Assembly (NCBI RefSeq): GCF_001466665.1
Contig: NZ_KQ758903.1
Coordinates: 1,299,684-1,363,683, forward strand
Direction: 5' to 3'
Origin: Dehalogenimonas alkenigignens
GTDB taxonomy: Bacteria; Chloroflexota; Dehalococcoidia; Dehalococcoidales; Dehalococcoidaceae
DNA length: 64,000 nucleotides
Under the pieces are notes generated by a model. The model made no database searches. It saw only the letters and a list, made by a program, of their open reading frames with translations, and had not been told where the DNA came from. Each line of letters begins with the position of its first letter. Position 1 is the first letter of the stretch. The position numbers and the translations under genes were made by a program. Shown here one piece after another: positions 1 to 64,000 of this stretch.

Positions 1-1630
1 CATGGGCGTATTCATGCTGCGCGATTAGGCGGGTGATCTCTGCGATTTTCCTTTCGCCTTCGGGCAAACGCCCGGCGGCAGCTTCTGCTTCAGCGATCTC
101 ATTTAGTAGCCGGGCTTCCAGGGTATTCAAATGTGCACGTTCAGCCTTGATTGTATTTTCGAAAGCCAGGCGGCGCTCAAGGGAGCTAATCTCACAAGCC
201 TTGTCGGCCATTTCGGCAGTCAATTCGGCCAGGCGGCGGTCGGCCGCGGCTCGTTCGGCGTTATATTTAGACTGAACCATTTTAAACCGGTCACCGCCTA
301 ATTCGGCGTCGCACACCGGGCAGACTGCGGCTTCACCGGTTGAGGTAAGCAATTTCAACTTTTCGGTGATTTCAGCAAGGCGCTGAACCTGCCCCTGCTC
401 CGCAGCGCCAATGGCAGAAAGTTCTACCTTGAAAGCCTGGAGCCTAAGTTTGTCACCCTCCAGCAAACGCTCCCTGTCAGCAAGCTTTTCTAACTCCAAC
501 TTGAGCGAATCGGCGTTCAGCCGCAATTCACTGAGTTTCCTGGACTTTTCTAAAAGCTCTTCATATTTCGCTTGCCAGGATGCGCGTTTATTTTCTAAAA
601 GGTGGCGGGCTTCGATCACCTTCTTCTCAACGATCTGCCGCTCACTCTCGAGACGGCGCACCTCGGCCAGCTTAATGCCGTATTCATCATTCGCCTGCCG
701 GGCGGCGATATATCTCGAATAGTTTGACTCTACCTCAGCCCGATCAGCCAGCACAGCCCGGTGAATGGCAATACGTTTCTCCGTTTCCGCTCCATCGGTT
801 TTCCGAAGACTCAGGTCATCGAAGATTTCCTTCGCAGCTGCTTCGGCTCGTGTGAGCGACTGCTCGTATGATTCGATGAGTTGACGCGCCTGCCTCATCG
901 TTTCCATGGCGGCGCGTTTTTCGATTAAGGCCGCCTCGGTATCAGTAAGTTCCCGCCGGGCAGCGGCTAGAGATGACTCAAGGGCTGGTCGTCTTTCAAG
1001 CTGGCACTGCTCCAATTCTATACTTTGAGCGAGGAGATTTTTCGCCGAAGCTGCCTGATTTGCTTTATCTTTGGCTTTATCAGCCAGTTCATCATAGGCG
1101 TCCAAACCGAGGATGCTGACCAATACTTCTTTACGTTGTGAGGCGGTCAGCCCGGTGAAGTGGTCCGCCTCTCCTTGTTTTAGATAGGCGGAACTTACAA
1201 AAGTATCGTAGTCGAGGTGGATTATTTTCTTTATCTTGTCTTCGGTTTCACCGATGGTATTCCCGGAGATTGATTTAAGACCTTCTTGGGAGACAAGGTA
1301 AAGCGCCAGGCTGCTCTGACCGACGCCTCCGGTCTTCCTGGGCTTAACTCGGCGGCGGATAACCCGATGAACCTGGCCGTCTCCGGCGCGGAAATCGAAG
1401 ATAATTTCGGTTTCCGATTCGCCCTGAGTGATCAGATCGTCGTCAGTAGTTGAACGGCTGCGCAAGCGGGACTTCCCCCAGAGTGCCCACGTCATGGCAT
1501 CGATGATGGAAGTTTTACCGGCACCGTTGTCTCCGGTGATGCAAGCGAGATGTATGCCCTCAAAAGAAAAAGGCGGCAGGCTGCCGCGGTAAGGCAGGAA
1601 ATTTTTCATCTGGAGGCGGACTGGTATCAT
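1..1630 (-). CDS. sbcC: Exonuclease SbcC/Rad50-type SMC ATPase, N-terminal part (runs off window edge)
   Basis: ATP-binding subunit of the SbcCD (Mre11-Rad50-like) nuclease that processes DNA ends and hairpins. The reading frame opens at the ATG complementary to 1628-1630 and stays open to base 1, giving about 543 codons. The N-terminus carries a P-loop, GDNGAGKTS at residues 33-41, followed by IIDAMTWALWGKS as in SbcC/Rad50. A coiled coil rich in Glu, Lys, Arg and Ala follows. A CPVC zinc hook lies near residue 436 (bases about 308-325), where the family places it. The signature and Walker B motifs lie outside the window. No sbcD gene is seen upstream, so the nuclease subunit must be elsewhere. 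The frame is unmistakable; only the exact start (weak AGGG ribosome site) is uncertain. Confidence 0.93.
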   Translation of the reverse strand, partial: MIPVRLQMKNFLPYRGSLPPFSFEGIHLACITGDNGAGKTSIIDAMTWALWGKSRLRSRSTTDDDLITQGESETEIIFDFRAGDGQVHRVIRRRVKPRKTGGVGQSSLALYLVSQEGLKSISGNTIGETEDKIKKIIHLDYDTFVSSAYLKQGEADHFTGLTASQRKEVLVSILGLDAYDELADKAKDKANQAASAKNLLAQSIELEQCQLERRPALESSLAAARRELTDTEAALIEKRAAMETMRQARQLIESYEQSLTRAEAAAKEIFDDLSLRKTDGAETEKRIAIHRAVLADRAEVESNYSRYIAARQANDEYGIKLAEVRRLESERQIVEKKVIEARHLLENKRASWQAKYEELLEKSRKLSELRLNADSLKLELEKLADRERLLEGDKLRLQAFKVELSAIGAAEQGQVQRLAEITEKLKLLTSTGEAAVCPVCDAELGGDRFKMVQSKYNAERAAADRRLAELTAEMADKACEISSLERRLAFENTIKAERAHLNTLEARLLNEIAEAEAAAGRLPEGERKIAEITRLIAQHEYAH

Positions 1631-1999
1631 TTGCGACAGACCCTGGGCAGGAGTTTTATTGTAACCCTGTCGAGAATTAAAAACTTCAAGCAAAAACGAT
1701 TGAAACGATACGTTTTGGCGATTTGTTTGGACTGTCCGAAAAGCGTTTTTTGATAAAAATTGAACGGATCCAATTCCAAACCCAGATTGCGGCCCGTTTT
1801 CAGATAAGAGTCCGGACTGTTGTAGACGAAATTCGCTGCCGGGCGATATTCAACATAATTAGTTGAGTCGCTAAATAGAGCACCGGAAAAGGACGCGCGT
1901 AGGGAATTCACGGGAGTCATTATAGCACCGGTGTTCTTTTATCTGTCAAGCTTCTTTTGTCGTTTTTCGCCAGCGGCTCGAAAATATTTTCCAAAAAGA
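1631..1999. other. Intergenic region between sbcC and rpoD
   Basis: AT-rich stretch between the rpoD stop and the sbcC start, both on minus. A minus-strand reading frame of 97 codons (1627-1920) fills much of it and overlaps the sbcC start by ATGA. Its predicted protein has no recognisable motif and an unremarkable composition, so I do not call it a gene. No convincing terminator or promoter was found. Confidence 0.5.
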
Positions 2000-3538
2000 T
2001 TATTCAAGGTAATCTTTTAGTTTGCGGCTTCGGCTGGGGTGGCGCAATTTACGCAAAGCTTTGGCTTCAATCTGGCGGATGCGCTCCCGGGTGACGTTGA
2101 ACTCTTTGCCTACCTCCTCAAGTGTCCGGCTGCGGCCGTCTTCCAGACCGAAACGCAGTTGGAGAACACGCCTTTCACGGGGCGTCAAACTACCCAGAAC
2201 ACTGTCGATCTGCTCTTTAAGAAGCTGGCGGGAGGCGGCATCAGGCGGAGGCAGAGCATTCTGATCTTCGATAAAATCGCCGAGATGGGAATCCTCTTCC
2301 TCACCGATGGGTGATTCCAGGGACACCGGCAGTTGAGAGACTTTGGCGATTTCCCGGACTTTATCGGCCGGAAGTTCCATTTCCACAGCGATTTCGTCAG
2401 GAGTCGGTTCGCGCCCGAGTTTTTGCGACAGTGAACGTGAAACCGAAAGCAATTTATTGATCGTTTCAACCATGTGCACCGGAATGCGGATGGTGCGAGC
2501 CTGGTCGGCGATCGCTCGGGTAATGGCCTGGCGAATCCACCAGGTGGCGTAAGTAGAGAATTTGAAGCCGCGGTGGAAATCGAATTTTTCGACCGCGCGG
2601 ATCAGCCCGATATTTCCCTCCTGAATAAGATCAAGCAGCGGCATGCCGCGGCCGATATGTTTTTTGGCGACCGATACCACGAGACGAAGATTTGCCTGGA
2701 TCAGGTGACGTTCAGCCTTTTTGGCTTCAATCTCTATGGTATCAAGGTAGTTTTTTATCTGGTGTTCATAGTGTTCCAGACGAGAGAGGAAAACCGGGTC
2801 TTTCACCAGGGAGTCGATATCGGAGAGCTGTGTATCAGCCGGTATGCCGTCCAGCACCTTCTTAGGCAATAGTTCGGAGTTGAGGGACAGGTCTATCAAC
2901 GCCTGTTCGATTTGGGACACGGGAGCACCCTGGGCTTCAGCGATGCTTTTGGTCAGTTCCTGATCAATTTCCTGATCGATGCTGGCGCGTAGCTTGGGTT
3001 CAAAGACAGCCTCTTTGAAATTGGTGGAAACCGAAAGCCCGAGCTGCTGCTGCAACAAAGCCACGGTCTCCGCTGCCTTAACAAGTTCCTGCAACATGCA
3101 CACCATTGTCTCAACCGCAGTAGGATTGTGACCGTCTCGAAGACGGCAGGCATCGCGAATCTCCCGGATACGCTTCCCCTCCTCCATCTTTTTAGCCAGC
3201 ATTTTTTCGGTTTCAGCATTCAGCAATGGGACCCGGCCTATCTCATGAAGATACATGCGTACCGGATCGTCAACGATGCCGTGTTCCAGTTGCTCAAGCG
3301 GCATTTCAAGATCCGGCAGCATATGCTCCGCCCCTTCGGGAAGTGCCTCTGAATCAGCTTCGGTCTCGGCAGTCAGTTCTTCTCCGGTTAATTCAGCTGC
3401 CATTTCTTCAGAGGTAAGGTCAGGGGGGGAAAGCGGTTCTAACTCAGCTTCTTTGTCTTCTTCCTGACTCTGGATGTCCGAAGAGGAAGGCTCCTGTTCG
3501 TCATCATTCACGGGCAGTTTAATAATTTCTTTTTCCAT
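2000..3538 (-). CDS. rpoD: RNA polymerase primary sigma factor RpoD (sigma-70)
   Basis: Housekeeping sigma factor that directs RNA polymerase to -35/-10 promoters. The 512-aa protein has an acidic, Glu-rich N-terminus of about 80 residues and region 1.2 ([17 protein letters not shown]). Region 2 follows, with [18 protein letters not shown] and the -10-reading helix [18 protein letters not shown]. Region 3 comes next, and region 4.2 ([20 protein letters not shown]) sits near the C-terminus. The ATG has a GAGGT ribosome site. It starts 3 nt after the dnaG stop, reproducing the classic dnaG-rpoD macromolecular-synthesis pair without rpsU. Many promoters elsewhere in the window (TTGACA-17-TATAAT type) fit recognition by this sigma factor. 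Confidence 0.98.
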
Positions 3539-3541
3539 TCT

Positions 3542-5311
3542 CTACCTCTTCGGGGCACGGCGCCGTATGGCGTCCTGAGCGTCGAGTTCCGCCAGTTTGC
3601 CTGCGATAGCGGAGATGTGCTCGGTCAGCTCGGGCGAGCCATCGGCGCTGCCCTCAGAATTGTTTCCTTTCATAGCTTCCTGGATTTTTATTAAAAGAGT
3701 CTTCAGATATTCTTTTTCAAGCCGGCGGCAGCATTCCTGAAATTTCAAAGCAACATTTTTGTCGTCCAAATGAATACCAGCGATAAGGTCGAAACGGGAC
3801 CTGGTGAATGAATCAAGTTTATCCCTGATGGACTCAGCACCGGGATATTTGAGAAGCAATTGAATGATTTCCTTGTTCTCCAGACTTTGGAATATTTCAG
3901 GATCCGGTATTCTCTGATTCTCTACAATTGACGGATGTTTAAGAATAATGGCAAGTAAATAATCCTCACAGGCATTGCCGTGAAGTCCTGAGGGCGAATC
4001 ATGGGGCGGCAGGGTAGAGGATTTACCGACCGAGCGCAACAAGGCTTGTCGGGACAACGAATACTGAAGTTCCGACGGGGAAGTCCCAACTTTGCCAGCT
4101 AAGATAGCCAGGTAGTGGCCTCTTCGCACCGGGTCTTTGATTTCAGCCACCACCGGCAGGAGACGCTCGGTCAATCCGGCTTTACCGCGGGCGGTTCTAA
4201 GATCGAACTTCGAAGCCGCCATATCGAATACAAAATCGACAATAGGGAGGGCATTGCCCAGCGATGTCTCCCAGGCGGAGGGGTTAGCTCTAATGGTATC
4301 GTCAGGATCTTTTCCGGGAGGAGCCAGAACTACCTTAATTTCACGTCCCAGCAAGTTTTCAAACGAAACGCAACGGGCGGTAGCGGCTTCTCCGGCGGCA
4401 TCGGCGTCGAAGGCGATGATCAAGTTGGGAGACAACTTCTTGATGATTGCCACCTGTTGTTCGTTGACGGCGGTACCCATTGATCCGATGGTGTTCTTAA
4501 ATCCGAATTGATGACTGATAATGACGTCAAAATAGCCTTCGACGATGATTGCGGCGTCGTTGGCGCGTATCGTCTGGGCCGCCAGATTGATGCCGTAGAG
4601 AGCCCCGCTTTTACTGAAAAGGGGCGTCTCCGGTGAATTAAGATATTTCGGCTGAGAGTCGTCGAGAACGCGGGCGCCGAAGCCGGCGATTTTGCCTCTG
4701 GCATCAGAAATCGGGAAAATGATCTGATGGCGGAATCTGTCGTACAGGCGCCCTGAATCGGCTTGCCCCAGAAGCCCTACCTCAACCAGAATGTCATCGG
4801 CGTAGCCGGCACTGTTCAGGTGATCTTTCAAAGCCTGCCAATCCGGCAAAGCATAACCGATCTGGAAATCTTCTATCGAGCCGGCGTTGACGCCCCTTTT
4901 TTCAAGGTAAGCCCGGGCTTTAGCGGCCGAAGGCGAGTTGAGCAAAAGGTCATGAAAATAAAGAGCCGCGGCGGCGTTGACAGCGACGAGTTCGTTACGA
5001 TGTTCATTATGTGTAGAAGCCTCTGAACGACTAGGCAGGACAACGCCGTACGTTTCAGCCAACCGTTCCAGGGCTTCGGAGAAATTCAGCCCCTCCATTT
5101 TCATAATGAAGGAAAAAACATCGCCGCCTGAGGCGCAGGCGCCGAAGCAGTGCCAGGTACCGGATTCCGGGTAGACAAAGAAGCTGCCGTGTTTCTCCGA
5201 ATGAAAAGGGCACAGTCCTCTCATAGTTTTACCGGAACGGGTAAGAACCGTATATTTGCTGATCAGCTCAACGATGTCAGCCCGATTTTTTATTTCGTTC
5301 ACAGCGTCCAT
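3542..5311 (-). CDS. dnaG: DNA primase DnaG
   Basis: Makes RNA primers for lagging-strand replication. The N-terminal CHC2 zinc finger is visible as C34-P-F-H37 with C55 and C59. The TOPRIM catalytic core follows, with E258 in IIVEGYFDVI and D302/D304 in AFDADAAG. The C-terminal third is the DnaB-interaction region and is less conserved. At 589 aa it has normal bacterial length. It lies 66 nt downstream of dgt and 3 nt upstream of rpoD on the same strand, so the three are probably cotranscribed. The ATG start gives the usual distance to the zinc finger, although the ribosome site is weak. Confidence 0.97.
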   Translation of the reverse strand: MDAVNEIKNRADIVELISKYTVLTRSGKTMRGLCPFHSEKHGSFFVYPESGTWHCFGACASGGDVFSFIMKMEGLNFSEALERLAETYGVVLPSRSEASTHNEHRNELVAVNAAAALYFHDLLLNSPSAAKARAYLEKRGVNAGSIEDFQIGYALPDWQALKDHLNSAGYADDILVEVGLLGQADSGRLYDRFRHQIIFPISDARGKIAGFGARVLDDSQPKYLNSPETPLFSKSGALYGINLAAQTIRANDAAIIVEGYFDVIISHQFGFKNTIGSMGTAVNEQQVAIIKKLSPNLIIAFDADAAGEAATARCVSFENLLGREIKVVLAPPGKDPDDTIRANPSAWETSLGNALPIVDFVFDMAASKFDLRTARGKAGLTERLLPVVAEIKDPVRRGHYLAILAGKVGTSPSELQYSLSRQALLRSVGKSSTLPPHDSPSGLHGNACEDYLLAIILKHPSIVENQRIPDPEIFQSLENKEIIQLLLKYPGAESIRDKLDSFTRSRFDLIAGIHLDDKNVALKFQECCRRLEKEYLKTLLIKIQEAMKGNNSEGSADGSPELTEHISAIAGKLAELDAQDAIRRRAPKR

Positions 5312-5377
5312 ATCACTAACTTGAACAGGTACCCTGGCGCCCCGATATTCCTATTGTTGGTCCATTCTCCCGGGGAG

Positions 5378-6415
5378 CTAGGTCAGCCCGAAAGACATAG
5401 CCATGCGGGTTGCGTAATAGTCAGTCATGCCGGCGATATAGTCGACAACGCCGCGTTCCGGGTCTTCCGGATTAATGTACTCTCCAGGCATGCGGTGGGG
5501 GTATCGAAGCAGAAAATCATACAGATTGCGGACGATGTTCCGGGCATCATCGGCGGCCTGGTCACGGATGGTATAAACACGTTCAAAAAGAAAATCACGC
5601 AGTTCGTTACAGGCATCAAGGACAGTTTGACTGAGCCCTATCATCGCCGGTCTTAAAGGAGCCATTCCCGAGACTCCCCAGGATGAAACAATAACATCTT
5701 TGACCATTGTGTCGACACGCTTTGAATGCCGGTCGCCGAGGACTTTAACCGCCTCCCGGGGCAGGTCCGACTCACGGATAAGCCCGGCGCGAATGGCGTC
5801 TCCAATGTCATGGTTAATATAAGCCAGAGCGTCAGCCAGGCGGCAGACCTCTCCTTCCAGGGTAGCCGGGTTCCCGGTGGCGGCGGCTTGAATACCGGAA
5901 CGGGCCTTGGAATGGTTCAGGATACCGTCGCGGACTTCAAAGGTCAGGTTTAAACCCCGGCCGTTATTTTCCAATTTCTCCACGACATGTAAGCTCTGTT
6001 CGTTATGCCGAAACCCGCCGCGGTACAGTTCCGCAAGGACTTCTTCCCCAATGTGGCCGAACGGGGTATGACCGAGATCATGTCCCAGGCTGATGGCCTC
6101 GGTAAGATCTTCGTTGAGCCGTAACGACCGGGCAATAGTCCTCGCCAGTTGCGATACCTCCAAGGTGTGTGTGAGCCGGGTCACAAAATGGTCGCCGGTG
6201 GGTGTTATGAATACCTGGGTCTTGTGTTTTAGCCTGCGAAAGGCTTTGGAATGAATGATACGATCACGATCCCTCTGAAAATCCGTCCGGATTTGGCAGG
6301 GTTCTTCAGGAATTTCACGGCCACGGCTTTCGGCAGAGCGAGTGGCAAATGGCGAGAGCCACTGACGTTCACGGTTCTCTGTCTGAAGGCGAATATCAGG
6401 GATGGTGCCGTTCAA
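5378..6415 (-). CDS. dgt: dGTP triphosphohydrolase-like HD-domain protein
   Basis: Predicted deoxynucleoside triphosphate triphosphohydrolase, which removes tripolyphosphate from dGTP or other dNTPs. The HD metal site is clear: the first histidine in RLTHTLEVSQLART, then the HD pair in SLGHDLGHTPFGHIGEE. At 345 aa it belongs to the shorter group seen in many Gram-positives and Chloroflexi rather than the 505-aa E. coli type. Translation probably starts at a TTG, since a GGAGG ribosome site lies 6 nt upstream and no ATG fits. It heads the dgt-dnaG-rpoD group, an order linking nucleotide-pool control to replication. Substrate preference cannot be read from the sequence. Confidence 0.93.
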   Translation of the reverse strand: MNGTIPDIRLQTENRERQWLSPFATRSAESRGREIPEEPCQIRTDFQRDRDRIIHSKAFRRLKHKTQVFITPTGDHFVTRLTHTLEVSQLARTIARSLRLNEDLTEAISLGHDLGHTPFGHIGEEVLAELYRGGFRHNEQSLHVVEKLENNGRGLNLTFEVRDGILNHSKARSGIQAAATGNPATLEGEVCRLADALAYINHDIGDAIRAGLIRESDLPREAVKVLGDRHSKRVDTMVKDVIVSSWGVSGMAPLRPAMIGLSQTVLDACNELRDFLFERVYTIRDQAADDARNIVRNLYDFLLRYPHRMPGEYINPEDPERGVVDYIAGMTDYYATRMAMSFGLT

Positions 6416-6540
6416 TCAAGCCCTCCAGCAGGGTTGTGCCCCCGACTGGAGAGGCAACGTGTTGTTGAAAAAATGACGCAGCTTCGCCCTGCCTCTGTCA
6501 AGTCTCTAACCGCAAGGGCGGTAAAGTTAAAAAATAGCCT

Positions 6541-6573
6541 CAAAAAAACACCTTGCCGGGCCCTCCGGCCCGC
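6541..6573 (-). terminator. Rho-independent terminator after ppsA
   Basis: Perfect 6-bp GC stem (CGGGCC / GGCCCG, loop GGAG) at 6557-6572, followed on the minus strand after about 8 nt by a run of seven T (complement of 6542-6548). It sits 3 nt beyond the ppsA stop codon. Confidence 0.7.
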
Positions 6574-6575
6574 TT

Positions 6576-8834
6576 TCAGACCTTGAGCTTGGCTTCGGCT
6601 TTGGCGATGATCTCCCGGGTGGTGCCGATCATATCAGGGCTTACGGAGACCGATGTAATACCCCATTCCATCAATTTTTCGGTTAGTTCCGGGTATACCG
6701 ATGGCGCCTGGCCGCAGATTGACGAGGTGATCCCTTTACGTTTAGCGGTTTTTACCGCGATCTCAAGAGCGGCCATGACCGCTTCATTGCGTTCGTCAAA
6801 GGTATCCTGGAGTTTTTCACTGTCACGGTCAATACCAAGCGTTAACTGGGTCAGATCGTTGGAGCCGATGGAGATGCCGTCGATGCCGACGTCAATAAAC
6901 TTTTCCATCAAGAAGATATTCGCCGGAACTTCAGTCATCATCCACAATTTGAAGTCCGGACCGCGTCGTAATCCTTCTGCTTCAAGTATGTCTTTGGTGC
7001 GCCGTAATTCTTCCACGGTACGTACGAACGGAATCATCACCCAAAGATTGGGAAAGTCCTTACGCACCCGTTTAATGGCCTCTATCTCCATTTTGAAGGA
7101 CTCGATATCCCGGATATAGCGCGAAGCACCTCGATAGCCTATCATCGGGTTTTCTTCAGGCAGTTCGTATTTGTCGCCGCCTTCAAGTTCACGATATTCG
7201 TTGGTTTTAAAGTCGGTAGTCCGGTAAACTACCGGCCTCGGGTGAAAGGCCTTGGCGAACGGTACAATCCCCTCGTAGAGCTTCTGGATGAACTCTTCAC
7301 GCCTTCCGCTCTCAAGCATATAGCTCGGATGCTTGCCGATGCACGAGATAATGAATTCGGCTCTGAGCAGGCCGACCCCGTCAACATTGCGGGCAGCTAC
7401 CATATCCGCCAGTTCCGGTTGAGCCAGGTTTACATAAACACGGGTTTTGGTCTTGATGGCGTCGCGAACGAGGCTGGTTACGGAAGCTGTCTGGATTCGG
7501 CGGGTAACTTTACCGTTGTATATTTTACCGTGCGAACCATCAACAGTAATGACCTGTTCATCATGAAGGACCTTGGTTGCCTCATGGGTGCCTACCACGC
7601 ACGGTATGCCGAGTTCACGGCTCACAATCGCAGCGTGTGAGGTGCGCCCGCCTCGATTGGTGACAATGGCGGCGGCCCTTTTCATGGCTGGAACGAAATC
7701 CGGAGTGGTCATTTCAGCCACAAGGATATCGCCGGAATCAACGCGGTGGATTTCCGAAGGGTTCATGAGTATTTTCACCGTACCCGAGGCTAAACCGGGA
7801 CTCGCGGGAGAGCCTTCAAGGATACTTGGCTCTTTTATTTCCGCCTCCTCCTCGAGTGCCTGCTCCTTGATAGCTGTTACCGGGCGCGATTGAACAATGT
7901 AAATAGTACCGTTTTCTTTGGCCCACTCGATATCCTGGGGTACGCCGTAGTGCTTTTCGATGTGAACAGCCAATTCAGCTAGATGAATGATATCCTCATC
8001 GGGCAGTTTCTGCTGTTCTTGTTTAGCTGAGGGCACCTGCTGCCAATAGTTGGCTGTTTCTCCAGAGCCGGCGGAATTGCGTACCAGACGGCGGTCCTGG
8101 AAACTGATTCTCCGGGATAGAATGGTTGGTCCATCCTTGGAGACGATAAACAAATCAGGATTAATTTCGCCGGAAACCAATCCTTCGCCAAGGCCGTAGA
8201 TCACCTCGATGACGATCTTGGACGGGTCGTGTGTAATGGGCTCAATGGTAAAAATAACACCGGAAGTCACCGACTGAACCATCCGTTGCACCGGAACGGC
8301 GATGCCGACCTTAAAGTGATCATAATTCTGTTCCTGACGGTAATAGATAGCCCGCGCTTCGAAAAGCGACGCCCAGCATTTCTGCACCGCATGGACTACC
8401 ATTTCCCAGCCTTCTTGATTCAAATAGGTACTCTGCTGACCGGCGAAAGAAGCCTCCGGAAGGTCTTCAGCGGTAGCCGAAGAGCGGACGGCGACTGCCC
8501 CCCCGCCGAGTTGTGCGTAAGCTTTGCTGATTTGGCCAGCAAGCTGATCAGGCAGAGGAGTGCCCATGATCAGGTCTTTAACTTTTTGAGAAGCCGTGGA
8601 GAGCGCTTTTGAATCTTCAACATCCAGTCCTTTAAGAAGGGCTCGGATCTTAGGTTGAAGATCGGAGTTTTCAATAAAATCAAAATAAGCAGCTGAAGTA
8701 ACGATAAAGCCTGGGGGGACTGGGATTTTTGCCCTGGTCATCTCGCCGAGATTTGCGCCTTTCCCGCCGACCAGGGGAATGTCCTGTTTGTCAACCTGGT
8801 CGAACCAGACAATCGCTTCCGGCTTATTTTGCAT
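6576..8834 (-). CDS. ppsA: Phosphoenolpyruvate synthase (pyruvate, water dikinase)
   Basis: Converts pyruvate, ATP and water to PEP, AMP and phosphate, the gluconeogenic entry needed by an acetate-assimilating anaerobe. The N-terminal ATP-grasp domain begins IVWFDQVDKQDIPLVGGKGANLGE (described in parts: WFDQVDK, then VGGKGANLGE). The swivelling phosphohistidine domain carries GGRTSHAAIVSRELGIP, and the C-terminal PEP/pyruvate barrel ends with GICGQ-like SICGQAPS. The frame is open upstream to 8987, but the ATG at 8834 has an AAAGGAGA ribosome site 8 nt away and begins where the family begins, so the upstream 51 codons are excluded. The protein has 752 aa. It is monocistronic, with its own terminator. 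Confidence 0.95.
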   Translation of the reverse strand: MQNKPEAIVWFDQVDKQDIPLVGGKGANLGEMTRAKIPVPPGFIVTSAAYFDFIENSDLQPKIRALLKGLDVEDSKALSTASQKVKDLIMGTPLPDQLAGQISKAYAQLGGGAVAVRSSATAEDLPEASFAGQQSTYLNQEGWEMVVHAVQKCWASLFEARAIYYRQEQNYDHFKVGIAVPVQRMVQSVTSGVIFTIEPITHDPSKIVIEVIYGLGEGLVSGEINPDLFIVSKDGPTILSRRISFQDRRLVRNSAGSGETANYWQQVPSAKQEQQKLPDEDIIHLAELAVHIEKHYGVPQDIEWAKENGTIYIVQSRPVTAIKEQALEEEAEIKEPSILEGSPASPGLASGTVKILMNPSEIHRVDSGDILVAEMTTPDFVPAMKRAAAIVTNRGGRTSHAAIVSRELGIPCVVGTHEATKVLHDEQVITVDGSHGKIYNGKVTRRIQTASVTSLVRDAIKTKTRVYVNLAQPELADMVAARNVDGVGLLRAEFIISCIGKHPSYMLESGRREEFIQKLYEGIVPFAKAFHPRPVVYRTTDFKTNEYRELEGGDKYELPEENPMIGYRGASRYIRDIESFKMEIEAIKRVRKDFPNLWVMIPFVRTVEELRRTKDILEAEGLRRGPDFKLWMMTEVPANIFLMEKFIDVGIDGISIGSNDLTQLTLGIDRDSEKLQDTFDERNEAVMAALEIAVKTAKRKGITSSICGQAPSVYPELTEKLMEWGITSVSVSPDMIGTTREIIAKAEAKLKV

Positions 8835-9169
8835 TGCTACTGTCTCCTTTACGTCGTTAAACCACTTTATCGCGCGGTTGAGGCAGGGTACAGCACTTCC
8901 TGGGAAAGGAGTAAACCTCTTTTGGATAAGGCCTTTCATTCTACAACAAATCGAGGCTCTTTTTAAAGAGCAAATTGTAACCATCAAAGAATAATGTCGG
9001 CCTGTTGCCTAGCGGGTCAATTGGAAGTGTTGGAGGGCGCAATACCTTGTTACCCGACTGTTCAATACATGAAGTCAGGAAAGCTCAATTCATTGACACC
9101 CCAATGGTATAAAGGTAGAATTGATGACTAGTAAGCGGTTCGAAGTCAGCATGGAGGCCCCCATATCAC
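8835..9169. other. Divergent intergenic region between ppsA and the nuclease-domain gene
   Basis: 335 bases separating the two divergent genes. It contains a near-consensus promoter for the rightward gene (9093-9121). No clear -35/-10 pair for ppsA was found, and no RNA gene or conserved riboswitch core was recognised. Confidence 0.6.
9093..9121 (+). promoter_or_regulatory. Sigma-70 promoter for the bifunctional-nuclease-domain gene
   Basis: TTGACA at 9093-9098 and TAGAAT at 9116-9121 with a 17-nt spacer, about 50 nt before the start codon at 9170. Confidence 0.75.
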
Positions 9170-9736
9170 ATGATTGAAATGACTATTGAAAGCATCCGTG
9201 TCAGTCTGGTCAACTACCAGCGAGTGGTGATGCTAAAAGAAAAAAACACTTTACGGTACCTGCCCATCTGGATTGGTTCCGCGGAAGCGCAAGCTATAGC
9301 CATCAGGCTGCAAGACGGCATTCAGGTGCAGCGGCCGATGACCCACGACCTGCTGGCTACTTCCATTGATGTTCTAGGCGGAAGAGTGGATCACATCATT
9401 GTCAGTGACCTGAAAAATGACACTTTCTATGCCAAAATCATGATTAACACCAAAGATGGACAGATAGAAATCGATTCCCGCCCGTCAGACGCCCTGGCGC
9501 TCGCGGTGCGGGTTGAAGTCCCGATATATGCCGATGAATCGGTGCTTGACAAAGCCGGTATCGTGTTGGAGAGGGAAGTTGAAGGCGGTGAGATACTCGA
9601 AAATGCTGACGGCGCTGTCGAAGCGCCGCCCGAGCGGCGCAAGAAAGCCTCCGAGGATGAAATCAGCAAAATGAGCGCTTTCCGGGATTTCATCGACAAC
9701 CTCGACCTTGAGGACTTTGATAAGCGAAAATCTTGA
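9170..9736 (+). CDS. Bifunctional nuclease (BFN/DUF151) domain protein
   Basis: Small 188-aa protein of the bifunctional nuclease family, also known as DUF151. The conserved domain covers residues 1 to about 130. It includes LPIWIGSAEAQAIAIRL, then RPMTHDLLATSIDVLGG, and the acidic DSRPSDALALAVRVEVPIY stretch typical of the family. The C-terminus is a charged tail with a helical segment, MSAFRDFIDNLDLEDF, resembling the UvrB/UvrC-type motif tail of other members. Cellular role in bacteria is poorly defined; nuclease activity is reported for some homologues. The ATG at 9170 lacks a strong ribosome site (GGAGG lies about 13 nt upstream). It has its own promoter and terminator. Confidence 0.9.
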   Translation: MIEMTIESIRVSLVNYQRVVMLKEKNTLRYLPIWIGSAEAQAIAIRLQDGIQVQRPMTHDLLATSIDVLGGRVDHIIVSDLKNDTFYAKIMINTKDGQIEIDSRPSDALALAVRVEVPIYADESVLDKAGIVLEREVEGGEILENADGAVEAPPERRKKASEDEISKMSAFRDFIDNLDLEDFDKRKS

Positions 9737-9760
9737 TTGCGGCACGGTTACCTGTCTGAT

Positions 9761-9789
9761 AGAGGGGGTTATATACCCTCTCTTTCTTT
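9761..9789 (+). terminator. Probable terminator after the nuclease-domain gene
   Basis: AGAGGG / CCCTCT stem at 9761-9781 with a GGTTATATA loop, followed by CTTTCTTT. It lies between the stop codon at 9736 and the aspS promoter. Confidence 0.6.
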
Positions 9790-9803
9790 AGATAACTTGA
9801 GCT

Positions 9804-9832
9804 TTGAAGATTGCCTACCCCTGGGATATAAT
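9804..9832 (+). promoter_or_regulatory. Promoter of aspS-tig-clpP
   Basis: TTGAAG at 9804-9809, 17-nt spacer, perfect TATAAT at 9827-9832; 32 nt before the aspS start. Confidence 0.75.
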
Positions 9833-9864
9833 CAACCGCCAATTAATCTATCAGGAGCCGGCGT

Positions 9865-11661
9865 TTGTTAAAAGACCGTAATTGCGGCGAAATTGATGAA
9901 AAACTAATCGGGCAAAGTGTTACCCTGGCCGGGTGGGTACATAGGCGGCGCGATCACGGTAATTTGATATTTATTGATCTCCGGGACCGAACAGGCCTGG
10001 TACAATGTGTTTTCAATCCCGAGCAAGATAGCGAAACCCACCACCTGGCGGAGTCGCTGCGGATCGAGTACGTGATCCAGGTGTCAGGCCGGATAAGTCC
10101 AAGGCCTCAGGGAACAGAGAACCGCAAGCTCGCGACGGGCGCGGTCGAGATACTGGTCGAAAGTCTGGTTATTCTCAACGAATCAAAAACACCGCCTTTC
10201 TATGTTAATGAAGATGTTGATGTAGATGAGAGCCTGCGCCTGAAATTCCGTTATCTTGACCTCCGGCGTGAGCGGATGCGAAACAACATCATTTTGCGCC
10301 ATAACGTTGTTACATTCATCCGACAATACCTCAATGAGCGTGGATTTCTCGAAATTGAAACACCCATCCTTCTAAAAAGTACCCCTGAAGGCGCGAGGGA
10401 CTACCTGGTTCCCAGCCGGTTGTATCCCGGAAAATTCTATGCTCTCGCCCAGTCCCCACAGCAACTCAAACAACTCCTGATGGTGGCAGGTGTCGAGAGG
10501 TACTATCAGATAGCCAGGTGTTTCCGAGATGAAGACCTGCGCGCTGACCGGCAAATGGAATTCACGCAGCTCGACCTCGAGATGAGTTTTGTCGATGAAG
10601 ACGACATGATGACGCTTCTCGAAGGTCTATTTTCGTCACTGGTCGAAAATGTGGCTCCAGAACGCCGTTTCAACCAACCGTTTCCGCGACTTAGATATGC
10701 CGATATCATGGAGCGGTATGGCTGCGATAAACCGGACCTGCGCTTCGGCATGGAAATCGCTGACCTGTCCGATATCGTAGCGCAAAGCCTTTTCGGTGTA
10801 TTTTCAGGTACCATCGCAAAAGGCGGCGTGGTCAAAGCCATCGGCGTTCCGGGCTGCGGTAAATACACCAAGAGCCAGATCGAAGAACTTATCGAAACGG
10901 CGAAAAAAAACGGCGCCGGCGGATTGGTTCCAATTTCGCTGGGTAACGAAGCGGGAGTGCTGGCAAATCTGACAATGGAACATGTAAAGTCAGTAGCCGC
11001 CAAATATCTTACGCTCGACCAGATACAAGCGATTGCCAGTCGTTGCGAAGCCCAGCCTGGCGACCTGATACTCATCGCCGCGGGCGACAGGAATCGGGTT
11101 AACGCCGCACTGGGGACCCTCCGCACCGAGTTAGGGGGCCGGCTGGGGCTAGCCGATCCAAACGCGCTGGCTTTCGCTTTCGTCACCGACTTCCCGCTGT
11201 TTACCTGGAACCAGGAGGATGAACGGTGGCAACCGACCCATCACCCCTTCACTTCACCCTGGGAACAAGATTTGCCGCTCCTGGAAGCCGAACCAGGTAA
11301 GGTCAGAGGCCGGCATTATGACCTGGTGTTGAATGGATACGAAATCGCCGGAGGGAGCATCCGCATTCACAAAACCGAACTTCAAAGAAAGGTCTTCCAG
11401 ATTCTCGGTCACACCGAAGAACGAATACAAGCGCTGTTTGGTCAACTGCTCGATGCTTTCGAATATGGCGCACCTCCCCATGGCGGCGTAGCTCCAGGCA
11501 TCGACCGGGTAGTGGCGATACTCGCCGGGGAACCGACAATCAGGGAAGTTATTCCTTTTCCGAAGAACCAGGCCGGGTTAGACTTGCTGTTCGGATCACC
11601 TTCGGAAGTGAGCCAAGCTCAAATAGATGCCGTTCATATTTCTGTGAAGACCGATCAGTAG
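9865..11661 (+). CDS. aspS: Aspartyl-tRNA synthetase, probably non-discriminating (Asp/Asn)
   Basis: Charges tRNA-Asp, and perhaps tRNA-Asn, with aspartate. The 598-aa protein is bacterial-type. It has an OB-fold anticodon domain (GWVHRRRDHG at residues 23-32), class II motif 2 (RCFRDEDLRADRQMEFTQ), the inserted GAD domain around residues 300-410, and motif 3 (PPHGGVAPGIDRVVAIL) near the C-terminus. Residue 31 is His, as in non-discriminating enzymes, where discriminating ones such as that of E. coli have Leu. That suggests Asn-tRNA is made with GatCAB; this is inference from one residue. Start is TTG with AGGAG 7 nt upstream. It is followed after 25 nt by tig. Confidence 0.96.
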   Translation: MLKDRNCGEIDEKLIGQSVTLAGWVHRRRDHGNLIFIDLRDRTGLVQCVFNPEQDSETHHLAESLRIEYVIQVSGRISPRPQGTENRKLATGAVEILVESLVILNESKTPPFYVNEDVDVDESLRLKFRYLDLRRERMRNNIILRHNVVTFIRQYLNERGFLEIETPILLKSTPEGARDYLVPSRLYPGKFYALAQSPQQLKQLLMVAGVERYYQIARCFRDEDLRADRQMEFTQLDLEMSFVDEDDMMTLLEGLFSSLVENVAPERRFNQPFPRLRYADIMERYGCDKPDLRFGMEIADLSDIVAQSLFGVFSGTIAKGGVVKAIGVPGCGKYTKSQIEELIETAKKNGAGGLVPISLGNEAGVLANLTMEHVKSVAAKYLTLDQIQAIASRCEAQPGDLILIAAGDRNRVNAALGTLRTELGGRLGLADPNALAFAFVTDFPLFTWNQEDERWQPTHHPFTSPWEQDLPLLEAEPGKVRGRHYDLVLNGYEIAGGSIRIHKTELQRKVFQILGHTEERIQALFGQLLDAFEYGAPPHGGVAPGIDRVVAILAGEPTIREVIPFPKNQAGLDLLFGSPSEVSQAQIDAVHISVKTDQ

Positions 11662-11686
11662 ATTATAATATTTGATTGAGGAATAG

Positions 11687-13051
11687 ATGAAAGTTACCGA
11701 AAAGCAGTTTGAAGCTTGCGAAGCTCTGTTGACAGTAGAATTGGATTCCGACGCTATGGAATCCGCAATGGATACGGCATACCAGCGCCTGGTAAAAAGG
11801 ACTGATATACCGGGGTTCCGTAAAGGGAAGGCGCCGCGTCCTATACTCGAGAGATTTATCGGACGGGAACGACTGATCGAAGAATCGCTCGAGGATGTTT
11901 TACCCAAAGCTTGCGCTGATGCCTTAAAAGAAGAACAAATTCAGAGCTTCGGCCGTCCCGGCATAGAGGTAATACAAAACGACCCGATTATTTTCAAGGC
12001 CAGAGTTCCGCTACCGCCCAAGATAGAACTGGGTGACTATAAAACCATCAGGATGTCACCTGAAACAGTTGAGGTTAAGGAAGATGTGATCGATAGCATG
12101 ATCGAGCATCTCCGACATGAAAAGGCCACCTGGGAACCGGCGGACCGCCCGGTGAAAAACGGCGATCTAGTAACACTGGATCTTGAGAGTAATATCGACG
12201 GCATCAGGTTCATCAACCAAAAATCAGCCCAGTTTGGAATTGACGAAAAGTCTAATTACCCAGCACCCGGCTTTTCCCAAGAAATCATCGGATTGAGCCG
12301 AGACGGTGAAAAGACTTTTAAGTTGAAATACCCCGATGACTTCGCAAAAGTTGAGCTGGCGGGCAAGGAACCGGAATTTAAGATTAAAGTGGTCGAGATC
12401 AAAGAAGAGAAAATGCCGCCAGCTGACGACGAATTTGCGGCTTCGCTAGACGTCGAAACGCCAACCTTCGATACTTTACGGCAGCGGCTGACAGAAAACT
12501 ATCGAAAACGGATGGAACACCTGGCGGAAGAAGCTTTTGAAAACAATATTGTTGATCAGCTGGTAAAAATGAGCACGATCGAATTTCCGTCTAACCTGCT
12601 CGAAATGGAGTATGAACGGCTGGTTAACCAGCAAATGGACAAGTGGCGCTCTCAGATGAGCTCCGAAGCCGAACTTGAGGAGTTTTTAGCTAAGGTCAAT
12701 CCCGAGGAGCTTTCATCAAAGCTCAAGCCCATGGCTGAAACCAGATTAAAGATATCTCTTGCCCTGGGCAAACTGGCTACAAGCGAAAACCTGACAGTCG
12801 GTGATGACGAAATCAACGCAGAGATTGCTGTCATGCTCAGCAGCGTTCCTGAAGATCAGCGCGACAACCAGATGCGGCAATTCGACACTGCCCAGGCAAG
12901 AGAACAGTTACATCAAATACTCCTATCCCGAAAAACCTTGGACAGGCTTAAAGCGATCGCGATGAGTACGGGCGATTCTGCATCCGCGGACCTGGAAATG
13001 ACCGCTGAAAACAAAGAAAGCACCGAAAACAAAGAGGAGGCTACTCAATGA
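11687..13051 (+). CDS. tig: Trigger factor, ribosome-bound chaperone and prolyl isomerase
   Basis: Binds nascent chains at the ribosome exit tunnel. The N-terminal ribosome-binding domain contains the signature [17 protein letters not shown] near residues 43-60. A central FKBP-type domain follows (residues about 150-240), and then a long helical C-terminal chaperone domain. Length is 454 aa, normal for the family. The Lys/Glu-rich C-terminal tail overlaps the clpP start by ATGA (13048-13051), so tig and clpP are translationally coupled. This is the common tig-clpP arrangement, but clpX, which usually follows, is absent here. Confidence 0.96.
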
Positions 13052-13668
13052 TAACGAATCCATCCAGCATCATCCCGATGGTAATAGAAAGCAGCTCAAG
13101 AGGAGAGAGGGCTTTCGACATCTACTCTCTGCTGTTGAAAGAACGCATAGTTTTCCTGGGCACCGAGATTAACGATCAGGTGGCTAATATTATTATCGCG
13201 CAGCTTCTGTTTTTAGACCGCGAAGACCCGGATAAAGACATCAGCCTTTATATCCATTCGCCCGGGGGTGTTATTTCCGCCGGATTGGCAATCTATGACA
13301 CCATGCAGTTGATCCGGCCCGCGGTTTCGACCATTTGCGTCGGTATGGCCGCATCGATGGCTACTGTGTTGCTGTGCGCCGGCGCCAAAGGCAAGCGCTA
13401 TGCGTTGCCCAATGCTACTATTCATATGCACCAGGCGATCGGAGGCGCCAGAGGCCAGGCGGCGGATATCGTCATCGCAGCCCGGGAGATTACCCGCATG
13501 CAGGACATCATTAGAGATATACTCGCCAAGCGTACCGGGCAGCCGCTGGATAAAATAATCCATGATACCGACCGGGACTATTATCTGAACCCCGAAGGGG
13601 CCAAAGAGTATGGTTTGATTGATGAGATACTGCGGAAACCCGAAGAAAAGAAGCCAGTTAAGGAATAA
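13048..13668 (+). CDS. clpP: ATP-dependent Clp protease proteolytic subunit ClpP
   Basis: Serine peptidase that forms the tetradecameric chamber fed by ClpX, ClpA or ClpC. The catalytic triad is visible: S103 in GMAASMA, H128 in IHMHQA, and D173 in DTDRDYY. The 206-aa protein has an N-terminus typical of a processed propeptide ([19 protein letters not shown]). It starts within the last codons of tig. No clpX follows; a strong hairpin at 13689-13722 ends the unit. Confidence 0.96.
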
Positions 13669-13688
13669 TCTAAAATCATTACGGCCAG

Positions 13689-13726
13689 AGAGCGGCGCGC
13701 CGGAACACCGGCGCGCCGCTCTTATA
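13689..13726 (+). terminator. Strong GC hairpin after clpP
   Basis: Perfect 15-bp inverted repeat (13689-13703 with 13708-13722, loop AACA) shortly after the clpP stop. The following T tract is short, so termination is likely but less certain than the fold. Confidence 0.65.
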
Positions 13727-13748
13727 TGTCAGAGAGTTATAAAGCGAT

Positions 13749-13778
13749 TTGCACAACAGCGATGGACTCAATTACAGT
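13749..13778 (+). promoter_or_regulatory. Possible promoter of the GAPDH gene
   Basis: TTGCAC at 13749-13754 and TACAGT at 13773-13778 with an 18-nt spacer. Neither hexamer is perfect. Confidence 0.35.
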
Positions 13779-13786
13779 ATGTACGC

Positions 13787-13798
13787 GGTACTAGTACC
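13787..13798. promoter_or_regulatory. 12-nt perfect palindrome upstream of GAPDH, possible operator
   Basis: GGTACTAGTACC is a perfect palindrome lying just downstream of the possible -10 and 28 nt before the start codon at 13826, where a repressor site could act. No binding protein can be assigned. Confidence 0.3.
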
Positions 13799-13825
13799 CA
13801 ACAAAACAGAAACAGCAGGTGAATT

Positions 13826-14965
13826 ATGAGCAAAGTCAAAGTGGGGATAAACGGCTACGGAGTGATCGGTAAAAGGGTAGCTGATGCGATATTACTGCAA
13901 GATGACATGGAACTGACTGGAGTAACCGCGGTTAACGCCGATTACCGGATCCGAGTTGCCGCCGAAAAAGGCTATTCTATTTTCGCCGCGACCGAAAGCC
14001 GACAATCAATGATGAAAGAAGCCGGAATTCCGGTTGAAGGCTCACTTAAAGATTTACTTAAGAAAGTAGACGTTATCATCGACTGCACGCCGAAAGGCAT
14101 TGGGGCGGAGCAAAAACCTATCTATGAATACGCCCGTGTTAAAGCGGTTTTTCAAGGCGCCGAAAGGCATGAACTGACCGGCATATCGTTTGTGGCCCAG
14201 GTTAATTATGAAGAAGCTTTAAATAAGCAGTTCGCACGTGTTGTATCCTGTAATACGACGGCGTTATGCCGGGTATTGAACTCATTCAATAAACGAAGCT
14301 GGTTGAAGCGAGTCAGAGCTGTGCTGCTCAGACGCGGAACGGATCCCTGGGAAAGCCACCGCGACGGTATGATCAATACGTTCATACCTGAGACTAAAGT
14401 TCCAAGCCATCAGGGGCCAGACGCCCGGACGGTCATTAAGGGACTGGATATAACTACTATGGCCGGAGCCTGTTCACATAATCTCAGTCACGTTCATTAC
14501 GCCATGGTCGAAACCAAACGTCCGATCGGGCTTGACGAGTTGAGATATGCATTGTGGGAGGAGCCAAGGCTGGCATTTGTCCGGTCAAGCAATGGGTTGG
14601 TTGCCCTAAACTCGGTAATTGAACTGATGAGAGACCTGGGACGACCGCGCAACGATATGTGGGAAGTGGCGGTATGGGAAGATGCCCTCGCGGCAGACGA
14701 GCGGGAAACCTACCTGGTATTTCAGGTTCATAATGAGGCCATTACGGTACCCGAAAATATCGATGCCATACGCTCGCTTTGCGGTCTCGAAAAAGACGGC
14801 GCCAAATCAATCGCAAAAACCGACAAGGCTATGGGCATACTCAAATGTTTCTTGCCCAAAACAATACCCGAAGCCGCCGTTCACGCCGAAATAGGAGCGG
14901 CTTTAAAGTTAGAGCGCCGCGAGTTCATCGAGGAAGGTTACAAGGGCGCCGAAGAACCTTTTTGA
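13826..14965 (+). CDS. gap: Type II (archaeal-type) glyceraldehyde-3-phosphate dehydrogenase
   Basis: Predicted phosphorylating GAPDH, interconverting glyceraldehyde 3-phosphate and 1,3-bisphosphoglycerate. The N-terminus has the dinucleotide fold GINGYGVIGKRVADA. The active-site cysteine is C142 in SCNTTALCR, and the later histidine-containing stretch is HNLSHVHYAM. These are features of the archaeal type II family, not of the usual bacterial type I (which has SCTTN). At 379 aa it exceeds the usual roughly 340 aa, through a C-terminal extension rich in Lys, Glu and Ala. It is a single-gene unit convergent with the histidine kinase gene. Cofactor choice (NADP or NAD) cannot be read directly. 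Confidence 0.9.
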   Translation: MSKVKVGINGYGVIGKRVADAILLQDDMELTGVTAVNADYRIRVAAEKGYSIFAATESRQSMMKEAGIPVEGSLKDLLKKVDVIIDCTPKGIGAEQKPIYEYARVKAVFQGAERHELTGISFVAQVNYEEALNKQFARVVSCNTTALCRVLNSFNKRSWLKRVRAVLLRRGTDPWESHRDGMINTFIPETKVPSHQGPDARTVIKGLDITTMAGACSHNLSHVHYAMVETKRPIGLDELRYALWEEPRLAFVRSSNGLVALNSVIELMRDLGRPRNDMWEVAVWEDALAADERETYLVFQVHNEAITVPENIDAIRSLCGLEKDGAKSIAKTDKAMGILKCFLPKTIPEAAVHAEIGAALKLERREFIEEGYKGAEEPF

Positions 14966-15005
14966 GACTAACAGGTGAGCCCTGTCCCGGAAGGAGGTTT
15001 CGGCG

Positions 15006-18000
15006 TCAAATTCGGCCTTTAACATCGTTCAGGGTCTGGGAGACCGCGAGGGCGAGTGCTGCCGGCTCAAAGGGTTTCACCAGACTGGGTAGACGGTGCT
15101 TTTCCAGGAACATTTTGACATCTTCACCCAGGGTATCGCCGGTGATAATTACGATACGTCCAGTCATTTCCGGCCGGCGGTCAATAATCTCGGTGTAAAG
15201 CGCCATGCCGCTTGTCCCGGGCAATCGAAGATCCATGACGATAACATCGTAGTCTTTTTTGCTTAGTAGAATCAGTGCTTGCGCGGCTGAAGCCGCGGTG
15301 TCAATGTGCCGACCTTCCCCGGAAAGAGATTCAACCGCCAGGTTGCGTATGCACTCCTCGTCGTCTATCACCAAGATAACGGCCGCTGATTGATGTCCGA
15401 GGTTGATGACACTTGGGTCACGAGTTTCGGCTGCCGCACCGGAGGATTGAACAATAGGCAACAGGATGGTGAAAGCAGCCCCGCAGCCGGGAGACGATTC
15501 CACCTCCAGAGTGCCGCCGTGTTCCTCAACGATTGAACGTGAAAGCGATAACCCCAGACCGGTGCCTTCGCCGGGATTTTTGGTGGTGAAGAACGGCTGG
15601 AAAATCTTTGTGACAGTTATGTTGTCGATTCCAGGACCGGAATCGGCGAAAACCAACCTGAGATATTTCCCCTCCAAAGCGGCGGTGATGGTGAGTTTCC
15701 CTGGCTTGCCACTATGCTTGATGGCATATTCGGCATTGACGATGAGATTCAGGATAACCTGCTGCATCTGGCCCGGATCAACGATTATCCACGGTAAATT
15801 TTCAGAATAATTTTTAACAACCTCGATGCCAGCAGTCTTCAATACGTATGCCCTGAGTTCGAGAGTATTATCTATCAGCTCAGTAATATCCACGCGCGAT
15901 TTCAAAGGTTTGGTTTGGTGGGCAAAGGTCAGCATTCTTTTGACGATTTCGGCCACTCTTCTGGAGCCATCAACGATAACTTTCAAGTCGTCAGCGACTT
16001 CCGGCGCCAGATCGCTGCGGGCAAGCAACAACTCTGAAAAACCAAGGACACCGGTGAGGGGATTGTTAATCTCATGGGCAATTCCGGCGGCCATTTCGCC
16101 GACGGCAGCCAGGCGGCTGGACAACTCGGCTTTTTCTTTTAACCGCTGTTGTTCAGCTTCGGCCTTTTTAATGGCAGTGATGTCGCGGGCGATATGGACG
16201 TATCTCCCGCTGGATTTACCGCCAATTTTGATAGGAGTGATGTTGACCTGATAGGTATTATCACCCTGAACGATCTCATCACCCAAACCGCACCGATTCC
16301 GGTCGCCGAGGCCAGGACAAAAGCCGGGCAAGACACAGGTATCGTGCATTATTTGATAACACTTTTTACCTACCGCCTCGGCCGGAAGCATTCCGGTCTT
16401 GTCGGCCATGGAACGGTTGACGCGGATAATGTTATGGTCCTTATCCAAAATACAAATCAGGTCAGGTATGGAGTCAAAAGTGCTTTCCCACTCCTGTTTT
16501 GCAATTAAGATTGCCTGATCATTCTTGCGGCGTTCTAAGATATCACGTTCAGCGATCAGCAGTCCCCGTAATGATACTGCGGCTACCGATGTGAGCGAAC
16601 GGATGAGGAAATGATCGCTGTTCGAGAACTCCTGACGGCTTGCTTTATCCGAAAGGAACAAAACGCCAACGGTCTTGCCGGCGGCCGTGAGCGGAATCAT
16701 ATAAGCAACATCTTTTGAGCCCACAACGTTAGGATATTCCGTCGAAGGCGTTCTCCGTTTAACAAAATCCATCAATTCAAATTCAAACGCTCTATCAGCG
16801 TAAACACCTCGCGCGGCGGCGAATACAAAACTTGTTTCATCAGTAGCTACAAATAGGCAGGCGCCTGATAGGTTCATGGATGTCATCGGGGCGTCGATGA
16901 TCAATGAGGAAGCCACCTCAACGCTAGCTGTTGCGCTGAGCGATGCGCTCAAGGTTTGAATTATTTGCTGGTAGTCATGACGGTCTTTGTAGAAGAATTT
17001 ATCAACCAATGCTTCTGTGGCGCTTCTGGCTGGGCCTAAGAGAAGAACCGCTATAGCTGAAAGGAATAAGGCCAGGATGAATTGCTGAGTGAAACCTGGA
17101 GCGACTCCACCTGATAATACCAATGCAAAAACACCGGCAAGGACCGCAGCCATCGATAGAGTGATAAGACCGTACACAACTCCTCTTCGAACCACCACAT
17201 CAATATTCATCAATTGGCGCGCGATGACGGCATAACCGAGAGACAGTGGTATGAACGACAGGAAGGCTACCGTAATATTTGACTGTAGAAATACACTGTC
17301 ATCCTGAACCCCAGGGAAGACACTGAACACCAAAAAAGGTAGCAAAGCAGCCATGCATCCTAAAAGGATGATGACCATTTGCTGCCTGGTCCGCGAATCC
17401 GCTGCTCTTAAGAGATTGAATACTACGACACCTATAACACCCAAGAAACCGACGCCGTATCCGATCAGCCTGAAGGTCCGAAAATCCGGGAGAGGCTGCC
17501 CATTCGACTGCCCAATGAATGGATATGCAATCACAATCAACGCCGGCAAAACATAAACCAGGTATTGGTAGGGCTTATGTCTCAACCAGGCGCGCTCCTG
17601 GGGGAGAATCAAAAAGAAGTGGAGCAGCAGCCAGGGGCCGATGGTAGACGCAACAACGGTGATATGCAAAGCCAATGGGGCCAGACGATCCGAAGCCATA
17701 TTCGAACTGAGAGCCAGTCCGAACACAAGACCGCAGGCCAACAAAAGTACCGACGCCTCGTTTTTCGGATTACGGAGATAAACATAAATTCCGACAACCC
17801 AAAACGCAAGGCAAGGAAGAAGCCACATGACGAGGTCTATTGTCGCGGTTGAAGTAGGTTGAGTCAGAGATGAATCCGCATCAAGTATTGTGCCATTAGG
17901 ATTTACCACAGTAATTTGGCGAACTACTCTGATCCAACCTGAATCTTTAAAAGCTGACAAATATTGATCAGCCGGCAGTCCATCGATGATTAATGGAATA

Positions 18001-18206
18001 TCTCCCGGGGCGATACCTAGTTCATTACCGATCCCATATGGATCCACGCTCTCAACAACCCATTGTTCATTATCATTTTTGAGGGAAATGCCAATGTAGG
18101 AGTGACTAAAGCTATAAACAAAATAAAAAGCCGATATAATTAGCACGAAAACCGAGAAAACAATCGGGAGACGGTACAGGTTGAATTGAAGGCGGGCGTT
18201 ATTCAT
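15006..18206 (-). CDS. Membrane hybrid histidine kinase with ComP-like N-terminus (PDZ-like, multi-TM, GAF, PAS, HisKA, HATPase, REC)
   Basis: Sensor kinase of 1066 aa, likely the receptor of the adjoining peptide system. TM1 spans residues about 13-33 and is followed by an extracytoplasmic PDZ-like segment (about 45-105, with GIAPGDIPLIIDG). About seven to eight membrane helices fill residues 122-392, ending in the stretch IARQLMNIDVVVRRGVVYGL. A GAF domain (about 415-555) and a Cys-rich PAS domain (570-685, with KCYQIMHDTC) follow. HisKA has H711 in GIAHEINNP, and HATPase has GTGLGLSLS (about 881-889). A REC domain with D992 ends the protein. The start overlaps the prenyltransferase stop by 8 nt (ATGAATAA), so translation is coupled. 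The PDZ-plus-multi-TM layout resembles ComP; the HisKA class and fused REC differ from ComP. No DNA-binding response regulator lies nearby. Confidence 0.9.
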   Translation of the reverse strand: MNNARLQFNLYRLPIVFSVFVLIISAFYFVYSFSHSYIGISLKNDNEQWVVESVDPYGIGNELGIAPGDIPLIIDGLPADQYLSAFKDSGWIRVVRQITVVNPNGTILDADSSLTQPTSTATIDLVMWLLPCLAFWVVGIYVYLRNPKNEASVLLLACGLVFGLALSSNMASDRLAPLALHITVVASTIGPWLLLHFFLILPQERAWLRHKPYQYLVYVLPALIVIAYPFIGQSNGQPLPDFRTFRLIGYGVGFLGVIGVVVFNLLRAADSRTRQQMVIILLGCMAALLPFLVFSVFPGVQDDSVFLQSNITVAFLSFIPLSLGYAVIARQLMNIDVVVRRGVVYGLITLSMAAVLAGVFALVLSGGVAPGFTQQFILALFLSAIAVLLLGPARSATEALVDKFFYKDRHDYQQIIQTLSASLSATASVEVASSLIIDAPMTSMNLSGACLFVATDETSFVFAAARGVYADRAFEFELMDFVKRRTPSTEYPNVVGSKDVAYMIPLTAAGKTVGVLFLSDKASRQEFSNSDHFLIRSLTSVAAVSLRGLLIAERDILERRKNDQAILIAKQEWESTFDSIPDLICILDKDHNIIRVNRSMADKTGMLPAEAVGKKCYQIMHDTCVLPGFCPGLGDRNRCGLGDEIVQGDNTYQVNITPIKIGGKSSGRYVHIARDITAIKKAEAEQQRLKEKAELSSRLAAVGEMAAGIAHEINNPLTGVLGFSELLLARSDLAPEVADDLKVIVDGSRRVAEIVKRMLTFAHQTKPLKSRVDITELIDNTLELRAYVLKTAGIEVVKNYSENLPWIIVDPGQMQQVILNLIVNAEYAIKHSGKPGKLTITAALEGKYLRLVFADSGPGIDNITVTKIFQPFFTTKNPGEGTGLGLSLSRSIVEEHGGTLEVESSPGCGAAFTILLPIVQSSGAAAETRDPSVINLGHQSAAVILVIDDEECIRNLAVESLSGEGRHIDTAASAAQALILLSKKDYDVIVMDLRLPGTSGMALYTEIIDRRPEMTGRIVIITGDTLGEDVKMFLEKHRLPSLVKPFEPAALALAVSQTLNDVKGRI

Positions 18207-19173
18207 TGAAACCAGCCATATTCAGAAAAGGTGATAGGAGGCTAATATTTACTTTACTCGGAGGCAAAGATTCTAACTGATCGATAGCCAGATGGATGAA
18301 TTTTTGAGCTTGAAGAAGGGTATAATGTACCCCCCCTGATTGAAATAATACCCGCTTCACCGGTTCAGGGTCATCTGTGACAGGGGTGCCGGCATCATAG
18401 GTGCAGTCGATGTAATTGGATTGATCACGAAGGGACCCGTTCCTTGCGAATATCACAGGTAAAGTGACTTTTTTACCGCAGATATCTTTTCCCGTGGTAA
18501 TATCACGAATATCATTACACAGTTGTAACGCTGTTCCAACATACTTCCCGAAATCCGCGAAAGAAGTGATTACTCCTGGATCATTTGTCGAAAGAATGGC
18601 GCCAATATGGCAGGCACATTGGATTTGAGACGCTGAAGTTTTTTGGATATGGGCGATATATGCTGTCTCATCAAAACAAGAACGCAACGAACCGGATAAA
18701 TCTTCGTGTTGCCCGCTGGAAGACTGAATAAAATATCCAGTTAACGTTTCGAGGGCAGAATGAAATATTTGGTACGAAACGAGGTTATTCATTCGAGCGA
18801 AAGCAGCGTATGCGAGCAATATCAGAGTAGAGCCGATATTCATCCGGACGGGTTTGCTTAGGCCGGTAAAACCAGTGAGGATAGTGTCGTCATCTTCTAG
18901 ATCGTCGAATATATCGGCCGCTGTCAGCATGAACTGCATTGCGGCAGCGAAAGGTAAAGCATGTGTCCATTCGCCGTTTATGCTCTGGGCAACATACAAA
19001 GGCAACAATGGCCATTGATTATTGTCTGATGATGTTCCTAAAACTCTTCCTTCAACGGCCAGTGGTGCTCTTATATGAGAGATAAATTCAGTGTTATTAG
19101 AATAAGGAGCTAGAATTGCTTCTAGCTCCTTATTTAGGGCTATACTTTTAATAACTAAGCCGCCCCGATCCAT
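18199..19173 (-). CDS. Polyprenyl-synthetase-like protein, candidate ComQ-type peptide isoprenyl transferase
   Basis: Divergent all-helical isoprenyl-diphosphate synthase fold. The first Asp-rich motif is DDLEDDD within TAADIFDDLEDDD (about residues 90-96). The second is NDIRD (about 220-224), followed by GKKVTLPVIFA. Isoprenyl synthases would normally show DDxxD twice, and ComQ proteins show a similarly degenerate second motif. It lies directly after a 69-aa peptide gene with a C-terminal Trp and before a ComP-like kinase, so peptide prenylation is the best reading. The ATG at 19173 is preferred. A GTG at 19200 would extend it by 9 codons and overlap the peptide gene by 10 nt. Alternative: a small-molecule prenyl diphosphate synthase. 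Low-GC codon use, by eye, contrasts with gap. Confidence 0.82.
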   Translation of the reverse strand: MDRGGLVIKSIALNKELEAILAPYSNNTEFISHIRAPLAVEGRVLGTSSDNNQWPLLPLYVAQSINGEWTHALPFAAAMQFMLTAADIFDDLEDDDTILTGFTGLSKPVRMNIGSTLILLAYAAFARMNNLVSYQIFHSALETLTGYFIQSSSGQHEDLSGSLRSCFDETAYIAHIQKTSASQIQCACHIGAILSTNDPGVITSFADFGKYVGTALQLCNDIRDITTGKDICGKKVTLPVIFARNGSLRDQSNYIDCTYDAGTPVTDDPEPVKRVLFQSGGVHYTLLQAQKFIHLAIDQLESLPPSKVNISLLSPFLNMAGFNE

Positions 19174-19190
19174 AATTGAAAGATACCTTG

Positions 19191-19400
19191 TTAAAACCAC
19201 CCACCCATGGGTCCAATTTGCGACTGGAGAGAAACGCCATCAGCGGTGACAAGGCCCGTACGCGCATGCAAGGAAAGGACTGCCTTTTTATCAACCGGGG
19301 TAAGTTCCAGTTTGGCGACATACGCCTCGGGATCAGCTTCGAAATCCTTGCGGGCGGACTCATCTCTGAATATGGTCTGGACTAAATCGGCCAAGTTCAT
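19191..19400 (-). CDS. 69-aa candidate ComX-like pheromone precursor peptide
   Basis: Small gene at the head of the operon, with a strong AAGGAGGAG ribosome site 5 nt before the ATG and a near-perfect promoter upstream. The N-terminal 50 residues look like a recognition leader (MNLADLVQTIF, then FEADPEAYVAKLELTP, helical and charged). The last 19 residues are small and polar and end GPMGGWF. W68 is the only tryptophan and lies next to the C-terminus. ComX pheromones likewise carry a single modified Trp within a few residues of the C-terminus. The leader also recalls LigA-like sequences found in some peptide precursors. Function is inferred from context with the prenyltransferase and kinase genes; the match to ComX itself is by pattern, not alignment. 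Confidence 0.8.
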   Translation of the reverse strand: MNLADLVQTIFRDESARKDFEADPEAYVAKLELTPVDKKAVLSLHARTGLVTADGVSLQSQIGPMGGWF

Positions 19401-19405
19401 AACAA

Positions 19406-19461
19406 CTCCTCCTTAATTAATTTTAGTTACGGATTATAAACTCAGAATGTCAACACGTCAA
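19406..19461 (-). promoter_or_regulatory. Promoter and ribosome site of the ComX-like operon
   Basis: On minus: TTGACG (complement of 19456-19461), 17-nt spacer, perfect TATAAT (complement of 19433-19438), then AAGGAGGAG (complement of 19406-19414) 5 nt before the ATG. Among the strongest signals in the window, implying high expression of the peptide gene. Confidence 0.85.
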
Positions 19462-19602
19462 TAGATATCAGACATATCGGTAATATTTATTTATATGGGA
19501 GTAACTGAAGGCATATTCGAAACGTCTCAATCATAACTCGGCTAAGGAAGGCTGACAATAGTACTATCGTTATGGGGGAAGAGGTGAATCGAAGAAGGAA
19601 TC

Positions 19603-19679
19603 TGGTCGGGGTGGACGGATTTGAACCGTCGACCACCTGAACCCCATTCAGGTGCGCTACCAGGCTGCGCTACACCCCG
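19603..19679 (-). tRNA. tRNA-Pro (anticodon GGG)
   Basis: Cloverleaf with acceptor CGGGGTG / CACCCCG, D arm AGCGCAGCCTGGTAGCGC, anticodon stem CCTGA / TCAGG with loop ATGGGGT (anticodon GGG), and T arm GACGGTTCAAATCCGTC. A 3' CCA is encoded. It sits between the ComX-like operon and def. Confidence 0.97.
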
Positions 19680-19731
19680 ATTTGGAAAGCGCTAGAATGT
19701 TATCATAGACATCTGGGTGTCGCAAGCCGCT

Positions 19732-19760
19732 TTGCCAGTCAAACATAAACCATATATAAT
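19732..19760 (+). promoter_or_regulatory. Promoter of def
   Basis: TTGCCA at 19732-19737, 17-nt spacer, perfect TATAAT at 19755-19760; 28 nt before the def start at 19789. Confidence 0.7.
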
Positions 19761-19788
19761 AAGCTTACATAAAACTTGAGTGAAACGA

Positions 19789-20313
19789 ATGGCAATACGA
19801 ACTATCTGCAAATATCCTGATCCAGTACTCAGACAAAAAGCCAAAAAGATACCTCTGGTAGACAAGAGTATTCGAATTCTTGTCGAAGACATGATAGAGA
19901 CAATGAAGGATAATTGCGGCTGCGGCTTAGCAGCGCCGCAGGTAGGGGTGTCCCTTCGATGTATCGTCATCGGAATGCCGGAAGAAGAACCGTATGCCAT
20001 CATTAATCCTGAGTTTGTCAAACGAGTCGGAGAGCGTGAAATAGAAGAGGCTTGCCTTTCCGTTCCCGAACTTGCCGGGAGTGTTAAGCGTTCCGAGTCG
20101 GTGATCGTTAAAGGCCTAGACAAAAACGGTAAACCCATACGCGTTAAAGGACGGGAACTCCTGAGTCAAGCGTTGGAACATGAAATAGATCATCTAAACG
20201 GCGTACTGTTTATTGACCGGGTCGAATCTCCTGAAAAACTTCGTAAACGGAAAAAAATGAAAGAAGAAGAAGAGACGACCGAGACAAGCACTTCCGCCTC
20301 ACCGGATAAGTAA
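19789..20313 (+). CDS. def: Peptide deformylase
   Basis: Removes the formyl group from N-terminal methionine of new proteins. All three family motifs are present: GCGLAAPQVG (residues 44-53), EEACLSVPE with metal ligand C89, and ALEHEIDHLNG with H131, E132 and H135. Motif 2 has EACLS instead of the usual EGCLS. A charged C-terminal tail follows the fold (174 aa). The ATG at 19789, giving the canonical MAIRTI, is preferred over a GTG three codons upstream. The gene ends 2 nt before the HAD phosphatase gene. Confidence 0.96.
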   Translation: MAIRTICKYPDPVLRQKAKKIPLVDKSIRILVEDMIETMKDNCGCGLAAPQVGVSLRCIVIGMPEEEPYAIINPEFVKRVGEREIEEACLSVPELAGSVKRSESVIVKGLDKNGKPIRVKGRELLSQALEHEIDHLNGVLFIDRVESPEKLRKRKKMKEEEETTETSTSASPDK

Positions 20314-20315
20314 AT

Positions 20316-20954
20316 ATGCAGAAAACATTGTTACAATGTGATTTCGACGGGACGCTGACAGAAGAAGATGTCAGCTTTTTAATTCTAGACCGCTACGCAG
20401 AAGGTGATTGGCGAGCAATACTGAAAGAGTATCAATCGGGCACGATCAGCGTCGGCGCATTTAATAACCGGGCCTTCTCTATGGTAAAACAGGAGAAAAA
20501 GACTCTTGAAACGCTTGTCTGCAATGAAGCTAAGTTACGCCCCGGTTTGATAGAACTGGTTGAGTATTGCCGGTTAAACCAGATCGAAATGGTTATCGTT
20601 TCGAACGGACTAGACTTCTATATCCGGGCATTGCTTGAGAAAAGCAGATTGAATCATATCAGAGTAATCGCAGCCACCACCGCGTTCACGCCATCAGGAC
20701 TCGATTCACATTATATTGGGTCGGATGGCGGTGAATTGATGGTCGCGTTCAAAGAGCACTACACTGAGAAATTCATTGAACGTGGATTTAGAGTGTTTTA
20801 CGCCGGAAACGGCCCCTCCGATATACCTGCCTCAAAACTTGCCGTACACACTTTTGCGACCGACTCGCTACTGGATTATTATATTCAGCATGGGGCTCGT
20901 CACACACCTTTTAAGGACCTGCGCGATATTGTTGAGGGCCTCAAATCCTTCTAA
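20316..20954 (+). CDS. HAD-superfamily (subfamily IB, MtnX-like) phosphatase
   Basis: Predicted phosphomonoesterase of 212 aa. The nucleophile motif DFDGTLT is at residues 9-15, motif II is VIVSNGLDFYI, and the motif III/IV region is YAGNGPSDIPA. The closest known groups are MtnX-like enzymes and phosphoserine phosphatases. It lies 2 nt after def, so the two are cotranscribed. No other methionine-salvage gene is near, so the substrate is left open. It converges with yggS, overlapping its stop by 4 nt. Confidence 0.85.
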   Translation: MQKTLLQCDFDGTLTEEDVSFLILDRYAEGDWRAILKEYQSGTISVGAFNNRAFSMVKQEKKTLETLVCNEAKLRPGLIELVEYCRLNQIEMVIVSNGLDFYIRALLEKSRLNHIRVIAATTAFTPSGLDSHYIGSDGGELMVAFKEHYTEKFIERGFRVFYAGNGPSDIPASKLAVHTFATDSLLDYYIQHGARHTPFKDLRDIVEGLKSF

Positions 20955-21631
20955 AGCCGCGGCCCGAAAATAGCCTCCCCCAACCTTACCAGATTAGCAC
21001 CTTCTTCAATAGCAACACGGTAGGACTCGGTCGTACCCATTGACAGGTACCGGATATCCGCAAAGCCTGCGCTTTCTTCTTTGAGAGCATTGAACAAACC
21101 TCTGGCTTCAGAAAAAAATGGCCTCATCATTTCGCCTGGAAGATTCGGGCCAAGAGTCATGAGTCCTTCTAATGTTAGGTTAGGCATTTTCCCGATCTCA
21201 TGAGCCAAAGCGATCAGGTTTTCAGGAGCAACACCAGATTTCCGCTGTTCTCGTGCGATGTTGACTTCAATGAATACGGGCATGATTTTGCGTGCTTCAA
21301 AGGCGCGTCGGTCGATTAAGCGAGCTAGATAGGGGCTGTCAACAGTCTCGATCACATCAAACAGTTCAACGGCTTTTTTGATTTTATTGGATTGCAGGCG
21401 TCCGATAAAGTGCCAGCAGCCTCGGGAGAGTAAATAGCGTCTGGCAGCTTCAGTTTCCTGAACATAATTTTCACCAATTATCGAAATCCCGGCATCAAAC
21501 GCGGCCGCGATTTCCGCCGGCGAGCGAGATTTAGCTGCGGCAACAATAGCGACATCTCCGGGAATTTCAGCCAGCAGGCGACGGACATTATCGCCTATGG
21601 ACTGCGAGGCAAAATCAGTTTGGTACCGCAT
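20951..21631 (-). CDS. yggS: YggS/PLPBP family pyridoxal phosphate homeostasis protein
   Basis: PLP-binding protein that buffers the cofactor and affects amino-acid metabolism. The PLP lysine is K34 in VAIVAAAKSR (usually AVSKTK). Other family motifs are GENYVQE, HFIGRLQSNK and SMGTTESYRVAIEEGANLVRLG (in parts SMGTTES and VRLGEAIFG). The frame extends to 21673, but the added residues are unlike the family, so the ATG at 21631 is chosen, giving 226 aa. It overlaps the upstream zinc-ribbon gene by 37 nt. Confidence 0.92.
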   Translation of the reverse strand: MRYQTDFASQSIGDNVRRLLAEIPGDVAIVAAAKSRSPAEIAAAFDAGISIIGENYVQETEAARRYLLSRGCWHFIGRLQSNKIKKAVELFDVIETVDSPYLARLIDRRAFEARKIMPVFIEVNIAREQRKSGVAPENLIALAHEIGKMPNLTLEGLMTLGPNLPGEMMRPFFSEARGLFNALKEESAGFADIRYLSMGTTESYRVAIEEGANLVRLGEAIFGPRL

Positions 21632-22032
21632 TGGGGACAATACTTCATTCCAGCATTCAAAGATGATGAACATACTGAACAGGCAGGCGCCGTCAACGCT
21701 GTTCCACCTGCCAGTTCGCCCAATAATTTATGTAGTTGTTCTTTCGTCATCAGACGTTCGGCAATGTCCGTTTTAAGTTCCTCAGCAATTTCATATCTGG
21801 TTACACAGCGGGCGCAGGTCATATATTGTTTGACGCGATATTGTATTGTAGGAACAAAATAGACAGTAAGTTTCTTGCGTTCCTGATGCACCGCGAAAAC
21901 CTGGTCCGACCGACAGTTGGGACAGCGAGTTACAATAAAACCCAGATGATCGCCATAGTTCTTGTTACCGAAAAGCAAGACCATAAACGAGTATAGCGGA
22001 ACAATGGCGCCCATTGTCAACCTACCCGACAT
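21595..22032 (-). CDS. Zinc-ribbon protein of unknown function
   Basis: A 145-aa protein with two Cys4 zinc ribbons. The first is CPNC paired with CARC around residues 40-75; the second is CSVC paired with CPQCG at the C-terminus. A short hydrophobic start, VPLYSFMVLLFGN, precedes the first ribbon. The chosen ATG at 22032 has a GAGAGG ribosome site. A longer frame to 22119 would run into tRNA-Leu and is rejected. It is followed by yggS on the same strand. Similar zinc-ribbon proteins occur widely, usually without known function. Confidence 0.8.
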   Translation of the reverse strand: MSGRLTMGAIVPLYSFMVLLFGNKNYGDHLGFIVTRCPNCRSDQVFAVHQERKKLTVYFVPTIQYRVKQYMTCARCVTRYEIAEELKTDIAERLMTKEQLHKLLGELAGGTALTAPACSVCSSSLNAGMKYCPQCGTKLILPRSP

Positions 22033-22089
22033 GAAACCTCTCTTTTGACTTAGTCGCTGTAGCTCAGCTATGTTAATATTATTCCCGTT

Positions 22090-22171
22090 GGGGGAGTGCC
22101 GGAACTGGCAGACGGGCATGACTTAGGATCATGTGCCGAAAGGCGTCGGGGTTCGAGTCCCCGCTTCCCCA
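22090..22171 (+). tRNA. tRNA-Leu (anticodon TAG)
   Basis: Class II tRNA with a long variable arm. The acceptor is GGGGGAG / CTTCCCC, and the anticodon stem CATGA / TCATG has loop CTTAGGA (anticodon TAG). The variable arm is GTGCCGAAAGGCGT and the T arm GGGGTTCGAGTCCCC. The discriminator is A at 22171; CCA is not encoded. Confidence 0.96.
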
Positions 22172-22198
22172 TTATTACCTGATTAACTGCATAAAGCC

Positions 22199-23134
22199 AT
22201 GAATGAAACCGCAGTCTACGAACACCTCACAACCGAACTAAAGTCAATCAATTGCATGCATGGATTTCTGGAAATCAGAAGAGTTCCGGAATTGAAACGG
22301 GAACTCGAATCCCGGTTGCATAAAGGCCAACTTGATACTGCTTTCTTTGTAAAAAATCTTGAACGGCTGGAGGTTTCAGCGCCGACCCGTTTTGCCGAAG
22401 TCAACTCACTCATAATTATTGCCGCGCCTTTACCGCTCACGAGGTTGATTTTCGAATATCAGGGCAGAGGTCGGCCGGTACAAATTCCTCCCTTTTATGT
22501 TTTCAAAGATAAATTGGCAGCTATCCGAAAAGCGCTTGGACGAAGTTTAGGTGCCGCTGGGTATCAAATCGCAGACGCCCGGGTACCTTTGAAGTTAGCG
22601 GCGATACGCAGCGGCCTGGCACGTTACGGGAGAAACAACCTGGCTTACATCCAGGGGATGGGCAGCTTCCATAGATTGGTAGCATTTTATACCGATTTAC
22701 CCGCACCGGCCGACGCCTGGTTTCGACTCAGTGAGATGGAAGAATGCACCAGTTGCGGCTTTTGTTTAGGTAACTGTCATACTGATTGCCTTAATCCCGA
22801 TGCAGGCAACCGTTTTCTTGCACGAGCTGAAAAGTGTCTAACTCTTTACAATGAAGAACCGGGAGAACTGCCGAGTTGGATCACGCCCTGGCTCCACAAC
22901 TCCTTGATAGGCTGCATGCGCTGCCAATCCAGTTGCCCTTTGAACCGGACCTTTATACGAAATGTTCCGATTTCTGACACGTTTAACGAACCGGAAGCTA
23001 TGGCAATATTAGCGACGCCGGTATTCGGCGACCTTCCAGGAGCCCTCCAGGAGAAGTTAGTTAAGTATGATCTTCAAGACTACTATGACCTGGTGCCGCG
23101 GAACCTCAAATTCCTGCTGGAGTGGGAACTGTGA
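22199..23134 (+). CDS. QueG-like double-[4Fe-4S] cluster protein (copy 1)
   Basis: A 311-aa iron-sulfur protein of the epoxyqueuosine-reductase-like group. The C-terminal half carries CTSCGFCLGNC, an isolated AEKC, and CMRCQSSCP, the ligand set for two [4Fe-4S] clusters, also used by reductive dehalogenases. The N-terminal half is the less conserved QueG-like fold with the stretch LAYIQGMGSFHRL. A true QueG needs cobalamin and specific substrate residues that I cannot confirm, so queuosine synthesis is not claimed. It is a tandem paralogue of the next gene, overlapping it by GTGA. tRNA-Leu lies immediately upstream. Confidence 0.83.
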   Translation: MNETAVYEHLTTELKSINCMHGFLEIRRVPELKRELESRLHKGQLDTAFFVKNLERLEVSAPTRFAEVNSLIIIAAPLPLTRLIFEYQGRGRPVQIPPFYVFKDKLAAIRKALGRSLGAAGYQIADARVPLKLAAIRSGLARYGRNNLAYIQGMGSFHRLVAFYTDLPAPADAWFRLSEMEECTSCGFCLGNCHTDCLNPDAGNRFLARAEKCLTLYNEEPGELPSWITPWLHNSLIGCMRCQSSCPLNRTFIRNVPISDTFNEPEAMAILATPVFGDLPGALQEKLVKYDLQDYYDLVPRNLKFLLEWEL

Positions 23135-24060
23135 TTTCCACATTGGCAGAAAAGGTGACGGATGAGCTGGAGCTTTCCGGCTATCGCGCGGCTAACGCAA
23201 GCATTGACCGACTGGCTACCATTGAACAAGAATTCCGTTCCATAGCCAACCGTGATGAATGGCGCAAATCTCCTCACCTTTCACAGCACATATTCGATTT
23301 CACTTTACCCCAAGAATATCAAGCTAAATCGATACTCGTCGTTGCAGCACCGGTCGCACCGGTTAATATCGGTTTCGTATTTGGTGGGGAATATTTTTCC
23401 TTCGATGCTCCTCCTTTGTCAGAAGACTATGAACAAGATGCCGCCAATATTTTTTCTGAGATTAAGAAGATAATCTCGCCGCAGGGATATCGCCTGTCCG
23501 AGTCCAATTTACCCACCAAGATTCTTGCCAGCCACTGCGGATTAATTTCCAACGGCGTCAACAATATTGGCTACATAGACGGGATGGGCAGCTATTTTCG
23601 GTTGAGCGCGTATTTTTCGGACATTGAACCAGGAAATGAAAAATGGCTAAATAACCACTCGGTGAACCCCAAATGCGCCGGGTGCTCAAGGTGCATCGAC
23701 ACCTGCCCAACAAAATGCATCGAGCGCTCCTCTTTTCAAGTAAACCGGTGCCTTTCACTTCTTTCAAAGGAACCTACCGATTTTCCGGTTTGGATAAACA
23801 GTAAATGGCATAATGCATTAATAGGATGCCGGATTTGCCAAAAAGTTTGTCCACTAAATCAGGAGGTTTCGTTTAAGGCGAGCATCGGCGCTGATTTCGA
23901 TGAAACTGAAACCGCGGCAATCCTTTCAGGTGAGCCTCTGGAAAATCTCTGTTCTAAAACCAGAGAAAAACTGCGATACTTCACTCTGGAGCCATTGTAC
24001 CCTGTGGTATCGCGCAATTTACGCTTATTGTTCAAAAAACATGGACTGACAGTAAATTGA
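23131..24060 (+). CDS. QueG-like double-[4Fe-4S] cluster protein (copy 2)
   Basis: A 309-aa paralogue of the preceding protein. It shares GYIDGMGSYFRLSAYFSD in the middle, and the cluster motifs CAGCSRCIDTCPTKC, NRC and CRICQKVCPLN. The GTG at 23131 is preferred over a GTG at 23122 because GGAG lies 9 nt upstream of it and the overlap with copy 1 becomes the common GTGA. The downstream Crp/Fnr gene overlaps it in turn by TTGA, so the three are translationally coupled. Electron transfer or reduction of a small molecule is likely, but no substrate can be named. Confidence 0.83.
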   Translation: MISTLAEKVTDELELSGYRAANASIDRLATIEQEFRSIANRDEWRKSPHLSQHIFDFTLPQEYQAKSILVVAAPVAPVNIGFVFGGEYFSFDAPPLSEDYEQDAANIFSEIKKIISPQGYRLSESNLPTKILASHCGLISNGVNNIGYIDGMGSYFRLSAYFSDIEPGNEKWLNNHSVNPKCAGCSRCIDTCPTKCIERSSFQVNRCLSLLSKEPTDFPVWINSKWHNALIGCRICQKVCPLNQEVSFKASIGADFDETETAAILSGEPLENLCSKTREKLRYFTLEPLYPVVSRNLRLLFKKHGLTVN

Positions 24061-24740
24061 ATCTATCTCAAGCTGTTGATGCACTTGGAGCCAGTTTTCT
24101 CTTCAGCAATATCGGTAAAGATGCTGCCTTAAAGCTGGCCCAGTCAGCTGAAGAGCTACGGTTTGGCGCGGGGGATTTCATATTCTGGGAGGGCGACCCT
24201 CCGGTACGATTCTATATGCTTACATCCGGCCGGATAAAAGTGATAAAACACGGCTCACAGGGGCGGGAAACACTGGTAGCTGTTTTCAACCCGGGGGATA
24301 TTTTTGGCGAAGTTGCGGTGTTTGAAAATAAGCCTTACCCATCCTCGGCAACAGCTTCAGAACCTTCAACTGTACTAGCCTTTAACCGCGACTCGTTCAG
24401 TTGTTTACTAACTGAGCACCCGGCAACAGCAATGGCGATGATCGGCATTTTATCTTCAAGGTTGCGGGAAGCACAAAACCGGCTCCATGACTTATCCGGG
24501 AAGAGAGTTGAACAGCGCCTGGCACGGACTTTACAAAGATTAACAGCCAAACTCGGAACTGAACTACCATTTACGCGTCGAGATTTAGCGGATATGTCCG
24601 GAACTACCATTGAGACGGCGGTACGAGTCCTCAGCAGATTTAGCGAAATGGGAATAATCACTTCCAGCCGGGGGAAAGTTACAATCAAAGACCAAGCCCG
24701 TTTGAATGCTATATCAGACGATTTGTCACAGACCCAATAA
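24057..24740 (+). CDS. Crp/Fnr family transcription regulator
   Basis: A 227-aa regulator with an N-terminal cyclic-nucleotide-binding-like domain (residues about 10-130). That domain contains GDFIFWEGDPPVRFYMLTSG and PGDIFGEVAVFENKPYP. A C-terminal winged helix follows, with FTRRDLADMSGTTIETAVRVLS as the recognition region. The FNR-type N-terminal cysteine cluster is absent, so direct [4Fe-4S] oxygen sensing is unlikely. Start is TTG, overlapping the previous stop. Its place among four iron-sulfur or zinc protein genes suggests it controls redox or nitrosative-stress genes; this is inference. Confidence 0.88.
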   Translation: MNLSQAVDALGASFLFSNIGKDAALKLAQSAEELRFGAGDFIFWEGDPPVRFYMLTSGRIKVIKHGSQGRETLVAVFNPGDIFGEVAVFENKPYPSSATASEPSTVLAFNRDSFSCLLTEHPATAMAMIGILSSRLREAQNRLHDLSGKRVEQRLARTLQRLTAKLGTELPFTRRDLADMSGTTIETAVRVLSRFSEMGIITSSRGKVTIKDQARLNAISDDLSQTQ

Positions 24741-24833
24741 GGCTGATTCCCACTAGTTCGGAACTTGATATAAATCATATAAATACCCCTAGCCCAAGGT
24801 TATAATTAGCGCGTGTTGAGTCTGGAGGTCTAG

Positions 24834-25091
24834 ATGTCGAGCGGGTGCCCGGGGAACGATTTCCGTAAACTCAAGGTTCGGGTTGTAAATTGCCCCGAGT
24901 GCAAGGCGGACGTTGAGATATTTTCAGATGAGTTAAGGGTGCGTTGCCAGAAATGCGGCTCGCAAGTATATATCGACCGCTTACCGTCTTGTATCGAATG
25001 GTGTGCTTCAGCAAAAAACTGTTTGGGCGACCCCCGTTGGCAGAGTATTCAAATTGAGCCTACTGAAAGGGAAACCGATGGCCATACGTAA
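24834..25091 (+). CDS. Small zinc-ribbon protein (85 aa)
   Basis: Short Cys-rich protein. CPECKADVEIF and CQKCGSQVY form a Cys4 zinc ribbon in residues 20-45, and three further cysteines (CIEWCASAKNC) follow near the C-terminus. A GGAGG ribosome site lies 8 nt upstream of the ATG. It overlaps the start of the downstream ferredoxin-type gene. Similar small proteins are often encoded beside ferredoxins and Crp/Fnr regulators in anaerobes, but no function is known. Confidence 0.75.
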   Translation: MSSGCPGNDFRKLKVRVVNCPECKADVEIFSDELRVRCQKCGSQVYIDRLPSCIEWCASAKNCLGDPRWQSIQIEPTERETDGHT

Positions 25092-25797
25092 AATTGTTCG
25101 GATTGACGAAGAAAAATGTAATGGCTGCGGGGTATGCGTACCATCCTGCGCCGAAGGAGCGATTCGGGTTATCGATGGCAAAGCAAAGCTTGTATCAGAG
25201 GTTTATTGCGATGGATTAGGAGCTTGCCTTGGTGAATGCCCTCTCGATGCCATATCCATAGAAGAACGCGAAGCCCCGGACTTTGATGAAATTAAAGCGA
25301 TGAAACATGCCGCCGGAATAGAATCACAGAGAGAAACGGTACATGCTTGCCCTTCTTCGCGAGTGTTAATGTTTGGCGGACCTAAGGATCAAAAAAATAA
25401 TCAAACTCAAAAGAATCATACGCCGTCAACTCTAGGTAATTGGCCGGTTCAGCTGGGATTAGTGCCGCCTCACGCTCCTTTTCTGAAAGGAAGCGAAATC
25501 CTTTTAGCGGCGGACTGCGTGCCATTCGCTTACCCGGATTTCCATAGTGAATTTCTTGAAGGAAAAAGACTGCTTATCGCATGCCCCAAACTGGATGATT
25601 ACGATTCACATCTGAATAAACTGGTACAAATACTGCAACAGGCGAAACCCGTTGGTATTTCCGTGCTTCGAATGGAAGTCCCTTGCTGCGGCGGATTGAC
25701 TCATATGGTTTATGAGGCATCCCGGATGGCCGGGGTAACTGTACCGATCGACGAAATCACCATCGGTATTAGAGGTGAAGTGCTTACCCGAGTGTAA
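25078..25797 (+). CDS. ATP-independent ferredoxin-type 4Fe-4S protein
   Basis: A 239-aa protein with an N-terminal ferredoxin domain: CNGCGVCVPSCAEGA, then a second site CDGLGACLGECPLDA, so probably one or two [4Fe-4S] clusters. The rest is a less familiar domain with LLAADCVPFAYPDFH and a further CPKLDDY and VPCCGGLTHM; this C-terminal part is common in such anaerobe proteins. The frame is open from 25003, but the ATG at 25078 (MAIRKIVRIDE) matches the family start and overlaps the previous gene by 14 nt. It likely acts with the Crp/Fnr and QueG-like proteins upstream as one redox unit. Confidence 0.88.
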   Translation: MAIRKIVRIDEEKCNGCGVCVPSCAEGAIRVIDGKAKLVSEVYCDGLGACLGECPLDAISIEEREAPDFDEIKAMKHAAGIESQRETVHACPSSRVLMFGGPKDQKNNQTQKNHTPSTLGNWPVQLGLVPPHAPFLKGSEILLAADCVPFAYPDFHSEFLEGKRLLIACPKLDDYDSHLNKLVQILQQAKPVGISVLRMEVPCCGGLTHMVYEASRMAGVTVPIDEITIGIRGEVLTRV

Positions 25798-25829
25798 GTA
25801 ATAACTATCTGATTCTTGATAAATTGATG

Positions 25830-25858
25830 TTGACAACCATTCGGTATAAGTATATACT
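25830..25858 (+). promoter_or_regulatory. Promoter of rpoB-rpoC
   Basis: TTGACA at 25830-25835, 17-nt spacer, TATACT at 25853-25858. It precedes rpoB by about 116 nt, leaving a long leader. Confidence 0.8.
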
Positions 25859-25974
25859 GAGTGGTTGTTAATTATGCTTCTAAGCCGCTTCTATCATATA
25901 CAGGCTTTTCCCGGCACCATTTTCCCAAGGCTTTAGTCCGTTTTTCCTTAAGTAATCGCTTTTAAGGAGTAGAC

Positions 25975-28900
25975 ATGGTCTCATTACTGCCAGCTACCGG
26001 CTTGCCGTCGGTAGCCGCTCCCCGCAAATCATATTCCAAGATTCCGGATGTAGTGGAAGTCCCTAATCTCATCGACATCCAGTTGGCATCGTTCCGCTGG
26101 TTCATGGAAGATGCCTTAAAAGACCTGATTGAAGAGATATCGCCAATCAAAGATTTTAACGGCAATCGTATGGAATTGGAATTCATAGGTTATGAATTTC
26201 GAGAGCCCCGTCTTTCCGAAGAGGATTGCCGTGAACGCGATCAGAGCTATTCCGTTCCGCTTTACGTAAAAGCGAGATTGATCATCAAGGCCACCGGAGA
26301 AATCAAAGAACCTTTTGAACTTTTCTTCGGAGATTTGCCGCTGATGACCCGCAACGGCACATTCATCACTTCCGGGACCGAACGGGTCATCGTGAGCCAG
26401 CTTCTTCGTTCCCCGGGCGTTTATTTTACCGTTCAGGAAGATACTGCGACAGGCCGTCCTTTGTGCCATACCTCACTTATTCCTAGCCGGGGAGCCTGGC
26501 TAGAATTTGAAACCTCTAACCGTGATGTCATTTCAGTCAAGATTGATGGCAGACGAAAAATCCCGGTGACCAGTTTCCTGCGGGCAGTTGGATACGGATC
26601 CGATCAAGAACTGATCGATTTGTTTTGCGACGTGGATACCGTTTCAGAACACTCGTACATCAAGGCGTCGATCGAAAAAGATCAACTGATCCGGGACACT
26701 AACTCGGCCTTAATTGATATTTACGGCCGGCTGCGGCCTGGAGACCCCGCAAACGTGGAAAACGCGGGTAGGTTAGTCAACGACATGTTCTTCAGTCCAG
26801 AACACTATGACTTAGGCATGGTCGGCCGCTACAAAGTCAACCGCCGTCTCGGACTTAAAGATATTGTTGCCGAGGAAAACAGGGCTTTAACCAAACAAGA
26901 TATCATCGCCATAATTAAACAAATCATCCGCATAAATAATGGCATAGACCATAAGGATGATATTGACCACCTAGGCAACCGGCGAATCCGTACAGTAGGT
27001 GAGCTCATTCAAAACCAGTTCCGTGTTGGTTTGCTTCGATTGGAGCGGGTGGCGAAAGAGAGAATGAGCATCGTAGCGCTCGACCAGGTTACGCCTTCAG
27101 GCCTGGTCAACATCCGGCCGGTTGTTGCCGCCGTCCGAGAATTTTTCGGTGGATCGCAACTCTCTTCGTTTATGGATCAGACCAACCCTCTTTCAGAACT
27201 CACGAATAAGCGTCGCCTTTCTGCGATGGGGCCCGGTGGTCTATCCAGAGAACGTGCCGGTTTCGATGTTCGCGACGTCCATTTCTCCCACTACGGACGT
27301 ATTTGTCCGATCGAAACTCCGGAAGGCCCAAATATCGGTCTCATAGGTTCACTTGCAACTTACGCCCGGGTCAATCGGTACGGTTTTATTGAAACTCCGT
27401 ATCGCAAAGTGTTTAAAGAACTACATAACCACGATTCCAGGCTTGTTGGTCTTGCTGTCCGGGAGACAATCACCGATGAATCAGGAGAGACTATTCTTTC
27501 CGCGGGCAGCGTTGTTGACAGCAAGACATTTAAAGTACTAGCTAAATTACCCGAGCGTTTGATACCGGTTGAGCCGTTCGTTTCTGATGAGATTCCCTAT
27601 CTCTCAGCCGACGAAGAGGATAAATACGTTATCGCACAGGCTACAGCCCGACTAGATGATCGGGGACGCTTTTTAGATGAACGCATCGAATCCAGATTCG
27701 GCGAGCAATACCTCTACGAACCGCCGATGAAAGTCGATTATATGGATGTCTCGCCCAAACAGATATTCTCTGTGGCGGCTTCCCTTATCCCGTTCCTCGA
27801 ACATGATGATGCCAATCGTGCATTAATGGGCGCCAACATGCAGCGGCAGGCGGTTCCTTTGCTTCGACCCGAAGCACCACTTGTCGCGACGGGTATGGAG
27901 ATGGAGGCGGTCAGGTATTCCGGTCATGTCATTTTTGCCAGAAATTCCGGAACTGTTAAATCGGTAACCTCTGAGAAAATTGTTGTAAAAACCGACGGAA
28001 AAGGCGAAGACACCTACAAGCTAATAAAGTTTATGCGTACCAACCAAGGTACCTGCATTAACCAGCGTCCTGTGGTGTCTGCCGGGGATGTTGTGACCGC
28101 CGGTCAGGTACTGGCTGATTCTTCTGCTACGGAGAATGGCGAACTGGCTCTCGGGCAGAATGTTATCTGTGCCTTTATGAGCTGGCACGGTTATAACTAT
28201 GAAGATGCCATTATCATTTCAGATCGTCTGGTCAAAGCCGATAGGTTCACCTCAATTCATATCTCAAAGCATGAAGTTGAGGCCAGGGACACCAAACTTG
28301 GCCTGGAGGAGATAACGCGAGACATACCTAATGTCGGTGAAGAATCGCTGCGCGAACTTGACGAAGAAGGCATCATCCGCGTCGGCGCTGAAGTTGGACC
28401 TGATGACATTCTAGTCGGAAAAATTACCCCCAAGGGCGAAACCGAATTATCAGCCGAAGAAAAACTGCTCAGAGCGATATTCGGCGAAAAAGCCCGCGAG
28501 GTTAAAGATACTTCGCTCAGGATGCCGCATGGCGAATGGGGAAAAGTCATTGCCGTTAAAGTATTTTCACGCGACAATGGCGACGATCTACCGGCAAGAG
28601 TAAATAAATGGGTGCAGGTGTGGGTCGCCCAGAAAAGAAAAATATCGGTCGGCGATAAGCTGGCGGGACGTCACGGCAACAAAGGTGTGATTTCTATCGT
28701 CGCTCCTTCCGAAGATATGCCGTTTTTACCTGACGGCACGCCGGTTGATGTGGTATTAAATCCCATCGGCGTCCCTTCCCGCATGAACCTGGGCCAGATT
28801 CTTGAACTACACCTGGGTTGGGCCGGACATCTGCTCGGGTTTAAGGTGCGTACCCCGGTATTCGATGGGGCGACCGACGTGGCTATCGAAGATGATTTAG

Positions 28901-29736
28901 CCAGAGCTTATATTGCCCAAAGCGCCGGCCTGATAAAGCTCGACTATGAGGCAAAAGATGCCAAGACGGTCGCGTCGAAAACAATTGAATGGCTAAATTC
29001 CAAGGGATGGGATGGATCGCGGACTTTCGACGATAGCCATCCGGGCTTCGGTCGTGAAACCTGTCTCCGGCTTTGGTTAGAGGAGCATGGTGTTTCAGAC
29101 GCAAGGAAAATCCATGCCAACGAACTTGATGAAGTCGTTTTCAAACTGGCAAAAGAACAAAATATTTCATCCCCGATTGCGGGCAAGATGATTCTCCGAG
29201 ATGGAAAAACCGGTGATTTCTTCGATCAGCCGATTACTGTTGGCAATATGTACATTTTAAAGCTGATCCACCTTGTGGAAGATAAGGTGCATGCCCGCGC
29301 TACTGGCCCGTACTCTTTGATCAGCCAACAGCCCTTAGGGGGCAAAGCCCAATTCGGCGGACAGCGATTCGGCGAAATGGAGGTTTGGACCCTGGAGGCT
29401 TACGGCGCCGCATATAACTTACAAGAAATGTTAACTATAAAATCCGATGACGTAACCGGACGGGCAAAAGCTTATGAATCTATCGTAAAAGGTGAGGATG
29501 TATCTCAACCAGGCGTACCGGAATCATTCAAGGTGCTGGTTAAAGAGCTCCAGTCCTTAGGCTTGGCGGTTGAAGTCATCAACGAAGAAGAAAAAGTATT
29601 ACCCGCGGAACGACTGAAAGAAACGCCGCTGCCGGAAGAGGAGTCAGAACTGTCGGCATTGGCTAGCGAACTGACCTCACAACTTCTGGAAAGTAACGAA
29701 GACGAAGAAGAGGATACCAATAACCAAGATGAATGA
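25975..29736 (+). CDS. rpoB: RNA polymerase beta subunit
   Basis: Catalytic subunit of RNA polymerase with the rifampicin pocket. The 1253-aa protein has the fork and Rif region ([30 protein letters not shown], in parts [11 protein letters not shown] and [11 protein letters not shown]), with [11 protein letters not shown] later and [12 protein letters not shown] in the hybrid-binding domain. The C-terminus has [18 protein letters not shown], as in other beta subunits, followed by a long acidic tail of Glu, Asp and Asn. Ribosome site AAGGAG lies 7 nt upstream of the ATG. It overlaps rpoC by 8 nt (ATGAATGA). The ribosomal genes rplJ and rplL, usually upstream, are not there. Confidence 0.98.
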
Positions 29737-32700
29737 AGTCATTGATTTTGACGCCATTCGAATCTCGCTTGCCTCACCGGAGCAGATCCGGAGCTGGTCG
29801 TATGGTGAAGTCACTAAACCGGAGACTATCAATTACCGGACATTGAAGCCAGAACGAGACGGCTTGTTTTGCGAACGTATTTTTGGTCCTACCAAAGACT
29901 TCGAATGCTCCTGCGGAAAATATAAGCGCATTCGTTACAAGGGCATCATCTGCGATAAATGTGGCGTGGAAGTTGCCAGGGCAAAGGTCAGGCGCGAGCG
30001 TATGGGGCATATTGAACTTGCCTGCGCCGTTGGCCACATCTGGTTTACCAGAGGCATTCCTTCACGCATCGGTTTACTTCTAGATCTTTCAACCCGCAGC
30101 CTCGAGCGGATTGTATATTTTTCCCATTATGCGATTACTTCCGTTAATGAAACTGCCCGATCTCAGGCAATAGCCGGCCTCGAGAAAGGCCGCAATATTG
30201 AACTTGACGACCGGCAAGCAGAGGTTGAAAGTAGAATTGCCGCGCTGGAATCTTCCGGAGCAGACGTTCAAGAAATCAATACCCTCAGACGGGATTTCGA
30301 GACCGAACGAGCTGAATCAGAAGAACAAACACTCAACCTGGTGGATCAACTCACCGGATTGAGGCGAGGCAACCTTTTAACTGAAAGTCAGTATTACGAT
30401 CTGAAAACACGGTACCCCGACGTTTTTGAAGCCAAGATGGGTGCCGAAGCCATACTTGACCTACTAAAAACTATTGACCTTGGTCAAATGCGCAACCACC
30501 TCATACAGGAGACTCGTTCGAGTTCCGGGCAGCGGCGTAAGAAAGCCTCCAAACAGCTTCAGCTAGTTGAAGCGTTCCGCCGCTCCGGCAATAAACCCGA
30601 GTGGATGGTTTTGACGGTATTGCCGGTGCTGCCGCCCGATCTCCGCCCCATGGTTCAGCTCGACGGCGGGCGCTTCGCAACCTCTGACCTGAACGACCTG
30701 TATCGTCGGGTCATCAACCGCAATAATCGGTTGCAGCACCTCCTGGAGATCGGTGCGCCGGAGATCATCATTCGTAACGAAAAACGCATGCTGCAGGAGG
30801 CGGTAGATTCTCTCATCGACAACGGCCGTCGAGGCCGCAGTATCGCCGTTTCAGGCGACCATAAAGCCAAGTCCATTTCCGACCTGCTTCGCGGCAAGCA
30901 GGGACGGTTCCGTCAGAATCTTTTAGGCAAGCGTGTTGATTACTCCGGGCGTTCCGTAATCGTCGTCGGACCTACCCTTCAGTTACACCAGTGCGGATTG
31001 CCCAGAAGGATGGCTCTGGAACTGTTCAAACCTTTCGTCATGCATCGATTGGTGACCGATGGTTTAGCCCCGAATATTAAAAGCGCCCGCCGGCTGGTAG
31101 AACGAGCTCGGCCTGAGGTATACGATATACTTGAAGATGTTGTTAAAGACCGGCCGGTGATGCTCAATCGCGCGCCTACTCTGCACCGTTTGTCCATACA
31201 GGCCTTTGAACCAGTACTGATCGACGGCTCTGCGATACAAATCCACCCACTCGTTTGCTCGGCTTTTAATGCCGATTTCGACGGCGACCAGATGGCGGTA
31301 CACCTTCCGCTTTCTAAAGCAGCCGTGAAGGAAGCTCGCGAAGCCATGCTTTCTATCCACAACATGCTGCTGCCTTCTTCCGGGGACCCGGTAGTAACAC
31401 CCAGCCTGGATATGGTTTTCGGTTGTTACTATTTGACGACCATACGCCCTGGTTTGAAAGGCGAAGGCAAGCGTTTCGGTAATTTCGATGAAGTACAGCG
31501 CTACCTTGAATTAGGATTGATCGACCTTCGGGCAGAGATAAGCGTTCGCACTTCTGAAGGAGAAACACTTAAGACCTCGGCCGGTCGCATTATTTTCAAT
31601 CGAGCTTTGCCTACAGGACTTTCATTCTTCAATAAACCAGTTGATAAATCCACGATCAGAAAACTTATCGGTGAATTCAAGAAAATTGTCAGCGACGAAG
31701 ATATGGCACTGGCTTTAGACCGTATCAAGCAACTCGGTTTTAAGTATGCAACCAGAAGCGGTATCACCATCGCCATGAGTGACGTTGCGGTACCCGGAGC
31801 AAAAGCTGGCATTCTTTCAGCTGCCGAACAAGAGACAACAACCATTGAGCACCAATATGCCCAAGGGCTAATCACCGATGATGAGCGTTATCAAGGCGTC
31901 ATTGAAATCTGGATGAAAGCTACCGAAGACGTAACTTCCGCCATCCAGAAGGGGCTTGACACAACCGGGAACGTTTACATGATGGCCACCTCGGGCGCCA
32001 AAGGTAACATCTCCCAGATTCGTCAGATGGCCGGTATGCGCGGCTTGATGACCAACCCTTCCGGGCGAATTATCGACTTCCCCATCAAGTCGTCGCTGCG
32101 TGAAGGATTGTCGGCCATTGAATACTTTATCTCCACTCACGGAGCCCGAAAAGGTTTGGCCGATACCGCTCTTCGTACTTCTGGTTCAGGCTATCTTACC
32201 CGGCGTTTGATAGATGTGACTCAAGACCTTATCATCTTCGAAGACGACTGCGGGACCATGGACGGCTTATGGATTGAAGAACCCAAAGAGAAGGGTATAT
32301 TACCCCCTCTGGCGGAACGTATTTCAGGGCGTTTAGCCGCGATGCCGGTAGCCCACCCGCAAACAGGCGAAATCATAGTCGAGCGCAATGGTGAAATCGA
32401 TGACACCAAGGCTAAAGAAATCTCTGCCGCCGGTGTTTCTTCAGTATATGTTAGGTCACCTTTGTCTTGCGGCTCCAGGCGAGGCATCTGCCAGAAGTGT
32501 TACTGGCGAGATCTCGGCCGCGGTCATGCCGTTGAGCACTATACCGCTGTCGGTATCGTTGCAGCCCAGAGTATCGGCGAGCCCGGTACTCAGCTTACCC
32601 TGCGGACATTCCACACCGGCGGCGTCGTCGGTATGGATATTACTACCGGCTTGCCGCGCGTTGAAGAACTTTTTGAAGCCCGGCCGCCTAAAGCTCAAGC

Positions 32701-33607
32701 TATCATTTCGGAGATAGATGGCATCGCCCAGGTAAAGGAATCTGAAGAGGGCAGAACAGTACAGGTTATCGCCCGGGAAACCTATCAGGACGAATATGAA
32801 TTGCCCGATGGATGGAATATTGAAGTTGCAGAAGGGCAGCCAGTTGACATGGGGAGCGTCCTGGCCACCGCTCCCGACGCCGCTAAGAAATCAGCGCATC
32901 TGACCGCCGGAGGATCTGTTCTCGTTGCCCGGGTCGGCGGGCGCGTGGGTATCGAAGGCAATCGTCTAGTGATTAAGTACGAAGATATTGACGAACGCCA
33001 TTACCAGGTCCCGGCTGCCTCCCATATCGCCATCAAAGACGGAGATTCGGTCAAGGCTGGGCAGAAACTAACCGACGGATCGGTGAATCCCCAGGACATC
33101 CTGGCGGTACTTGGAAAAGAGGCCGTTCAACGCTATATAGTTGAAGAAGTACAGAAAGTGTACTTCTCCCAAGGTGTTCATATCAACGACAAACACATCG
33201 AAGTAATTGTCCGCCAGATGATGAACAGGGTGCGAATCGATTCTTCTGGCGATACGGAACTCGTTCCGGGTGAGTTGGTCGACAGGTATCGTTATGAAGA
33301 CAAAAATGCCAATATCTTGGCCGAGGGTGGCGAACCGGCAACGGCACACACGGTGCTGCTGGGCATCACCAGGGCTTCCCTGTCAACCGAATCCTGGCTG
33401 GCTGCCGCCTCTTTCCAGGAGACGACACGCGTGTTAACCGATGCGGCGATTCATGGAAAGAAAGATAATCTGTCCGGTCTTAAGGAGAACGTGATCATTG
33501 GCAAATTGATTCCGGCACAGTGTAAATCATGCCGAGACGCCACTGCGGATAAAGCCGCCGAGTTAGAAGCTGCCAAACTAGTTCAACTGGAACAACCAGT
33601 CATTTAA
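29729..33607 (+). CDS. rpoC: RNA polymerase beta-prime subunit
   Basis: Carries the catalytic Mg site of RNA polymerase. The N-terminal zinc finger is [20 protein letters not shown]. The active-site loop is [12 protein letters not shown], and the trigger loop region is [20 protein letters not shown] second zinc site ([13 protein letters not shown]) lies just before it. Length is 1292 aa, with no large insertions. Translation is coupled to rpoB, and a perfect terminator follows. Confidence 0.98.
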
Positions 33608-33630
33608 TACTGAATTGACTGTGATCGAGA

Positions 33631-33660
33631 GGGGAAGGCATTAAAAGCCTTCCCCTTTTT
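33631..33660 (+). terminator. Terminator of rpoB-rpoC
   Basis: GGGGAAGGC / GCCTTCCCC stem with loop ATTAAAA, followed directly by five T, 24 nt after the rpoC stop. Confidence 0.93.
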
Positions 33661-33714
33661 GGTATCCTCGCTTCGTCGGGATATTCATTACTGGTCCTTA
33701 ATCAATTGAACTGG

Positions 33715-33744
33715 TTGTATTGAATTTGGTTATCGGTGTATTAT
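33715..33744 (+). promoter_or_regulatory. Possible promoter of the exported protein gene
   Basis: TTGTAT at 33715-33720, 18-nt spacer, TATTAT at 33739-33744, about 30 nt before the start at 33774. Confidence 0.4.
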
Positions 33745-33773
33745 GACTCGGAAAATGGCAGGGCTACTGACAG

Positions 33774-34853
33774 TTGAGCAATAAAGAACATTTCGAAATG
33801 AAAAAGAATAAAGCCGGAACGATACGACGATTAAAATACTCATGGCTTACGGTTGCAACTCTGGGGATAATCGGTATTTCGGGATTATTCACGACGGCAT
33901 TAGGGGCGCAGACGGCATCAGATTTTCAAGTCTTTGGCGTTAACCTGCAAGGTACGTCACCATGGATGAATGCCACTGGCCGAACCACGACTGACGGCCT
34001 GCTGACCACACTTGATGGGGTACTATCCATTAGCATCCCTTCCGGTACCATTATTAGAAACGCAGCAGGTCAGCCACAACCGTTCATCTCCGCTTTGGTG
34101 GAAACATCACCCCCCTCTATTGAACCACACCAGAGGATGGTTTACGCTTATTCTTTGGGGACTCCTGGAGCGACTTTCAGCCCGACTGTGGGAATGACCT
34201 TCTTTTATAATGAAACCGGCATTCCCAAGGAAATTCTCGAGTCTAATCTATTCATCGGCCAATGGGACGGTGTCCGCTGGAATCCTTTGCCAAGTCTGGT
34301 CGATACTATAGCCAACAGTGTATCTGCATCAATCACGAATTTCTCAACGTATGCGTTGTTGGGGTTCGTTCAAGTTCCCCCGGTTTTAGCCATAACCAGC
34401 CCAGTAAACGGAGCCGTGTTCGACACTGGAACGGTGACATTATCCATAGATGTTGATAATTTAACATTGTTGACTGGCACCCGCCCTAATATTGCCGGCG
34501 AAGGCCGGGTGATCTACTATCTTGACGTAGAAATTCCGGTCGAACAAGGCAAAACGGCGATTACGGCTCCGGGGACCTTTACCGACGCGGCGGTAACTTC
34601 AAAAACATGGACAAACCTGGCTCCGGGCACTCATTCTCTTGGGATTCAACTGGTACAAAATGATCGAACGCCTTTCAACCCGCCAGTCACCGCAGTATTG
34701 AACGTGATTGTTAAATCACCAGGAGCGACAGCAACCTCAACCATTCCCGCCGACAATAACGGCGACTTGAACGACAATACAATTCCCGGTTTGATGATTG
34801 GCGGAGCCCTGGTAGTCATTCTTATACTAATCCTCGTGGCGCGAAACACTTGA
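33774..34853 (+). CDS. Exported protein with C-terminal membrane anchor, unknown function
   Basis: A 359-aa protein not assigned to a family. A basic N-terminus (MKKNKAGTIRRLK) precedes a hydrophobic stretch, VATLGIIGISGLFTTALGA, typical of a signal peptide. The middle is beta-rich with repeated Thr, Ser and Pro and contains ITSPVNGAVFDTGTVTLSID, an Ig-like or fibronectin-like start. A Thr/Ser/Asn/Asp-rich linker leads to a single helix, LMIGGALVVILILILVA, and then three residues. A surface-anchored, outward-facing protein is likely. The TTG start at 33774 is used; an ATG at 33798 would remove eight residues before the signal. A bare anchor with no sortase motif is seen. Confidence 0.75.
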   Translation: MSNKEHFEMKKNKAGTIRRLKYSWLTVATLGIIGISGLFTTALGAQTASDFQVFGVNLQGTSPWMNATGRTTTDGLLTTLDGVLSISIPSGTIIRNAAGQPQPFISALVETSPPSIEPHQRMVYAYSLGTPGATFSPTVGMTFFYNETGIPKEILESNLFIGQWDGVRWNPLPSLVDTIANSVSASITNFSTYALLGFVQVPPVLAITSPVNGAVFDTGTVTLSIDVDNLTLLTGTRPNIAGEGRVIYYLDVEIPVEQGKTAITAPGTFTDAAVTSKTWTNLAPGTHSLGIQLVQNDRTPFNPPVTAVLNVIVKSPGATATSTIPADNNGDLNDNTIPGLMIGGALVVILILILVARNT

Positions 34854-34889
34854 TATTCCATTCACCTCCAATTAGTGAGATTAATTCTG

Positions 34890-35936
34890 ATGCCTGAACG
34901 GATTATTTCTACCAAATCCGGGGCCGATGAGCCAAAGCTTGATATCAGCCTCAGGCCCAGGCGGCTGGAGGAGTTCATCGGCCAGGGAAAGATAAAAGAC
35001 AACCTGGCAGTAACTATTGCCGCTGCCTGCGCCCGAAAAGAATCATTAGACCATGTGCTCCTGTATGGGCCGCCGGGTTTGGGTAAGACAACACTGGCTT
35101 ATATTATTGCCCATGCGATGGAAGTCAATATCCGCATTACCTCGGGTCCGGCGATCGAGCGCCCGGGTGATCTGGCAGCGATACTCACCGCGCTTCAGCC
35201 TCACGATGTCTTGTTCATCGACGAAATTCACCGGCTTGGCCGTACCGTAGAAGAGATACTATACCCCGCCATGGAGGACTTCGCGCTTGATATCGTCATT
35301 GGTAAAGGTCCAGGAGCTAAAAGTCTGCGTTTGAAACTGCCGCCCTTTACTCTCATAGGGGCGACAACGCGCTACGCCATGTTATCCTCACCGCTGCGCG
35401 ACCGTTTCGGCGCCGTATATCGCCTTAACTTCTACACCGATGGCGACATCGAGGCTGTATTAAAGCGGTCGGCGTCTATCCTCGGCGTAGAGGCATCAAG
35501 TGACGGGCTGAAAGAGATCGCCTGCCGGGCCCGCGGCACACCGCGAGTCGCCAACCGCTTATTAAAAAGGGTTCGTGACTACGCCCAGGTACGTGGCCGG
35601 GGCATTATTGACCGCGATATTGCGGTAACGGCTCTTGGACGGCTCGAAGTCGACGCTGCTGGCCTCGACAATATTGATCATCAACTGCTAGAAGCGATTA
35701 TTGAAAAATTTTCCGGCGGACCGGTTGGGCTCGAGACACTGGCAGCAGCTATCTCTGAAGACGCAGACACTATCATGGATATATATGAACCTTACTTGAT
35801 GCAACTCGGCTTTCTGGAACGCACACCCCGTGGCCGAGTCGCCACACCCCGCGCATACGACCATCTCAACCTGAAATACCCCAAATCGCGTCCGACTTTG
35901 GAACCCGAACCACCACCGCAAGGTTCGTTGTTATGA
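34890..35936 (+). CDS. ruvB: Holliday junction branch migration helicase RuvB
   Basis: AAA+ motor that drives branch migration with RuvA. Walker A is GPPGLGKTT and Walker B is [10 protein letters not shown]. The sensor/arginine-finger region contains [18 protein letters not shown], and the C-terminal winged helix ends in [16 protein letters not shown]. The start [11 protein letters not shown] at 34890 matches family starts better than the frame opening at 34875. Neither ruvA nor ruvC is adjacent. queH follows after 11 nt. Confidence 0.96.
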
Positions 35937-35947
35937 GTTGAGCGAAC

Positions 35948-36487
35948 TTGCCAAGTCTTCTCGTCCATTGCTGTTGCGTCCATTGTTCCGCCTACAGCCT
36001 TAAATACTGGCGTCAGCAAGGCTTTCAAGTTACCGCCTTCTGGTATAATCCAAATATTCACCCCTTCGCAGAGCATCAACTAAGGCTGGAAGCCATAAAG
36101 ACTTTCCTCAACAATACTGGCATTCCCCTTGTGATGTCGCCATGTTACGATATTGACCGCTACTTTAAGTCAACCCGCGGAAGTGAAAGCAGATGCGAAA
36201 GCTGCTACCAGATGCGTTTGGAAGCCGCCGCGACTTGTGCTCAGGACAATGGCTACGATGGTTTTACCAGCAGCCTGCTTATCAGTCCTCAGCAGCAGCA
36301 CGATCGGTTAACTCGTATTGGCATCGAAGTTGCTGACCGACACAAGGTCAGATTCTATTACGCCGACCTCCGCAAGCGGTATTCTGACAGCCGCGCCCTG
36401 ACCAAGTCTCAGACACTTTACCGGCAAGAATACTGCGGCTGCCTTCACAGTAGACATCAGCAGGACGGTGGACAAACCGCTAATTAA
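35948..36487 (+). CDS. queH: Epoxyqueuosine reductase QueH (DUF208)
   Basis: Catalyses the last step of queuosine synthesis, reducing epoxyqueuosine to queuosine in tRNA wobble position 34; QueH is the non-cobalamin alternative to QueG. The 179-aa protein shows HCCCVHCSAY at the N-terminus, ESCYQMRL in the middle and EYCGCLHS at the C-terminus, the Cys pattern for an iron-sulfur cluster plus another metal. Start is TTG (MPSLLVHCCC). It is probably cotranscribed with ruvB. Confidence 0.92.
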   Translation: MPSLLVHCCCVHCSAYSLKYWRQQGFQVTAFWYNPNIHPFAEHQLRLEAIKTFLNNTGIPLVMSPCYDIDRYFKSTRGSESRCESCYQMRLEAAATCAQDNGYDGFTSSLLISPQQQHDRLTRIGIEVADRHKVRFYYADLRKRYSDSRALTKSQTLYRQEYCGCLHSRHQQDGGQTAN

Positions 36488-36528
36488 TTTCCATTTACAG
36501 GTTTTGCCGCCTGTAATAGAATGTGATC

Positions 36529-37131
36529 ATGCTTTACAAAGTGCGGCCGATGAGTCGCGATGATGTCGCTCAAGTAACGGCAATCGACCGGGAAGCATTC
36601 CCGACAATGTGGCCTCCGATGAACTACCACCGCGAACTTGAGAACCAGATGGCTTTTTATATGGTTGCAGTATATTCACCGCCACAAGAAAATGGGGGGG
36701 TGGTGTTTCCCCAGGATCCAAAACCAAGCAACTGGCTTAAGAATAAGCTTTCTAGGCACAATGTTACCGGTGCCGTCGAAACGATTGCCGGATTCGCTGG
36801 TTTCTGGATGATGGCCGGCGAGGCGCATATCATCAGTCTGGCAGTTAAAAAGGAACACCGTCGGAGAGGCCTTGGGAACCTACTACTGATTAATGTCGTT
36901 ATTGAAGCGATTCAAAGAGATGCGGAGATTGTCACTTTAGAAGTCAGGACATCGAACTTTGAAGCCCAAAACCTCTATTTTAAACATGGTTTCATCAGTA
37001 AGGGCGTACGTCGAGCTTATTATACCGATAATCGTGAGGATGCTTTGATAATGACTCTTGATAATGTTAATTCTCAAGATTGTTGTCAGCGATTTGATTC
37101 AGCCAGGAAGGCGCTGGAGACAGCTCTCTAA
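36529..37131 (+). CDS. rimI: RimI-like GNAT N-acetyltransferase
   Basis: Predicted ribosomal-protein alanine acetyltransferase or related GNAT enzyme. Acetyl-CoA binding is shown by ISLAVKKEHRRRGLGNLLL, followed by EVRTSNFEAQNLYFKHGF and YYTDNREDALIM, the hallmark of RimI. An insertion of about 35 residues (around 45-80, with Lys, Pro and Gly) separates the first helix from the core, longer than in E. coli RimI. The ATG at 36529 is used; a GTG two codons upstream is possible. It converges with the tautomerase gene, and the two stop codons overlap. Confidence 0.85.
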   Translation: MLYKVRPMSRDDVAQVTAIDREAFPTMWPPMNYHRELENQMAFYMVAVYSPPQENGGVVFPQDPKPSNWLKNKLSRHNVTGAVETIAGFAGFWMMAGEAHIISLAVKKEHRRRGLGNLLLINVVIEAIQRDAEIVTLEVRTSNFEAQNLYFKHGFISKGVRRAYYTDNREDALIMTLDNVNSQDCCQRFDSARKALETAL

Positions 37132-37325
37132 AGCGGCTTAGCCAAGGTCTCAGCCGCTAATCGCCCTCCGGTCGACCAGTTGTATTTAGGAACATCACGA
37201 AAGATAATCGTAACTTTCTCCGGCGCAGTACCGATCTTCTCAAATTCACGAGTGATACCTTCAGAAAGCTGCTTTTTCTGGGCTATTGTGCGCCCTTCGT
37301 GCATCTCGATGGTGACTACTGGCAT
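37128..37325 (-). CDS. 4-oxalocrotonate tautomerase family protein
   Basis: A 65-aa protein starting MPVVTIEMHEGR. After removal of Met, the N-terminal Pro acts as the catalytic base in this family. The conserved RTIAQKKQLSEGITREF helix and the Arg residues fit a 4-OT-like fold. It may form a hexamer. The substrate is unknown, since no aromatic degradation genes are near. It lies 1 nt after the next gene upstream. Confidence 0.88.
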   Translation of the reverse strand: MPVVTIEMHEGRTIAQKKQLSEGITREFEKIGTAPEKVTIIFRDVPKYNWSTGGRLAAETLAKPL

Positions 37326-37326
37326 T

Positions 37327-37659
37327 CTATACCTCTCGGATGAATTTCTTTAACACCAGCGGGCATGTCTGCCAATCGCCATGAACATCAGGAGCGGCTA
37401 TGACAAGGCCCCAGAGAGCATCGTCACTGTTCCTGGCCAGGTGCCACCAGTGTGTGAAACGCGGCGGGATACCGCGGGTACGAAAAACAGCCTCCTCGAC
37501 ACCGATGGTCTGTACCATTAACCCGGGCCACTGGGAAAAGCCGCCCTCAGGACGAGTGAACTTAATGAAAACCACCTTCCCGATCCAGTCAATTTCCAGA
37601 GTCACATCGGCTGGATGATCAGAACCGGGTAAGTGTATCCGCCCGTTGAAGATTTCCAA
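37327..37659 (-). CDS. Conserved-looking protein of unknown function (110 aa)
   Basis: Not recognised. The protein is rich in Trp and Pro (IGKVVFIKFTRPEGGFSQWP, RFTHWWHLARN, VHGDWQTCPLVL), with no signal peptide or membrane segment. The start MEIFNGRIHLPG places it 8 nt after the zinc protein gene and 1 nt before the tautomerase gene, so three small genes form one unit. Shared codon use and tight spacing support it as real. Confidence 0.65.
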   Translation of the reverse strand: MEIFNGRIHLPGSDHPADVTLEIDWIGKVVFIKFTRPEGGFSQWPGLMVQTIGVEEAVFRTRGIPPRFTHWWHLARNSDDALWGLVIAAPDVHGDWQTCPLVLKKFIREV

Positions 37660-37667
37660 GTGAACTG

Positions 37668-37889
37668 CTACCGGCCGCCCCGGGAACGTCGCTTCATTTC
37701 CTGTTCCTGTTCAAACCGCGCAGCTTCTTCATCTGACATTGCTTCACAGCTAACGAGGCGGTTGTTGTCCATATTTATCTTAAGAACCGCACGGCATTTC
37801 CAGCATTTATAAGGTCCAATATAATAAGCGTCAGTAATCGAGAATCCGCCGGAAGTATTGCATTTGGGACACACTATATTTACCAGCAT
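37668..37889 (-). CDS. Small zinc-ribbon protein (73 aa)
   Basis: CPKC at residues 8-11 and CWKC at about 29-32 form a Cys4 zinc ribbon. A charged C-terminal tail rich in Glu, Arg and Lys follows (EQEQEMKRRSRGGR). Ribosome site GAGGAG lies 5 nt upstream of the ATG. It heads a three-gene unit with an unknown protein and a tautomerase. Function unknown; nucleic-acid or protein binding is possible. Confidence 0.75.
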   Translation of the reverse strand: MLVNIVCPKCNTSGGFSITDAYYIGPYKCWKCRAVLKINMDNNRLVSCEAMSDEEAARFEQEQEMKRRSRGGR

Positions 37890-37905
37890 AACTACTCCTC
37901 ATAGA

Positions 37906-37924
37906 CCAGACTATACTAGACTGG
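37906..37924. repeat. Imperfect inverted repeat before the zinc-ribbon gene
   Basis: CCAGACTA-TAC-TAGACTGG, two 8-nt arms with a single mismatched position each, 17 nt upstream of the zinc-ribbon start. A regulator site is possible; nothing identifies the factor. Confidence 0.3.
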
Positions 37925-37958
37925 AATAATGTTAGCAGTTTGAACGCTCGTAAACAAA

Positions 37959-38618
37959 TTAGTCAGCACGTTTGATTACGAGACAAATGTTGCGAGAGAA
38001 ATGTTTAACCGGCAGCCCATAACGGGCTTCCGGTCCTGATTTGATAATGATGAACCCGGCCGATTTCACTAGCTTCTCTATCTCACCGTAGGTGAACAGG
38101 TGGTAGAAGCGTTGGGCTATTTCAAAGCCAGACCTCCATGGAATATAAGTGTCTCGCCGCCGTAGCCAAAAACGTGGCTGACAAGCGTTCCAGACCGTGA
38201 TAAAGGCCTCAGCTTCAGGCTTCATGACCCGGCGTATCTCCCTGAGCGCCCTCAGCTGCTCCTCTCTCCCTTCGATGTGATGCAGACTGGCCACAGCGAT
38301 AGCGTTATCGAAGTAAGCTTCGGGATAGGGCAAAGCCCGCATATCAGCCTGTTTTAACTCTGCTTTGAAGCTATATTTTTTTGCGTATTTTGCGGCAAAC
38401 TTCAGCATTTCAGATGATTCGTCGATACCAAATAACTCGAACAGATCTCTGAAGGGCAGGAAATCAGCACCGTGGCCGCAGCCAATGTTGATAAGCCGGC
38501 CACCCTGCCAGCGACAGGCCAGCTCATCGAGTTCGGTTTTAAAAATTGTATGATGACGGGAACCGTACCAGCCGGCGGCTATTTTATCGAAGGTAGGGGA
38601 ATAAATGTTATTTGACAT
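37959..38618 (-). CDS. Trm9/ABH8-like SAM-dependent tRNA methyltransferase (predicted)
   Basis: Class I methyltransferase of 219 aa. SAM binding shows in NIGCGHGADFLPF and FGIDESSEMLKFA. Motif IV/V are IAVASLHHIEGREEQLRALREI and KPEAEAFITVWNAC, close to the Trm9 pattern (HH, then ALRE, then KPGG and VWA). The C-terminus HFSRNICLVIKR also fits. Trm9 methylates 5-carboxymethyluridine in tRNA, and the gene is divergent from elp3, which makes the precursor modification. The assignment combines motif and neighbour evidence. The ATG at 38618 is preferred over a TTG at 38630. Alternative: another small-molecule methyltransferase. Confidence 0.75.
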   Translation of the reverse strand: MSNNIYSPTFDKIAAGWYGSRHHTIFKTELDELACRWQGGRLINIGCGHGADFLPFRDLFELFGIDESSEMLKFAAKYAKKYSFKAELKQADMRALPYPEAYFDNAIAVASLHHIEGREEQLRALREIRRVMKPEAEAFITVWNACQPRFWLRRRDTYIPWRSGFEIAQRFYHLFTYGEIEKLVKSAGFIIIKSGPEARYGLPVKHFSRNICLVIKRAD

Positions 38619-38663
38619 AACTCTCTTCAAAGGTTGACCGGCTTAAGGTATAATGGAGTATAA

Positions 38664-40046
38664 ATGAAAAAGCTGACTCGAACAATTTCCGGAGTGACAC
38701 CAGTGGCCGTCATGAGCAGGCCAGCGCCGTGCCCCGGTCGATGCATCTATTGTCCAGATTTTGAAAATACTCCCCGCAGCTATACACCACATTCTCCGGC
38801 GGTGATACGGGCGGCCGCCAGCGGTTATGACGCGGTGGCTCAAACCGCGACCCGGTTAAGAATACTCGCGGACATGGGGCACCCCACTGATAAAATCGAG
38901 CTTATTATCATGGGCGGCACTTTCCTATCGACTCCGCTGGATTATCAGGACTCATTCATCAAAGGCTGTTTCGACGCGCTCAACAACACAAAGAGTGAAA
39001 CGCTGGAAGAAGCACAGCATTGTAATGAGACTGCTTTCCATCGCGCCGTGGGTCTTTGCATCGAAACTCGGCCGGATGTCTGCGACGTCGGCGAAATCGC
39101 CCGCATGATCGGCTGGGGCGTGACCAGAGTAGAACTGGGCGTTCAGACGCTCGACGAAGAAGTCTTCCGCATCGTCAATCGCGGTCACTCCACTGTCGAT
39201 GTCGTTAAAGCCACCGCCCGGTTGCGGCAGGCCGGGCTTAAGGTTCACTATCATTGGATGCCAGGACTACCAGGGTCAAAGCCTGAAAACGACCTCGCAT
39301 TGACCAGGGAGTTATTCGAAAATCCAGATTTTCGGCCGGACGGGTTGAAGATCTATCCGACGATGGTGGTCGAAAACACCGAACTGCAGCGTTGGCACGC
39401 AGAAGGGCGTTATGAGCCGTACCCCGATGAGGTGATGACCGGACTCATCGCCGAGATGAAAAAATTGGTGCCGCCGTATGTCCGCATCTCCCGCGTACTG
39501 CGGGACATCCCAGCCGAATACATCACAGGGGGCTTGAAAAATTCCATGCGGGACACAGTTCAGCAAAGGCTTGAAGAGCAAGGAACGTCGTGTCGCTGCA
39601 TTCGATGCCGTGAATTAGGCCATCGTCAGCGACTGGTGGTGAAGGCTGGGCTGCCGTCACTGCGACGACTGGACTATGAGGCATCTGGCGGCCAAGAGGT
39701 TTTCCTGTCGTTTGAAGATGACAGCGACACGCTTTACGGATTGTTAAGATTACGGGTACAGCAGGGCGCACCTGCCATGCTTGCCGGAGGTGACGGTGTG
39801 TTTCCTTTAATCCGGGAATTGCATGTTTACGGGCCTGAATTGTCCTTAGGCAAACGTGACACTGCCTCAGCCCAGCATCGGGGCTACGGCAGGGAATTGG
39901 TACGCGAGGCTGAGAAGATTGCCCGAGACGAATTTGGCGCCAGCAGTCTGGCGGTCTTGTCCGGCGTTGGGGCGAGAAGGTATTACCATGACTTGGGATA
40001 TATACTTGACTCCAGCTACATGGTGAAGCGCTTTAACCCCTACTAA
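38664..40046 (+). CDS. elp3: tRNA uridine(34) modification enzyme Elp3 (radical SAM/GNAT)
   Basis: Single-subunit Elongator-type enzyme that attaches carboxymethyl groups to wobble uridine, using acetyl-CoA. The radical-SAM motif is CPGRCIYCP near residues 23-31. A GNAT domain fills the C-terminal third, ending GYGRELVREAEKIARDE and RRYYHDLGYILDSSYM. Conserved IETRPD, ELGVQTLDEEV and YPTMVVENTEL segments lie between. A Cys pair, CRCIRC, sits near residues 306-311. The structure of a Dehalococcoides mccartyi homologue is known, so this enzyme is well placed in this class. GGAG is 5 nt before the ATG. Confidence 0.95.
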   Translation: MKKLTRTISGVTPVAVMSRPAPCPGRCIYCPDFENTPRSYTPHSPAVIRAAASGYDAVAQTATRLRILADMGHPTDKIELIIMGGTFLSTPLDYQDSFIKGCFDALNNTKSETLEEAQHCNETAFHRAVGLCIETRPDVCDVGEIARMIGWGVTRVELGVQTLDEEVFRIVNRGHSTVDVVKATARLRQAGLKVHYHWMPGLPGSKPENDLALTRELFENPDFRPDGLKIYPTMVVENTELQRWHAEGRYEPYPDEVMTGLIAEMKKLVPPYVRISRVLRDIPAEYITGGLKNSMRDTVQQRLEEQGTSCRCIRCRELGHRQRLVVKAGLPSLRRLDYEASGGQEVFLSFEDDSDTLYGLLRLRVQQGAPAMLAGGDGVFPLIRELHVYGPELSLGKRDTASAQHRGYGRELVREAEKIARDEFGASSLAVLSGVGARRYYHDLGYILDSSYMVKRFNPY

Positions 40047-40058
40047 CCTGTAGTTCAA

Positions 40059-40087
40059 TTGACAAAATAGGGGATTTGGGCTACGAT
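40059..40087 (+). promoter_or_regulatory. Distal promoter (P1) of the hdr-mvh cluster
   Basis: TTGACA at 40059-40064, 17-nt spacer, TACGAT at 40082-40087. The -10 is the first half of the 10-nt palindrome TACGATCGTA (40082-40091), which could serve as an operator. Confidence 0.7.
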
Positions 40088-40166
40088 CGTATCGTACTTA
40101 AGATATAGTACTGGCACATGACAACCGTTGACGCGCAGAAATTAGCTTTGTGTGACCTAATTTCGA

Positions 40167-40196
40167 TTGACAAAGGTACTAATTCTGGGATACGAT
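40167..40196 (+). promoter_or_regulatory. Proximal promoter (P2) of the hdr-mvh cluster
   Basis: TTGACA at 40167-40172, 18-nt spacer, TACGAT at 40191-40196, about 46 nt before hdrC. It repeats the hexamers of P1. Confidence 0.7.
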
Positions 40197-40241
40197 TAAA
40201 CACCCCGGACTTGTGACTAAGGATGCAAAGGCATAACACTC

Positions 40242-40832
40242 ATGAACGAATCGCCGGCCGTTGCTGAATACGAACTAGTCCCGGGGCACATCAGCGAATT
40301 TGCCTCAGGGATCAAAGCGCTGCATGGTGTAGATGTTAACCTCTGCTATCAATGTCGCAAGTGTACCTCGGGCTGTCCACTCACCGAGTTCATGGACATG
40401 ACGCCGACACAGGTCATCCACGCAGTCCGCCTCGGACTCAAAGATATGGTACTGAATACCAACACCTACTGGCTTTGCGTCGCCTGCGGCACCTGCACCG
40501 CTCGCTGCCCCCAGGAAACAGGTTTACTTAAGGTCATGGACGCCCTGGCCAATATCGCCATCAAGGAAGGTATTGCTCCAAAAGAACGGGCCATCGCCGA
40601 GTTCTATAAGACAGGCCTTTCGATCATCGAGAATTTCGGCATGATGTATGAGGCAGGGGTCGCCGGGCTCCTCAGCCTCAAGACCGGCAACATCGGTCGT
40701 GATGCCAGAGTGGGTCTCCGAATGATGAAAAAGGGCAAATTGGACGTCATGCCCCATTTCCAGAACTCCCGGGAGATGAAAAAGCTCTTCAAGAAGGTAG
40801 CCAAGAAAGAACAGGAGTTGGCTCGGTCTTGA
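40242..40832 (+). CDS. hdrC: Heterodisulfide reductase subunit C-like protein
   Basis: Electron-transfer subunit with two [4Fe-4S] clusters, ligated by CYQCRKCTSGCPL and CVACGTCTARCPQE. The remaining 110 residues are helical and charged. At 196 aa it matches HdrC of bacterial Hdr complexes. It heads the operon hdrC-hdrB-hdrA-mvhD-mvhG-mvhA, and its stop overlaps the hdrB start. In methanogens HdrBC reduces CoM-S-S-CoB; here the disulfide or other acceptor is unknown. Confidence 0.93.
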   Translation: MNESPAVAEYELVPGHISEFASGIKALHGVDVNLCYQCRKCTSGCPLTEFMDMTPTQVIHAVRLGLKDMVLNTNTYWLCVACGTCTARCPQETGLLKVMDALANIAIKEGIAPKERAIAEFYKTGLSIIENFGMMYEAGVAGLLSLKTGNIGRDARVGLRMMKKGKLDVMPHFQNSREMKKLFKKVAKKEQELARS

Positions 40833-41692
40833 AATACGCCTATTACAACAGTTGCTCACTTAGGGCCACCGGCAAAGAATACTCTCATTCGCTGCGCCGG
40901 GTTTTCGATCTTCTCGGTCTTGAGCTCCAGGAACCTAAGAACTGGGTCTGCTGCGGCTCGACCCTAGCCCACAACGCCTCGGTACTGTTGGCAGATACAC
41001 TACCCCTTAAAAACCTGGCCGAGATACAGAATATGGGCTTGAATGAAGTAATTGTGCCTTGTACTGCCTGTTACAATCGTTTCAAGGTTGCCCAAGCCGA
41101 AGATAAAAGCGACCTGCGCCTGAAGCATGAGATCGAAAACATCATCGGCCATAAATTCGAGCAACCAGTTGCGGTGACGCACCCGCTGGAAATGCTATCC
41201 AACGACGAAAATCTGGCGAAACTGAAAAGCTTGGTGAAACGCGACCTATCGCACCTGAAGGTTGTTTCCTACTACGGCTGCCTGCTGGTGCGCCCCCACA
41301 AGGAAACCGGCTTCCGCGACAACCCGGAGTACCCGGTGACCATGGACAATATCCTCGGAGCCGTCGGTATCAAGACGCTAGATTGGTCGCATAAGGTGGA
41401 ATGCTGCGGCGGATCGCTGTCCATCACTCGGCCCGACGCGGTGTTGAAGCTGACTTCCAGAATTCTCGACGACGCCAGGGCTGTCGGCGCCGCGGCAATC
41501 TCAGTGCCCTGTACCTTCTGTCAATTAAACCTGGACCTGCGCCAGGATGACCTGAAAGCTTTAGGTAAAACCTACGATTTACCAATATTCTATTTTACCG
41601 AACTCATCGCTTTAGCCCTCGGCGTACCGGAGAAGGAACTCATGCTGGATAAGCATTTCGTTGAAGGCGAAAAACTGCTGGTGAAGGCTTAA
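40829..41692 (+). CDS. hdrB: Heterodisulfide reductase subunit B-like protein
   Basis: Catalytic Hdr subunit holding non-cubane [4Fe-4S] clusters through two CCG domains. The first is visible as CCGSTLAHN, with an upstream NSCSLR and a following PCTACYNR. The second is VECCGGSLSITRPD, with PCTFCQLNL. At 287 aa it is of family length. Start is TTG, overlapping the hdrC stop. Its sulfur or disulfide substrate cannot be deduced from the sequence. Confidence 0.93.
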   Translation: MKYAYYNSCSLRATGKEYSHSLRRVFDLLGLELQEPKNWVCCGSTLAHNASVLLADTLPLKNLAEIQNMGLNEVIVPCTACYNRFKVAQAEDKSDLRLKHEIENIIGHKFEQPVAVTHPLEMLSNDENLAKLKSLVKRDLSHLKVVSYYGCLLVRPHKETGFRDNPEYPVTMDNILGAVGIKTLDWSHKVECCGGSLSITRPDAVLKLTSRILDDARAVGAAAISVPCTFCQLNLDLRQDDLKALGKTYDLPIFYFTELIALALGVPEKELMLDKHFVEGEKLLVKA

Positions 41693-41694
41693 CG

Positions 41695-44600
41695 GTGGAA
41701 AAGACCAAGATCGGGGCAGCCCTGGTCGTCGGCGGCGGCGTTGGCGGCATGCAGACGGCCCTCGATTTGGCCGAGGCCGGCATTAAGGTCTACCTGTTGG
41801 ACGAGGCGCCGGCCATCGGCGGCAAGATGGTGCAGCTGGACAAGACCTTCCCCACTAACGACTGCGCTATGTGTACCGTGTCGCCCCGGTTAGTATCCAT
41901 AGACCGCCATCTCAATATCGAACTACTGACCAACTCCAAAGTTCTTGGGTACGAAGGTGAAGCCGGTAATTTCCGGATCAATGTTCTGAAGAAAGCCCGA
42001 TGCGTCGATATATCGAAGTGCACCGGCTGCAACGTCTGCATCGAGAAATGTCCGACCAAGACGGCCAGTGAGTTCGACCGCGGACTGGCCAAACGTAAAG
42101 CTATCTACACCCCTTATGCCCAGGCGGTTCCCAATGTCCCGATCATCGACAAGGACAACTGCATCTATTTCAAAAAGGGCAAGGGCTGCAAGGCCTGCGA
42201 GAAGTTCTGCGAGGCCGGCGCCATCATGCTGGAACAGCAGGACGAGGTGGTCGAAATCAATGTCGGCGCTGTCGTCCTGGCCCCGGGCTACGACCTGTAC
42301 GATGCCACAGAAAAGCCACAACTTGGTTTTGGCCGCTACCCGGATGTCCTGACCAGCCTCCAGTTCGAGCGCATGCTTTCAGCCTCGGGGCCGTTCGCCG
42401 GTAAGGTGATGCGGCCGTCCAGTGGAGCGTTACCCAAGAAAGTGGCCTTCATCCAGTGTGTCGGTTCACGAGAGACCTCGGCCGATTTCTGCTCCGCTGT
42501 CTGCTGCATGTACGCCACCAAAGAAGCCCTCATCCTCAAGGAACACCACCCGGAGATCGACGTTGCCGTCTTCTATATTGATATCCGCGCCTATGGTAAA
42601 GGTTTCGAGGTCTATTACGAAAGAGCCAAGAAAGCCGGGGTGCGCTACATCCGCTGCCAGCCGTCGTCCCTGAAGCAAGTACCATCAAGCAAAGATATTG
42701 TCGTCCGCTACCAGGACGAGCAGGGCCGCCTGCTGGAAGAATATTTCGAGATGGTGATGCTGTCATGCGGTCTAAGGCCATCAAAGGCCGGTCAGTCAGT
42801 GTCCGATACCTTTGGCGTCAGGCTGAATAGCGACGGCTTTTGCTTTACCGAAGGCCTCGATCCGGTGGCCACCAACATCGATGGCATTTACGCCGTGGGC
42901 GCGTTCACCGGGCCTAAGGACATACCGGAGACGGTCATCCAAGCCGGCGCCGCGGCGTCCCGGGTGCTGGCGTTGCTTTCGGAGAAACGCGGAGAATTAC
43001 TCCAGGAGCGGACCTATCCCGATGAAAGGCCTGTCGACGGCGCCGAGCCGCGCACCGGCGTTTTTGTGTGCCACTGCGGCAAGAACATCGCCTCGGTGGT
43101 CAGCATTCCCGAAGTAGTCGAGTACGCCAGGACGCTGCCTCACGTCGGCTATGTCAATGACACCCTCTTTGCCTGTGCCACCGACGCCGGGGAAAAGATA
43201 AAAGAAGCCATCATCGAGCACGGTTTGAACCGGGTGGTCATCGCCGCCTGCACGCCGCGGACCCATGAAGGCCTTTTCCAGGACACCCTTCGCGAGGCCG
43301 GACTTAACCCGTACCTCCTGGAGATCGCCAACATCCGCAACCAGTGCTCCTGGGTGCACATGCACCAGCCGGCAGAGGCTACCGCCAAAGCCAAGGACAT
43401 CATACGCCTCGCCGCGGTCAAGGTATCTCACCTCCGGCCGCTGCACCCCGGCCACGTCTCCGTCAGCCACGACGGACTGGTCATCGGCGGCGGGCTCGCT
43501 GGCATGACGGCTGCGCTGGGGCTAGCCGACGCCGGCTACAAGACCTACCTGCTGGAAAAGGGACGGGAACTCGGCGGCAACCTGCGGCGGGTGAAGTTCG
43601 GCGGACCGGGCGAAGAACCTCAAGCAAAGCTTAAAGAGCTAGTCGAGAGGATTAGAATCCATCCCAACATCGAGCTTCACCTCGAATCGAAGGTCACCGC
43701 CTTCGACGGTACCGCCGGCAATTTTATCGTCGATTTCAAGACTGACGGCGAGATACGGCAGGTCAAGGCCGGCGCCGTCATCGTCGCTACCGGCGCCGTA
43801 GAATACATGCCGACGGAATACCTCTACGGACAGAGCCCCAGAGTCATCACCCAACTTGACCTCGAAGAACGAGTCTCGCTCGAGAGGATCGACGCCCGCA
43901 CCGTAGTCATGATCCAGTGCGTCGGTTCAAGAGACGAAAAGCACCCTTACTGCAGCCGCCTGTGCTGCGTCCAAGCCATTAAAAACGCAATCAAACTTAA
44001 AGCCCGGCAGCCGAAGACCGAGGTTTTTATTCTGTATCGCGATATCCGCGCTTACAGCCTCCACGAAGCAGAATACACCCGCGCCCGTAAACTTGGGGTG
44101 CGCTTTATCCGCTACGAACAGAACCAGCCGCCGGTGGCCAGCCAGAACGGCACCGACCTGGTGGTTTCGGTTGTCGACCCGATCCTGAATGCCCGCTTGA
44201 AAATCCCCACCGACCTCCTAGTACTTTCGACCGGCGTCGTGCCGGACGAAGATCAGGAACTGGCCCGGATGTTGAAACTGCCCCAGTCAGAAGACGGGTT
44301 CCTGATGGAGGCTCATATCAAACTGCGGCCGGTGGATTCTCCGGTGGAAGGCGTATTCCTAGCTGGTCTGGCCCATAGCCCGAAACTGGCTGATGAATCC
44401 ATCGCCCAGGCCGGCGCCGCCGCCGCTAAGGCCGCCGCCATCCTGTCTAAGGAAGAGATCAGGCTCGAAGCCTGCGTCTCTGAGGTAAAAGACGAGAACT
44501 GCGACGGCTGCGCCTATTGCGTCGACCCATGCCCCTTCAAAGCCATTAACCTGGTGGAGTACATGTCCGGTGACGCCGTCAAGAAAACCGCCGAGACCGA

Positions 44601-44724
44601 TCCGGCCAAGTGCCAGGGCTGTGGAGTGTGCATGGCCACTTGCCCCAAGAAAGGTATTATGGTCAAGAATTTCAACCTGGACGAGCTATCCGAAATGGTG
44701 GCGGCGCTGGTGTCTCCTGTCTAA
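41695..44724 (+). CDS. hdrA: Double-module HdrA, FAD and multi-[4Fe-4S] electron-bifurcating subunit
   Basis: A 1009-aa flavoprotein, longer than the roughly 650 aa of methanogen HdrA. Module 1 has the FAD motif VVGGGVGGMQTALDLAEAG, then KTFPTNDCAMC and ferredoxin motifs CTGCNVCIEKCP and CKACEKFC. The middle holds GVFVCHCGKNIASVV and ACTPRTHEGLFQ, typical of the HdrA N-terminal domain. Module 2 starts VIGGGLAGMTAALGLADAG, and the C-terminus has CDGCAYCVDPCP and CQGCGVCMATCP. Start is GTG, 2 nt after the hdrB stop. HdrA with the hydrogenase subunits would bifurcate electrons from H2 to ferredoxin and a second acceptor. Confidence 0.94.
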   Translation: MEKTKIGAALVVGGGVGGMQTALDLAEAGIKVYLLDEAPAIGGKMVQLDKTFPTNDCAMCTVSPRLVSIDRHLNIELLTNSKVLGYEGEAGNFRINVLKKARCVDISKCTGCNVCIEKCPTKTASEFDRGLAKRKAIYTPYAQAVPNVPIIDKDNCIYFKKGKGCKACEKFCEAGAIMLEQQDEVVEINVGAVVLAPGYDLYDATEKPQLGFGRYPDVLTSLQFERMLSASGPFAGKVMRPSSGALPKKVAFIQCVGSRETSADFCSAVCCMYATKEALILKEHHPEIDVAVFYIDIRAYGKGFEVYYERAKKAGVRYIRCQPSSLKQVPSSKDIVVRYQDEQGRLLEEYFEMVMLSCGLRPSKAGQSVSDTFGVRLNSDGFCFTEGLDPVATNIDGIYAVGAFTGPKDIPETVIQAGAAASRVLALLSEKRGELLQERTYPDERPVDGAEPRTGVFVCHCGKNIASVVSIPEVVEYARTLPHVGYVNDTLFACATDAGEKIKEAIIEHGLNRVVIAACTPRTHEGLFQDTLREAGLNPYLLEIANIRNQCSWVHMHQPAEATAKAKDIIRLAAVKVSHLRPLHPGHVSVSHDGLVIGGGLAGMTAALGLADAGYKTYLLEKGRELGGNLRRVKFGGPGEEPQAKLKELVERIRIHPNIELHLESKVTAFDGTAGNFIVDFKTDGEIRQVKAGAVIVATGAVEYMPTEYLYGQSPRVITQLDLEERVSLERIDARTVVMIQCVGSRDEKHPYCSRLCCVQAIKNAIKLKARQPKTEVFILYRDIRAYSLHEAEYTRARKLGVRFIRYEQNQPPVASQNGTDLVVSVVDPILNARLKIPTDLLVLSTGVVPDEDQELARMLKLPQSEDGFLMEAHIKLRPVDSPVEGVFLAGLAHSPKLADESIAQAGAAAAKAAAILSKEEIRLEACVSEVKDENCDGCAYCVDPCPFKAINLVEYMSGDAVKKTAETDPAKCQGCGVCMATCPKKGIMVKNFNLDELSEMVAALVSPV

Positions 44725-44745
44725 TGAATATTAGGATTAAATACG

Positions 44746-45189
44746 ATGATGATGACCGAGAGTATCGAGAACACCACTGAGACCAGCTATCAGCCGCTCA
44801 TCATTTGCTTCGCCTGCAACTGGTGCTCCTACGCCGCAGCCGACCTGGCCGGGGTATCTCGCATTCAGTACCCGCCCAACGTGCGCATCATCCGGGTGAT
44901 GTGCTCCGGCATGGTCCACCCCAACCTGGTCATCGATGCCCTGACCAAAGGCGCCGATGGCGTGTTAATGTGCGGATGCCACCCCGGGGACTGCCATTAC
45001 CGCGAAGGCAACCTTCGGGCGGAGTCCCGGGCTGAAGCCATCAAACTGATGCTTCAGGACTTTGGGCTGGAAGAAGAGCGTTACCGGCTGGAGTGGGTCT
45101 CAGCCTCGGAGGGCGCACGGTTTGCCAAAGTGGTGACCGATATGGTCAACGAACTCAAGACCCTGGGCCCGAGCCCGTACAAGATGTAA
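44746..45189 (+). CDS. mvhD: F420-non-reducing hydrogenase delta subunit MvhD (Hdr-hydrogenase linker)
   Basis: Carries a [2Fe-2S] cluster and links HdrA to the hydrogenase. Conserved cysteines are CFACNWCSYAAADLAG near the N-terminus and CGCHPGDCHYREGN in the middle, with RVMCSGMVHP between. At 147 aa it has family length. Three ATGs in a row occur at 44746. It joins hdrCBA to the hydrogenase genes mvhGA. Confidence 0.93.
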   Translation: MMMTESIENTTETSYQPLIICFACNWCSYAAADLAGVSRIQYPPNVRIIRVMCSGMVHPNLVIDALTKGADGVLMCGCHPGDCHYREGNLRAESRAEAIKLMLQDFGLEEERYRLEWVSASEGARFAKVVTDMVNELKTLGPSPYKM

Positions 45190-45197
45190 GGAGAACA

Positions 45198-45383
45198 ATG
45201 GAACTCGCCCGCCTCTTCGATGGCAAAAAATTTATGTGGGATGGGAAGAAGTACGATACTGAAGCCGAAAGTCTGGAGCAGGAGCAGCACTACCGCTCGC
45301 TCGGCTTTGAGGTGCGATTGGCGGTGGAGGATGACGGCCATTACCTATTTACCCGCCGCGTCGTCGCCAACACCTCGGGATAA
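45198..45383 (+). CDS. Small protein of unknown function between mvhD and mvhG (61 aa)
   Basis: Not recognised. It begins MELARLFDGKKFMWDGKKYD, is rich in Asp, Glu, Lys and Tyr, and has no membrane helix or Cys motif. An AAGGAG ribosome site lies 6 nt upstream. It sits 8 nt after mvhD in frame-tight operon context, and similar codon use makes it likely real. A role in assembly or modulation of the Hdr-Mvh complex is conceivable but unproven. Confidence 0.7.
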   Translation: MELARLFDGKKFMWDGKKYDTEAESLEQEQHYRSLGFEVRLAVEDDGHYLFTRRVVANTSG

Positions 45384-45445
45384 TCACTCCGCCGGCACCT
45401 GTTTACCGGCTATAGCAGCAACCCGAAATAAAAGGAGGAAATGGC

Positions 45446-46363
45446 ATGGTACGTGTAGCGGAAGAATGGTTCGCCGTCTGCGGCGGCTGCGAGGTGTCCA
45501 TCCTGGACATCGGCGAGCCGCTTCTTGACCTCTTGCCCAGTCTTGAATTTGTCCATATGCCGGTGCTGATGGATCACAAACTCTTCGGCCAGACCGGTGA
45601 AAAGAAACACATGGAAATCCCCGAGGCTGATGTCGGCATCGTCACCGGCAGCATCCGCAACCAGGAGAATAAGGAACTGGCTGAAGAGATGCGCCGCAAG
45701 TGCAAAATAATCATCTCCCTGGGCTCCTGCGCCAACTTCGGCGGTATCCCGGCGCTGGGCAATATGTACAACAATGCTGAAATCTTCGATATGGCCTACC
45801 GCAAGACGGCCAGCACCGAAGCCGGCGACAACCCGTCCCAGGGCCTGCCGGCCCTGACCGACCGCGTATATTCGGTCAACGAGGTTATCAAGGTGGATGT
45901 CTCCATCCCAGGCTGCCCGCCTACTCCGGAATGGATCGCCGGCGCCCTGACCTCACTCCTCCAGGGGAAGAGTTTCTCCCTGCCTGAAAAAAGCGTCTGC
46001 GATGATTGCCCGACTGTTCGCGAGAAAAAAGCCAAAGTGGCCATACGCCGCCCGCTACAGCCCGCTGAATTCACACCCGGCCGCTATGACAACATGCGCT
46101 GTATGAATGAGCAAGGCATCCTGTGCCTTGGTCCGGCGACCCGCACCGGTTGCGGCGGTTCAGAGAAGACGCCTCGCTGCATCAAGGCCTATATGCCCTG
46201 CCGTGGTTGCTACGGCCCCATCAGGGCTGGCGCCAATCCTATGGTGGACATGATGGGCGCCCTTTCGTCGGTCGGTTTGGACCCCAAACAGATCGAAGAC
46301 CGCATGGCCACTTTCAACCGCTTCATAGGCGCCGGGCGTTTGCGCCCCATGCCGGCCCGCTAA
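45446..46363 (+). CDS. mvhG: NiFe hydrogenase small subunit (MvhG/VhuG-like)
   Basis: Small subunit bearing iron-sulfur clusters that carry electrons from the NiFe site. Clues include CGGCEVSILD near the N-terminus, SLGSCANFGGIPALGN, and IPGCPPTPEW. Later come CLGPATRTGCGG and CMPCRGCYGP-like YMPCRGCYGP. No twin-arginine signal is present, so it acts in the cytoplasm. At 305 aa it matches Vhu/Mvh-type group 3 subunits. An AAAGGAGG ribosome site lies before the ATG. Confidence 0.94.
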   Translation: MVRVAEEWFAVCGGCEVSILDIGEPLLDLLPSLEFVHMPVLMDHKLFGQTGEKKHMEIPEADVGIVTGSIRNQENKELAEEMRRKCKIIISLGSCANFGGIPALGNMYNNAEIFDMAYRKTASTEAGDNPSQGLPALTDRVYSVNEVIKVDVSIPGCPPTPEWIAGALTSLLQGKSFSLPEKSVCDDCPTVREKKAKVAIRRPLQPAEFTPGRYDNMRCMNEQGILCLGPATRTGCGGSEKTPRCIKAYMPCRGCYGPIRAGANPMVDMMGALSSVGLDPKQIEDRMATFNRFIGAGRLRPMPAR

Positions 46364-46386
46364 TACAGGGGTAAGGAGAGAGAAAG

Positions 46387-47829
46387 ATGAAAGAAATTGT
46401 CATACAACCTGTGTCCCGTATCGAAGGCGGGGCTAAAATTACCATTCAACTTGATGACGCCGGGAATGTCGCTGATTCCCGTGTGAGCGTCCTCGAGCTT
46501 CGCGGATTCGAACGTTTCTGCATTGGTCGACCAGTGGAAGAAATGCCGCGCATTACCACCCGTATCTGCGGAGTCTGCCCATGGTCCCACCACCTGGCAG
46601 CCGCGAAAGCCTGTGACGCGGTCTTCGGCGTCACCCCACCGCCTGCCGGGCGCAAGTTGCGCGAGTTGTGCAACAGCATAGCCTATATGGAAGAACACAT
46701 CCTGCACTTCTATTTCCTGGGTGGCGGCGACTTCGTCATGGGCCCCGGGGCAGCTTACGAGGTTCGAAACGTCTTCGGCATCGCCCAGAAACTGCCGGAT
46801 GTCGCCCGTAACGTTGTCAAGGTGCGTCATATGTGCGCCCATATGCTGGAGATGATCGCCGGAAAGTCCATTCATCCGGTAGCAGCAGTACCGGGCGGCT
46901 TTTCCAAACCTCTGACCGAGGCGGAGCGAAAGGAACTTATACCCATGGCCCAGCAGGCGCTGGAGCTAGCTAAGTTCTCTATGGACTACGCCAAGAAAAA
47001 TATCTTCCCGGCTTACCTCGAGGTAGTTAAAACAGTTGGCGTCATAAAGACCGGCTTTTTGGGTACGGTCAAGGCAGATGGCACCCTGGATCTTTACGAC
47101 GGCAAGCTCAGAATGATGGACGCCGAGGGTAAGTACGAAGACTTTGAAGCCAAAGATTACCTCGATCACATCACCGAGCATGTTGAGCCGTGGTCGTTCG
47201 TAAAGTTCCCCTACAATAAAAAATGGGGCGGCTTCTCCATGGATCCGGACAATCCCTCAGGCATCTACCGCGTCAATACACTTGCCCGGCTTAACGTGGC
47301 CGACAGGATCTCCACGCCGCTCGCCCAGGCCGAGTTGGAGGAGTTCCGCGCCGCCTTCGGGCGCCCCGTCCAAGCGACCCTTCTGTTCCATTGGGCACGC
47401 CTGATAGAACTCCTTTATAACGCTGAGAAGGCTCTTGAGCTTCTAAATGACCCTGAAATCACGTCTACCAACACCCGGGTTGCCGTAACGCCGCGAGCGG
47501 CGCGTGGTGTCGGCTGCACCGAGGCGCCGCGCGGTACCCTCATACACGACTACACCACCGACGAGAAGGGTTTATTAACGGCGGTTAATCTGATCGTGGC
47601 CACCTGCCAGAATAACGCTCCGATCAACATGTCGGTCAAGCAGGCAGCCAAACTTCTCATTAAGGATGGAAAATACGATGAGGCCATTCTAAATACGGTG
47701 GAAATGACCATCCGCGCTTACGATCCCTGCCTGTCCTGCGCCAGCCACGACCTCAACGGTCAACTGGCGTGCAAGGTGGACATCGTTGGCCCAGATGGTC
47801 AACTCATCGAGACGCTGTCCAACCAGTAA
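46387..47829 (+). CDS. mvhA: NiFe hydrogenase large subunit (MvhA/VhuA-like)
   Basis: Catalytic subunit with the [NiFe] active site. The L1 motif RICGVCPWSHH is near residues 57-67, and the L2 motif DPCLSCASH lies near the C-terminus. About 26 residues follow L2, the peptide that the specific maturation protease removes after insertion of nickel. At 480 aa it fits group 3c enzymes linked to Hdr. Membrane segments are absent. The downstream protease gene overlaps its stop by one base (TAATG). Confidence 0.95.
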   Translation: MKEIVIQPVSRIEGGAKITIQLDDAGNVADSRVSVLELRGFERFCIGRPVEEMPRITTRICGVCPWSHHLAAAKACDAVFGVTPPPAGRKLRELCNSIAYMEEHILHFYFLGGGDFVMGPGAAYEVRNVFGIAQKLPDVARNVVKVRHMCAHMLEMIAGKSIHPVAAVPGGFSKPLTEAERKELIPMAQQALELAKFSMDYAKKNIFPAYLEVVKTVGVIKTGFLGTVKADGTLDLYDGKLRMMDAEGKYEDFEAKDYLDHITEHVEPWSFVKFPYNKKWGGFSMDPDNPSGIYRVNTLARLNVADRISTPLAQAELEEFRAAFGRPVQATLLFHWARLIELLYNAEKALELLNDPEITSTNTRVAVTPRAARGVGCTEAPRGTLIHDYTTDEKGLLTAVNLIVATCQNNAPINMSVKQAAKLLIKDGKYDEAILNTVEMTIRAYDPCLSCASHDLNGQLACKVDIVGPDGQLIETLSNQ

Positions 47830-48326
47830 TGGAATACCTGCCGGATTACTACCGCAAAGATCTATTGGTGTTGGGGGTAGGCAATCCGCTCTTTGGTGAC
47901 GATGGTTACGGCCCGGCTGTGGCGGAAGAACTCAACCGCCGCGGCCGGGTACCGTCTTTCGCGGCGGTGCTGGATGTCGGCACGGGCGTGCGCGAGATAC
48001 TATTCGACCTGATCCTTTCCCCGCAGCGACCTAGCGAAGTGGTCATCGTCGACGCCTTGGACTGTGGCCGGCAACCCGGGGAGGTCTTCACGGTCAAGAT
48101 AGATGAGGTTCCTAAGATCAAGAGTCATGATTTCTCGCTACACCTTGCGCCATCGCTCAACCTTCTCAAGGAACTGCGGGATAACGCAGGAATCAGTGTA
48201 ACAATCATTGCGGCACAACCGGAACCGATTCCAGAGATTGTCACTGCTGAGATGTCAGAACTGACACAAAAAGCCGTGGACGAAACCGCGAACTATATCG
48301 AAACTGTTTTTTTCGGGCATAAATGA
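47829..48326 (+). CDS. Hydrogenase maturation protease
   Basis: Endopeptidase that trims the C-terminus of the large subunit after nickel insertion. The 165-aa protein shows the family GVGNPLFGDDGYGP (metal ligand Asp) and VVIVDALDCG with KSHDFSLHLAP (metal His). The ATG at 47829 is chosen; a longer frame from 47769 lies in the C-terminus of mvhA and is rejected. Its place beside mvhA makes mvhA the likely target. Confidence 0.93.
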   Translation: MEYLPDYYRKDLLVLGVGNPLFGDDGYGPAVAEELNRRGRVPSFAAVLDVGTGVREILFDLILSPQRPSEVVIVDALDCGRQPGEVFTVKIDEVPKIKSHDFSLHLAPSLNLLKELRDNAGISVTIIAAQPEPIPEIVTAEMSELTQKAVDETANYIETVFFGHK

Positions 48327-48372
48327 CTCAACCTGAAGCTCAGGCACAGGAACGCAAACGAACTCAGTGAAG

Positions 48373-48395
48373 CACAACCGCAGACCGTGGTTGTG
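48373..48395. repeat. Inverted repeat between convergent genes
   Basis: CACAACC / GGTTGTG 7-bp arms with a 9-nt loop between the maturation protease and the minus-strand Cys protein. No T tract, so only a weak terminator candidate. Confidence 0.3.
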
Positions 48396-48411
48396 AATCC
48401 GCCATACCCTG

Positions 48412-48723
48412 TCAGGCGTTATCGTCCGACCAATTCTGCATTATACGCTTGATGCGCTCGGCCAACTTGGGGCTGGAGCGCAGGCGCTGGATAAAGACCG
48501 GGCAAGCCTCGACCATGGAGTTTTGTACCGCCTGAGCCATACTGCCGATTAGGTTCTGCATGTTACTGTCGTCCTGGGCGGTGAAAGTGACACCTTGCTG
48601 GGCTTCCATCTGCCGCCGGATGTCATCGGCAGTGAAACGCATCGGCACCGTACAGGACTTGAACCACTGACATTCACGGCACTGGGCTATATTGTTGGCC
48701 TCCCGGAGTATATCGTCAGTCAT
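48412..48723 (-). CDS. Cys-containing protein of unknown function (103 aa)
   Basis: Not recognised. CRECQWFKSC near the N-terminus and one Cys in EACPVF suggest metal binding; this could be an iron-sulfur or zinc site. The rest is helical and charged, with no membrane segment. It is divergent-free, lying between the convergent protease gene and the TlpA gene. Reading frame and codon use look real. Confidence 0.6.
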   Translation of the reverse strand: MTDDILREANNIAQCRECQWFKSCTVPMRFTADDIRRQMEAQQGVTFTAQDDSNMQNLIGSMAQAVQNSMVEACPVFIQRLRSSPKLAERIKRIMQNWSDDNA

Positions 48724-48804
48724 TTCATTCTCTCACGATGTAACACCATTGATAGCGGCGTTTTTGAATGGATTCATCCTCTCCTCCGTATTATACAATA
48801 TCCC

Positions 48805-49293
48805 TCAATCGATTTTCCCAATAGCCTGAGCAAGTTCGTTAGCGCTGTGAAAAGCTCCGGTCTTGATCTTAACGATTTGTCCTTTACTGTCGATAAAAAC
48901 AGTAGTTGGTGTATATCTAATCCCGTATTTTTCAGCCACCGAAGCGTTGACGTCGCGGAGCACGGTAAAGGAATAGGTGTTCGATGCCATGAACGAATTA
49001 AGCACGGCCTCTGAATCGCGTATGGCTACGGTAAGGATGGCGGCACCGGTGTCATCCCTTTCATGCACCGCCTGAAAATAGGGCAGTTCTTCTATACACG
49101 GCGGGCAACTCAGCTGCCAGAAGTTGATGATCAATGGCTTTCCAATAAAATCAGATAGTGACACCGGTTTGCCGGTCAAGTTTTCCAAAGTGAATGCGGG
49201 AGCCTCAGTACTTGAGGAGCAGCCTGGAATGGCCAGCAGAACCACAATGCACAGCAAGCCCGCAAAGCATCGATTCAATACTTGTTGAACCAT
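48805..49293 (-). CDS. TlpA-like thioredoxin-fold lipoprotein
   Basis: Exported thiol reductase. The N-terminus has a hydrophobic segment ending in lipobox LAIPGC, so it is probably lipid-anchored outside the membrane. The active site is CPPC in FWQLSCPPCIEEL, and VSLSDFIGKPLIINFW is typical of TlpA/ResA. The ATG at 49293 is preferred since AGGAGG overlaps the earlier ATG at 49305. It follows ccdA by about 11 nt, and CcdA would supply its electrons. Confidence 0.9.
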   Translation of the reverse strand: MVQQVLNRCFAGLLCIVVLLAIPGCSSSTEAPAFTLENLTGKPVSLSDFIGKPLIINFWQLSCPPCIEELPYFQAVHERDDTGAAILTVAIRDSEAVLNSFMASNTYSFTVLRDVNASVAEKYGIRYTPTTVFIDSKGQIVKIKTGAFHSANELAQAIGKID

Positions 49294-49304
49294 AAACCTC
49301 CTCA

Positions 49305-49994
49305 TTATATAGTGATCAGGTTCAGATTACCGGTGAGAATCAGTGCCCCGACTGTAATAAGGGCAATGCCGCCCAGGATATAGAACCAGATGGTGAAACG
49401 GATTATACGCCGCAGAATTGGTAACGCAGAGCCAAGTGCCAGCCCGATGATCAGGAACGGGATACCCAGCCCGAGTGAATAGACCAACAATAATGAGCTG
49501 CCCTGCCATACGGTCTCGCTGGCCAGGGACAGCGTCAGGATGCTACCCAGGATGGGGCTGACGCAGGGCGTCAAGGCGAAAGTGAAAGCAGCGCCGGTGA
49601 GAAAAGAACGTGCATAGCCTTCTTTTACTGCTGGGAAATGTAGCCGTTTCTCGAAATTGAGTTGGGGGAATCGGGCGGCTAACAGCATGGAAATTCCAAG
49701 CAAGACCAGGATTGATCCAGTACCCCACCGTACAGCGACTGAATCCGGGCTGATGAATGTTCCGGTTAAACCAGCTAGTGCTCCTAAACCGGCGAAAATA
49801 ACAGTAAATCCAAGGACGAAGCTCAACGAGTGAAGAAAGAACCTTGACCTCTTTATTGAAGAAACCTTCTCAGGATCCAGGAAGTCAGTCCCAGCCAACG
49901 CAGACAGATAAACCGGCACCATCGGAAGAACACACGGCGATAAGAACGAAAGTATGCCACCGCCCAAGGCAGTCAAAATATCTACGTTCTCCAT
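49305..49994 (-). CDS. ccdA: CcdA/DsbD-type transmembrane electron transporter
   Basis: Carries reducing power across the membrane to thioredoxin-fold proteins. Six membrane segments are visible. The two conserved Cys lie in LSFLSPCVLPMVPVYLSAL and FTFALTPCVSPILGSIL. The start MENVDILTALGGG at 49994 fits the family; a frame open to 50030 adds no similarity. It forms a pair with the TlpA-like gene. Cytochrome c maturation genes are not in the window, so the physiological target is open. Confidence 0.92.
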   Translation of the reverse strand: MENVDILTALGGGILSFLSPCVLPMVPVYLSALAGTDFLDPEKVSSIKRSRFFLHSLSFVLGFTVIFAGLGALAGLTGTFISPDSVAVRWGTGSILVLLGISMLLAARFPQLNFEKRLHFPAVKEGYARSFLTGAAFTFALTPCVSPILGSILTLSLASETVWQGSSLLLVYSLGLGIPFLIIGLALGSALPILRRIIRFTIWFYILGGIALITVGALILTGNLNLITI

Positions 49995-50081
49995 GGGGTG
50001 ACTCTCATTATAACATAGTGAAAACTTCATCCTTGGCGTGCGCAGTTTGCCTTTCGTTTGTCATGCTTTCATGTATCCAGG

Positions 50082-50110
50082 ATGACAGGTGATGTTTGTT
50101 CGTGTATACT
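50082..50110 (+). promoter_or_regulatory. Possible promoter of the radical SAM gene
   Basis: ATGACA at 50082-50087, 17-nt spacer, TATACT at 50105-50110, about 45 nt before the start at 50157. Confidence 0.45.
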
Positions 50111-50156
50111 TCCATAACTGCTCAATAGTGTCCTTGTGTTGGGAGGATTCAAAGAT

Positions 50157-50900
50157 TTGAAGGTTTATCACATAGCATATGAGCCATCGTATGAATCGGT
50201 GGATATCCACATCTGGACCAAGTGTACGCTGGATTGCCGGGCGTGTTACACAAACTGGGAACTCTATGATTTCAGTCTTTACGATGACGCAACCACAGAG
50301 ATTATGAACCGGGAGCGCCAGACGCCTCCCGATAAATTCCTCACATATGACGAGGTGATTAATCTTCTCACCCCCCTTAAGATTAAGTATGCGGTATTCA
50401 TGGGTACAGAAGCGGCGCTGGATCCCGAGTTACCCAGGCTTACAAAAGAGCTTCATGAGAAGTGGCATTCATATAACATCCTGCTTACAAATGGGATCGT
50501 GATGCCCGACTTGACCGATATCGATCAAGTAATTTTTAGTATCAAGGCTTTTTCCGAAGACATTTATCGAAAATATACCGGGCGCAACAATAAATCAGCG
50601 TTGAAGAACTTCGCCGAAATCGCCCGCATGGGCAAGAACCTGCACGCAGAAGTAGTCCTGATACCAGAACTTATTGAAGCCGAAGAAATTGAAAAAGTTG
50701 CTGAATTTGTAGCCTCTATTGATCCAAATATCCCCTTCCGAATCGATGCATATTTTCCTGTTCCGGAATGCCCGTGGCGGGCTGCTTCGAATGCCGAAGT
50801 GGAATATGCCGCTGAATTAGCTAAGAAGCACATGAAGCAGGTGACAATCCTCACATTGGATATGAAGCGGATCGGCGATAAAGCGGTACGCATTTTTTAG
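50157..50900 (+). CDS. Radical SAM protein of unknown specificity
   Basis: A compact 247-aa enzyme. The cluster motif is CTLDCRACY near residues 24-32, the radical-SAM CX3CX2C. It has partial TIM-barrel landmarks AVFMGTEAALD, LLTNGIVMPD and DQVIFSIKAF. No SPASM or Twitch auxiliary cluster domain follows. The start is a TTG at 50157 with GGAGG upstream; a GTG at 50136 would put the ribosome site inside the gene. It is monocistronic, with its own terminator. A pyruvate-formate-lyase-activase-like or anaerobic ribonucleotide-reductase-activase-like role is possible, but its partner is not next to it. Confidence 0.82.
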   Translation: MKVYHIAYEPSYESVDIHIWTKCTLDCRACYTNWELYDFSLYDDATTEIMNRERQTPPDKFLTYDEVINLLTPLKIKYAVFMGTEAALDPELPRLTKELHEKWHSYNILLTNGIVMPDLTDIDQVIFSIKAFSEDIYRKYTGRNNKSALKNFAEIARMGKNLHAEVVLIPELIEAEEIEKVAEFVASIDPNIPFRIDAYFPVPECPWRAASNAEVEYAAELAKKHMKQVTILTLDMKRIGDKAVRIF

Positions 50901-50919
50901 GTACAGTACCCGAACCATG

Positions 50920-50961
50920 AAAAGCGTGGAGGCATGATAACACGTGCCTCCACGCTTTTTT
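50920..50961 (+). terminator. Strong terminator after the radical SAM gene
   Basis: 15-nt arms AAAAGCGTGGAGGCA / TGCCTCCACGCTTTT with a 10-nt loop, then a T run, 19 nt after the stop. Likely bidirectional. Confidence 0.9.
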
Positions 50962-50987
50962 AGAGAGTTAATTTTTCTTCGACTTCC

Positions 50988-51016
50988 TTGACAGCTGATC
51001 ATAAGCAGCGTATCAT
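50988..51016 (+). promoter_or_regulatory. Promoter of the cobalamin uptake and remodelling operon
   Basis: TTGACA at 50988-50993, 17-nt spacer, TATCAT at 51011-51016, upstream of the B12 riboswitch. Confidence 0.75.
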
Positions 51017-51087
51017 TGTAATCAAGTACACAGAATTGTAGTTAAGACAAATTGTTTATCAACCGGTTAGCGTGAATGATTCAATCA

Positions 51088-51245
51088 TGTGAACCAGAGC
51101 AGTTCGAAAACGTTTCGAACTAACGGGTGCAAGTCCGGTGAAAGTCCGGCACAGTACCGCCTGCTGTTACTTCGATGTACTCGAAGGAGTCAGAACCCCG
51201 GCTCTGGGCAAAGGTCTCTCCGCGGATGAAGGAGGCAGGAAATGT
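51088..51245 (+). promoter_or_regulatory. Cobalamin riboswitch upstream of btuF
   Basis: Core pattern GGGTGCAAGTCCGGTG-AAAGTCCGGCACAG with the following CCGCCTGCTGT corresponds to the adenosylcobalamin-element core with its CCGGTG/CCGGC pairing. GTCAGAACCCCGGCTCT and the terminal AGGAGGCAGG resemble the 3' half. Two perfect hairpins (51102-51120 with arms GTTCGAAA / TTTCGAAC, and the one at 51171-51187 with CTTCGA / TCGAAG) flank or fill the element. Regulation probably acts on translation, since no T-rich terminator lies before btuF. Confidence 0.85.
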
Positions 51246-51312
51246 TTAACACAGAATAAGAAAACTTGTCGGTACTGAGTGTAGATGATTTTAGAAATAT
51301 ATGAGGGAATAA

Positions 51313-52338
51313 ATGTTCATGGGTAAGATATTTTCTAAACGACTTAAGGAAAAAAGAATCAGGGTTGGTCTCATCCTAATCTCCATTATCCTTGCACTGG
51401 GTATTTTACCGGGATGCGCAGAACCCGGCAGCGCAACAACACCTTCAACTACCCCTGCGACCCAAGAACCAGCCGTTGTATACCCTTTGACCATAAAAGA
51501 TGGAACTCGCGATTCGAAGGGAGTGACAGTCGGACGCGAGATGACTTTCACGAGCGCCCCACAGCGCATCGTTTCACTAGCCCCTTCAAATACGGAGATT
51601 GTCTATGCGCTTGGACTCGGTGATAAACTTGTAGGCAACACCACATACTGCGATTATCCTGAAGCGGCTAAGAGTGTCGCTAAAGTCGGCGGTTATTCTA
51701 CCGCGGAAGTGGAGAAGATCGTTGCTCTAAAGCCTGATTTGATTCTGGCGGCAAATATTCATGCAGCCAAGGTTGTGCCACAGTTGATCAGCCTTAATCT
51801 TCCGGTCTTCGTCGTCGATCCCAGGAGTCTGCAGGACGTCCTCGATTCCATTACCCTTGTTGGCAAGGTAACGAATGTTCAAGCTAAAGCGGCCAATGTT
51901 GTTAAAACCATGAACGATAGGATAAACGCGGTCAAAGCCAAGACTGCAACTCTACCCGATGCTGAAAGAGTACGTACACTGATGCTGATTTGGCATGACC
52001 CACCGATGACCGTTGGCCCAAACACCTTTATGTTCGAACTTATCCAACTGGCAGGGGGTACATCAGTCTCCAAAGGTATGGCAGATGGTTTTCCGACGAT
52101 GGGGCTTGAATCGATTATCTCAGCCGATCCACAAGTGGTTATCACCACTGGAATGGGCGGAGCTGAGAATCTGACATTACAGTACATCAAGAATGAGCCA
52201 AGGCTAAAAGATATCCCTGCTCGCAAGGACGGTCGGGTTTATGAGGTTAACCAGGACTGGACGAACCGTATGGGGCCGCGTGTCGTCGATGGTCTGGAAG
52301 CTATGGCAAAATTGATCCATCCGGAACTATTCAAGTGA
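51313..52338 (+). CDS. btuF: Cobalamin-type ABC transporter substrate-binding lipoprotein
   Basis: Binds corrinoid outside the cell and hands it to BtuCD. A basic N-terminus and hydrophobic stretch end in ILPGC, a lipobox; a Thr/Pro/Ser-rich linker follows. The binding fold contains IVSLAPSNTEIVYALGLGDKLVG and VGGYSTAEVEKIVALKPDLIL, typical of the BtuF/FecB family, and a Trp-Trp-free C-terminus. At 341 aa it is normal. It is placed by the riboswitch and the btuCD and cbiZ genes that follow. Confidence 0.92.
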   Translation: MFMGKIFSKRLKEKRIRVGLILISIILALGILPGCAEPGSATTPSTTPATQEPAVVYPLTIKDGTRDSKGVTVGREMTFTSAPQRIVSLAPSNTEIVYALGLGDKLVGNTTYCDYPEAAKSVAKVGGYSTAEVEKIVALKPDLILAANIHAAKVVPQLISLNLPVFVVDPRSLQDVLDSITLVGKVTNVQAKAANVVKTMNDRINAVKAKTATLPDAERVRTLMLIWHDPPMTVGPNTFMFELIQLAGGTSVSKGMADGFPTMGLESIISADPQVVITTGMGGAENLTLQYIKNEPRLKDIPARKDGRVYEVNQDWTNRMGPRVVDGLEAMAKLIHPELFK

Positions 52339-52394
52339 ATGACATAGCTGGATGACCATCTTTGAAGTGGCCATCCAACCCCTCCGGGAGTATG

Positions 52395-53480
52395 ATGGTT
52401 TCTAGCGAGTCGGCCGGCATAAAAGAAAAGATTAATTCCCCAACACTGGCCGTGAAATGGCGCACCCGCCTGATCAGTATGGGAATTCTGTTGGGCGGAT
52501 TATTACTACTCGCGGCGTTCGCCACTACTATCGGCAGCGTCAAAATTCCTCTTGGTACTACATTCGGTATTCTTCTCGACAAACTTCCGTTCATTAATAT
52601 TGACCAGACCTGGTCCGATTCGACGGCGACCATCATCAGCCAGATTCGTTTACCCAGGGTAATACTCGCCGGGGTCGTCGGAATCGCTTTATCGGTGGCC
52701 GGAGCGACCTATCAAGGGCTTTTCCGAAATCCTCTTGCCGACCCTTACCTGATTGGAGTAGCTCAAGGAGCAGCTCTTGGCGCCGCAGTCGGCTTTGTAA
52801 TACCAACGGTCTTTCCCGGTCTAGAGTTCAGCATTGTTCCAATTTTTGCCGCTTTGGGCGCTTTGATCACGGTGCTGATCGTCTATACCCTGGCTCGCGT
52901 TGGCGCAGCGATTCCCGTAACGACGTTAATTTTAGCCGGCGTCGCTGTCGGTTCGCTTCTAATGGCATTGGTGTCATATGTCATCACTATCAGCGGCGAT
53001 AAAATCCAGGGAATTGTTTTTTGGATGATGGGGAGTTTTTCGCTGTCCCAATGGAGTGAAGTCCAAATAGCTTTGCCAGTAGTTATCACCGGCAGCGCTT
53101 TTATCTTCCTGTTCGCGCGCTCTTTAAACATAATCCAGCTTGGTGAAGATCAGGCAAAACAGCTTGGAGTGGACGTCGAGAAGCTAAAGTTGCTACTACT
53201 AACCGCGGCGACTCTAATTACCGCGGCGGCGGTGTCTTTTGTCGGCATCATCGGCTTTGTCGGCATTATTATTCCTCATGCTGTACGTCTGATTTGGGGA
53301 GCCGATTACCGTTTTTTACTGCCTTTTTCGGCTCTTGTGGGGGCTATATTTCTAATCACTACCGATATTATCTCCCGGACCATAGCGCCATCTGAAATAC
53401 CAATAGGCATTATCACAGCATTATGCGGCGCCCCATTTTTCCTCTATCTATTACGAAAACGGACCCAGGTGCTTTTCTAA
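52395..53480 (+). CDS. btuC: Cobalamin ABC transporter permease
   Basis: FecCD/BtuC-family permease with about ten membrane helices. Family motifs include RLPRVILAGVVGIALSVAG, GLFRNPLADPYLIGVAQGA and GFVGIIIPHAVRLIWGADYR. The N-terminal ~20 residues are polar. An ATG at 52395 is used, 4 nt after GGGAG; an ATG at 52392 or TTG at 52362 are alternatives. It follows btuF by 56 nt and precedes btuD by 1 nt. Confidence 0.93.
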   Translation: MVSSESAGIKEKINSPTLAVKWRTRLISMGILLGGLLLLAAFATTIGSVKIPLGTTFGILLDKLPFINIDQTWSDSTATIISQIRLPRVILAGVVGIALSVAGATYQGLFRNPLADPYLIGVAQGAALGAAVGFVIPTVFPGLEFSIVPIFAALGALITVLIVYTLARVGAAIPVTTLILAGVAVGSLLMALVSYVITISGDKIQGIVFWMMGSFSLSQWSEVQIALPVVITGSAFIFLFARSLNIIQLGEDQAKQLGVDVEKLKLLLLTAATLITAAAVSFVGIIGFVGIIIPHAVRLIWGADYRFLLPFSALVGAIFLITTDIISRTIAPSEIPIGIITALCGAPFFLYLLRKRTQVLF

Positions 53481-53481
53481 G

Positions 53482-54291
53482 ATGAAAACTCTTGAAGCTC
53501 ATAACCTGACTTTAGCTTATGGAACTAAGGAAGTTGTCCATAATATGAGCTTCCAAGCAGTTCCTGGCGAAATGGTCGGCCTAGTTGGACCGAATGGCTC
53601 CGGCAAATCCACCATAATCAAAGCATTGTGCCGTGTTCTTAACCCCAGAGAAGGCTGGGTAAAAGCGAATGGGCACGATATCGCTAAAATGCACCGGCGA
53701 GAAATGGCTAAACTAATCAGCGTTGTGCCCCAGACACCAGTACTTCCGAGCGCCTTCACCGCCTTTGAAATCGTACTTATGGGCCGCAATCCTCACCTTG
53801 GGACGTTCCAATATGAAAGTAGCCGCGACCTATCCATTGCGTGGCAGGCAATGGAACGTTGCGGTGTACAGCAGTTTGCCGACCGCCGTATTTCTGAACT
53901 TTCCGGCGGAGAAATCCAATCTGTAGTCATCGCTCGAGCGTTAGCCCAGGAAACTGAATGTATTCTGCTTGACGAGCCTACAGCTAATTTGGATATTGGG
54001 CGTCAAATTGAAGTGCTCGATCTACTGAAAGAAGAATGTCATAGAAGGAACCTTACCGTCATCGCGGCAATTCATGATCTGAATTTAGCCGCCCATTATT
54101 GCGAAAAACTGGTACTTATCAAAAAAGGAACACTCTTCGCTTTCGGTACCCCCCAGGAGGTAATTACTACGGATAATATCTGTCAGGTCTACGGTCAGGG
54201 CAGCTACGTTCATACTCACCCATTGTCCGGCCTGCCGGCAGTTTTACCCAAGGTCAGTAATCTCAAGGACAACAATAAATGCGCGATTTAG
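53482..54291 (+). CDS. btuD: Cobalamin ABC transporter ATPase
   Basis: Drives corrinoid import. Walker A is GPNGSGKST, the signature LSGGEIQSV, Walker B ECILLDEPTANLD, and the H-loop AIHDLNLAAHYC. At 269 aa it matches FecE/BtuD ATPases. It overlaps nothing, starting 1 nt after btuC and ending 11 nt before cbiZ, so the locus is one transcript. Confidence 0.94.
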   Translation: MKTLEAHNLTLAYGTKEVVHNMSFQAVPGEMVGLVGPNGSGKSTIIKALCRVLNPREGWVKANGHDIAKMHRREMAKLISVVPQTPVLPSAFTAFEIVLMGRNPHLGTFQYESSRDLSIAWQAMERCGVQQFADRRISELSGGEIQSVVIARALAQETECILLDEPTANLDIGRQIEVLDLLKEECHRRNLTVIAAIHDLNLAAHYCEKLVLIKKGTLFAFGTPQEVITTDNICQVYGQGSYVHTHPLSGLPAVLPKVSNLKDNNKCAI

Positions 54292-54302
54292 AGAGCACAT
54301 AA

Positions 54303-55049
54303 ATGACATCTGAGAACCAAAACGAAATCATAGGCTGCTTCCACGGCATCACTGCCGAGATAATTCATCATCATGCCTGGGGAGTATCATCCAACGCTTT
54401 ACTTCTTCACCTCCCCGAACCCGCGAGAACGCTCTCCGGACTCCAGGGCTACCGTAAAGTATCCGTGGTAGCTAACTATCATATACCACAACCGCTCTGG
54501 ACGAAGCTGCATGATCCAGCGGCGGATTGGAGGGGATATTTTCGCCAGGTCTTGAAAGCCAACTCCTGCGGCAATAATCTGTCGTTGGACAACGCTACAA
54601 TTCTATCCACCGGCGTCACCATGGAGCATTTAGCCTGGAGCGAGGCTACAGATGGTGATCTCTGGGCTTTGGCATTTGTTACCGCTGGAGTTGAAGGAAA
54701 TGCCCTGAGAGTCGGCGTTGACTGCGGCCGCCACCATAACCCGGTGAGTACCATCAACACTATCGTTTTCTGCAGCACCGAATTGACCCAGGCGGCAATG
54801 GCTGCTTCTTTCATCACGATCACAGAAGCTAAAGTGGTTGCATTGGAAGACCTGGGAATACGCAGCAGTTATACCCCGACTCTTCAAGCCACCGGCACCG
54901 GCACTGACCAAATTGTTACGGTTTCAGGCAAAACGGAAAAGTGTACATATGTCAGTGGACATACTAAAATAGGCGCACTGATGGCCCGGGCGGTGACCGC
55001 CGCCACTAAAGAAGCGATCGCCAAGCGTCGCAAGGCATTGTGCAGCTAG
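54303..55049 (+). CDS. cbiZ: Adenosylcobinamide amidohydrolase CbiZ
   Basis: Removes the nucleotide loop from unsuitable corrinoids to yield cobyric acid-type intermediates for remodelling. The 248-aa protein has family segments such as SGLQGYRKVSVVANYHIP-like text in the middle, TGVTMEHLAW, NTIVFCSTELTQAAMAAS and CTYVSGHTKIGALMARAV. Context after btuCD and before cbiB and cobD supports salvage of scavenged corrinoids, needed by dechlorinating bacteria whose reductive dehalogenases require a particular lower base. Confidence 0.93.
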   Translation: MTSENQNEIIGCFHGITAEIIHHHAWGVSSNALLLHLPEPARTLSGLQGYRKVSVVANYHIPQPLWTKLHDPAADWRGYFRQVLKANSCGNNLSLDNATILSTGVTMEHLAWSEATDGDLWALAFVTAGVEGNALRVGVDCGRHHNPVSTINTIVFCSTELTQAAMAASFITITEAKVVALEDLGIRSSYTPTLQATGTGTDQIVTVSGKTEKCTYVSGHTKIGALMARAVTAATKEAIAKRRKALCS

Positions 55050-55058
55050 GAGTCCTCA

Positions 55059-56015
55059 TTGGACATAATCCTCATCTTGCTGGTGGCTCTTCTTGTTGAG
55101 TTCGCCATCGGCGATCCGCCTAACGCCATCCACCCGACCGCTTGGTTCGGCAAGGTCATATACCTCTTCGAGAGATTCGGCCTTCGGGGCGGTAAAACCT
55201 ACCAGTTTGTTTACGGCACGGCGGCAACGTTGTTATTGGCAGCTGTCGTAGCCGCGGCAGCCTGGCTTCTGGCCGACTGGCTGAGAGACATTAATTACGC
55301 CCTTTATATTATTGCCAGCGGTGTCCTGCTCAAGATGACCTTCAGTTTCGTCTATCTCCGTAAGACGGCGCTTCATATCAAGCGGCTGATCGAAAATGAC
55401 GAGACGCTAGATAAGGCTCGCTTCGAGCTTCGGGCGTTGGTCTCCCGTGACACCTCGAAACTGCCGCGGCCGTATTTGGTCTCGGCCACAGTCGAATCCG
55501 TCTCGGAGAGCCTGTGCGACAGCCTGGTGTCGCCGCTGTTTTTTTTCGTAGTAGGCAGCCTTTTCGGAACGTTCGGTCTGGCGGCGGCTTTCGGCTTCCG
55601 GGTTGTTTCCACCTTCGACAGCATGATCGGCTACCATGGCAAATACGAATATTTCGGCAAGTTCCCGGCACGGCTGGACGACGTCCTGAACTATATTCCG
55701 GCGCGGCTATCGGCGTTAGTCATCATCGCCGGTGCCTGGCTGACCAAGATGGGCGCCCGGCGAGCTTGGCGAGTAGCCAAGGTTGACCACTTGAAAACCG
55801 AAAGCCCCAACGCCGGCTGGCCGATGGCGGCGGCTGCCGGGGCGTTGGGGGTACAATTCGAGAAAATTGACCACTACCGGTTGGGCCGTATTGACCGGCC
55901 TATGACACCAGGGGTAATAGATGACTCTCTACGGTTAATCAACTCCGCCACCCTGGTTTGGTTCATCATTTGCTTCGCCATCGGAGGGGCGTATATTGCT
56001 CTCGCCAAGGCCTGA
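55059..56015 (+). CDS. cbiB: Adenosylcobinamide-phosphate synthase CbiB
   Basis: Joins cobyric acid to aminopropanol (or its phosphate). The 318-aa membrane protein shows the family GDPPNAIHPTAWFGKVIYLFE at the start (residues about 18-38, partly HPTAWFG) and ALVSRDTSKL in the middle. Near the C-terminus it has ESPNAGWPMAAAAGALGVQ. Start is TTG. It overlaps cobD by 20 nt. Confidence 0.94.
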   Translation: MDIILILLVALLVEFAIGDPPNAIHPTAWFGKVIYLFERFGLRGGKTYQFVYGTAATLLLAAVVAAAAWLLADWLRDINYALYIIASGVLLKMTFSFVYLRKTALHIKRLIENDETLDKARFELRALVSRDTSKLPRPYLVSATVESVSESLCDSLVSPLFFFVVGSLFGTFGLAAAFGFRVVSTFDSMIGYHGKYEYFGKFPARLDDVLNYIPARLSALVIIAGAWLTKMGARRAWRVAKVDHLKTESPNAGWPMAAAAGALGVQFEKIDHYRLGRIDRPMTPGVIDDSLRLINSATLVWFIICFAIGGAYIALAKA

Positions 56016-57069
56016 GGTCGCCGCGCTCAAATCCTGCTACCACGGAGGGCCGAATTATGCTGAGTTCGAGCGCCTTGGCATCCGTCCAGAAGAGGTCATC
56101 GATTTCAGTTCCAACTCAAACCCGTACCCCTTAATGTTAGAATTTTCTCTCGATGACGTGGTCATTGACCATTACCCCGATTCTGACTCAACAGACCTGC
56201 GTCGGCTTATAGCCGCGGAAAATGGCGTCAAACCAGAAAACGTCATCGTGGGCAGCGGCAGCACGGAGATTATCAGGCTAATCGCTCAAGCATATTTTAG
56301 TCAGAGCGACAGCGTATTGATTTGCAAGCCAACTTTCGGCGAATACGAAATCGCTTGCCGAATCGCTGGAGCCCAAGTTATCGACTTATGGGCAGAAGAA
56401 CGCTTCGATTTTCGATTTGATGCCGGGCGCGTTGCAGCGCTGATTCAACACCTCCGAACAAAAGCGGTATTCATTTGTAATCCCAACAACCCAACAGGAC
56501 AATATCTTTCGCTTTCAGAAATTGAACATATATTGGAAGTAAACCCTTCTTGCCTTTTGGTTCTTGATGAGGCATATATAGCGTTCACCAAAAACTCATG
56601 GAACTCCGTGGATTTGCATTCTAACACTAATCTGATAATCATACGCAGCATGACCAAAGACTACGCTTTAGCAGGCTTACGTCTAGGGTATGCTATCGCC
56701 GATGAGTTGATTATTGCCAATTTAGAAAAGGTTAAACCGCCGTGGAATGTAAATGCGATAGCCCAGCGCGCCGGAATTCAAGCACTGCGCGATAAAAGAT
56801 ATTTGAACAGGAGCGAGCGTTTGGTGAAGCGGGGGCGGGACTATCTGATTGATGAATTCTCTGCTCTGGGATTTCACATCGTCCCAACAATGACAAATTT
56901 CTTTCTTATGGAAGTTACGGACGCGAAAATATTCAGATCAGATTTATTGAAAAAAGGACTTATTGTACGCGACTGTGCCTCTTTTGGATTACCTCAGTAT
57001 GTACGAATTGCTCCCCGAACTTTACCAGAGTGCCGAAGGCTAGTTCATGCGATTAAATCCAGGGATTGA
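55996..57069 (+). CDS. cobD: Threonine-phosphate decarboxylase CobD-like PLP enzyme
   Basis: Makes (R)-1-amino-2-propanol phosphate for cobinamide. The aminotransferase-type fold has DFSSNSNPYP, VGSGSTEIIRLIAQAY, FICNPNNPTGQY, LVLDEAYIAF and the PLP lysine in SMTKDYALAGLRLGYAI. The start TTG overlaps cbiB by 20 nt, with GGAGG upstream. It could instead be read as histidinol-phosphate aminotransferase, but the cobalamin context favours CobD. It ends the first B12 operon. Confidence 0.9.
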   Translation: MLSPRPEVAALKSCYHGGPNYAEFERLGIRPEEVIDFSSNSNPYPLMLEFSLDDVVIDHYPDSDSTDLRRLIAAENGVKPENVIVGSGSTEIIRLIAQAYFSQSDSVLICKPTFGEYEIACRIAGAQVIDLWAEERFDFRFDAGRVAALIQHLRTKAVFICNPNNPTGQYLSLSEIEHILEVNPSCLLVLDEAYIAFTKNSWNSVDLHSNTNLIIIRSMTKDYALAGLRLGYAIADELIIANLEKVKPPWNVNAIAQRAGIQALRDKRYLNRSERLVKRGRDYLIDEFSALGFHIVPTMTNFFLMEVTDAKIFRSDLLKKGLIVRDCASFGLPQYVRIAPRTLPECRRLVHAIKSRD

Positions 57070-57094
57070 CATCATCCATCGAAAACGTTACAAT
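57066..57094 (+). promoter_or_regulatory. Promoter of the second cobalamin operon
   Basis: TTGACA at 57066-57071, which begins within the cobD stop region, 17-nt spacer, TACAAT at 57089-57094. Confidence 0.75.
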
Positions 57095-57110
57095 AACTAA
57101 CAATTGAATA

Positions 57111-57277
57111 TGGGCTTACGGCGCTCGAATAGAGCTTAATTGGGAAGTCCGAGAGAATCGGACGCGGTCCCGCCGCTGTAACTGGTGACGAAACCGGCAT
57201 TTAGCCACTGTCCCTAATCAGGATGGGAAGGCGCCGGGAATAGGCCTGAACCAGAAGCCAGAAGACCTGCCGTAGAA
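57111..57277 (+). promoter_or_regulatory. Cobalamin riboswitch upstream of the second operon
   Basis: Good match to the B12-element core: GGGAAGTCCGAGAGAATCGGACGCGGTCCCGCCGCTGTAAC (in parts GGGAAGTCCG, GAATCGGACGCGG, CCCGCCGCTGTAA) with AGCCACTG, the AATCAGGATGGGAAGGCGCC segment and a terminal CCAGAAGCCAGAAGACCTGCC. This is a conserved AdoCbl riboswitch architecture. A terminator hairpin follows, so it probably controls by premature termination. Confidence 0.93.
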
Positions 57278-57310
57278 ACAACGCCCTCGAGGAAGGGTTC
57301 GGGAGATGGT

Positions 57311-57348
57311 AAATCCCTGAACCGATGCAGGTTCGGGGATTTGTTTTT
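57311..57348 (+). terminator. Riboswitch-linked terminator 1
   Basis: AAATCCCTGAACC / GGTTCGGGGATTT (one G-T pair, 13 bp) with loop GATGCA, followed by GTTTTT, directly after the riboswitch. Confidence 0.8.
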
Positions 57349-57352
57349 AGAT

Positions 57353-57390
57353 TCCTCGGACTAGCATATGGTCCGGGGATTTTTATTTTA
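57353..57390 (+). terminator. Riboswitch-linked terminator 2, tandem hairpin
   Basis: TCCTCGGAC / GTCCGGGGA stem (one G-T pair, 9 bp) with loop TAGCATATG, followed by TTTTATTTTA, 7 nt before the dehydrogenase start. Confidence 0.7.
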
Positions 57391-57396
57391 CCAAAA

Positions 57397-58431
57397 ATGA
57401 AAACCGCAGTCTTGATACAACCTGGAATCCTGAAAGTCCGCCGGACAAAACGCCCAGCTTGTCCTCAGCGAGGTCTTGTTGTTAAGGCCACCTGTTGCGC
57501 TATTTGTTCCAGCGATGCCCGCATGGTTTTAACCGGACATCAAGGATTAGTTTATCCTAGAGTCCCCGGCCACGAAATCGCCGGCGTTGTATGTGAGAGC
57601 AGGAACAGGGCATTTAACATTGGCGACCGCGTTCAAATCTATCCCGGCATCAATTGCGGGTATTGCGCGGCGTGTCTGCGAGGCGACACTCGAAGGTGTG
57701 CTTCCCTCAAAACCCTTGGGTTTTCAGAAGACGGCGGCTTTTCTGAATACCTGCCAGTGACAGATACTTCGGTTCTGTCCGGCGGGGTGAACTTGATCCC
57801 CCAAAATATCACTGATGAAGAAGCCGCCCTGACCGAACCACTCGCCAGCTGTATCAACGCACAGGAAAAAACCAGAGTAAAAAGAGGCGACACCGTATTG
57901 ATCATTGGTGGAGGACCGTTAGGGTTATTGAATAGCTTCATAGCCCGGAAAATGGGCGCGGAGAAGGTGCTGATAAGTGAAAGGAACGAGAAACGTCTCG
58001 CTCTGGTTAAGGAGCATGGTCGAGCAGACAGAGTTATCGACGCCGGTCTGGAACGATTGCCAAAGATTGTCAGTGACGAGACCGGAGGCCAGGGAACCGA
58101 CGTCGTGATTCTCGCATCAAACCATTCAAATATCTCAAACGTGCTTCCTCTTTTAACGGCCGGCGGGAGGCTGTCGTTATTCTCCAGCCTCTCGAGGGAG
58201 TCTGCAGCTACCTGGTTTGACGTCAATCACCTCCATTACCGGGAGTTAGAAGTCTCCGGGGCTTTCGGATCTACCGCCGCCCAGAATGCTGCCGCCCTCA
58301 AAATGATTGGGGAAGGCCTCCCGGTCGGGGCGTTAGTCACGAAACGGGTAGGTTTAGAAGAGATCATGGACGGAATTCGATATACAAGCGATTGCGAGGG
58401 TCTCAAAGCAGTGATCCACCACAGGCAATAG
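57397..58431 (+). CDS. Zinc-type medium-chain dehydrogenase (threonine-dehydrogenase-like)
   Basis: A 344-aa MDR-family oxidoreductase. The Zn-binding C in CAICSSDARMV and the structural GHEIAGVV, CGYCAACLRGDTRRC (four Cys, structural zinc) are present, with the NAD(P) site IIGGGPLGLLNSFIARKMGAEKV. The frame is open from 57325, but the ATG at 57397 gives the normal family start, and the upstream part would lie in the terminators. The riboswitch and the flanking cob genes suggest a role in corrinoid metabolism, perhaps supplying the aminopropanol linker. This is inference. Confidence 0.85.
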   Translation: MKTAVLIQPGILKVRRTKRPACPQRGLVVKATCCAICSSDARMVLTGHQGLVYPRVPGHEIAGVVCESRNRAFNIGDRVQIYPGINCGYCAACLRGDTRRCASLKTLGFSEDGGFSEYLPVTDTSVLSGGVNLIPQNITDEEAALTEPLASCINAQEKTRVKRGDTVLIIGGGPLGLLNSFIARKMGAEKVLISERNEKRLALVKEHGRADRVIDAGLERLPKIVSDETGGQGTDVVILASNHSNISNVLPLLTAGGRLSLFSSLSRESAATWFDVNHLHYRELEVSGAFGSTAAQNAAALKMIGEGLPVGALVTKRVGLEEIMDGIRYTSDCEGLKAVIHHRQ

Positions 58432-58458
58432 ATTCACACGAGAGGAGACAACGAACAG

Positions 58459-58506
58459 ATGGAACAACTACCCATTGAATCTACGAGAGAAAGGGGAACA
58501 ATATGA
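58459..58506 (+). other. Possible 15-codon leader ORF overlapping the TrpD-like start
   Basis: ATG at 58459, 15 codons (MEQLPIESTRERGTI), stop TGA overlapping the following ATG as ATGA. AGGAG lies about 11 nt upstream. Translational coupling is possible; random occurrence cannot be excluded. Confidence 0.25.
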
Positions 58507-59627
58507 AAGACAATCTTAAAGACTTCGGAGCGGGCGTAGCTATGCTTATCAGTAAAGGCAACCTGACACGGCAGAAAACAAAGGAAATGTTTGATCAACT
58601 GATGGCTAATACCCAGCCGGACCTGCAGCAGGGAGCGTTCCTAGCAGCTTTAACGGCAAAAGGTGAAACCGCAGAAGAGATTGCCGGAGCCTGGCAATCC
58701 ATCTACGAAGGAGATACCGTTCGAGTCAGTTTAAAGACACCAAGACCTATCATCGACAATAGCGGTACCGGCATGGATAGCTTAAAGACTTTTAACGTCA
58801 GTACAGCGGCCGCGGTTATTGCCGCTGCGGGCGGCAATTATATGGCCCGGCATGGGGCCAGGGCATTGACTTCAACTTGCGGCACAATTGATATCTGCGA
58901 AGCTCTCGGCGTTGACGTTGAATGCGATATCGATGTGGTGAAGCAATCCATTGAAGCGACGGGAATCGGCGTTTTCAATGGTATGAGCGCAAAGGTCCAT
59001 CCCCAGGCACTCTTTCGGATCCTATCTCAAATCAGGTTCGGCACTACGCTTAACATCTCGGCATCATTGTCCAACCCGGCGCTTCCACGCCATGGCGTCC
59101 GGGGTGTGTATACTCGAAGCCTAGTTGAACCGGTTGCCCGAGTCATGCGGGAGATCGGTTATAAAAGAGCTTTAGTATTCCATGGTTCCAATGGTTGCGG
59201 CCGGGGCATGGATGAAGTGTCTATATTCGGCGAGACATATGTCGCAGAACTTTTAGATACATCTGAAATCGTTACCTACACTATTACTCCAGAGGTCTTT
59301 GGTGTTAACAGCGCTACCGAATCCGACGTTTATCCGCTGCAAGATCGTCAGGCTGAGGCGAGAAGGTTGGTGGAAATTCTCGCCGGGAAAAGGACAACAT
59401 CAGACTACCAGATGGTTTGCGCCAATGCCGCCCCCATATTCTGCGTAGGAGGGCAGGTGAACGATATTGCACATGGGTACCGGCTGGCTCAGGACATTGT
59501 CCAATCTGGCAAAGCGATCAAGAAACTTCGCGATTGGGTTGCTTCGCAAAACACCGAACCCGAGTCCGGACTCGGTAGACTTGATGAAATTATCAGTTCT
59601 ATACAAACGGTAAAATCTAAATCATAA
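58503..59627 (+). CDS. TrpD-like anthranilate phosphoribosyltransferase-family protein in a cobalamin operon
   Basis: A 374-aa member of the TrpD/nucleoside-phosphorylase fold. Phosphoribosyl-binding landmarks are DNSGTGMDSLKTFNVSTAAA (TrpD has GTGGD) and MARHGARALTSTCG (TrpD has AKHGNR). The metal motif GMDEVSIFG matches TrpD GLDEIS. Key glycine GTGGD is changed to GTGMD, so anthranilate activity is doubtful. No other trp gene is near. Lying in the cobalamin operon just before cobT, it may transfer phosphoribosyl groups to an alternative lower ligand. That is inference. An AAAGGGG ribosome site precedes the ATG. Confidence 0.82.
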   Translation: MKDNLKDFGAGVAMLISKGNLTRQKTKEMFDQLMANTQPDLQQGAFLAALTAKGETAEEIAGAWQSIYEGDTVRVSLKTPRPIIDNSGTGMDSLKTFNVSTAAAVIAAAGGNYMARHGARALTSTCGTIDICEALGVDVECDIDVVKQSIEATGIGVFNGMSAKVHPQALFRILSQIRFGTTLNISASLSNPALPRHGVRGVYTRSLVEPVARVMREIGYKRALVFHGSNGCGRGMDEVSIFGETYVAELLDTSEIVTYTITPEVFGVNSATESDVYPLQDRQAEARRLVEILAGKRTTSDYQMVCANAAPIFCVGGQVNDIAHGYRLAQDIVQSGKAIKKLRDWVASQNTEPESGLGRLDEIISSIQTVKSKS

Positions 59628-59649
59628 TATACGGAAAGGAAGAAGTAAT

Positions 59650-60711
59650 ATGTCACAACTTTTAGCCAAAACCATCGCTGCTATCAAACCCCTGGACAAG
59701 ACAGCCATGGAGAAAGCAGCAACGCGGCAGGACATCCTGACCAAGCCGCAAGGCGCACTCGGGCGACTGGAAGAGATATCCATCAGGCTGGCTGGGATCC
59801 AGGGCAAAGCCATACCTGTCATCAAAACAAAAGCGGTGATAACCATGGCCGGGGATCACGGTGTAGTAGCTGAAAAAGTTGGCAACTACCCTCAGGAAGT
59901 CACCCCCCAGATGGTTTTGAACTTCGTTCGCGGCGGGGCAGCTATCAATGTCATCGCCCGACAGATTGGCGCCCGTGTCGTCGTCGTAAACATGGGTGTT
60001 GCAGGTGATCTGCCGGCTGATATCCGGGTGGTCGACAAGCGTGTCGCAAGGGGTACCGGGAACATCGCCCGAGGGCCGGCGATGACCGAAGCTCAGGCCA
60101 TTCAGTCAATAGAAGCCGGCATTGAAGTGGTCAACGCCGAGATCGATAAAGGACTCGACATTGTCGGTACCGGCGACATGGGGATCGGCAATACCACGCC
60201 TTCCGCTGCCATCTGTGCCGTCATGAGCGGACAGTCGGTAGACAAGGTCACAGGCCGCGGCACCGGCCTGTCGGACGAGCAACTTCAGCATAAGATCAAG
60301 GTCATCGAAAAAGCCATTGCCGTCAACAAGCCGGATGCCAAGAACGGTATTGATGTCTTGTCGAAAATAGGCGGGTTTGAGATCGGCGGCATCGCCGGAG
60401 TTATCCTTGGGGCTGCTGCTCGCGGCGTGCCGGTTGTGGTCGACGGCTTCATCTCGGGTGCCGGTGCCCTGATCGCCGAGGCTTTGGCGCCGCAGGCCAG
60501 GGAATACATGTTCCTGGGTCACTTGTCAGTCGAGCCCGGCCATCGTATCATGGCCGATAAGCTTGGCTTGAAACCAATCGTCACGCTCGACTTACGTCTG
60601 GGCGAAGGCACCGGAGCGGCTTTCGGTATATTCATCGCCGAGACATCGGCCCGGATCCTGGCTGAGATGGCGACTTTCGGAGAAGCCGGCGTTTCAGAAA
60701 AAGCAGAATAA
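59650..60711 (+). CDS. cobT: Nicotinate-nucleotide:dimethylbenzimidazole phosphoribosyltransferase
   Basis: Activates the lower base to its alpha-ribotide. The 353-aa protein has the family segments KPQGALGRLEEISIRLAG, VITMAGDHGVV, GTGDMGIGNTTPSAAI and, at the active site, DLRLGEGTGAAFG with the catalytic Glu of GEGTG. An AGGAAG ribosome site lies 8 nt before the ATG. It sits 22 nt after the TrpD-like gene and before cobS. Confidence 0.95.
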   Translation: MSQLLAKTIAAIKPLDKTAMEKAATRQDILTKPQGALGRLEEISIRLAGIQGKAIPVIKTKAVITMAGDHGVVAEKVGNYPQEVTPQMVLNFVRGGAAINVIARQIGARVVVVNMGVAGDLPADIRVVDKRVARGTGNIARGPAMTEAQAIQSIEAGIEVVNAEIDKGLDIVGTGDMGIGNTTPSAAICAVMSGQSVDKVTGRGTGLSDEQLQHKIKVIEKAIAVNKPDAKNGIDVLSKIGGFEIGGIAGVILGAAARGVPVVVDGFISGAGALIAEALAPQAREYMFLGHLSVEPGHRIMADKLGLKPIVTLDLRLGEGTGAAFGIFIAETSARILAEMATFGEAGVSEKAE

Positions 60712-60778
60712 CAAATAAAAAGGGGAATAAGCAGAAAATCGAAACCTTTGTTTTATTCAAAGGGGTGAGGTAATCACC

Positions 60779-61543
60779 ATGTCATTCCTGGCTGCATTGC
60801 GTTTCCTGACCGCCATTCCCATTCCTTTCAAACGGGAACAATGGGACCGGCCGCTCACCCAGCAGCAGTTTGCCCGTTCGCTGGTGTACTACCCGCTGGT
60901 CGGCTTGATCATCGGCGGTATCTTGTGTGGACTATATTGGCTGTTTTCCACGTTCCTGCCTTCGATATTAACCTACGCTTTGATCGTTAGTTCACTGGCG
61001 TTTTTAACAGGTGCCCTTCATCTCGACGGTTTGATCGACACCTTTGATGGGTTAGCGGGCGGCCACCGGTCGCCAGAGCGGCGTAAAGAGATCATGAAAA
61101 CACCAGACGTCGGCGCTATGGGGGTCGTCGCGGGAGTGGTGGCGTTACTGCTCAAATTCGCGGCGCTAGCTTCAATCCCCGAGAGCCATATTTATGCCGC
61201 CCTTGTCTTGATGCCTGTGCTTTCCCGTTGGTCCATGGTTTACGCCGTCTTTCACTATCCCTACGGCAGAGGCGCTGGCATGGGCAAAGAACTGAAAAGC
61301 GGCTCCAGCGCTTGGGTACTGCCTACTGCAAGTGTGACAGCAATAATATTCGTCGCTATTGCCGGCGGTTGGCTGGGTGTGATCTCGATGGCTTGTATCT
61401 GGCTCCTGACAGTGGTGCTAGCCGGATTTTTCCAAAGCAAGTTTCAGGGACTTACCGGAGACAACTACGGCGCCATCAATGAAATCATCGAGTTTGCTGT
61501 GCTTCTTTTAGTCGTGCTATTCTCTTTTAACAATTGGCTTTAA
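60779..61543 (+). CDS. cobS: Adenosylcobinamide-GDP ribazoletransferase (cobalamin synthase)
   Basis: Membrane enzyme that joins adenosylcobinamide-GDP to alpha-ribazole. The 254-aa protein has about six membrane helices, the Asp-rich HLDGLIDTFDGLAGGH motif near residues 80-95, and KTPDVGAMGVVAGV. It ends with the FQSKFQGLTGDNYGAINEI segment, typical of CobS. It follows cobT by 67 nt. Confidence 0.94.
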   Translation: MSFLAALRFLTAIPIPFKREQWDRPLTQQQFARSLVYYPLVGLIIGGILCGLYWLFSTFLPSILTYALIVSSLAFLTGALHLDGLIDTFDGLAGGHRSPERRKEIMKTPDVGAMGVVAGVVALLLKFAALASIPESHIYAALVLMPVLSRWSMVYAVFHYPYGRGAGMGKELKSGSSAWVLPTASVTAIIFVAIAGGWLGVISMACIWLLTVVLAGFFQSKFQGLTGDNYGAINEIIEFAVLLLVVLFSFNNWL

Positions 61544-61649
61544 CAGATAAATAACTTATATCGCCCCCCTTAAAGTAATCGTTCCCAGCTTTGTCAGAAG
61601 GGTTCAAATTCGGGTTGGAATGATACGAAGGCCTAAAGAAGGACTTTGA

Positions 61650-62252
61650 GTGAAACTAATACTGATACGCCACGGAAAGACGGCTACAGATAATCCGGAA
61701 AAATGCCACGGCTCCACGGACATCGATCTATCCGAAGAAGGCTACCAACAAGCGGACAAGCTGGCTGAAAGGTTCAAAGGCCAACCAATCGATGCAATAT
61801 ATGCTTCGACGTTGAAGCGAGGGGCAGTCACCGCCAACATCATCGCAGCGGAGCTCCACCTGAATGTTGTATCGGCGCCAGAACTCAACGAGGTTGATTT
61901 CGGTCAGATCGAGGGCATTACTTTCGAGGAGGCTTGCGAGCTTTACCCCGATGTAACTGAGTTGTGGCGGTGTGGCAGCACCCAGTTATGTTTTCCAGCA
62001 GGTGAAACGTTCACCGACTTTGCTACCAGGGTGGTGAGTTTCATTCCGACACTTCGTCGCCATAGTAGCGACGAGACGATCATGTTAGTCGGTCATGGCG
62101 GACCTTACAAGGTACTGGTAAGCAGCTTGTTAGGACTGCCTTTGGAACACTACTGGAAGTTCAGGTTCGACATGGCATCGGTCAGTATCATAGATATCTA
62201 TCCGACAGGGGCTGTACTTGGCAAACTAAGTGACACCTCCCATCTGGTTTAA
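61650..62252 (+). CDS. cobC: Alpha-ribazole phosphatase CobC-like
   Basis: Histidine phosphatase that removes phosphate from alpha-ribazole-5-phosphate or adenosylcobalamin phosphate. The phosphohistidine motif is LIRHGKTATDN near residues 4-14, with ELNEVDFGQIEG and the second histidine in LVGHGGPYKVL. Start is GTG. Placement between cobS and cobU supports the assignment over other phosphoglycerate-mutase-like enzymes. It starts 106 nt after cobS with no clear promoter. Confidence 0.9.
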   Translation: MKLILIRHGKTATDNPEKCHGSTDIDLSEEGYQQADKLAERFKGQPIDAIYASTLKRGAVTANIIAAELHLNVVSAPELNEVDFGQIEGITFEEACELYPDVTELWRCGSTQLCFPAGETFTDFATRVVSFIPTLRRHSSDETIMLVGHGGPYKVLVSSLLGLPLEHYWKFRFDMASVSIIDIYPTGAVLGKLSDTSHLV

Positions 62253-62267
62253 TGGAAAAGGTGAGTG

Positions 62268-62852
62268 ATGAAGAAAAGATCTGTTTTGCTTATAGGCGGG
62301 GCGCGCAGCGGCAAAAGCAGCTTTGCTGAGGAAATGGCGCGGCAGGTAGGTGGTGAAGTACTATTCGTAGCTACTGCCGAAGCCAGAGACGAGGAGATGC
62401 GACGTCGCATCGAAGTCCACCAAAAGTCGCGGCCGGCGCATTGGTACACCTTAGAGGCACCATGCCGGGTGGGTAGCTGTATCTCCCAGGACGGCCACAA
62501 TCTGAGTGTGGTGGTTTTAGATTGCATCACCCTACTGGTGAACAACATTCTCTGCCAACATATGGCGGTTCACGGCGAAGACGTGGATGAAAAGGCGGTA
62601 GAAAATGATGTGAAAACAGAGATTTCGGCCATAATCGATTGCATTCACCAAAGTTCGGCGACCTATATCCTGGTCACCAATGAAGTCGGCGAGGGCATTA
62701 TACCGCTTGGAGCAAGCACCCGCATCTACCGCGATGTACTTGGAAGAGCAAACCAGATGCTGGCGCGAGCTGTCGATGAGGTATATTTGATGGTGGCGGG
62801 GATACCGCTGCGAGTGAAACCCCAAGGTCAGTCCTATTTCGACAATCGATGA
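62268..62852 (+). CDS. cobU: Adenosylcobinamide kinase/guanylyltransferase
   Basis: Phosphorylates adenosylcobinamide and adds GMP. The Walker A motif is GGARSGKSS near residues 9-17. The histidine for guanylylation lies in IEVHQKSRPAHWYTLE, with VVLDCITLLVNN and VTNEVGEGIIP later. The ATG at 62268 is used, with an AAAGG ribosome site; a GTG one codon upstream is possible. It is the last gene of the second B12 unit. Confidence 0.94.
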   Translation: MKKRSVLLIGGARSGKSSFAEEMARQVGGEVLFVATAEARDEEMRRRIEVHQKSRPAHWYTLEAPCRVGSCISQDGHNLSVVVLDCITLLVNNILCQHMAVHGEDVDEKAVENDVKTEISAIIDCIHQSSATYILVTNEVGEGIIPLGASTRIYRDVLGRANQMLARAVDEVYLMVAGIPLRVKPQGQSYFDNR

Positions 62853-62918
62853 TAACTAAATCACAAAGAGTCTCGGCGTTGCATTAGATCCCTCGATACA
62901 TTAAGATGACATAAAACG

Positions 62919-62955
62919 ATAAGAGGCGGCTCGAATGAGCCGCCTCTTATTTTTC
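62919..62955. terminator. Bidirectional terminator between cobU and trxA
   Basis: Perfect 14-bp stem ATAAGAGGCGGCTC / GAGCCGCCTCTTAT, loop GAAT, with TTTT on plus and an A run on the other side. It can end both convergent transcripts. Confidence 0.92.
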
Positions 62956-62965
62956 AATATCTTGG

Positions 62966-63283
62966 TTAGATCAATTTATCGATCTTGGTCTGGAGCGAAC
63001 TCTCCGGCACGGCGCCGACGACTGTCTCGGCGACTTTGCCTTCTTTGAAGAACATCAGGGTGGGGATGGACATAACCCGGTACTGGCCGGCGGTCTTCTG
63101 GTTCTGATCCACGTTGATCTTACAAAACTTGAACTTTTCCTTATGCTTCTCTTCCAGCTTGTCGATAACGGGAGCTACCATGCGGCAAGGACCGCACCAG
63201 GGAGCCCAAAAGTCCACCAGCACCGGCAGCTTGGATTTCATCACTTCGGCATCAAATGTATCGTCAGAAACTTCCAGTGGCAT
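62966..63283 (-). CDS. trxA: Thioredoxin
   Basis: General dithiol reductant of 105 aa. The active site WCGPC lies in DFWAPWCGPCRMVAP, with the cis-Pro in MSIPTLMFFKEG. The ATG at 63283 has an AGGAG ribosome site, so the frame opening at 63313 is rejected. No thioredoxin reductase gene is adjacent. Confidence 0.96.
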   Translation of the reverse strand: MPLEVSDDTFDAEVMKSKLPVLVDFWAPWCGPCRMVAPVIDKLEEKHKEKFKFCKINVDQNQKTAGQYRVMSIPTLMFFKEGKVAETVVGAVPESSLQTKIDKLI

Positions 63284-63312
63284 GTTTAACTCCTTCTGAA
63301 AACTATACTCCA

Positions 63313-63341
63313 AGTGTAACCTGTTGCCAGGGATAGGTCAA
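63313..63341 (-). promoter_or_regulatory. Promoter of trxA
   Basis: On minus: TTGACC (complement of 63336-63341), 17-nt spacer, TACACT (complement of 63313-63318). Confidence 0.75.
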
Positions 63342-63409
63342 TAGAAAACCAGCCGGTCTACATCACGCGTTCGTGGTGAGCTTGTCGAATGAAGACGGTT
63401 TTCATCAAC

Positions 63410-64000
63410 TCAAACACAACCAATCAAAGCGTCGACCATGGCCCGCAACTGATCTGGGGTGAAGCCCTTGACGACAATGCCGGCTTTGGGGCAGGTAGCC
63501 ATGCAGACGCCGCAGCCGCGGCATTTAACCGGGTTCGATTCGACCAGCTTTTTCAGTTCGCCGTCCTTCATGAACTCGACCAGAGTCAGGGCGCTGAAGG
63601 GACAAGGTTCGACGCAGTAGGCGCAGCCGTCACAGTTCGTCTCGATGACCTCGGAAACTCGTGGCTCCAGGTCGATGCGGCCCTTAGCGATGGTGGCCAG
63701 GACGCGCGCCGCCGCGGCCTGTGCCTGGGCAACGGTCTGGGGGATGTCCTTGGGTCCCTGGGCGCATCCGGCAATGAAAACACCATCGTTCATGGTTGCC
63801 ACCGGATCCAGCTTGGGATGACGCTCCAAGAAGAAGCCATCGGCGCTGCGTGACAGGCCGAAGAGCCGTCCGACGGCCTCGGTGTCCTTTTGGGGCTCGG
63901 CAGCCACTGCCAGCACTACCATGTCCACCGGCACCCGCAGCACGGCGCCCTGGAGGGTATCCTCGACGATGACGATGAGCTTGCCGGGAGTTTCCTCACC
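63410..64000 (-). CDS. C-terminal part of a second HdrA-like flavoprotein/ferredoxin protein (runs off window edge)
   Basis: The frame is open to base 64000 (197 codons). It resembles the C-terminus of the HdrA at 41695-44724: GVFIAGCAQGPKDIPQTVAQAQAAAARVLA (in parts FIAGCAQGPKDI), CDGCAYCVEPCPFSA and CRGCGVCMATCPKAGI, two [4Fe-4S] ferredoxin sites. It ends with the family helix LRAMVDALIGCV. Whether it is a single or double-module HdrA cannot be seen. It is a paralogue, not a duplicate; the residues differ at many positions. Confidence 0.9.
   Translation of the reverse strand, partial: GEETPGKLIVIVEDTLQGAVLRVPVDMVVLAVAAEPQKDTEAVGRLFGLSRSADGFFLERHPKLDPVATMNDGVFIAGCAQGPKDIPQTVAQAQAAAARVLATIAKGRIDLEPRVSEVIETNCDGCAYCVEPCPFSALTLVEFMKDGELKKLVESNPVKCRGCGVCMATCPKAGIVVKGFTPDQLRAMVDALIGCV

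Follow-up and report, generated by a model that had tools for sequence, protein, structure and literature searches.

A three-gene operon of Dehalogenimonas alkenigignens, X-Q-P, probably encodes a lipid-peptide signalling system that is based on a prenylated tryptophan and works like ComQXP of Bacillus. The operon lies in the window, that is, the whole 64,000-nt stretch of DNA analysed, which comes from a genome of 1.85 Mb (G000). Its genes, for a small peptide (X), a prenyltransferase-like protein (Q) and a membrane receptor (P), had been described in a sequence-only reading as three linked minus-strand genes, and they overlap, Q by 10 nt with X from its GTG start and P by 8 nt with Q (Table 1). 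Q could equally well start at an ATG 18 nt past the stop codon of X; it has 333 aa from the GTG and 324 from the ATG. The order X-Q-P, as against Q-X-P-A in comQXPA, was confirmed, and the near-perfect promoter claimed upstream of X was found in the form TTGAC[GT]-N17-TATAATCC in four species, namely the window species and those of genomes G001, G002 and G006. In these four, X-Q-P has the same order and the same place between clpP and def, with some extra genes on the def side in G001 and G002. Elsewhere in the window, at 22199-24060, two paralogous genes in tandem, each encoding a protein of about 311 aa that has ferredoxin-like Cys clusters, adjoin a tRNA-Leu.

Table 1. Coordinates of the X-Q-P operon features in the window, and of regulator genes upstream of X in relatives (L numbers are loci in those genomes)
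Feature	Position	Strand	Remarks
X-Q-P operon including promoter	15006-19461	-	
Promoter TTGACG-N17-TATAAT of X-Q-P	19433..19461	-	11/12 match; kept 5' of X in G006, G001, G002
X ribosome binding site AAGGAGGA	19407..19414	-	strong Shine-Dalgarno; kept in four species
X, 69-aa precursor peptide, NHLP/LigA-like leader and Trp-tailed end SLQSQIGPMGGWF	19191..19400	-	
Trp68 codon of X, proposed prenyl acceptor	19197-19199	-	
Q, predicted ComQ-type tryptophan prenyltransferase	18199..19200	-	GTG start; alternative ATG 19173
Q first Asp-rich motif DDLED, residues 99-103	18892..18906	-	alignments
Q pseudo-second Asp-rich motif NDIRD, residues 229-233	18502..18516	-	N-D invariant with Firmicutes ComQ
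P, ComP-like membrane receptor and hybrid histidine kinase, 1066 aa	15006..18206	-	
P sensor module, residues 1-425: TM1, PDZ-like domain, TM2-TM10	16932..18206	-	model; Anoxybacillus ComP match
P PDZ-like domain, residues 40-111	17874-18089	-	model; PDZ matches
P HisKA + HATPase_c, residues 702-918	15453..16103	-	
P C-terminal receiver domain, residues 944-1055	15042..15377	-	
Upstream receiver-type regulator genes	L049 10622-11032; L050 10854-11249; L060 6163-6549; L062 2534-2926; L051 10307-10738		

X is a real gene: its dN/dS was low in three genome pairs (about 0.15 for G000/G006, 0.07 for G001/G002 and 0.10 for G000/G001), and the X-Q-P order and place are kept in G001, G002 and G006. 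A copy search showed that X is present once in its own genome. The GGWF end reported for the small peptide is correct, the product ending in ...IGPMGGWF. In the profile of 14 X peptides the invariant columns were a leader leucine, a leader alanine and the tail tryptophan, and no C-terminal residue other than the tryptophan was common to the whole set. The tryptophan stands at position -2 nearly throughout (WF, WL, WS, WM, WT or WV) and at -1 in G046; G025 ends in WWWS and G039 in ...GSWLVIAP. A Trp-tailed ORF was located directly 5' of 18 of 21 Q genes, a set that includes four close relatives of one genus, so that the events are not all independent. The control, 42 ordinary prenyl synthase loci, gave 35 upstream ORFs of 45-95 aa, none of which had a Trp among the last three residues. 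A chance ORF with a Trp end was ruled out by the purifying selection on X, the synteny and this control (0/42). At the other three Q loci (G465, G542 and G570) the upstream ORF has a strong ribosome site and carries its Trp about 10-13 residues from the end; these ORFs (L097, L170 and L171) form a third type of X, with a W[AMV]A context around that Trp.

In size and site X agrees with ComX, defined as a peptide of 52-73 aa with a Trp in the C-terminal region, encoded beside comQ and comP (PMC4008528): it has 69 aa and Trp68, and lies beside Q and P. Its membership of the ComX family, as earlier proposed, was not upheld. The Pfam ComX model PF05952, a weak model with which control genomes including B. 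subtilis also stayed below the cut-off, gave no match at E ≤ 1 in the eight genomes of the genus, and hhalign of X against Anoxybacillus ComX gave a probability of 6%. Instead, the leader of X gave weak matches of the LigA/NHLP type. Model NF038399 (Os1348/NHLP clan) matched 13 of the 14 X peptides at E ≤ 0.1, the best at 6.8e-12, with the window X and the others with listed scores below the curated cut-off. In the PDB the leader matched the nitrile hydratase alpha subunit, an NHLP leader and the LigA-domain precursor SonA (E 0.01-0.5), and the top Pfam match of X was LigA, just under the cut-off. X as the LigA subunit of an aromatic-ring dioxygenase was rejected: the match is confined to the helical leader, a region that RiPP precursors have as well, and none of the genes seen beside X was LigB-like. 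X appears not to be a ComX-family peptide, and its leader bears a weak likeness to NHLP-clan RiPP and LigA-like leaders.

The weak NHLP-clan match of the leader would also suit a secreted prenylated RiPP with a mainly antimicrobial or interspecies role, which P would sense only to allow autoinduction or protect the producer, much as happens in some lantibiotic systems. A Trp-prenylated NHLP-type RiPP is known in PalX/PalQ of Paenibacillus alvei (PMC10853753). PalX resembles X in a Trp at or next to the C-terminus and has an NHLP-type leader, to which the leader of X may be akin, and PalQ is, like Q, a trans-IDS-like prenyltransferase; however, PalQ tolerates no residue after the Trp, whereas X mostly has one, and the available part of that paper mentions no dedicated PalX receptor. 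In the loci that we examined, a transporter, an immunity gene or a further tailoring gene was never a constant partner of X and Q. The constant partner was the receptor, with regulatory enzymes as outputs, and we consider the antimicrobial role unlikely.

Q belongs to the Polyprenyl_synt fold family (PF00348), and both motifs claimed for it, DDLED and NDIRD, were located. We compared it with ComQ proteins encoded beside annotated comX on plasmids NZ_CP015439 (Anoxybacillus) and NZ_CP130332 (Lysinibacillus). Chloroflexota Q matched these by BLASTP with E-values down to 1e-24 and by hhalign at E 7e-28. DDLED aligns with the first motif of ComQ, in which the first and fifth Asp are essential. In ComQ the second motif must be NDxxx (or GDxxx), and a change of N to D sharply lowers activity (PMC5331326). 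Here it is N-D, not DDxxD, in all complete group-1 Q proteins as in Firmicutes ComQ. Across both phyla D99, D100, D103, D105, G163-Q164, Q226, N229-D230 and a few other residues are invariant. Ordinary synthases in this class show [ST]L[IV]HDD and, for the most part, DD in the second motif, whereas in Q and ComQ a D stands three residues ahead of the DD and the second motif is ND. Since ND is also found in a few ordinary synthases, the N-D motif alone is not sufficient and the tree is the stronger evidence: a branch of length 1.15 with 100/100 support cuts all 43 synthases off from Q and ComQ, the inner order on the ComQ side being unsure. Grouping with GGPP-type synthases had been named as a result that would defeat the quorum-sensing reading, and Q falls with ComQ instead.

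A fold search with the Q model did not separate synthases from tryptophan transferases; GGPP synthases came top, and the tryptophan prenyltransferase Ord1 followed a few Z units lower. Ord1 shares the fold (structures 9v4g-9v4j, Z of about 30 to the Q model) and the Gln conserved ahead of the second motif, but its substrate is free tryptophan and no peptide or receptor partner is described (PMC13290415). From its relationship to ComQ, Q very probably attaches a prenyl group to the tryptophan of X. Its being an ordinary GGPP or FPP synthase was ruled out by the tree and the motifs. A divergent prenyl diphosphate synthase whose small isoprenoid is sensed by P, with X as an accessory protein of Q or P, would fit the Polyprenyl_synt fold, the first Asp-rich motif and the last Asp of NDIRD, which window Q retains. 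Against it, every complete group-1 Q has the N-D second motif as in ComQ, not DDxxD, the same genomes carry ordinary synthases as separate genes, and Trp is the sole C-terminal residue kept in the 14 aligned X peptides; we regard this explanation as very improbable.

A second group, with genes in the order X-Q-P-A (L158, L159, L163 and L162, in G347, G183, G018 and G065, respectively), has Q proteins without the second Asp of the first motif, which reads FDRVADRE, FDSVADRD, FDKVADRE and FDALADHD in the same order of genomes. Their second motif is DD, not ND, and the peptides nonetheless end in PWV, QWS, AWF and GWI. The catalysis of these Q proteins may differ.

The third gene had been read as a multi-TM kinase with a PDZ-like segment after TM1, and the predicted model of P (mean pLDDT 74, poor past residue 290) agrees with this, with TM1 at 10-34, a beta/alpha domain at 40-111 and nine further long helices; Pfam PDZ matches were obtained in P of relatives. 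A published prediction gives ComP itself ten TM helices and places a PDZ domain in its first loop (PMC9620489). The P sensor matched Anoxybacillus ComP over about 400 residues, by BLASTP at about 1e-5 to 4e-12 for most members and by hhalign with a probability of 99% over the chain, and P thus shares with ComP a homologous sensor in which TM1 and TM2, the first of about ten TM helices, flank a PDZ domain. In a fold search the P sensor matched many 7-helix receptors with Z of 12-15, values of little meaning for helical bundles. The earlier description lacked two domains, a PAS domain at residues 572-678, ahead of HisKA, and the receiver, and P was classed as a hybrid kinase because these are present. 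The output half of ComP is HisKA_3 + HATPase_c, whereas window P has HisKA + HATPase_c + receiver.

The proposed likeness to the ComQXPA system of Bacillus and other Firmicutes holds in part. The transferase (by tree and N-D pseudo-SARM) and the sensor (by the Anoxybacillus match, the PDZ domain in the first extracytoplasmic loop and the ten TM helices) are homologous, a Trp lies near the peptide end, and the genes are tightly packed. The peptide leader is NHLP/LigA-like and not of the PF05952 type, the window kinase has HisKA and a receiver instead of HisKA_3, there is no adjacent ComA, other output modules occur in relatives, and the gene order and the phylum differ. The trio would work like ComQXP, with a ComQ relative as Q and the ComP sensor in P; the peptide family, the gene order and the output are what is different.

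From the homology and the linked pattern of the genes we infer prenylation of the tryptophan, export of the processed tail and its recognition by P. X would be made as a precursor whose N-terminal leader is recognised by Q, and Q would move a geranyl or farnesyl group onto Trp68 in the conserved end. A protease would then remove the leader, and a short prenylated C-terminal peptide would leave the cell. At high local concentration, as expected for population sensing, the peptide would bind to P, whose ligand site would consist of the PDZ domain, on the extracytoplasmic side, together with the ten-helix bundle. The free W-hydrophobic C-terminus of X would suit the PDZ groove of P, and we suggest that the groove binds it, a suggestion that is weakened by the loci with an internal Trp. 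In the window genome, binding would shift the HisKA/receiver phosphorelay through an unlinked partner and so act on regulated genes; in relatives the same sensor would drive other outputs, including the HD-GYP and HD-GYP+GGDEF enzymes of c-di-GMP. Receiver-type response regulator genes of about 130-140 aa lie directly 5' of X in several relatives and are absent at the window locus; they are candidates for the phosphorelay partner.

The distribution of the genes was determined in 393 genomes of the class. A ComQ-type Q was found in 13, X (≥50 bits) in the same 13, and the P sensor (≥420 bits) in 12 of these; in the remaining one, G047, the contig ends inside Q. Transferase genes standing without a peptide or receptor would have spoken against the quorum-sensing reading, and the related Q genes do adjoin a Trp-tailed peptide and a receptor. 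Distant matches to the P profile led to X-Q-P in G696 and to X-Q-P-A with a NarL/LuxR-type regulator in G347, G183, G018 and G065, and outside the class the latter arrangement occurs in other Chloroflexota, namely G465, G542 and G570. The pattern scan of named genomes was narrow and reached Chloroflexota only, so that absence elsewhere proves nothing. The P sensor was also detected (≥420 bits) in one genome beyond this set, G275, as an orphan ComP-type receptor (L157 3525-5930) in a genome where X and Q were not found; it is possibly an eavesdropper, or the result of an assembly gap.

The output of P differed among these loci. It is a hybrid kinase in G000, G001, G002, G220, G256 and UBA5627, and a simple kinase in G219, G377, G014 and G275. 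At seven loci (G347, G183, G018, G065, G465, G542 and G570) it is a HisKA_3-type kinase with a separate NarL-type regulator, the HisKA_3 matches being mostly weak, with none in G570. In G046, G025 and G039 it is HD-GYP, and in G696 HD-GYP + GAF + GGDEF, with the HD and GYP motifs kept in all four. The output domain of these four is that of HD-GYP c-di-GMP phosphodiesterases, but here it is joined in one protein to a ComP-type peptide sensor, and the gene accompanies X and Q. The sensor-only tree requires at least five output changes, its deep forks being unsure. Because of these swaps, lipid-peptide receptors that act directly on c-di-GMP are predicted. We think it rather likely that Chloroflexota have a large modular family of prenyl-peptide receptors, one ComP-type sensor being combined with varied outputs, and that in some species a one-protein transmembrane receptor of the HD-GYP or HD-GYP+GGDEF type lets a lipidated peptide pheromone alter c-di-GMP turnover directly and without phosphotransfer.

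Several observations were counted against the signalling reading. The genus core of X, SLQSxxGPMxGW[FL], is strongly conserved, in contrast to the pherotypes of Bacillus, which change fast. The acceptor of Q lies beyond proof by sequence and fold alone. X-Q-P is missing from four of the eight genomes of the genus (G003, G004, G005 and G007), and in G006 (L016 9562-10712) an IS3-type transposase pair lies between Q and P, the end of Q and TM1 of P being gone and X intact. The orphan receptor of G275 was counted likewise, as was the lack of a response regulator or ComA gene among the ORFs of 11000-24000 beside the window operon. No exporter or leader protease gene was found within the operon, and to our knowledge no dedicated exporter has been established for ComX either. 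PMC10853753 terms the proteases unknown. That the trio no longer functions in the window species and is kept by drift after loss of the response regulator would agree with the absent adjacent regulator, the patchy presence and the IS-broken copy, but is highly unlikely given that the X, Q and P ORFs and the receiver domain of P are all intact, the dN/dS of X is about 0.07-0.15 and the promoter is conserved.

In a census of 2014, Bacillaceae and Clostridiales had comQXPA-like loci and no group beyond Firmicutes did (PMC4008528), and a comparative genomics study of Dehalogenimonas from 2026 does not mention quorum sensing or a pheromone (PMC13390414); we found no description of such a system in Chloroflexota in the open-access papers searched. 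With lipid-peptide signalling as the preferred reading of X-Q-P, cell-to-cell signalling of a kind that had been reported from Firmicutes alone looks much wider and more modular. As the trio occurs in several lineages of a phylum distant from Firmicutes, the use of prenylated tryptophan for signalling would be older, or more mobile, than has been assumed. Enzyme work gains about twenty new peptide-transferase pairs from these loci, and the natural series of sensor-output swaps would allow tests of how a ComP-type sensor passes its signal on. For Dehalococcoidia, X would be a candidate cell-to-cell signal.

Follow-up and report, generated by a model that had tools for sequence, protein, structure and literature searches.

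The window, the whole 64,000-nucleotide stretch of DNA from Dehalogenimonas alkenigignens that was analysed, contains three adjacent and overlapping genes on one strand, which we call X, Q and P in the order in which they lie, with X first. The features of the locus are the following.

19433..19461 (-), promoter-like site TTGACG-17-TATAAT, 11 of 12 matches, the best on the strand
19406..19414 (-), strong Shine-Dalgarno sequence of X, AAGGAGGAG, 5 nt 5' of the ATG
19191..19400 (-), X, ComX/PalX-like precursor of 69 amino acids with an ATG start, sequence MNLADLVQTIFRDESARKDFEADPEAYVAKLELTPVDKKAVLSLHARTGLVTADGVSLQSQIGPMGGWF
19257..19394 (-), leader of X, approximately residues 3-48, the tail being approximately residues 54-69
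19194..19223 (-), probable core of X, the last ten residues, SQIGPMGGWF, with the candidate acceptor Trp68 at 19197..19199
18199..19200 (-), Q, ComQ-like candidate tryptophan prenyltransferase of the trans-isoprenyl-synthase type (PF00348, E 2.1e-16)
about 18892..18906 (-), FARM of Q, DDLED
about 18502..18516 (-), pseudo-SARM of Q, NDIRD
15006..18206 (-), P, ComP-like candidate receptor histidine kinase of 1066 amino acids (Pfam, hydropathy)
about 17835..18113 (-), PDZ-like loop of P after TM1, residues 32-124, between the first two TM segments
to about 17028 (-), about nine more TM helices of P after the loop, about ten in total (hydropathy)
receiver at about 15042..15377 (-), end of the kinase half of P, which has PAS, HisKA and HATPase_c domains and then the receiver domain (Pfam)

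The near-consensus promoter-like site lies about 30-60 nt upstream of X. Compared with its closest homologue X has nine codons changed synonymously and four non-synonymously (dN 0.03, dS 0.21). This mostly synonymous change, the promoter-like site, the Shine-Dalgarno sequence and the 20 homologues described below together confirm at the sequence level that X is a real open reading frame, beyond chance. The frame bears out the sequence-only reading of a 69-residue protein whose single tryptophan is second-last (residue 68 of 69); the glycine-rich tail of that reading holds for the last six to seven residues (GPMGGWF) and not for the rest of the tail. An AlphaFold model from the single sequence (mean pLDDT 65) places four helices in residues 3-48 and leaves the tail, residues 54-69, disordered. 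Mature ComX peptides are 6-10 amino acids long. The core of PalX has eight amino acids, DNVRRFFW (PMC10853753), and the probable core region of X was placed by likeness to the mature peptides of both.

The X family consists of 20 aligned members from Chloroflexota genomes, which align over their length. These homologues were taken from separate genome searches and not from contig scans; scans of genome contigs with X or with ComX168 found no match, and X homologues were absent from the phage records searched. Trp68 is kept in all 20 members, as had been predicted. It is the second-last residue in 15 frames, the last in one (G193) and the fifth or sixth from the end in four (G013, G034, G108 and G186), all of which have a short proline-ended extension in common. 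One homologue, in genome G082 (L081, X at 7262-7477, minus strand), keeps the Trp and adjoins an HTH-receiver protein, but the next 7 kb downstream lack Q and P; it is an orphan precursor.

For the comparison of conservation the leader was taken as residues 3-53 and the tail as residues 54-69 minus the Trp. Among the other members of the order the leader is 59% and the tail 33% conserved, with 20% for the last ten residues, and between the genus and the order the values are 43% and 17%. Across genera the leader is thus more conserved than the tail (permutation p 0.0002). Within the genus the tail is 83% and the leader 65% conserved, the four same-genus proteins having nearly one tail, so that variation of a pherotype-like kind is confined to comparisons between genera or families. 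The predicted pairing of a variable tail with a conserved leader therefore stands at those levels; within the genus it fails, and the result there is formally the one, a tail as conserved as the leader, that the sequence-only reading had named as refuting it.

The Pfam LigA family is matched by 18 of the 20 members; the X of the window falls just below the cut-off (25.2 bits against 25.3). Four members match Franean1_4349, a Frankia RiPP family, one matches nitrile hydratase alpha, and NH_RiPP_Os17 is matched weakly by the X leader. Against the PDB the X profile finds SonA and LigA-domain chains at E 0.02-0.035; the match to a better-scoring chain, 8fje, covers a short stretch only. A fold search with the X model gave weak matches with E above 1, mostly SonA. 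The Pfam matches and the profile match to SonA indicate a RiPP leader of the LigA/SonA/NHLP type, which upholds the earlier suggestion of a LigA-type leader. Pfam ComX (PF05952) was matched by none of the 20 members at up to E 10, nor was it found in the window's own genome, in a search whose cut-off was reached in none of 14 control genomes, B. subtilis among them. Comparison of the X profile with four ComX sequences by hhalign gave a probability of 1.8%. Pfam ComX, having no match, was dropped as a handle on the precursor. Small LigA-leader proteins with other tails are present in other Chloroflexota (L087, L089, L090, L091 and L092), the one in L091 having the C-terminal end AWLFWP, and these are possibly further RiPP precursor families.

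Read from a GTG start, the Q frame shares 10 nt with X; it may instead begin at an ATG at 19173. ComQ requires a FARM and a pseudo-SARM of the form NDxxx or GDxxx, and changing the Asn to Asp drastically lowers its activity (PMC5331326). All 16 X-linked Q proteins that include the region have NDxxx, whereas the 46 unlinked polyprenyl synthases in the set have DDxxx in 45 cases and NDxxx in one (G205), these counts being of related sequences and not of independent events. The FARM is DDxxD in every X-linked Q except that of G186 (DEIED). The G205 enzyme (L102 / L124) has NDLQG at the SARM, is encoded in a dxs/isoprenoid operon with no X adjoining, and groups with canonical enzymes in the tree. 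The window genome encodes a second polyprenyl synthase elsewhere.

In a tree of the Chloroflexota enzymes the X-linked Q proteins form one clade (100/100). Searching plasmids with the Q of G044 by tblastn returned enzymes that adjoin annotated comX genes in Anoxybacillus, Lysinibacillus and one Stenotrophomonas record, as well as canonical synthases. The comX-adjoining plasmid enzymes have the motifs NDFDA and NDIQS, and the B. velezensis ComQ has GDYHA. The ComQ proteins of Anoxybacillus and Lysinibacillus group with the Chloroflexota X-linked Q at 100/100, also with canonical enzymes of Chloroflexota and four other phyla in the tree. When Priestia and B. velezensis, both with very long branches, were added the ComQ/Q split was recovered with a support of 53/67 only, and such long branches call for caution. 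We take the phylogeny to indicate that Q shares its ancestry with authentic Firmicutes ComQ and not with canonical synthases. The Stenotrophomonas record (L181, CP031730.1, also CP065518.1), labelled as a Stenotrophomonas rhizophila plasmid, carries a comQ-comX-kinase set very like that of a Lysinibacillus fusiformis plasmid, the two ComX sequences differing by one residue; this near-identity suggests that the record may be misassigned or contaminated.

The Pfam PDZ model is matched by 11 of 14 P homologues, though the P of the window by itself shows no match. Against the PDB the P profile finds PDZ domains of RseP-like proteases, DegS and DegP (E 6.5e-8); AlphaFold gave no confident model of the loop from one sequence (pLDDT 38). 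The receptor BaComP has ten TM helices, and the PDZ domain that separates its TM1 from its TM2 is proposed to bind ComX (PMC9620489); the predicted topology of P follows the same plan. The P sensor profile matches Anoxybacillus ComP over almost its whole length (67 bits, positions 26-396) and, with 116 bits, the Lysinibacillus-type ComP encoded in the Stenotrophomonas record. Over 914 long ORFs it reached E<=1e-3 only for X-linked P and the Anoxybacillus ComP. These profile matches indicate that the sensor region of P shares ancestry with ComP.

The X-Q-P operon is present in about 16 Chloroflexota genomes, nearly all of them Dehalococcoidia, and X adjoins Q in nearly all complete loci. Within the genus it is found in four of eight genomes, including G004 and G005 and, in damaged form, G003. 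Many families of the order and class have it (G013, G034, G044, G108, G117, G143 and G144, also G146, G359, G193, G172 and G186, in the last split over two contigs), and G574 has it outside the class in the same phylum. A search for X over the order matched 17 of 156 genomes at E<=0.01, two or three of them doubtfully. No transporter, protease or immunity gene was found in the operon at the loci read. The damaged operon of G003 (L032, 5290-6440, X-forward) has an IS3-type element in Q after about residue 210 and a P without its first 39 residues, with X intact; it is a natural non-producer or a recent loss. In the genus member G007 (L159, 3847-8587), which is without X-Q-P, the corresponding place between the GAPDH-like gene and def is taken by other genes, regulator-like and sensor-kinase-like, which suggests that this may be a sensory locus of variable content. 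We dropped the GAPDH-like gene at 13826 as a partner of X-Q-P, as it is a gene in its own right whose conservation in the genus does not depend on X. Elsewhere in the window, 22199-24060 encodes a neighbouring pair of related proteins, 311 and 312 amino acids long, which have Cys-rich ferredoxin-like C-terminal motifs and resemble epoxyqueuosine reductase; they adjoin a CRP-type regulator at 24057. The genome of the window is a single contig of 1.85 Mb with 30 stretches matching reductive dehalogenases, some of which are pieces of one gene; close kin in the same family have genomes of 1.4-1.5 Mb.

No response regulator, of the NarL-type ComA kind or any other, is linked to X-Q-P in the window. 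At other loci the gene just upstream of X encodes an HTH-receiver protein (G034, G082, G137 and G359) or a receiver-only protein (G044, G143, G147 and others). An HTH-receiver protein encoded elsewhere in the window genome (G000:C1:929578-930105) is 57% identical to the X-adjoining one of G034. We rejected it as the missing ComA: all genomes of the genus encode it and it also occurs in the sister genus, whether X is there or not, and a kinase of its own adjoins it, so it is not specific evidence.

We consider it very probable that X-Q-P is an operon for a ComX-type, Trp-prenylated peptide pheromone, with prenylation, processing, export and sensing all inferred from sequence. The layout that had been proposed, a precursor with a prenylated C-terminal Trp, gains support from the adjoining Q with its pseudo-SARM and from the ComP-like P. 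In the mechanism that we propose, Q would attach an isoprenyl group (C10-C20), taken from the diphosphate, to the Trp68 indole, assisted by the helical LigA-like leader. A protease would then free a short C-terminal lipopeptide of about 6-10 residues, with the end ...GPMGGWF or less, which would exit the cell. Outside the cell it may be bound by the PDZ loop and ten-TM sensor region of P, which would autophosphorylate and pass the phosphoryl group to its own receiver domain and on to an output regulator.

The same genes could make a Trp-prenylated RiPP that serves mainly some purpose other than quorum sensing, such as an antimicrobial or membrane-active peptide; P would then be no more than a feedback or immunity sensor, in the manner of lantibiotic autoinduction. 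The leader is of a general RiPP type (LigA/SonA/NHLP), PalX, the nearest NHLP-type precursor, is described simply as a RiPP (PMC10853753), and the X tail is conserved within the genus; but the operon is without transporter, protease and immunity genes at the loci read, and the linked sensor appears to share ancestry with a pheromone receptor, and we regard this alternative as unlikely. It is far harder to credit that Q makes an ordinary isoprenoid diphosphate, with X a small regulatory protein that has a LigA-like fold and stays unmodified. Q does belong to the polyprenyl synthetase superfamily and has an intact FARM, yet an NDxxx pseudo-SARM is unsuited to synthases that use IPP, the genome has a further polyprenyl synthase gene at another site, and the invariant Trp in a disordered, variable tail would be left unexplained.

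Decay of the operon, such that X is no longer modified in the window strain, would fit the interrupted Q and shortened P of G003, the presence of X-Q-P in only half of the genus genomes and the X of G082 without Q and P nearby. In the window, however, all three frames are open, P keeps the HEINNP box of the kinase and the receiver Asp, Q keeps both of its motifs, and the changes in X are mostly synonymous, which makes a relic extremely improbable here.

As a pheromone operon, X-Q-P would be a ComQXP-type system in Chloroflexota and would take prenyl-Trp pheromones beyond Firmicutes. It would also link RiPP leaders of the LigA/NHLP type with ComX systems, and the X-linked Q proteins would be new Trp prenyltransferases for a second-last Trp. 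Dehalococcoidia are used in the clean-up of chlorinated solvents, and ComX-type signalling in them is undescribed in the papers searched. A 2014 census placed comQXPA-like loci in Firmicutes only (PMC4008528). In the open-licence literature searched, ComQ/ComX systems were not found reported for Chloroflexota; a KEGG-based review says of Chloroflexi only that they hold 'the HK-RR pair', and a term search of a 2026 review of Trp prenyltransferases found no mention of Chloroflexi (PMC13290415). We suggest tentatively, as an idea that is more doubtful than not, that a LigA/NHLP RiPP precursor gave rise to ComX-type pheromones, X-Q-P and PalXQP keeping the ancestral leader while the ComX of Firmicutes became shortened and diverged. 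If so, Trp-prenyl signalling would be much older and wider than Firmicutes.

The ComQXPA system of Bacillus subtilis and other Firmicutes resembles X-Q-P in having a short precursor with a C-terminal Trp beside an enzyme gene, an adjacent trans-isoprenyl-synthase-like enzyme with a FARM and an ND/GDxxx pseudo-SARM, and a neighbouring receptor kinase that has about ten TM helices and a PDZ loop. The hosts differ, and the gene order is X-Q-P in Chloroflexota and Q-X-P-A in Firmicutes. The X leader is LigA/NHLP-like with PF05952 undetected, whereas ComX belongs to PF05952. The kinase P has PAS, HisKA and HATPase_c domains and a receiver, and ComP is of the HisKA_3 type (PF07730); ComQXPA includes the NarL-type ComA, to which the X-Q-P of the window has no linked counterpart. 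For ComQ RO-E-2 the acceptor Trp lies within the second to fourth positions from the end (PMC5331326), and the four X proteins with the Trp fifth or sixth from the end fall outside this range, for which extra C-terminal trimming or a looser enzyme has to be assumed.

SonA of the split borosins and Franean1_4349, RiPP precursors of the LigA/NHLP type, share with X a helical LigA-like leader and a disordered C-terminal core. Other enzymes act on their cores, the N-methyltransferase SonM being one example, and these systems have no known ComQ- or ComP-like component. The nearest published relative of X-Q-P in design, going by its published description, is PalXQP of Paenibacillus alvei, a RiPP system (PMC10853753). 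It has three genes, encoding a precursor with an NHLP-type leader and a conserved C-terminal Trp, a Trp prenyltransferase of the isoprene synthase superfamily and a histidine kinase, a combination that X-Q-P appears to share. PalQ acts on a strictly terminal Trp, whereas the Trp of X is mostly second-last; a further difference is that the SARM of PalQ keeps D200/D204, with the double mutant still active. As Q and the sensor of P appear homologous to ComQ and ComP, but the precursor domain, gene order, kinase and regulator differ, X-Q-P is not a canonical ComQXPA system. The LigA-leader peptide, which the sequence-only reading had thought could be a new family, is not wholly new and is better described as a variant of the ComX/PalX-type systems.
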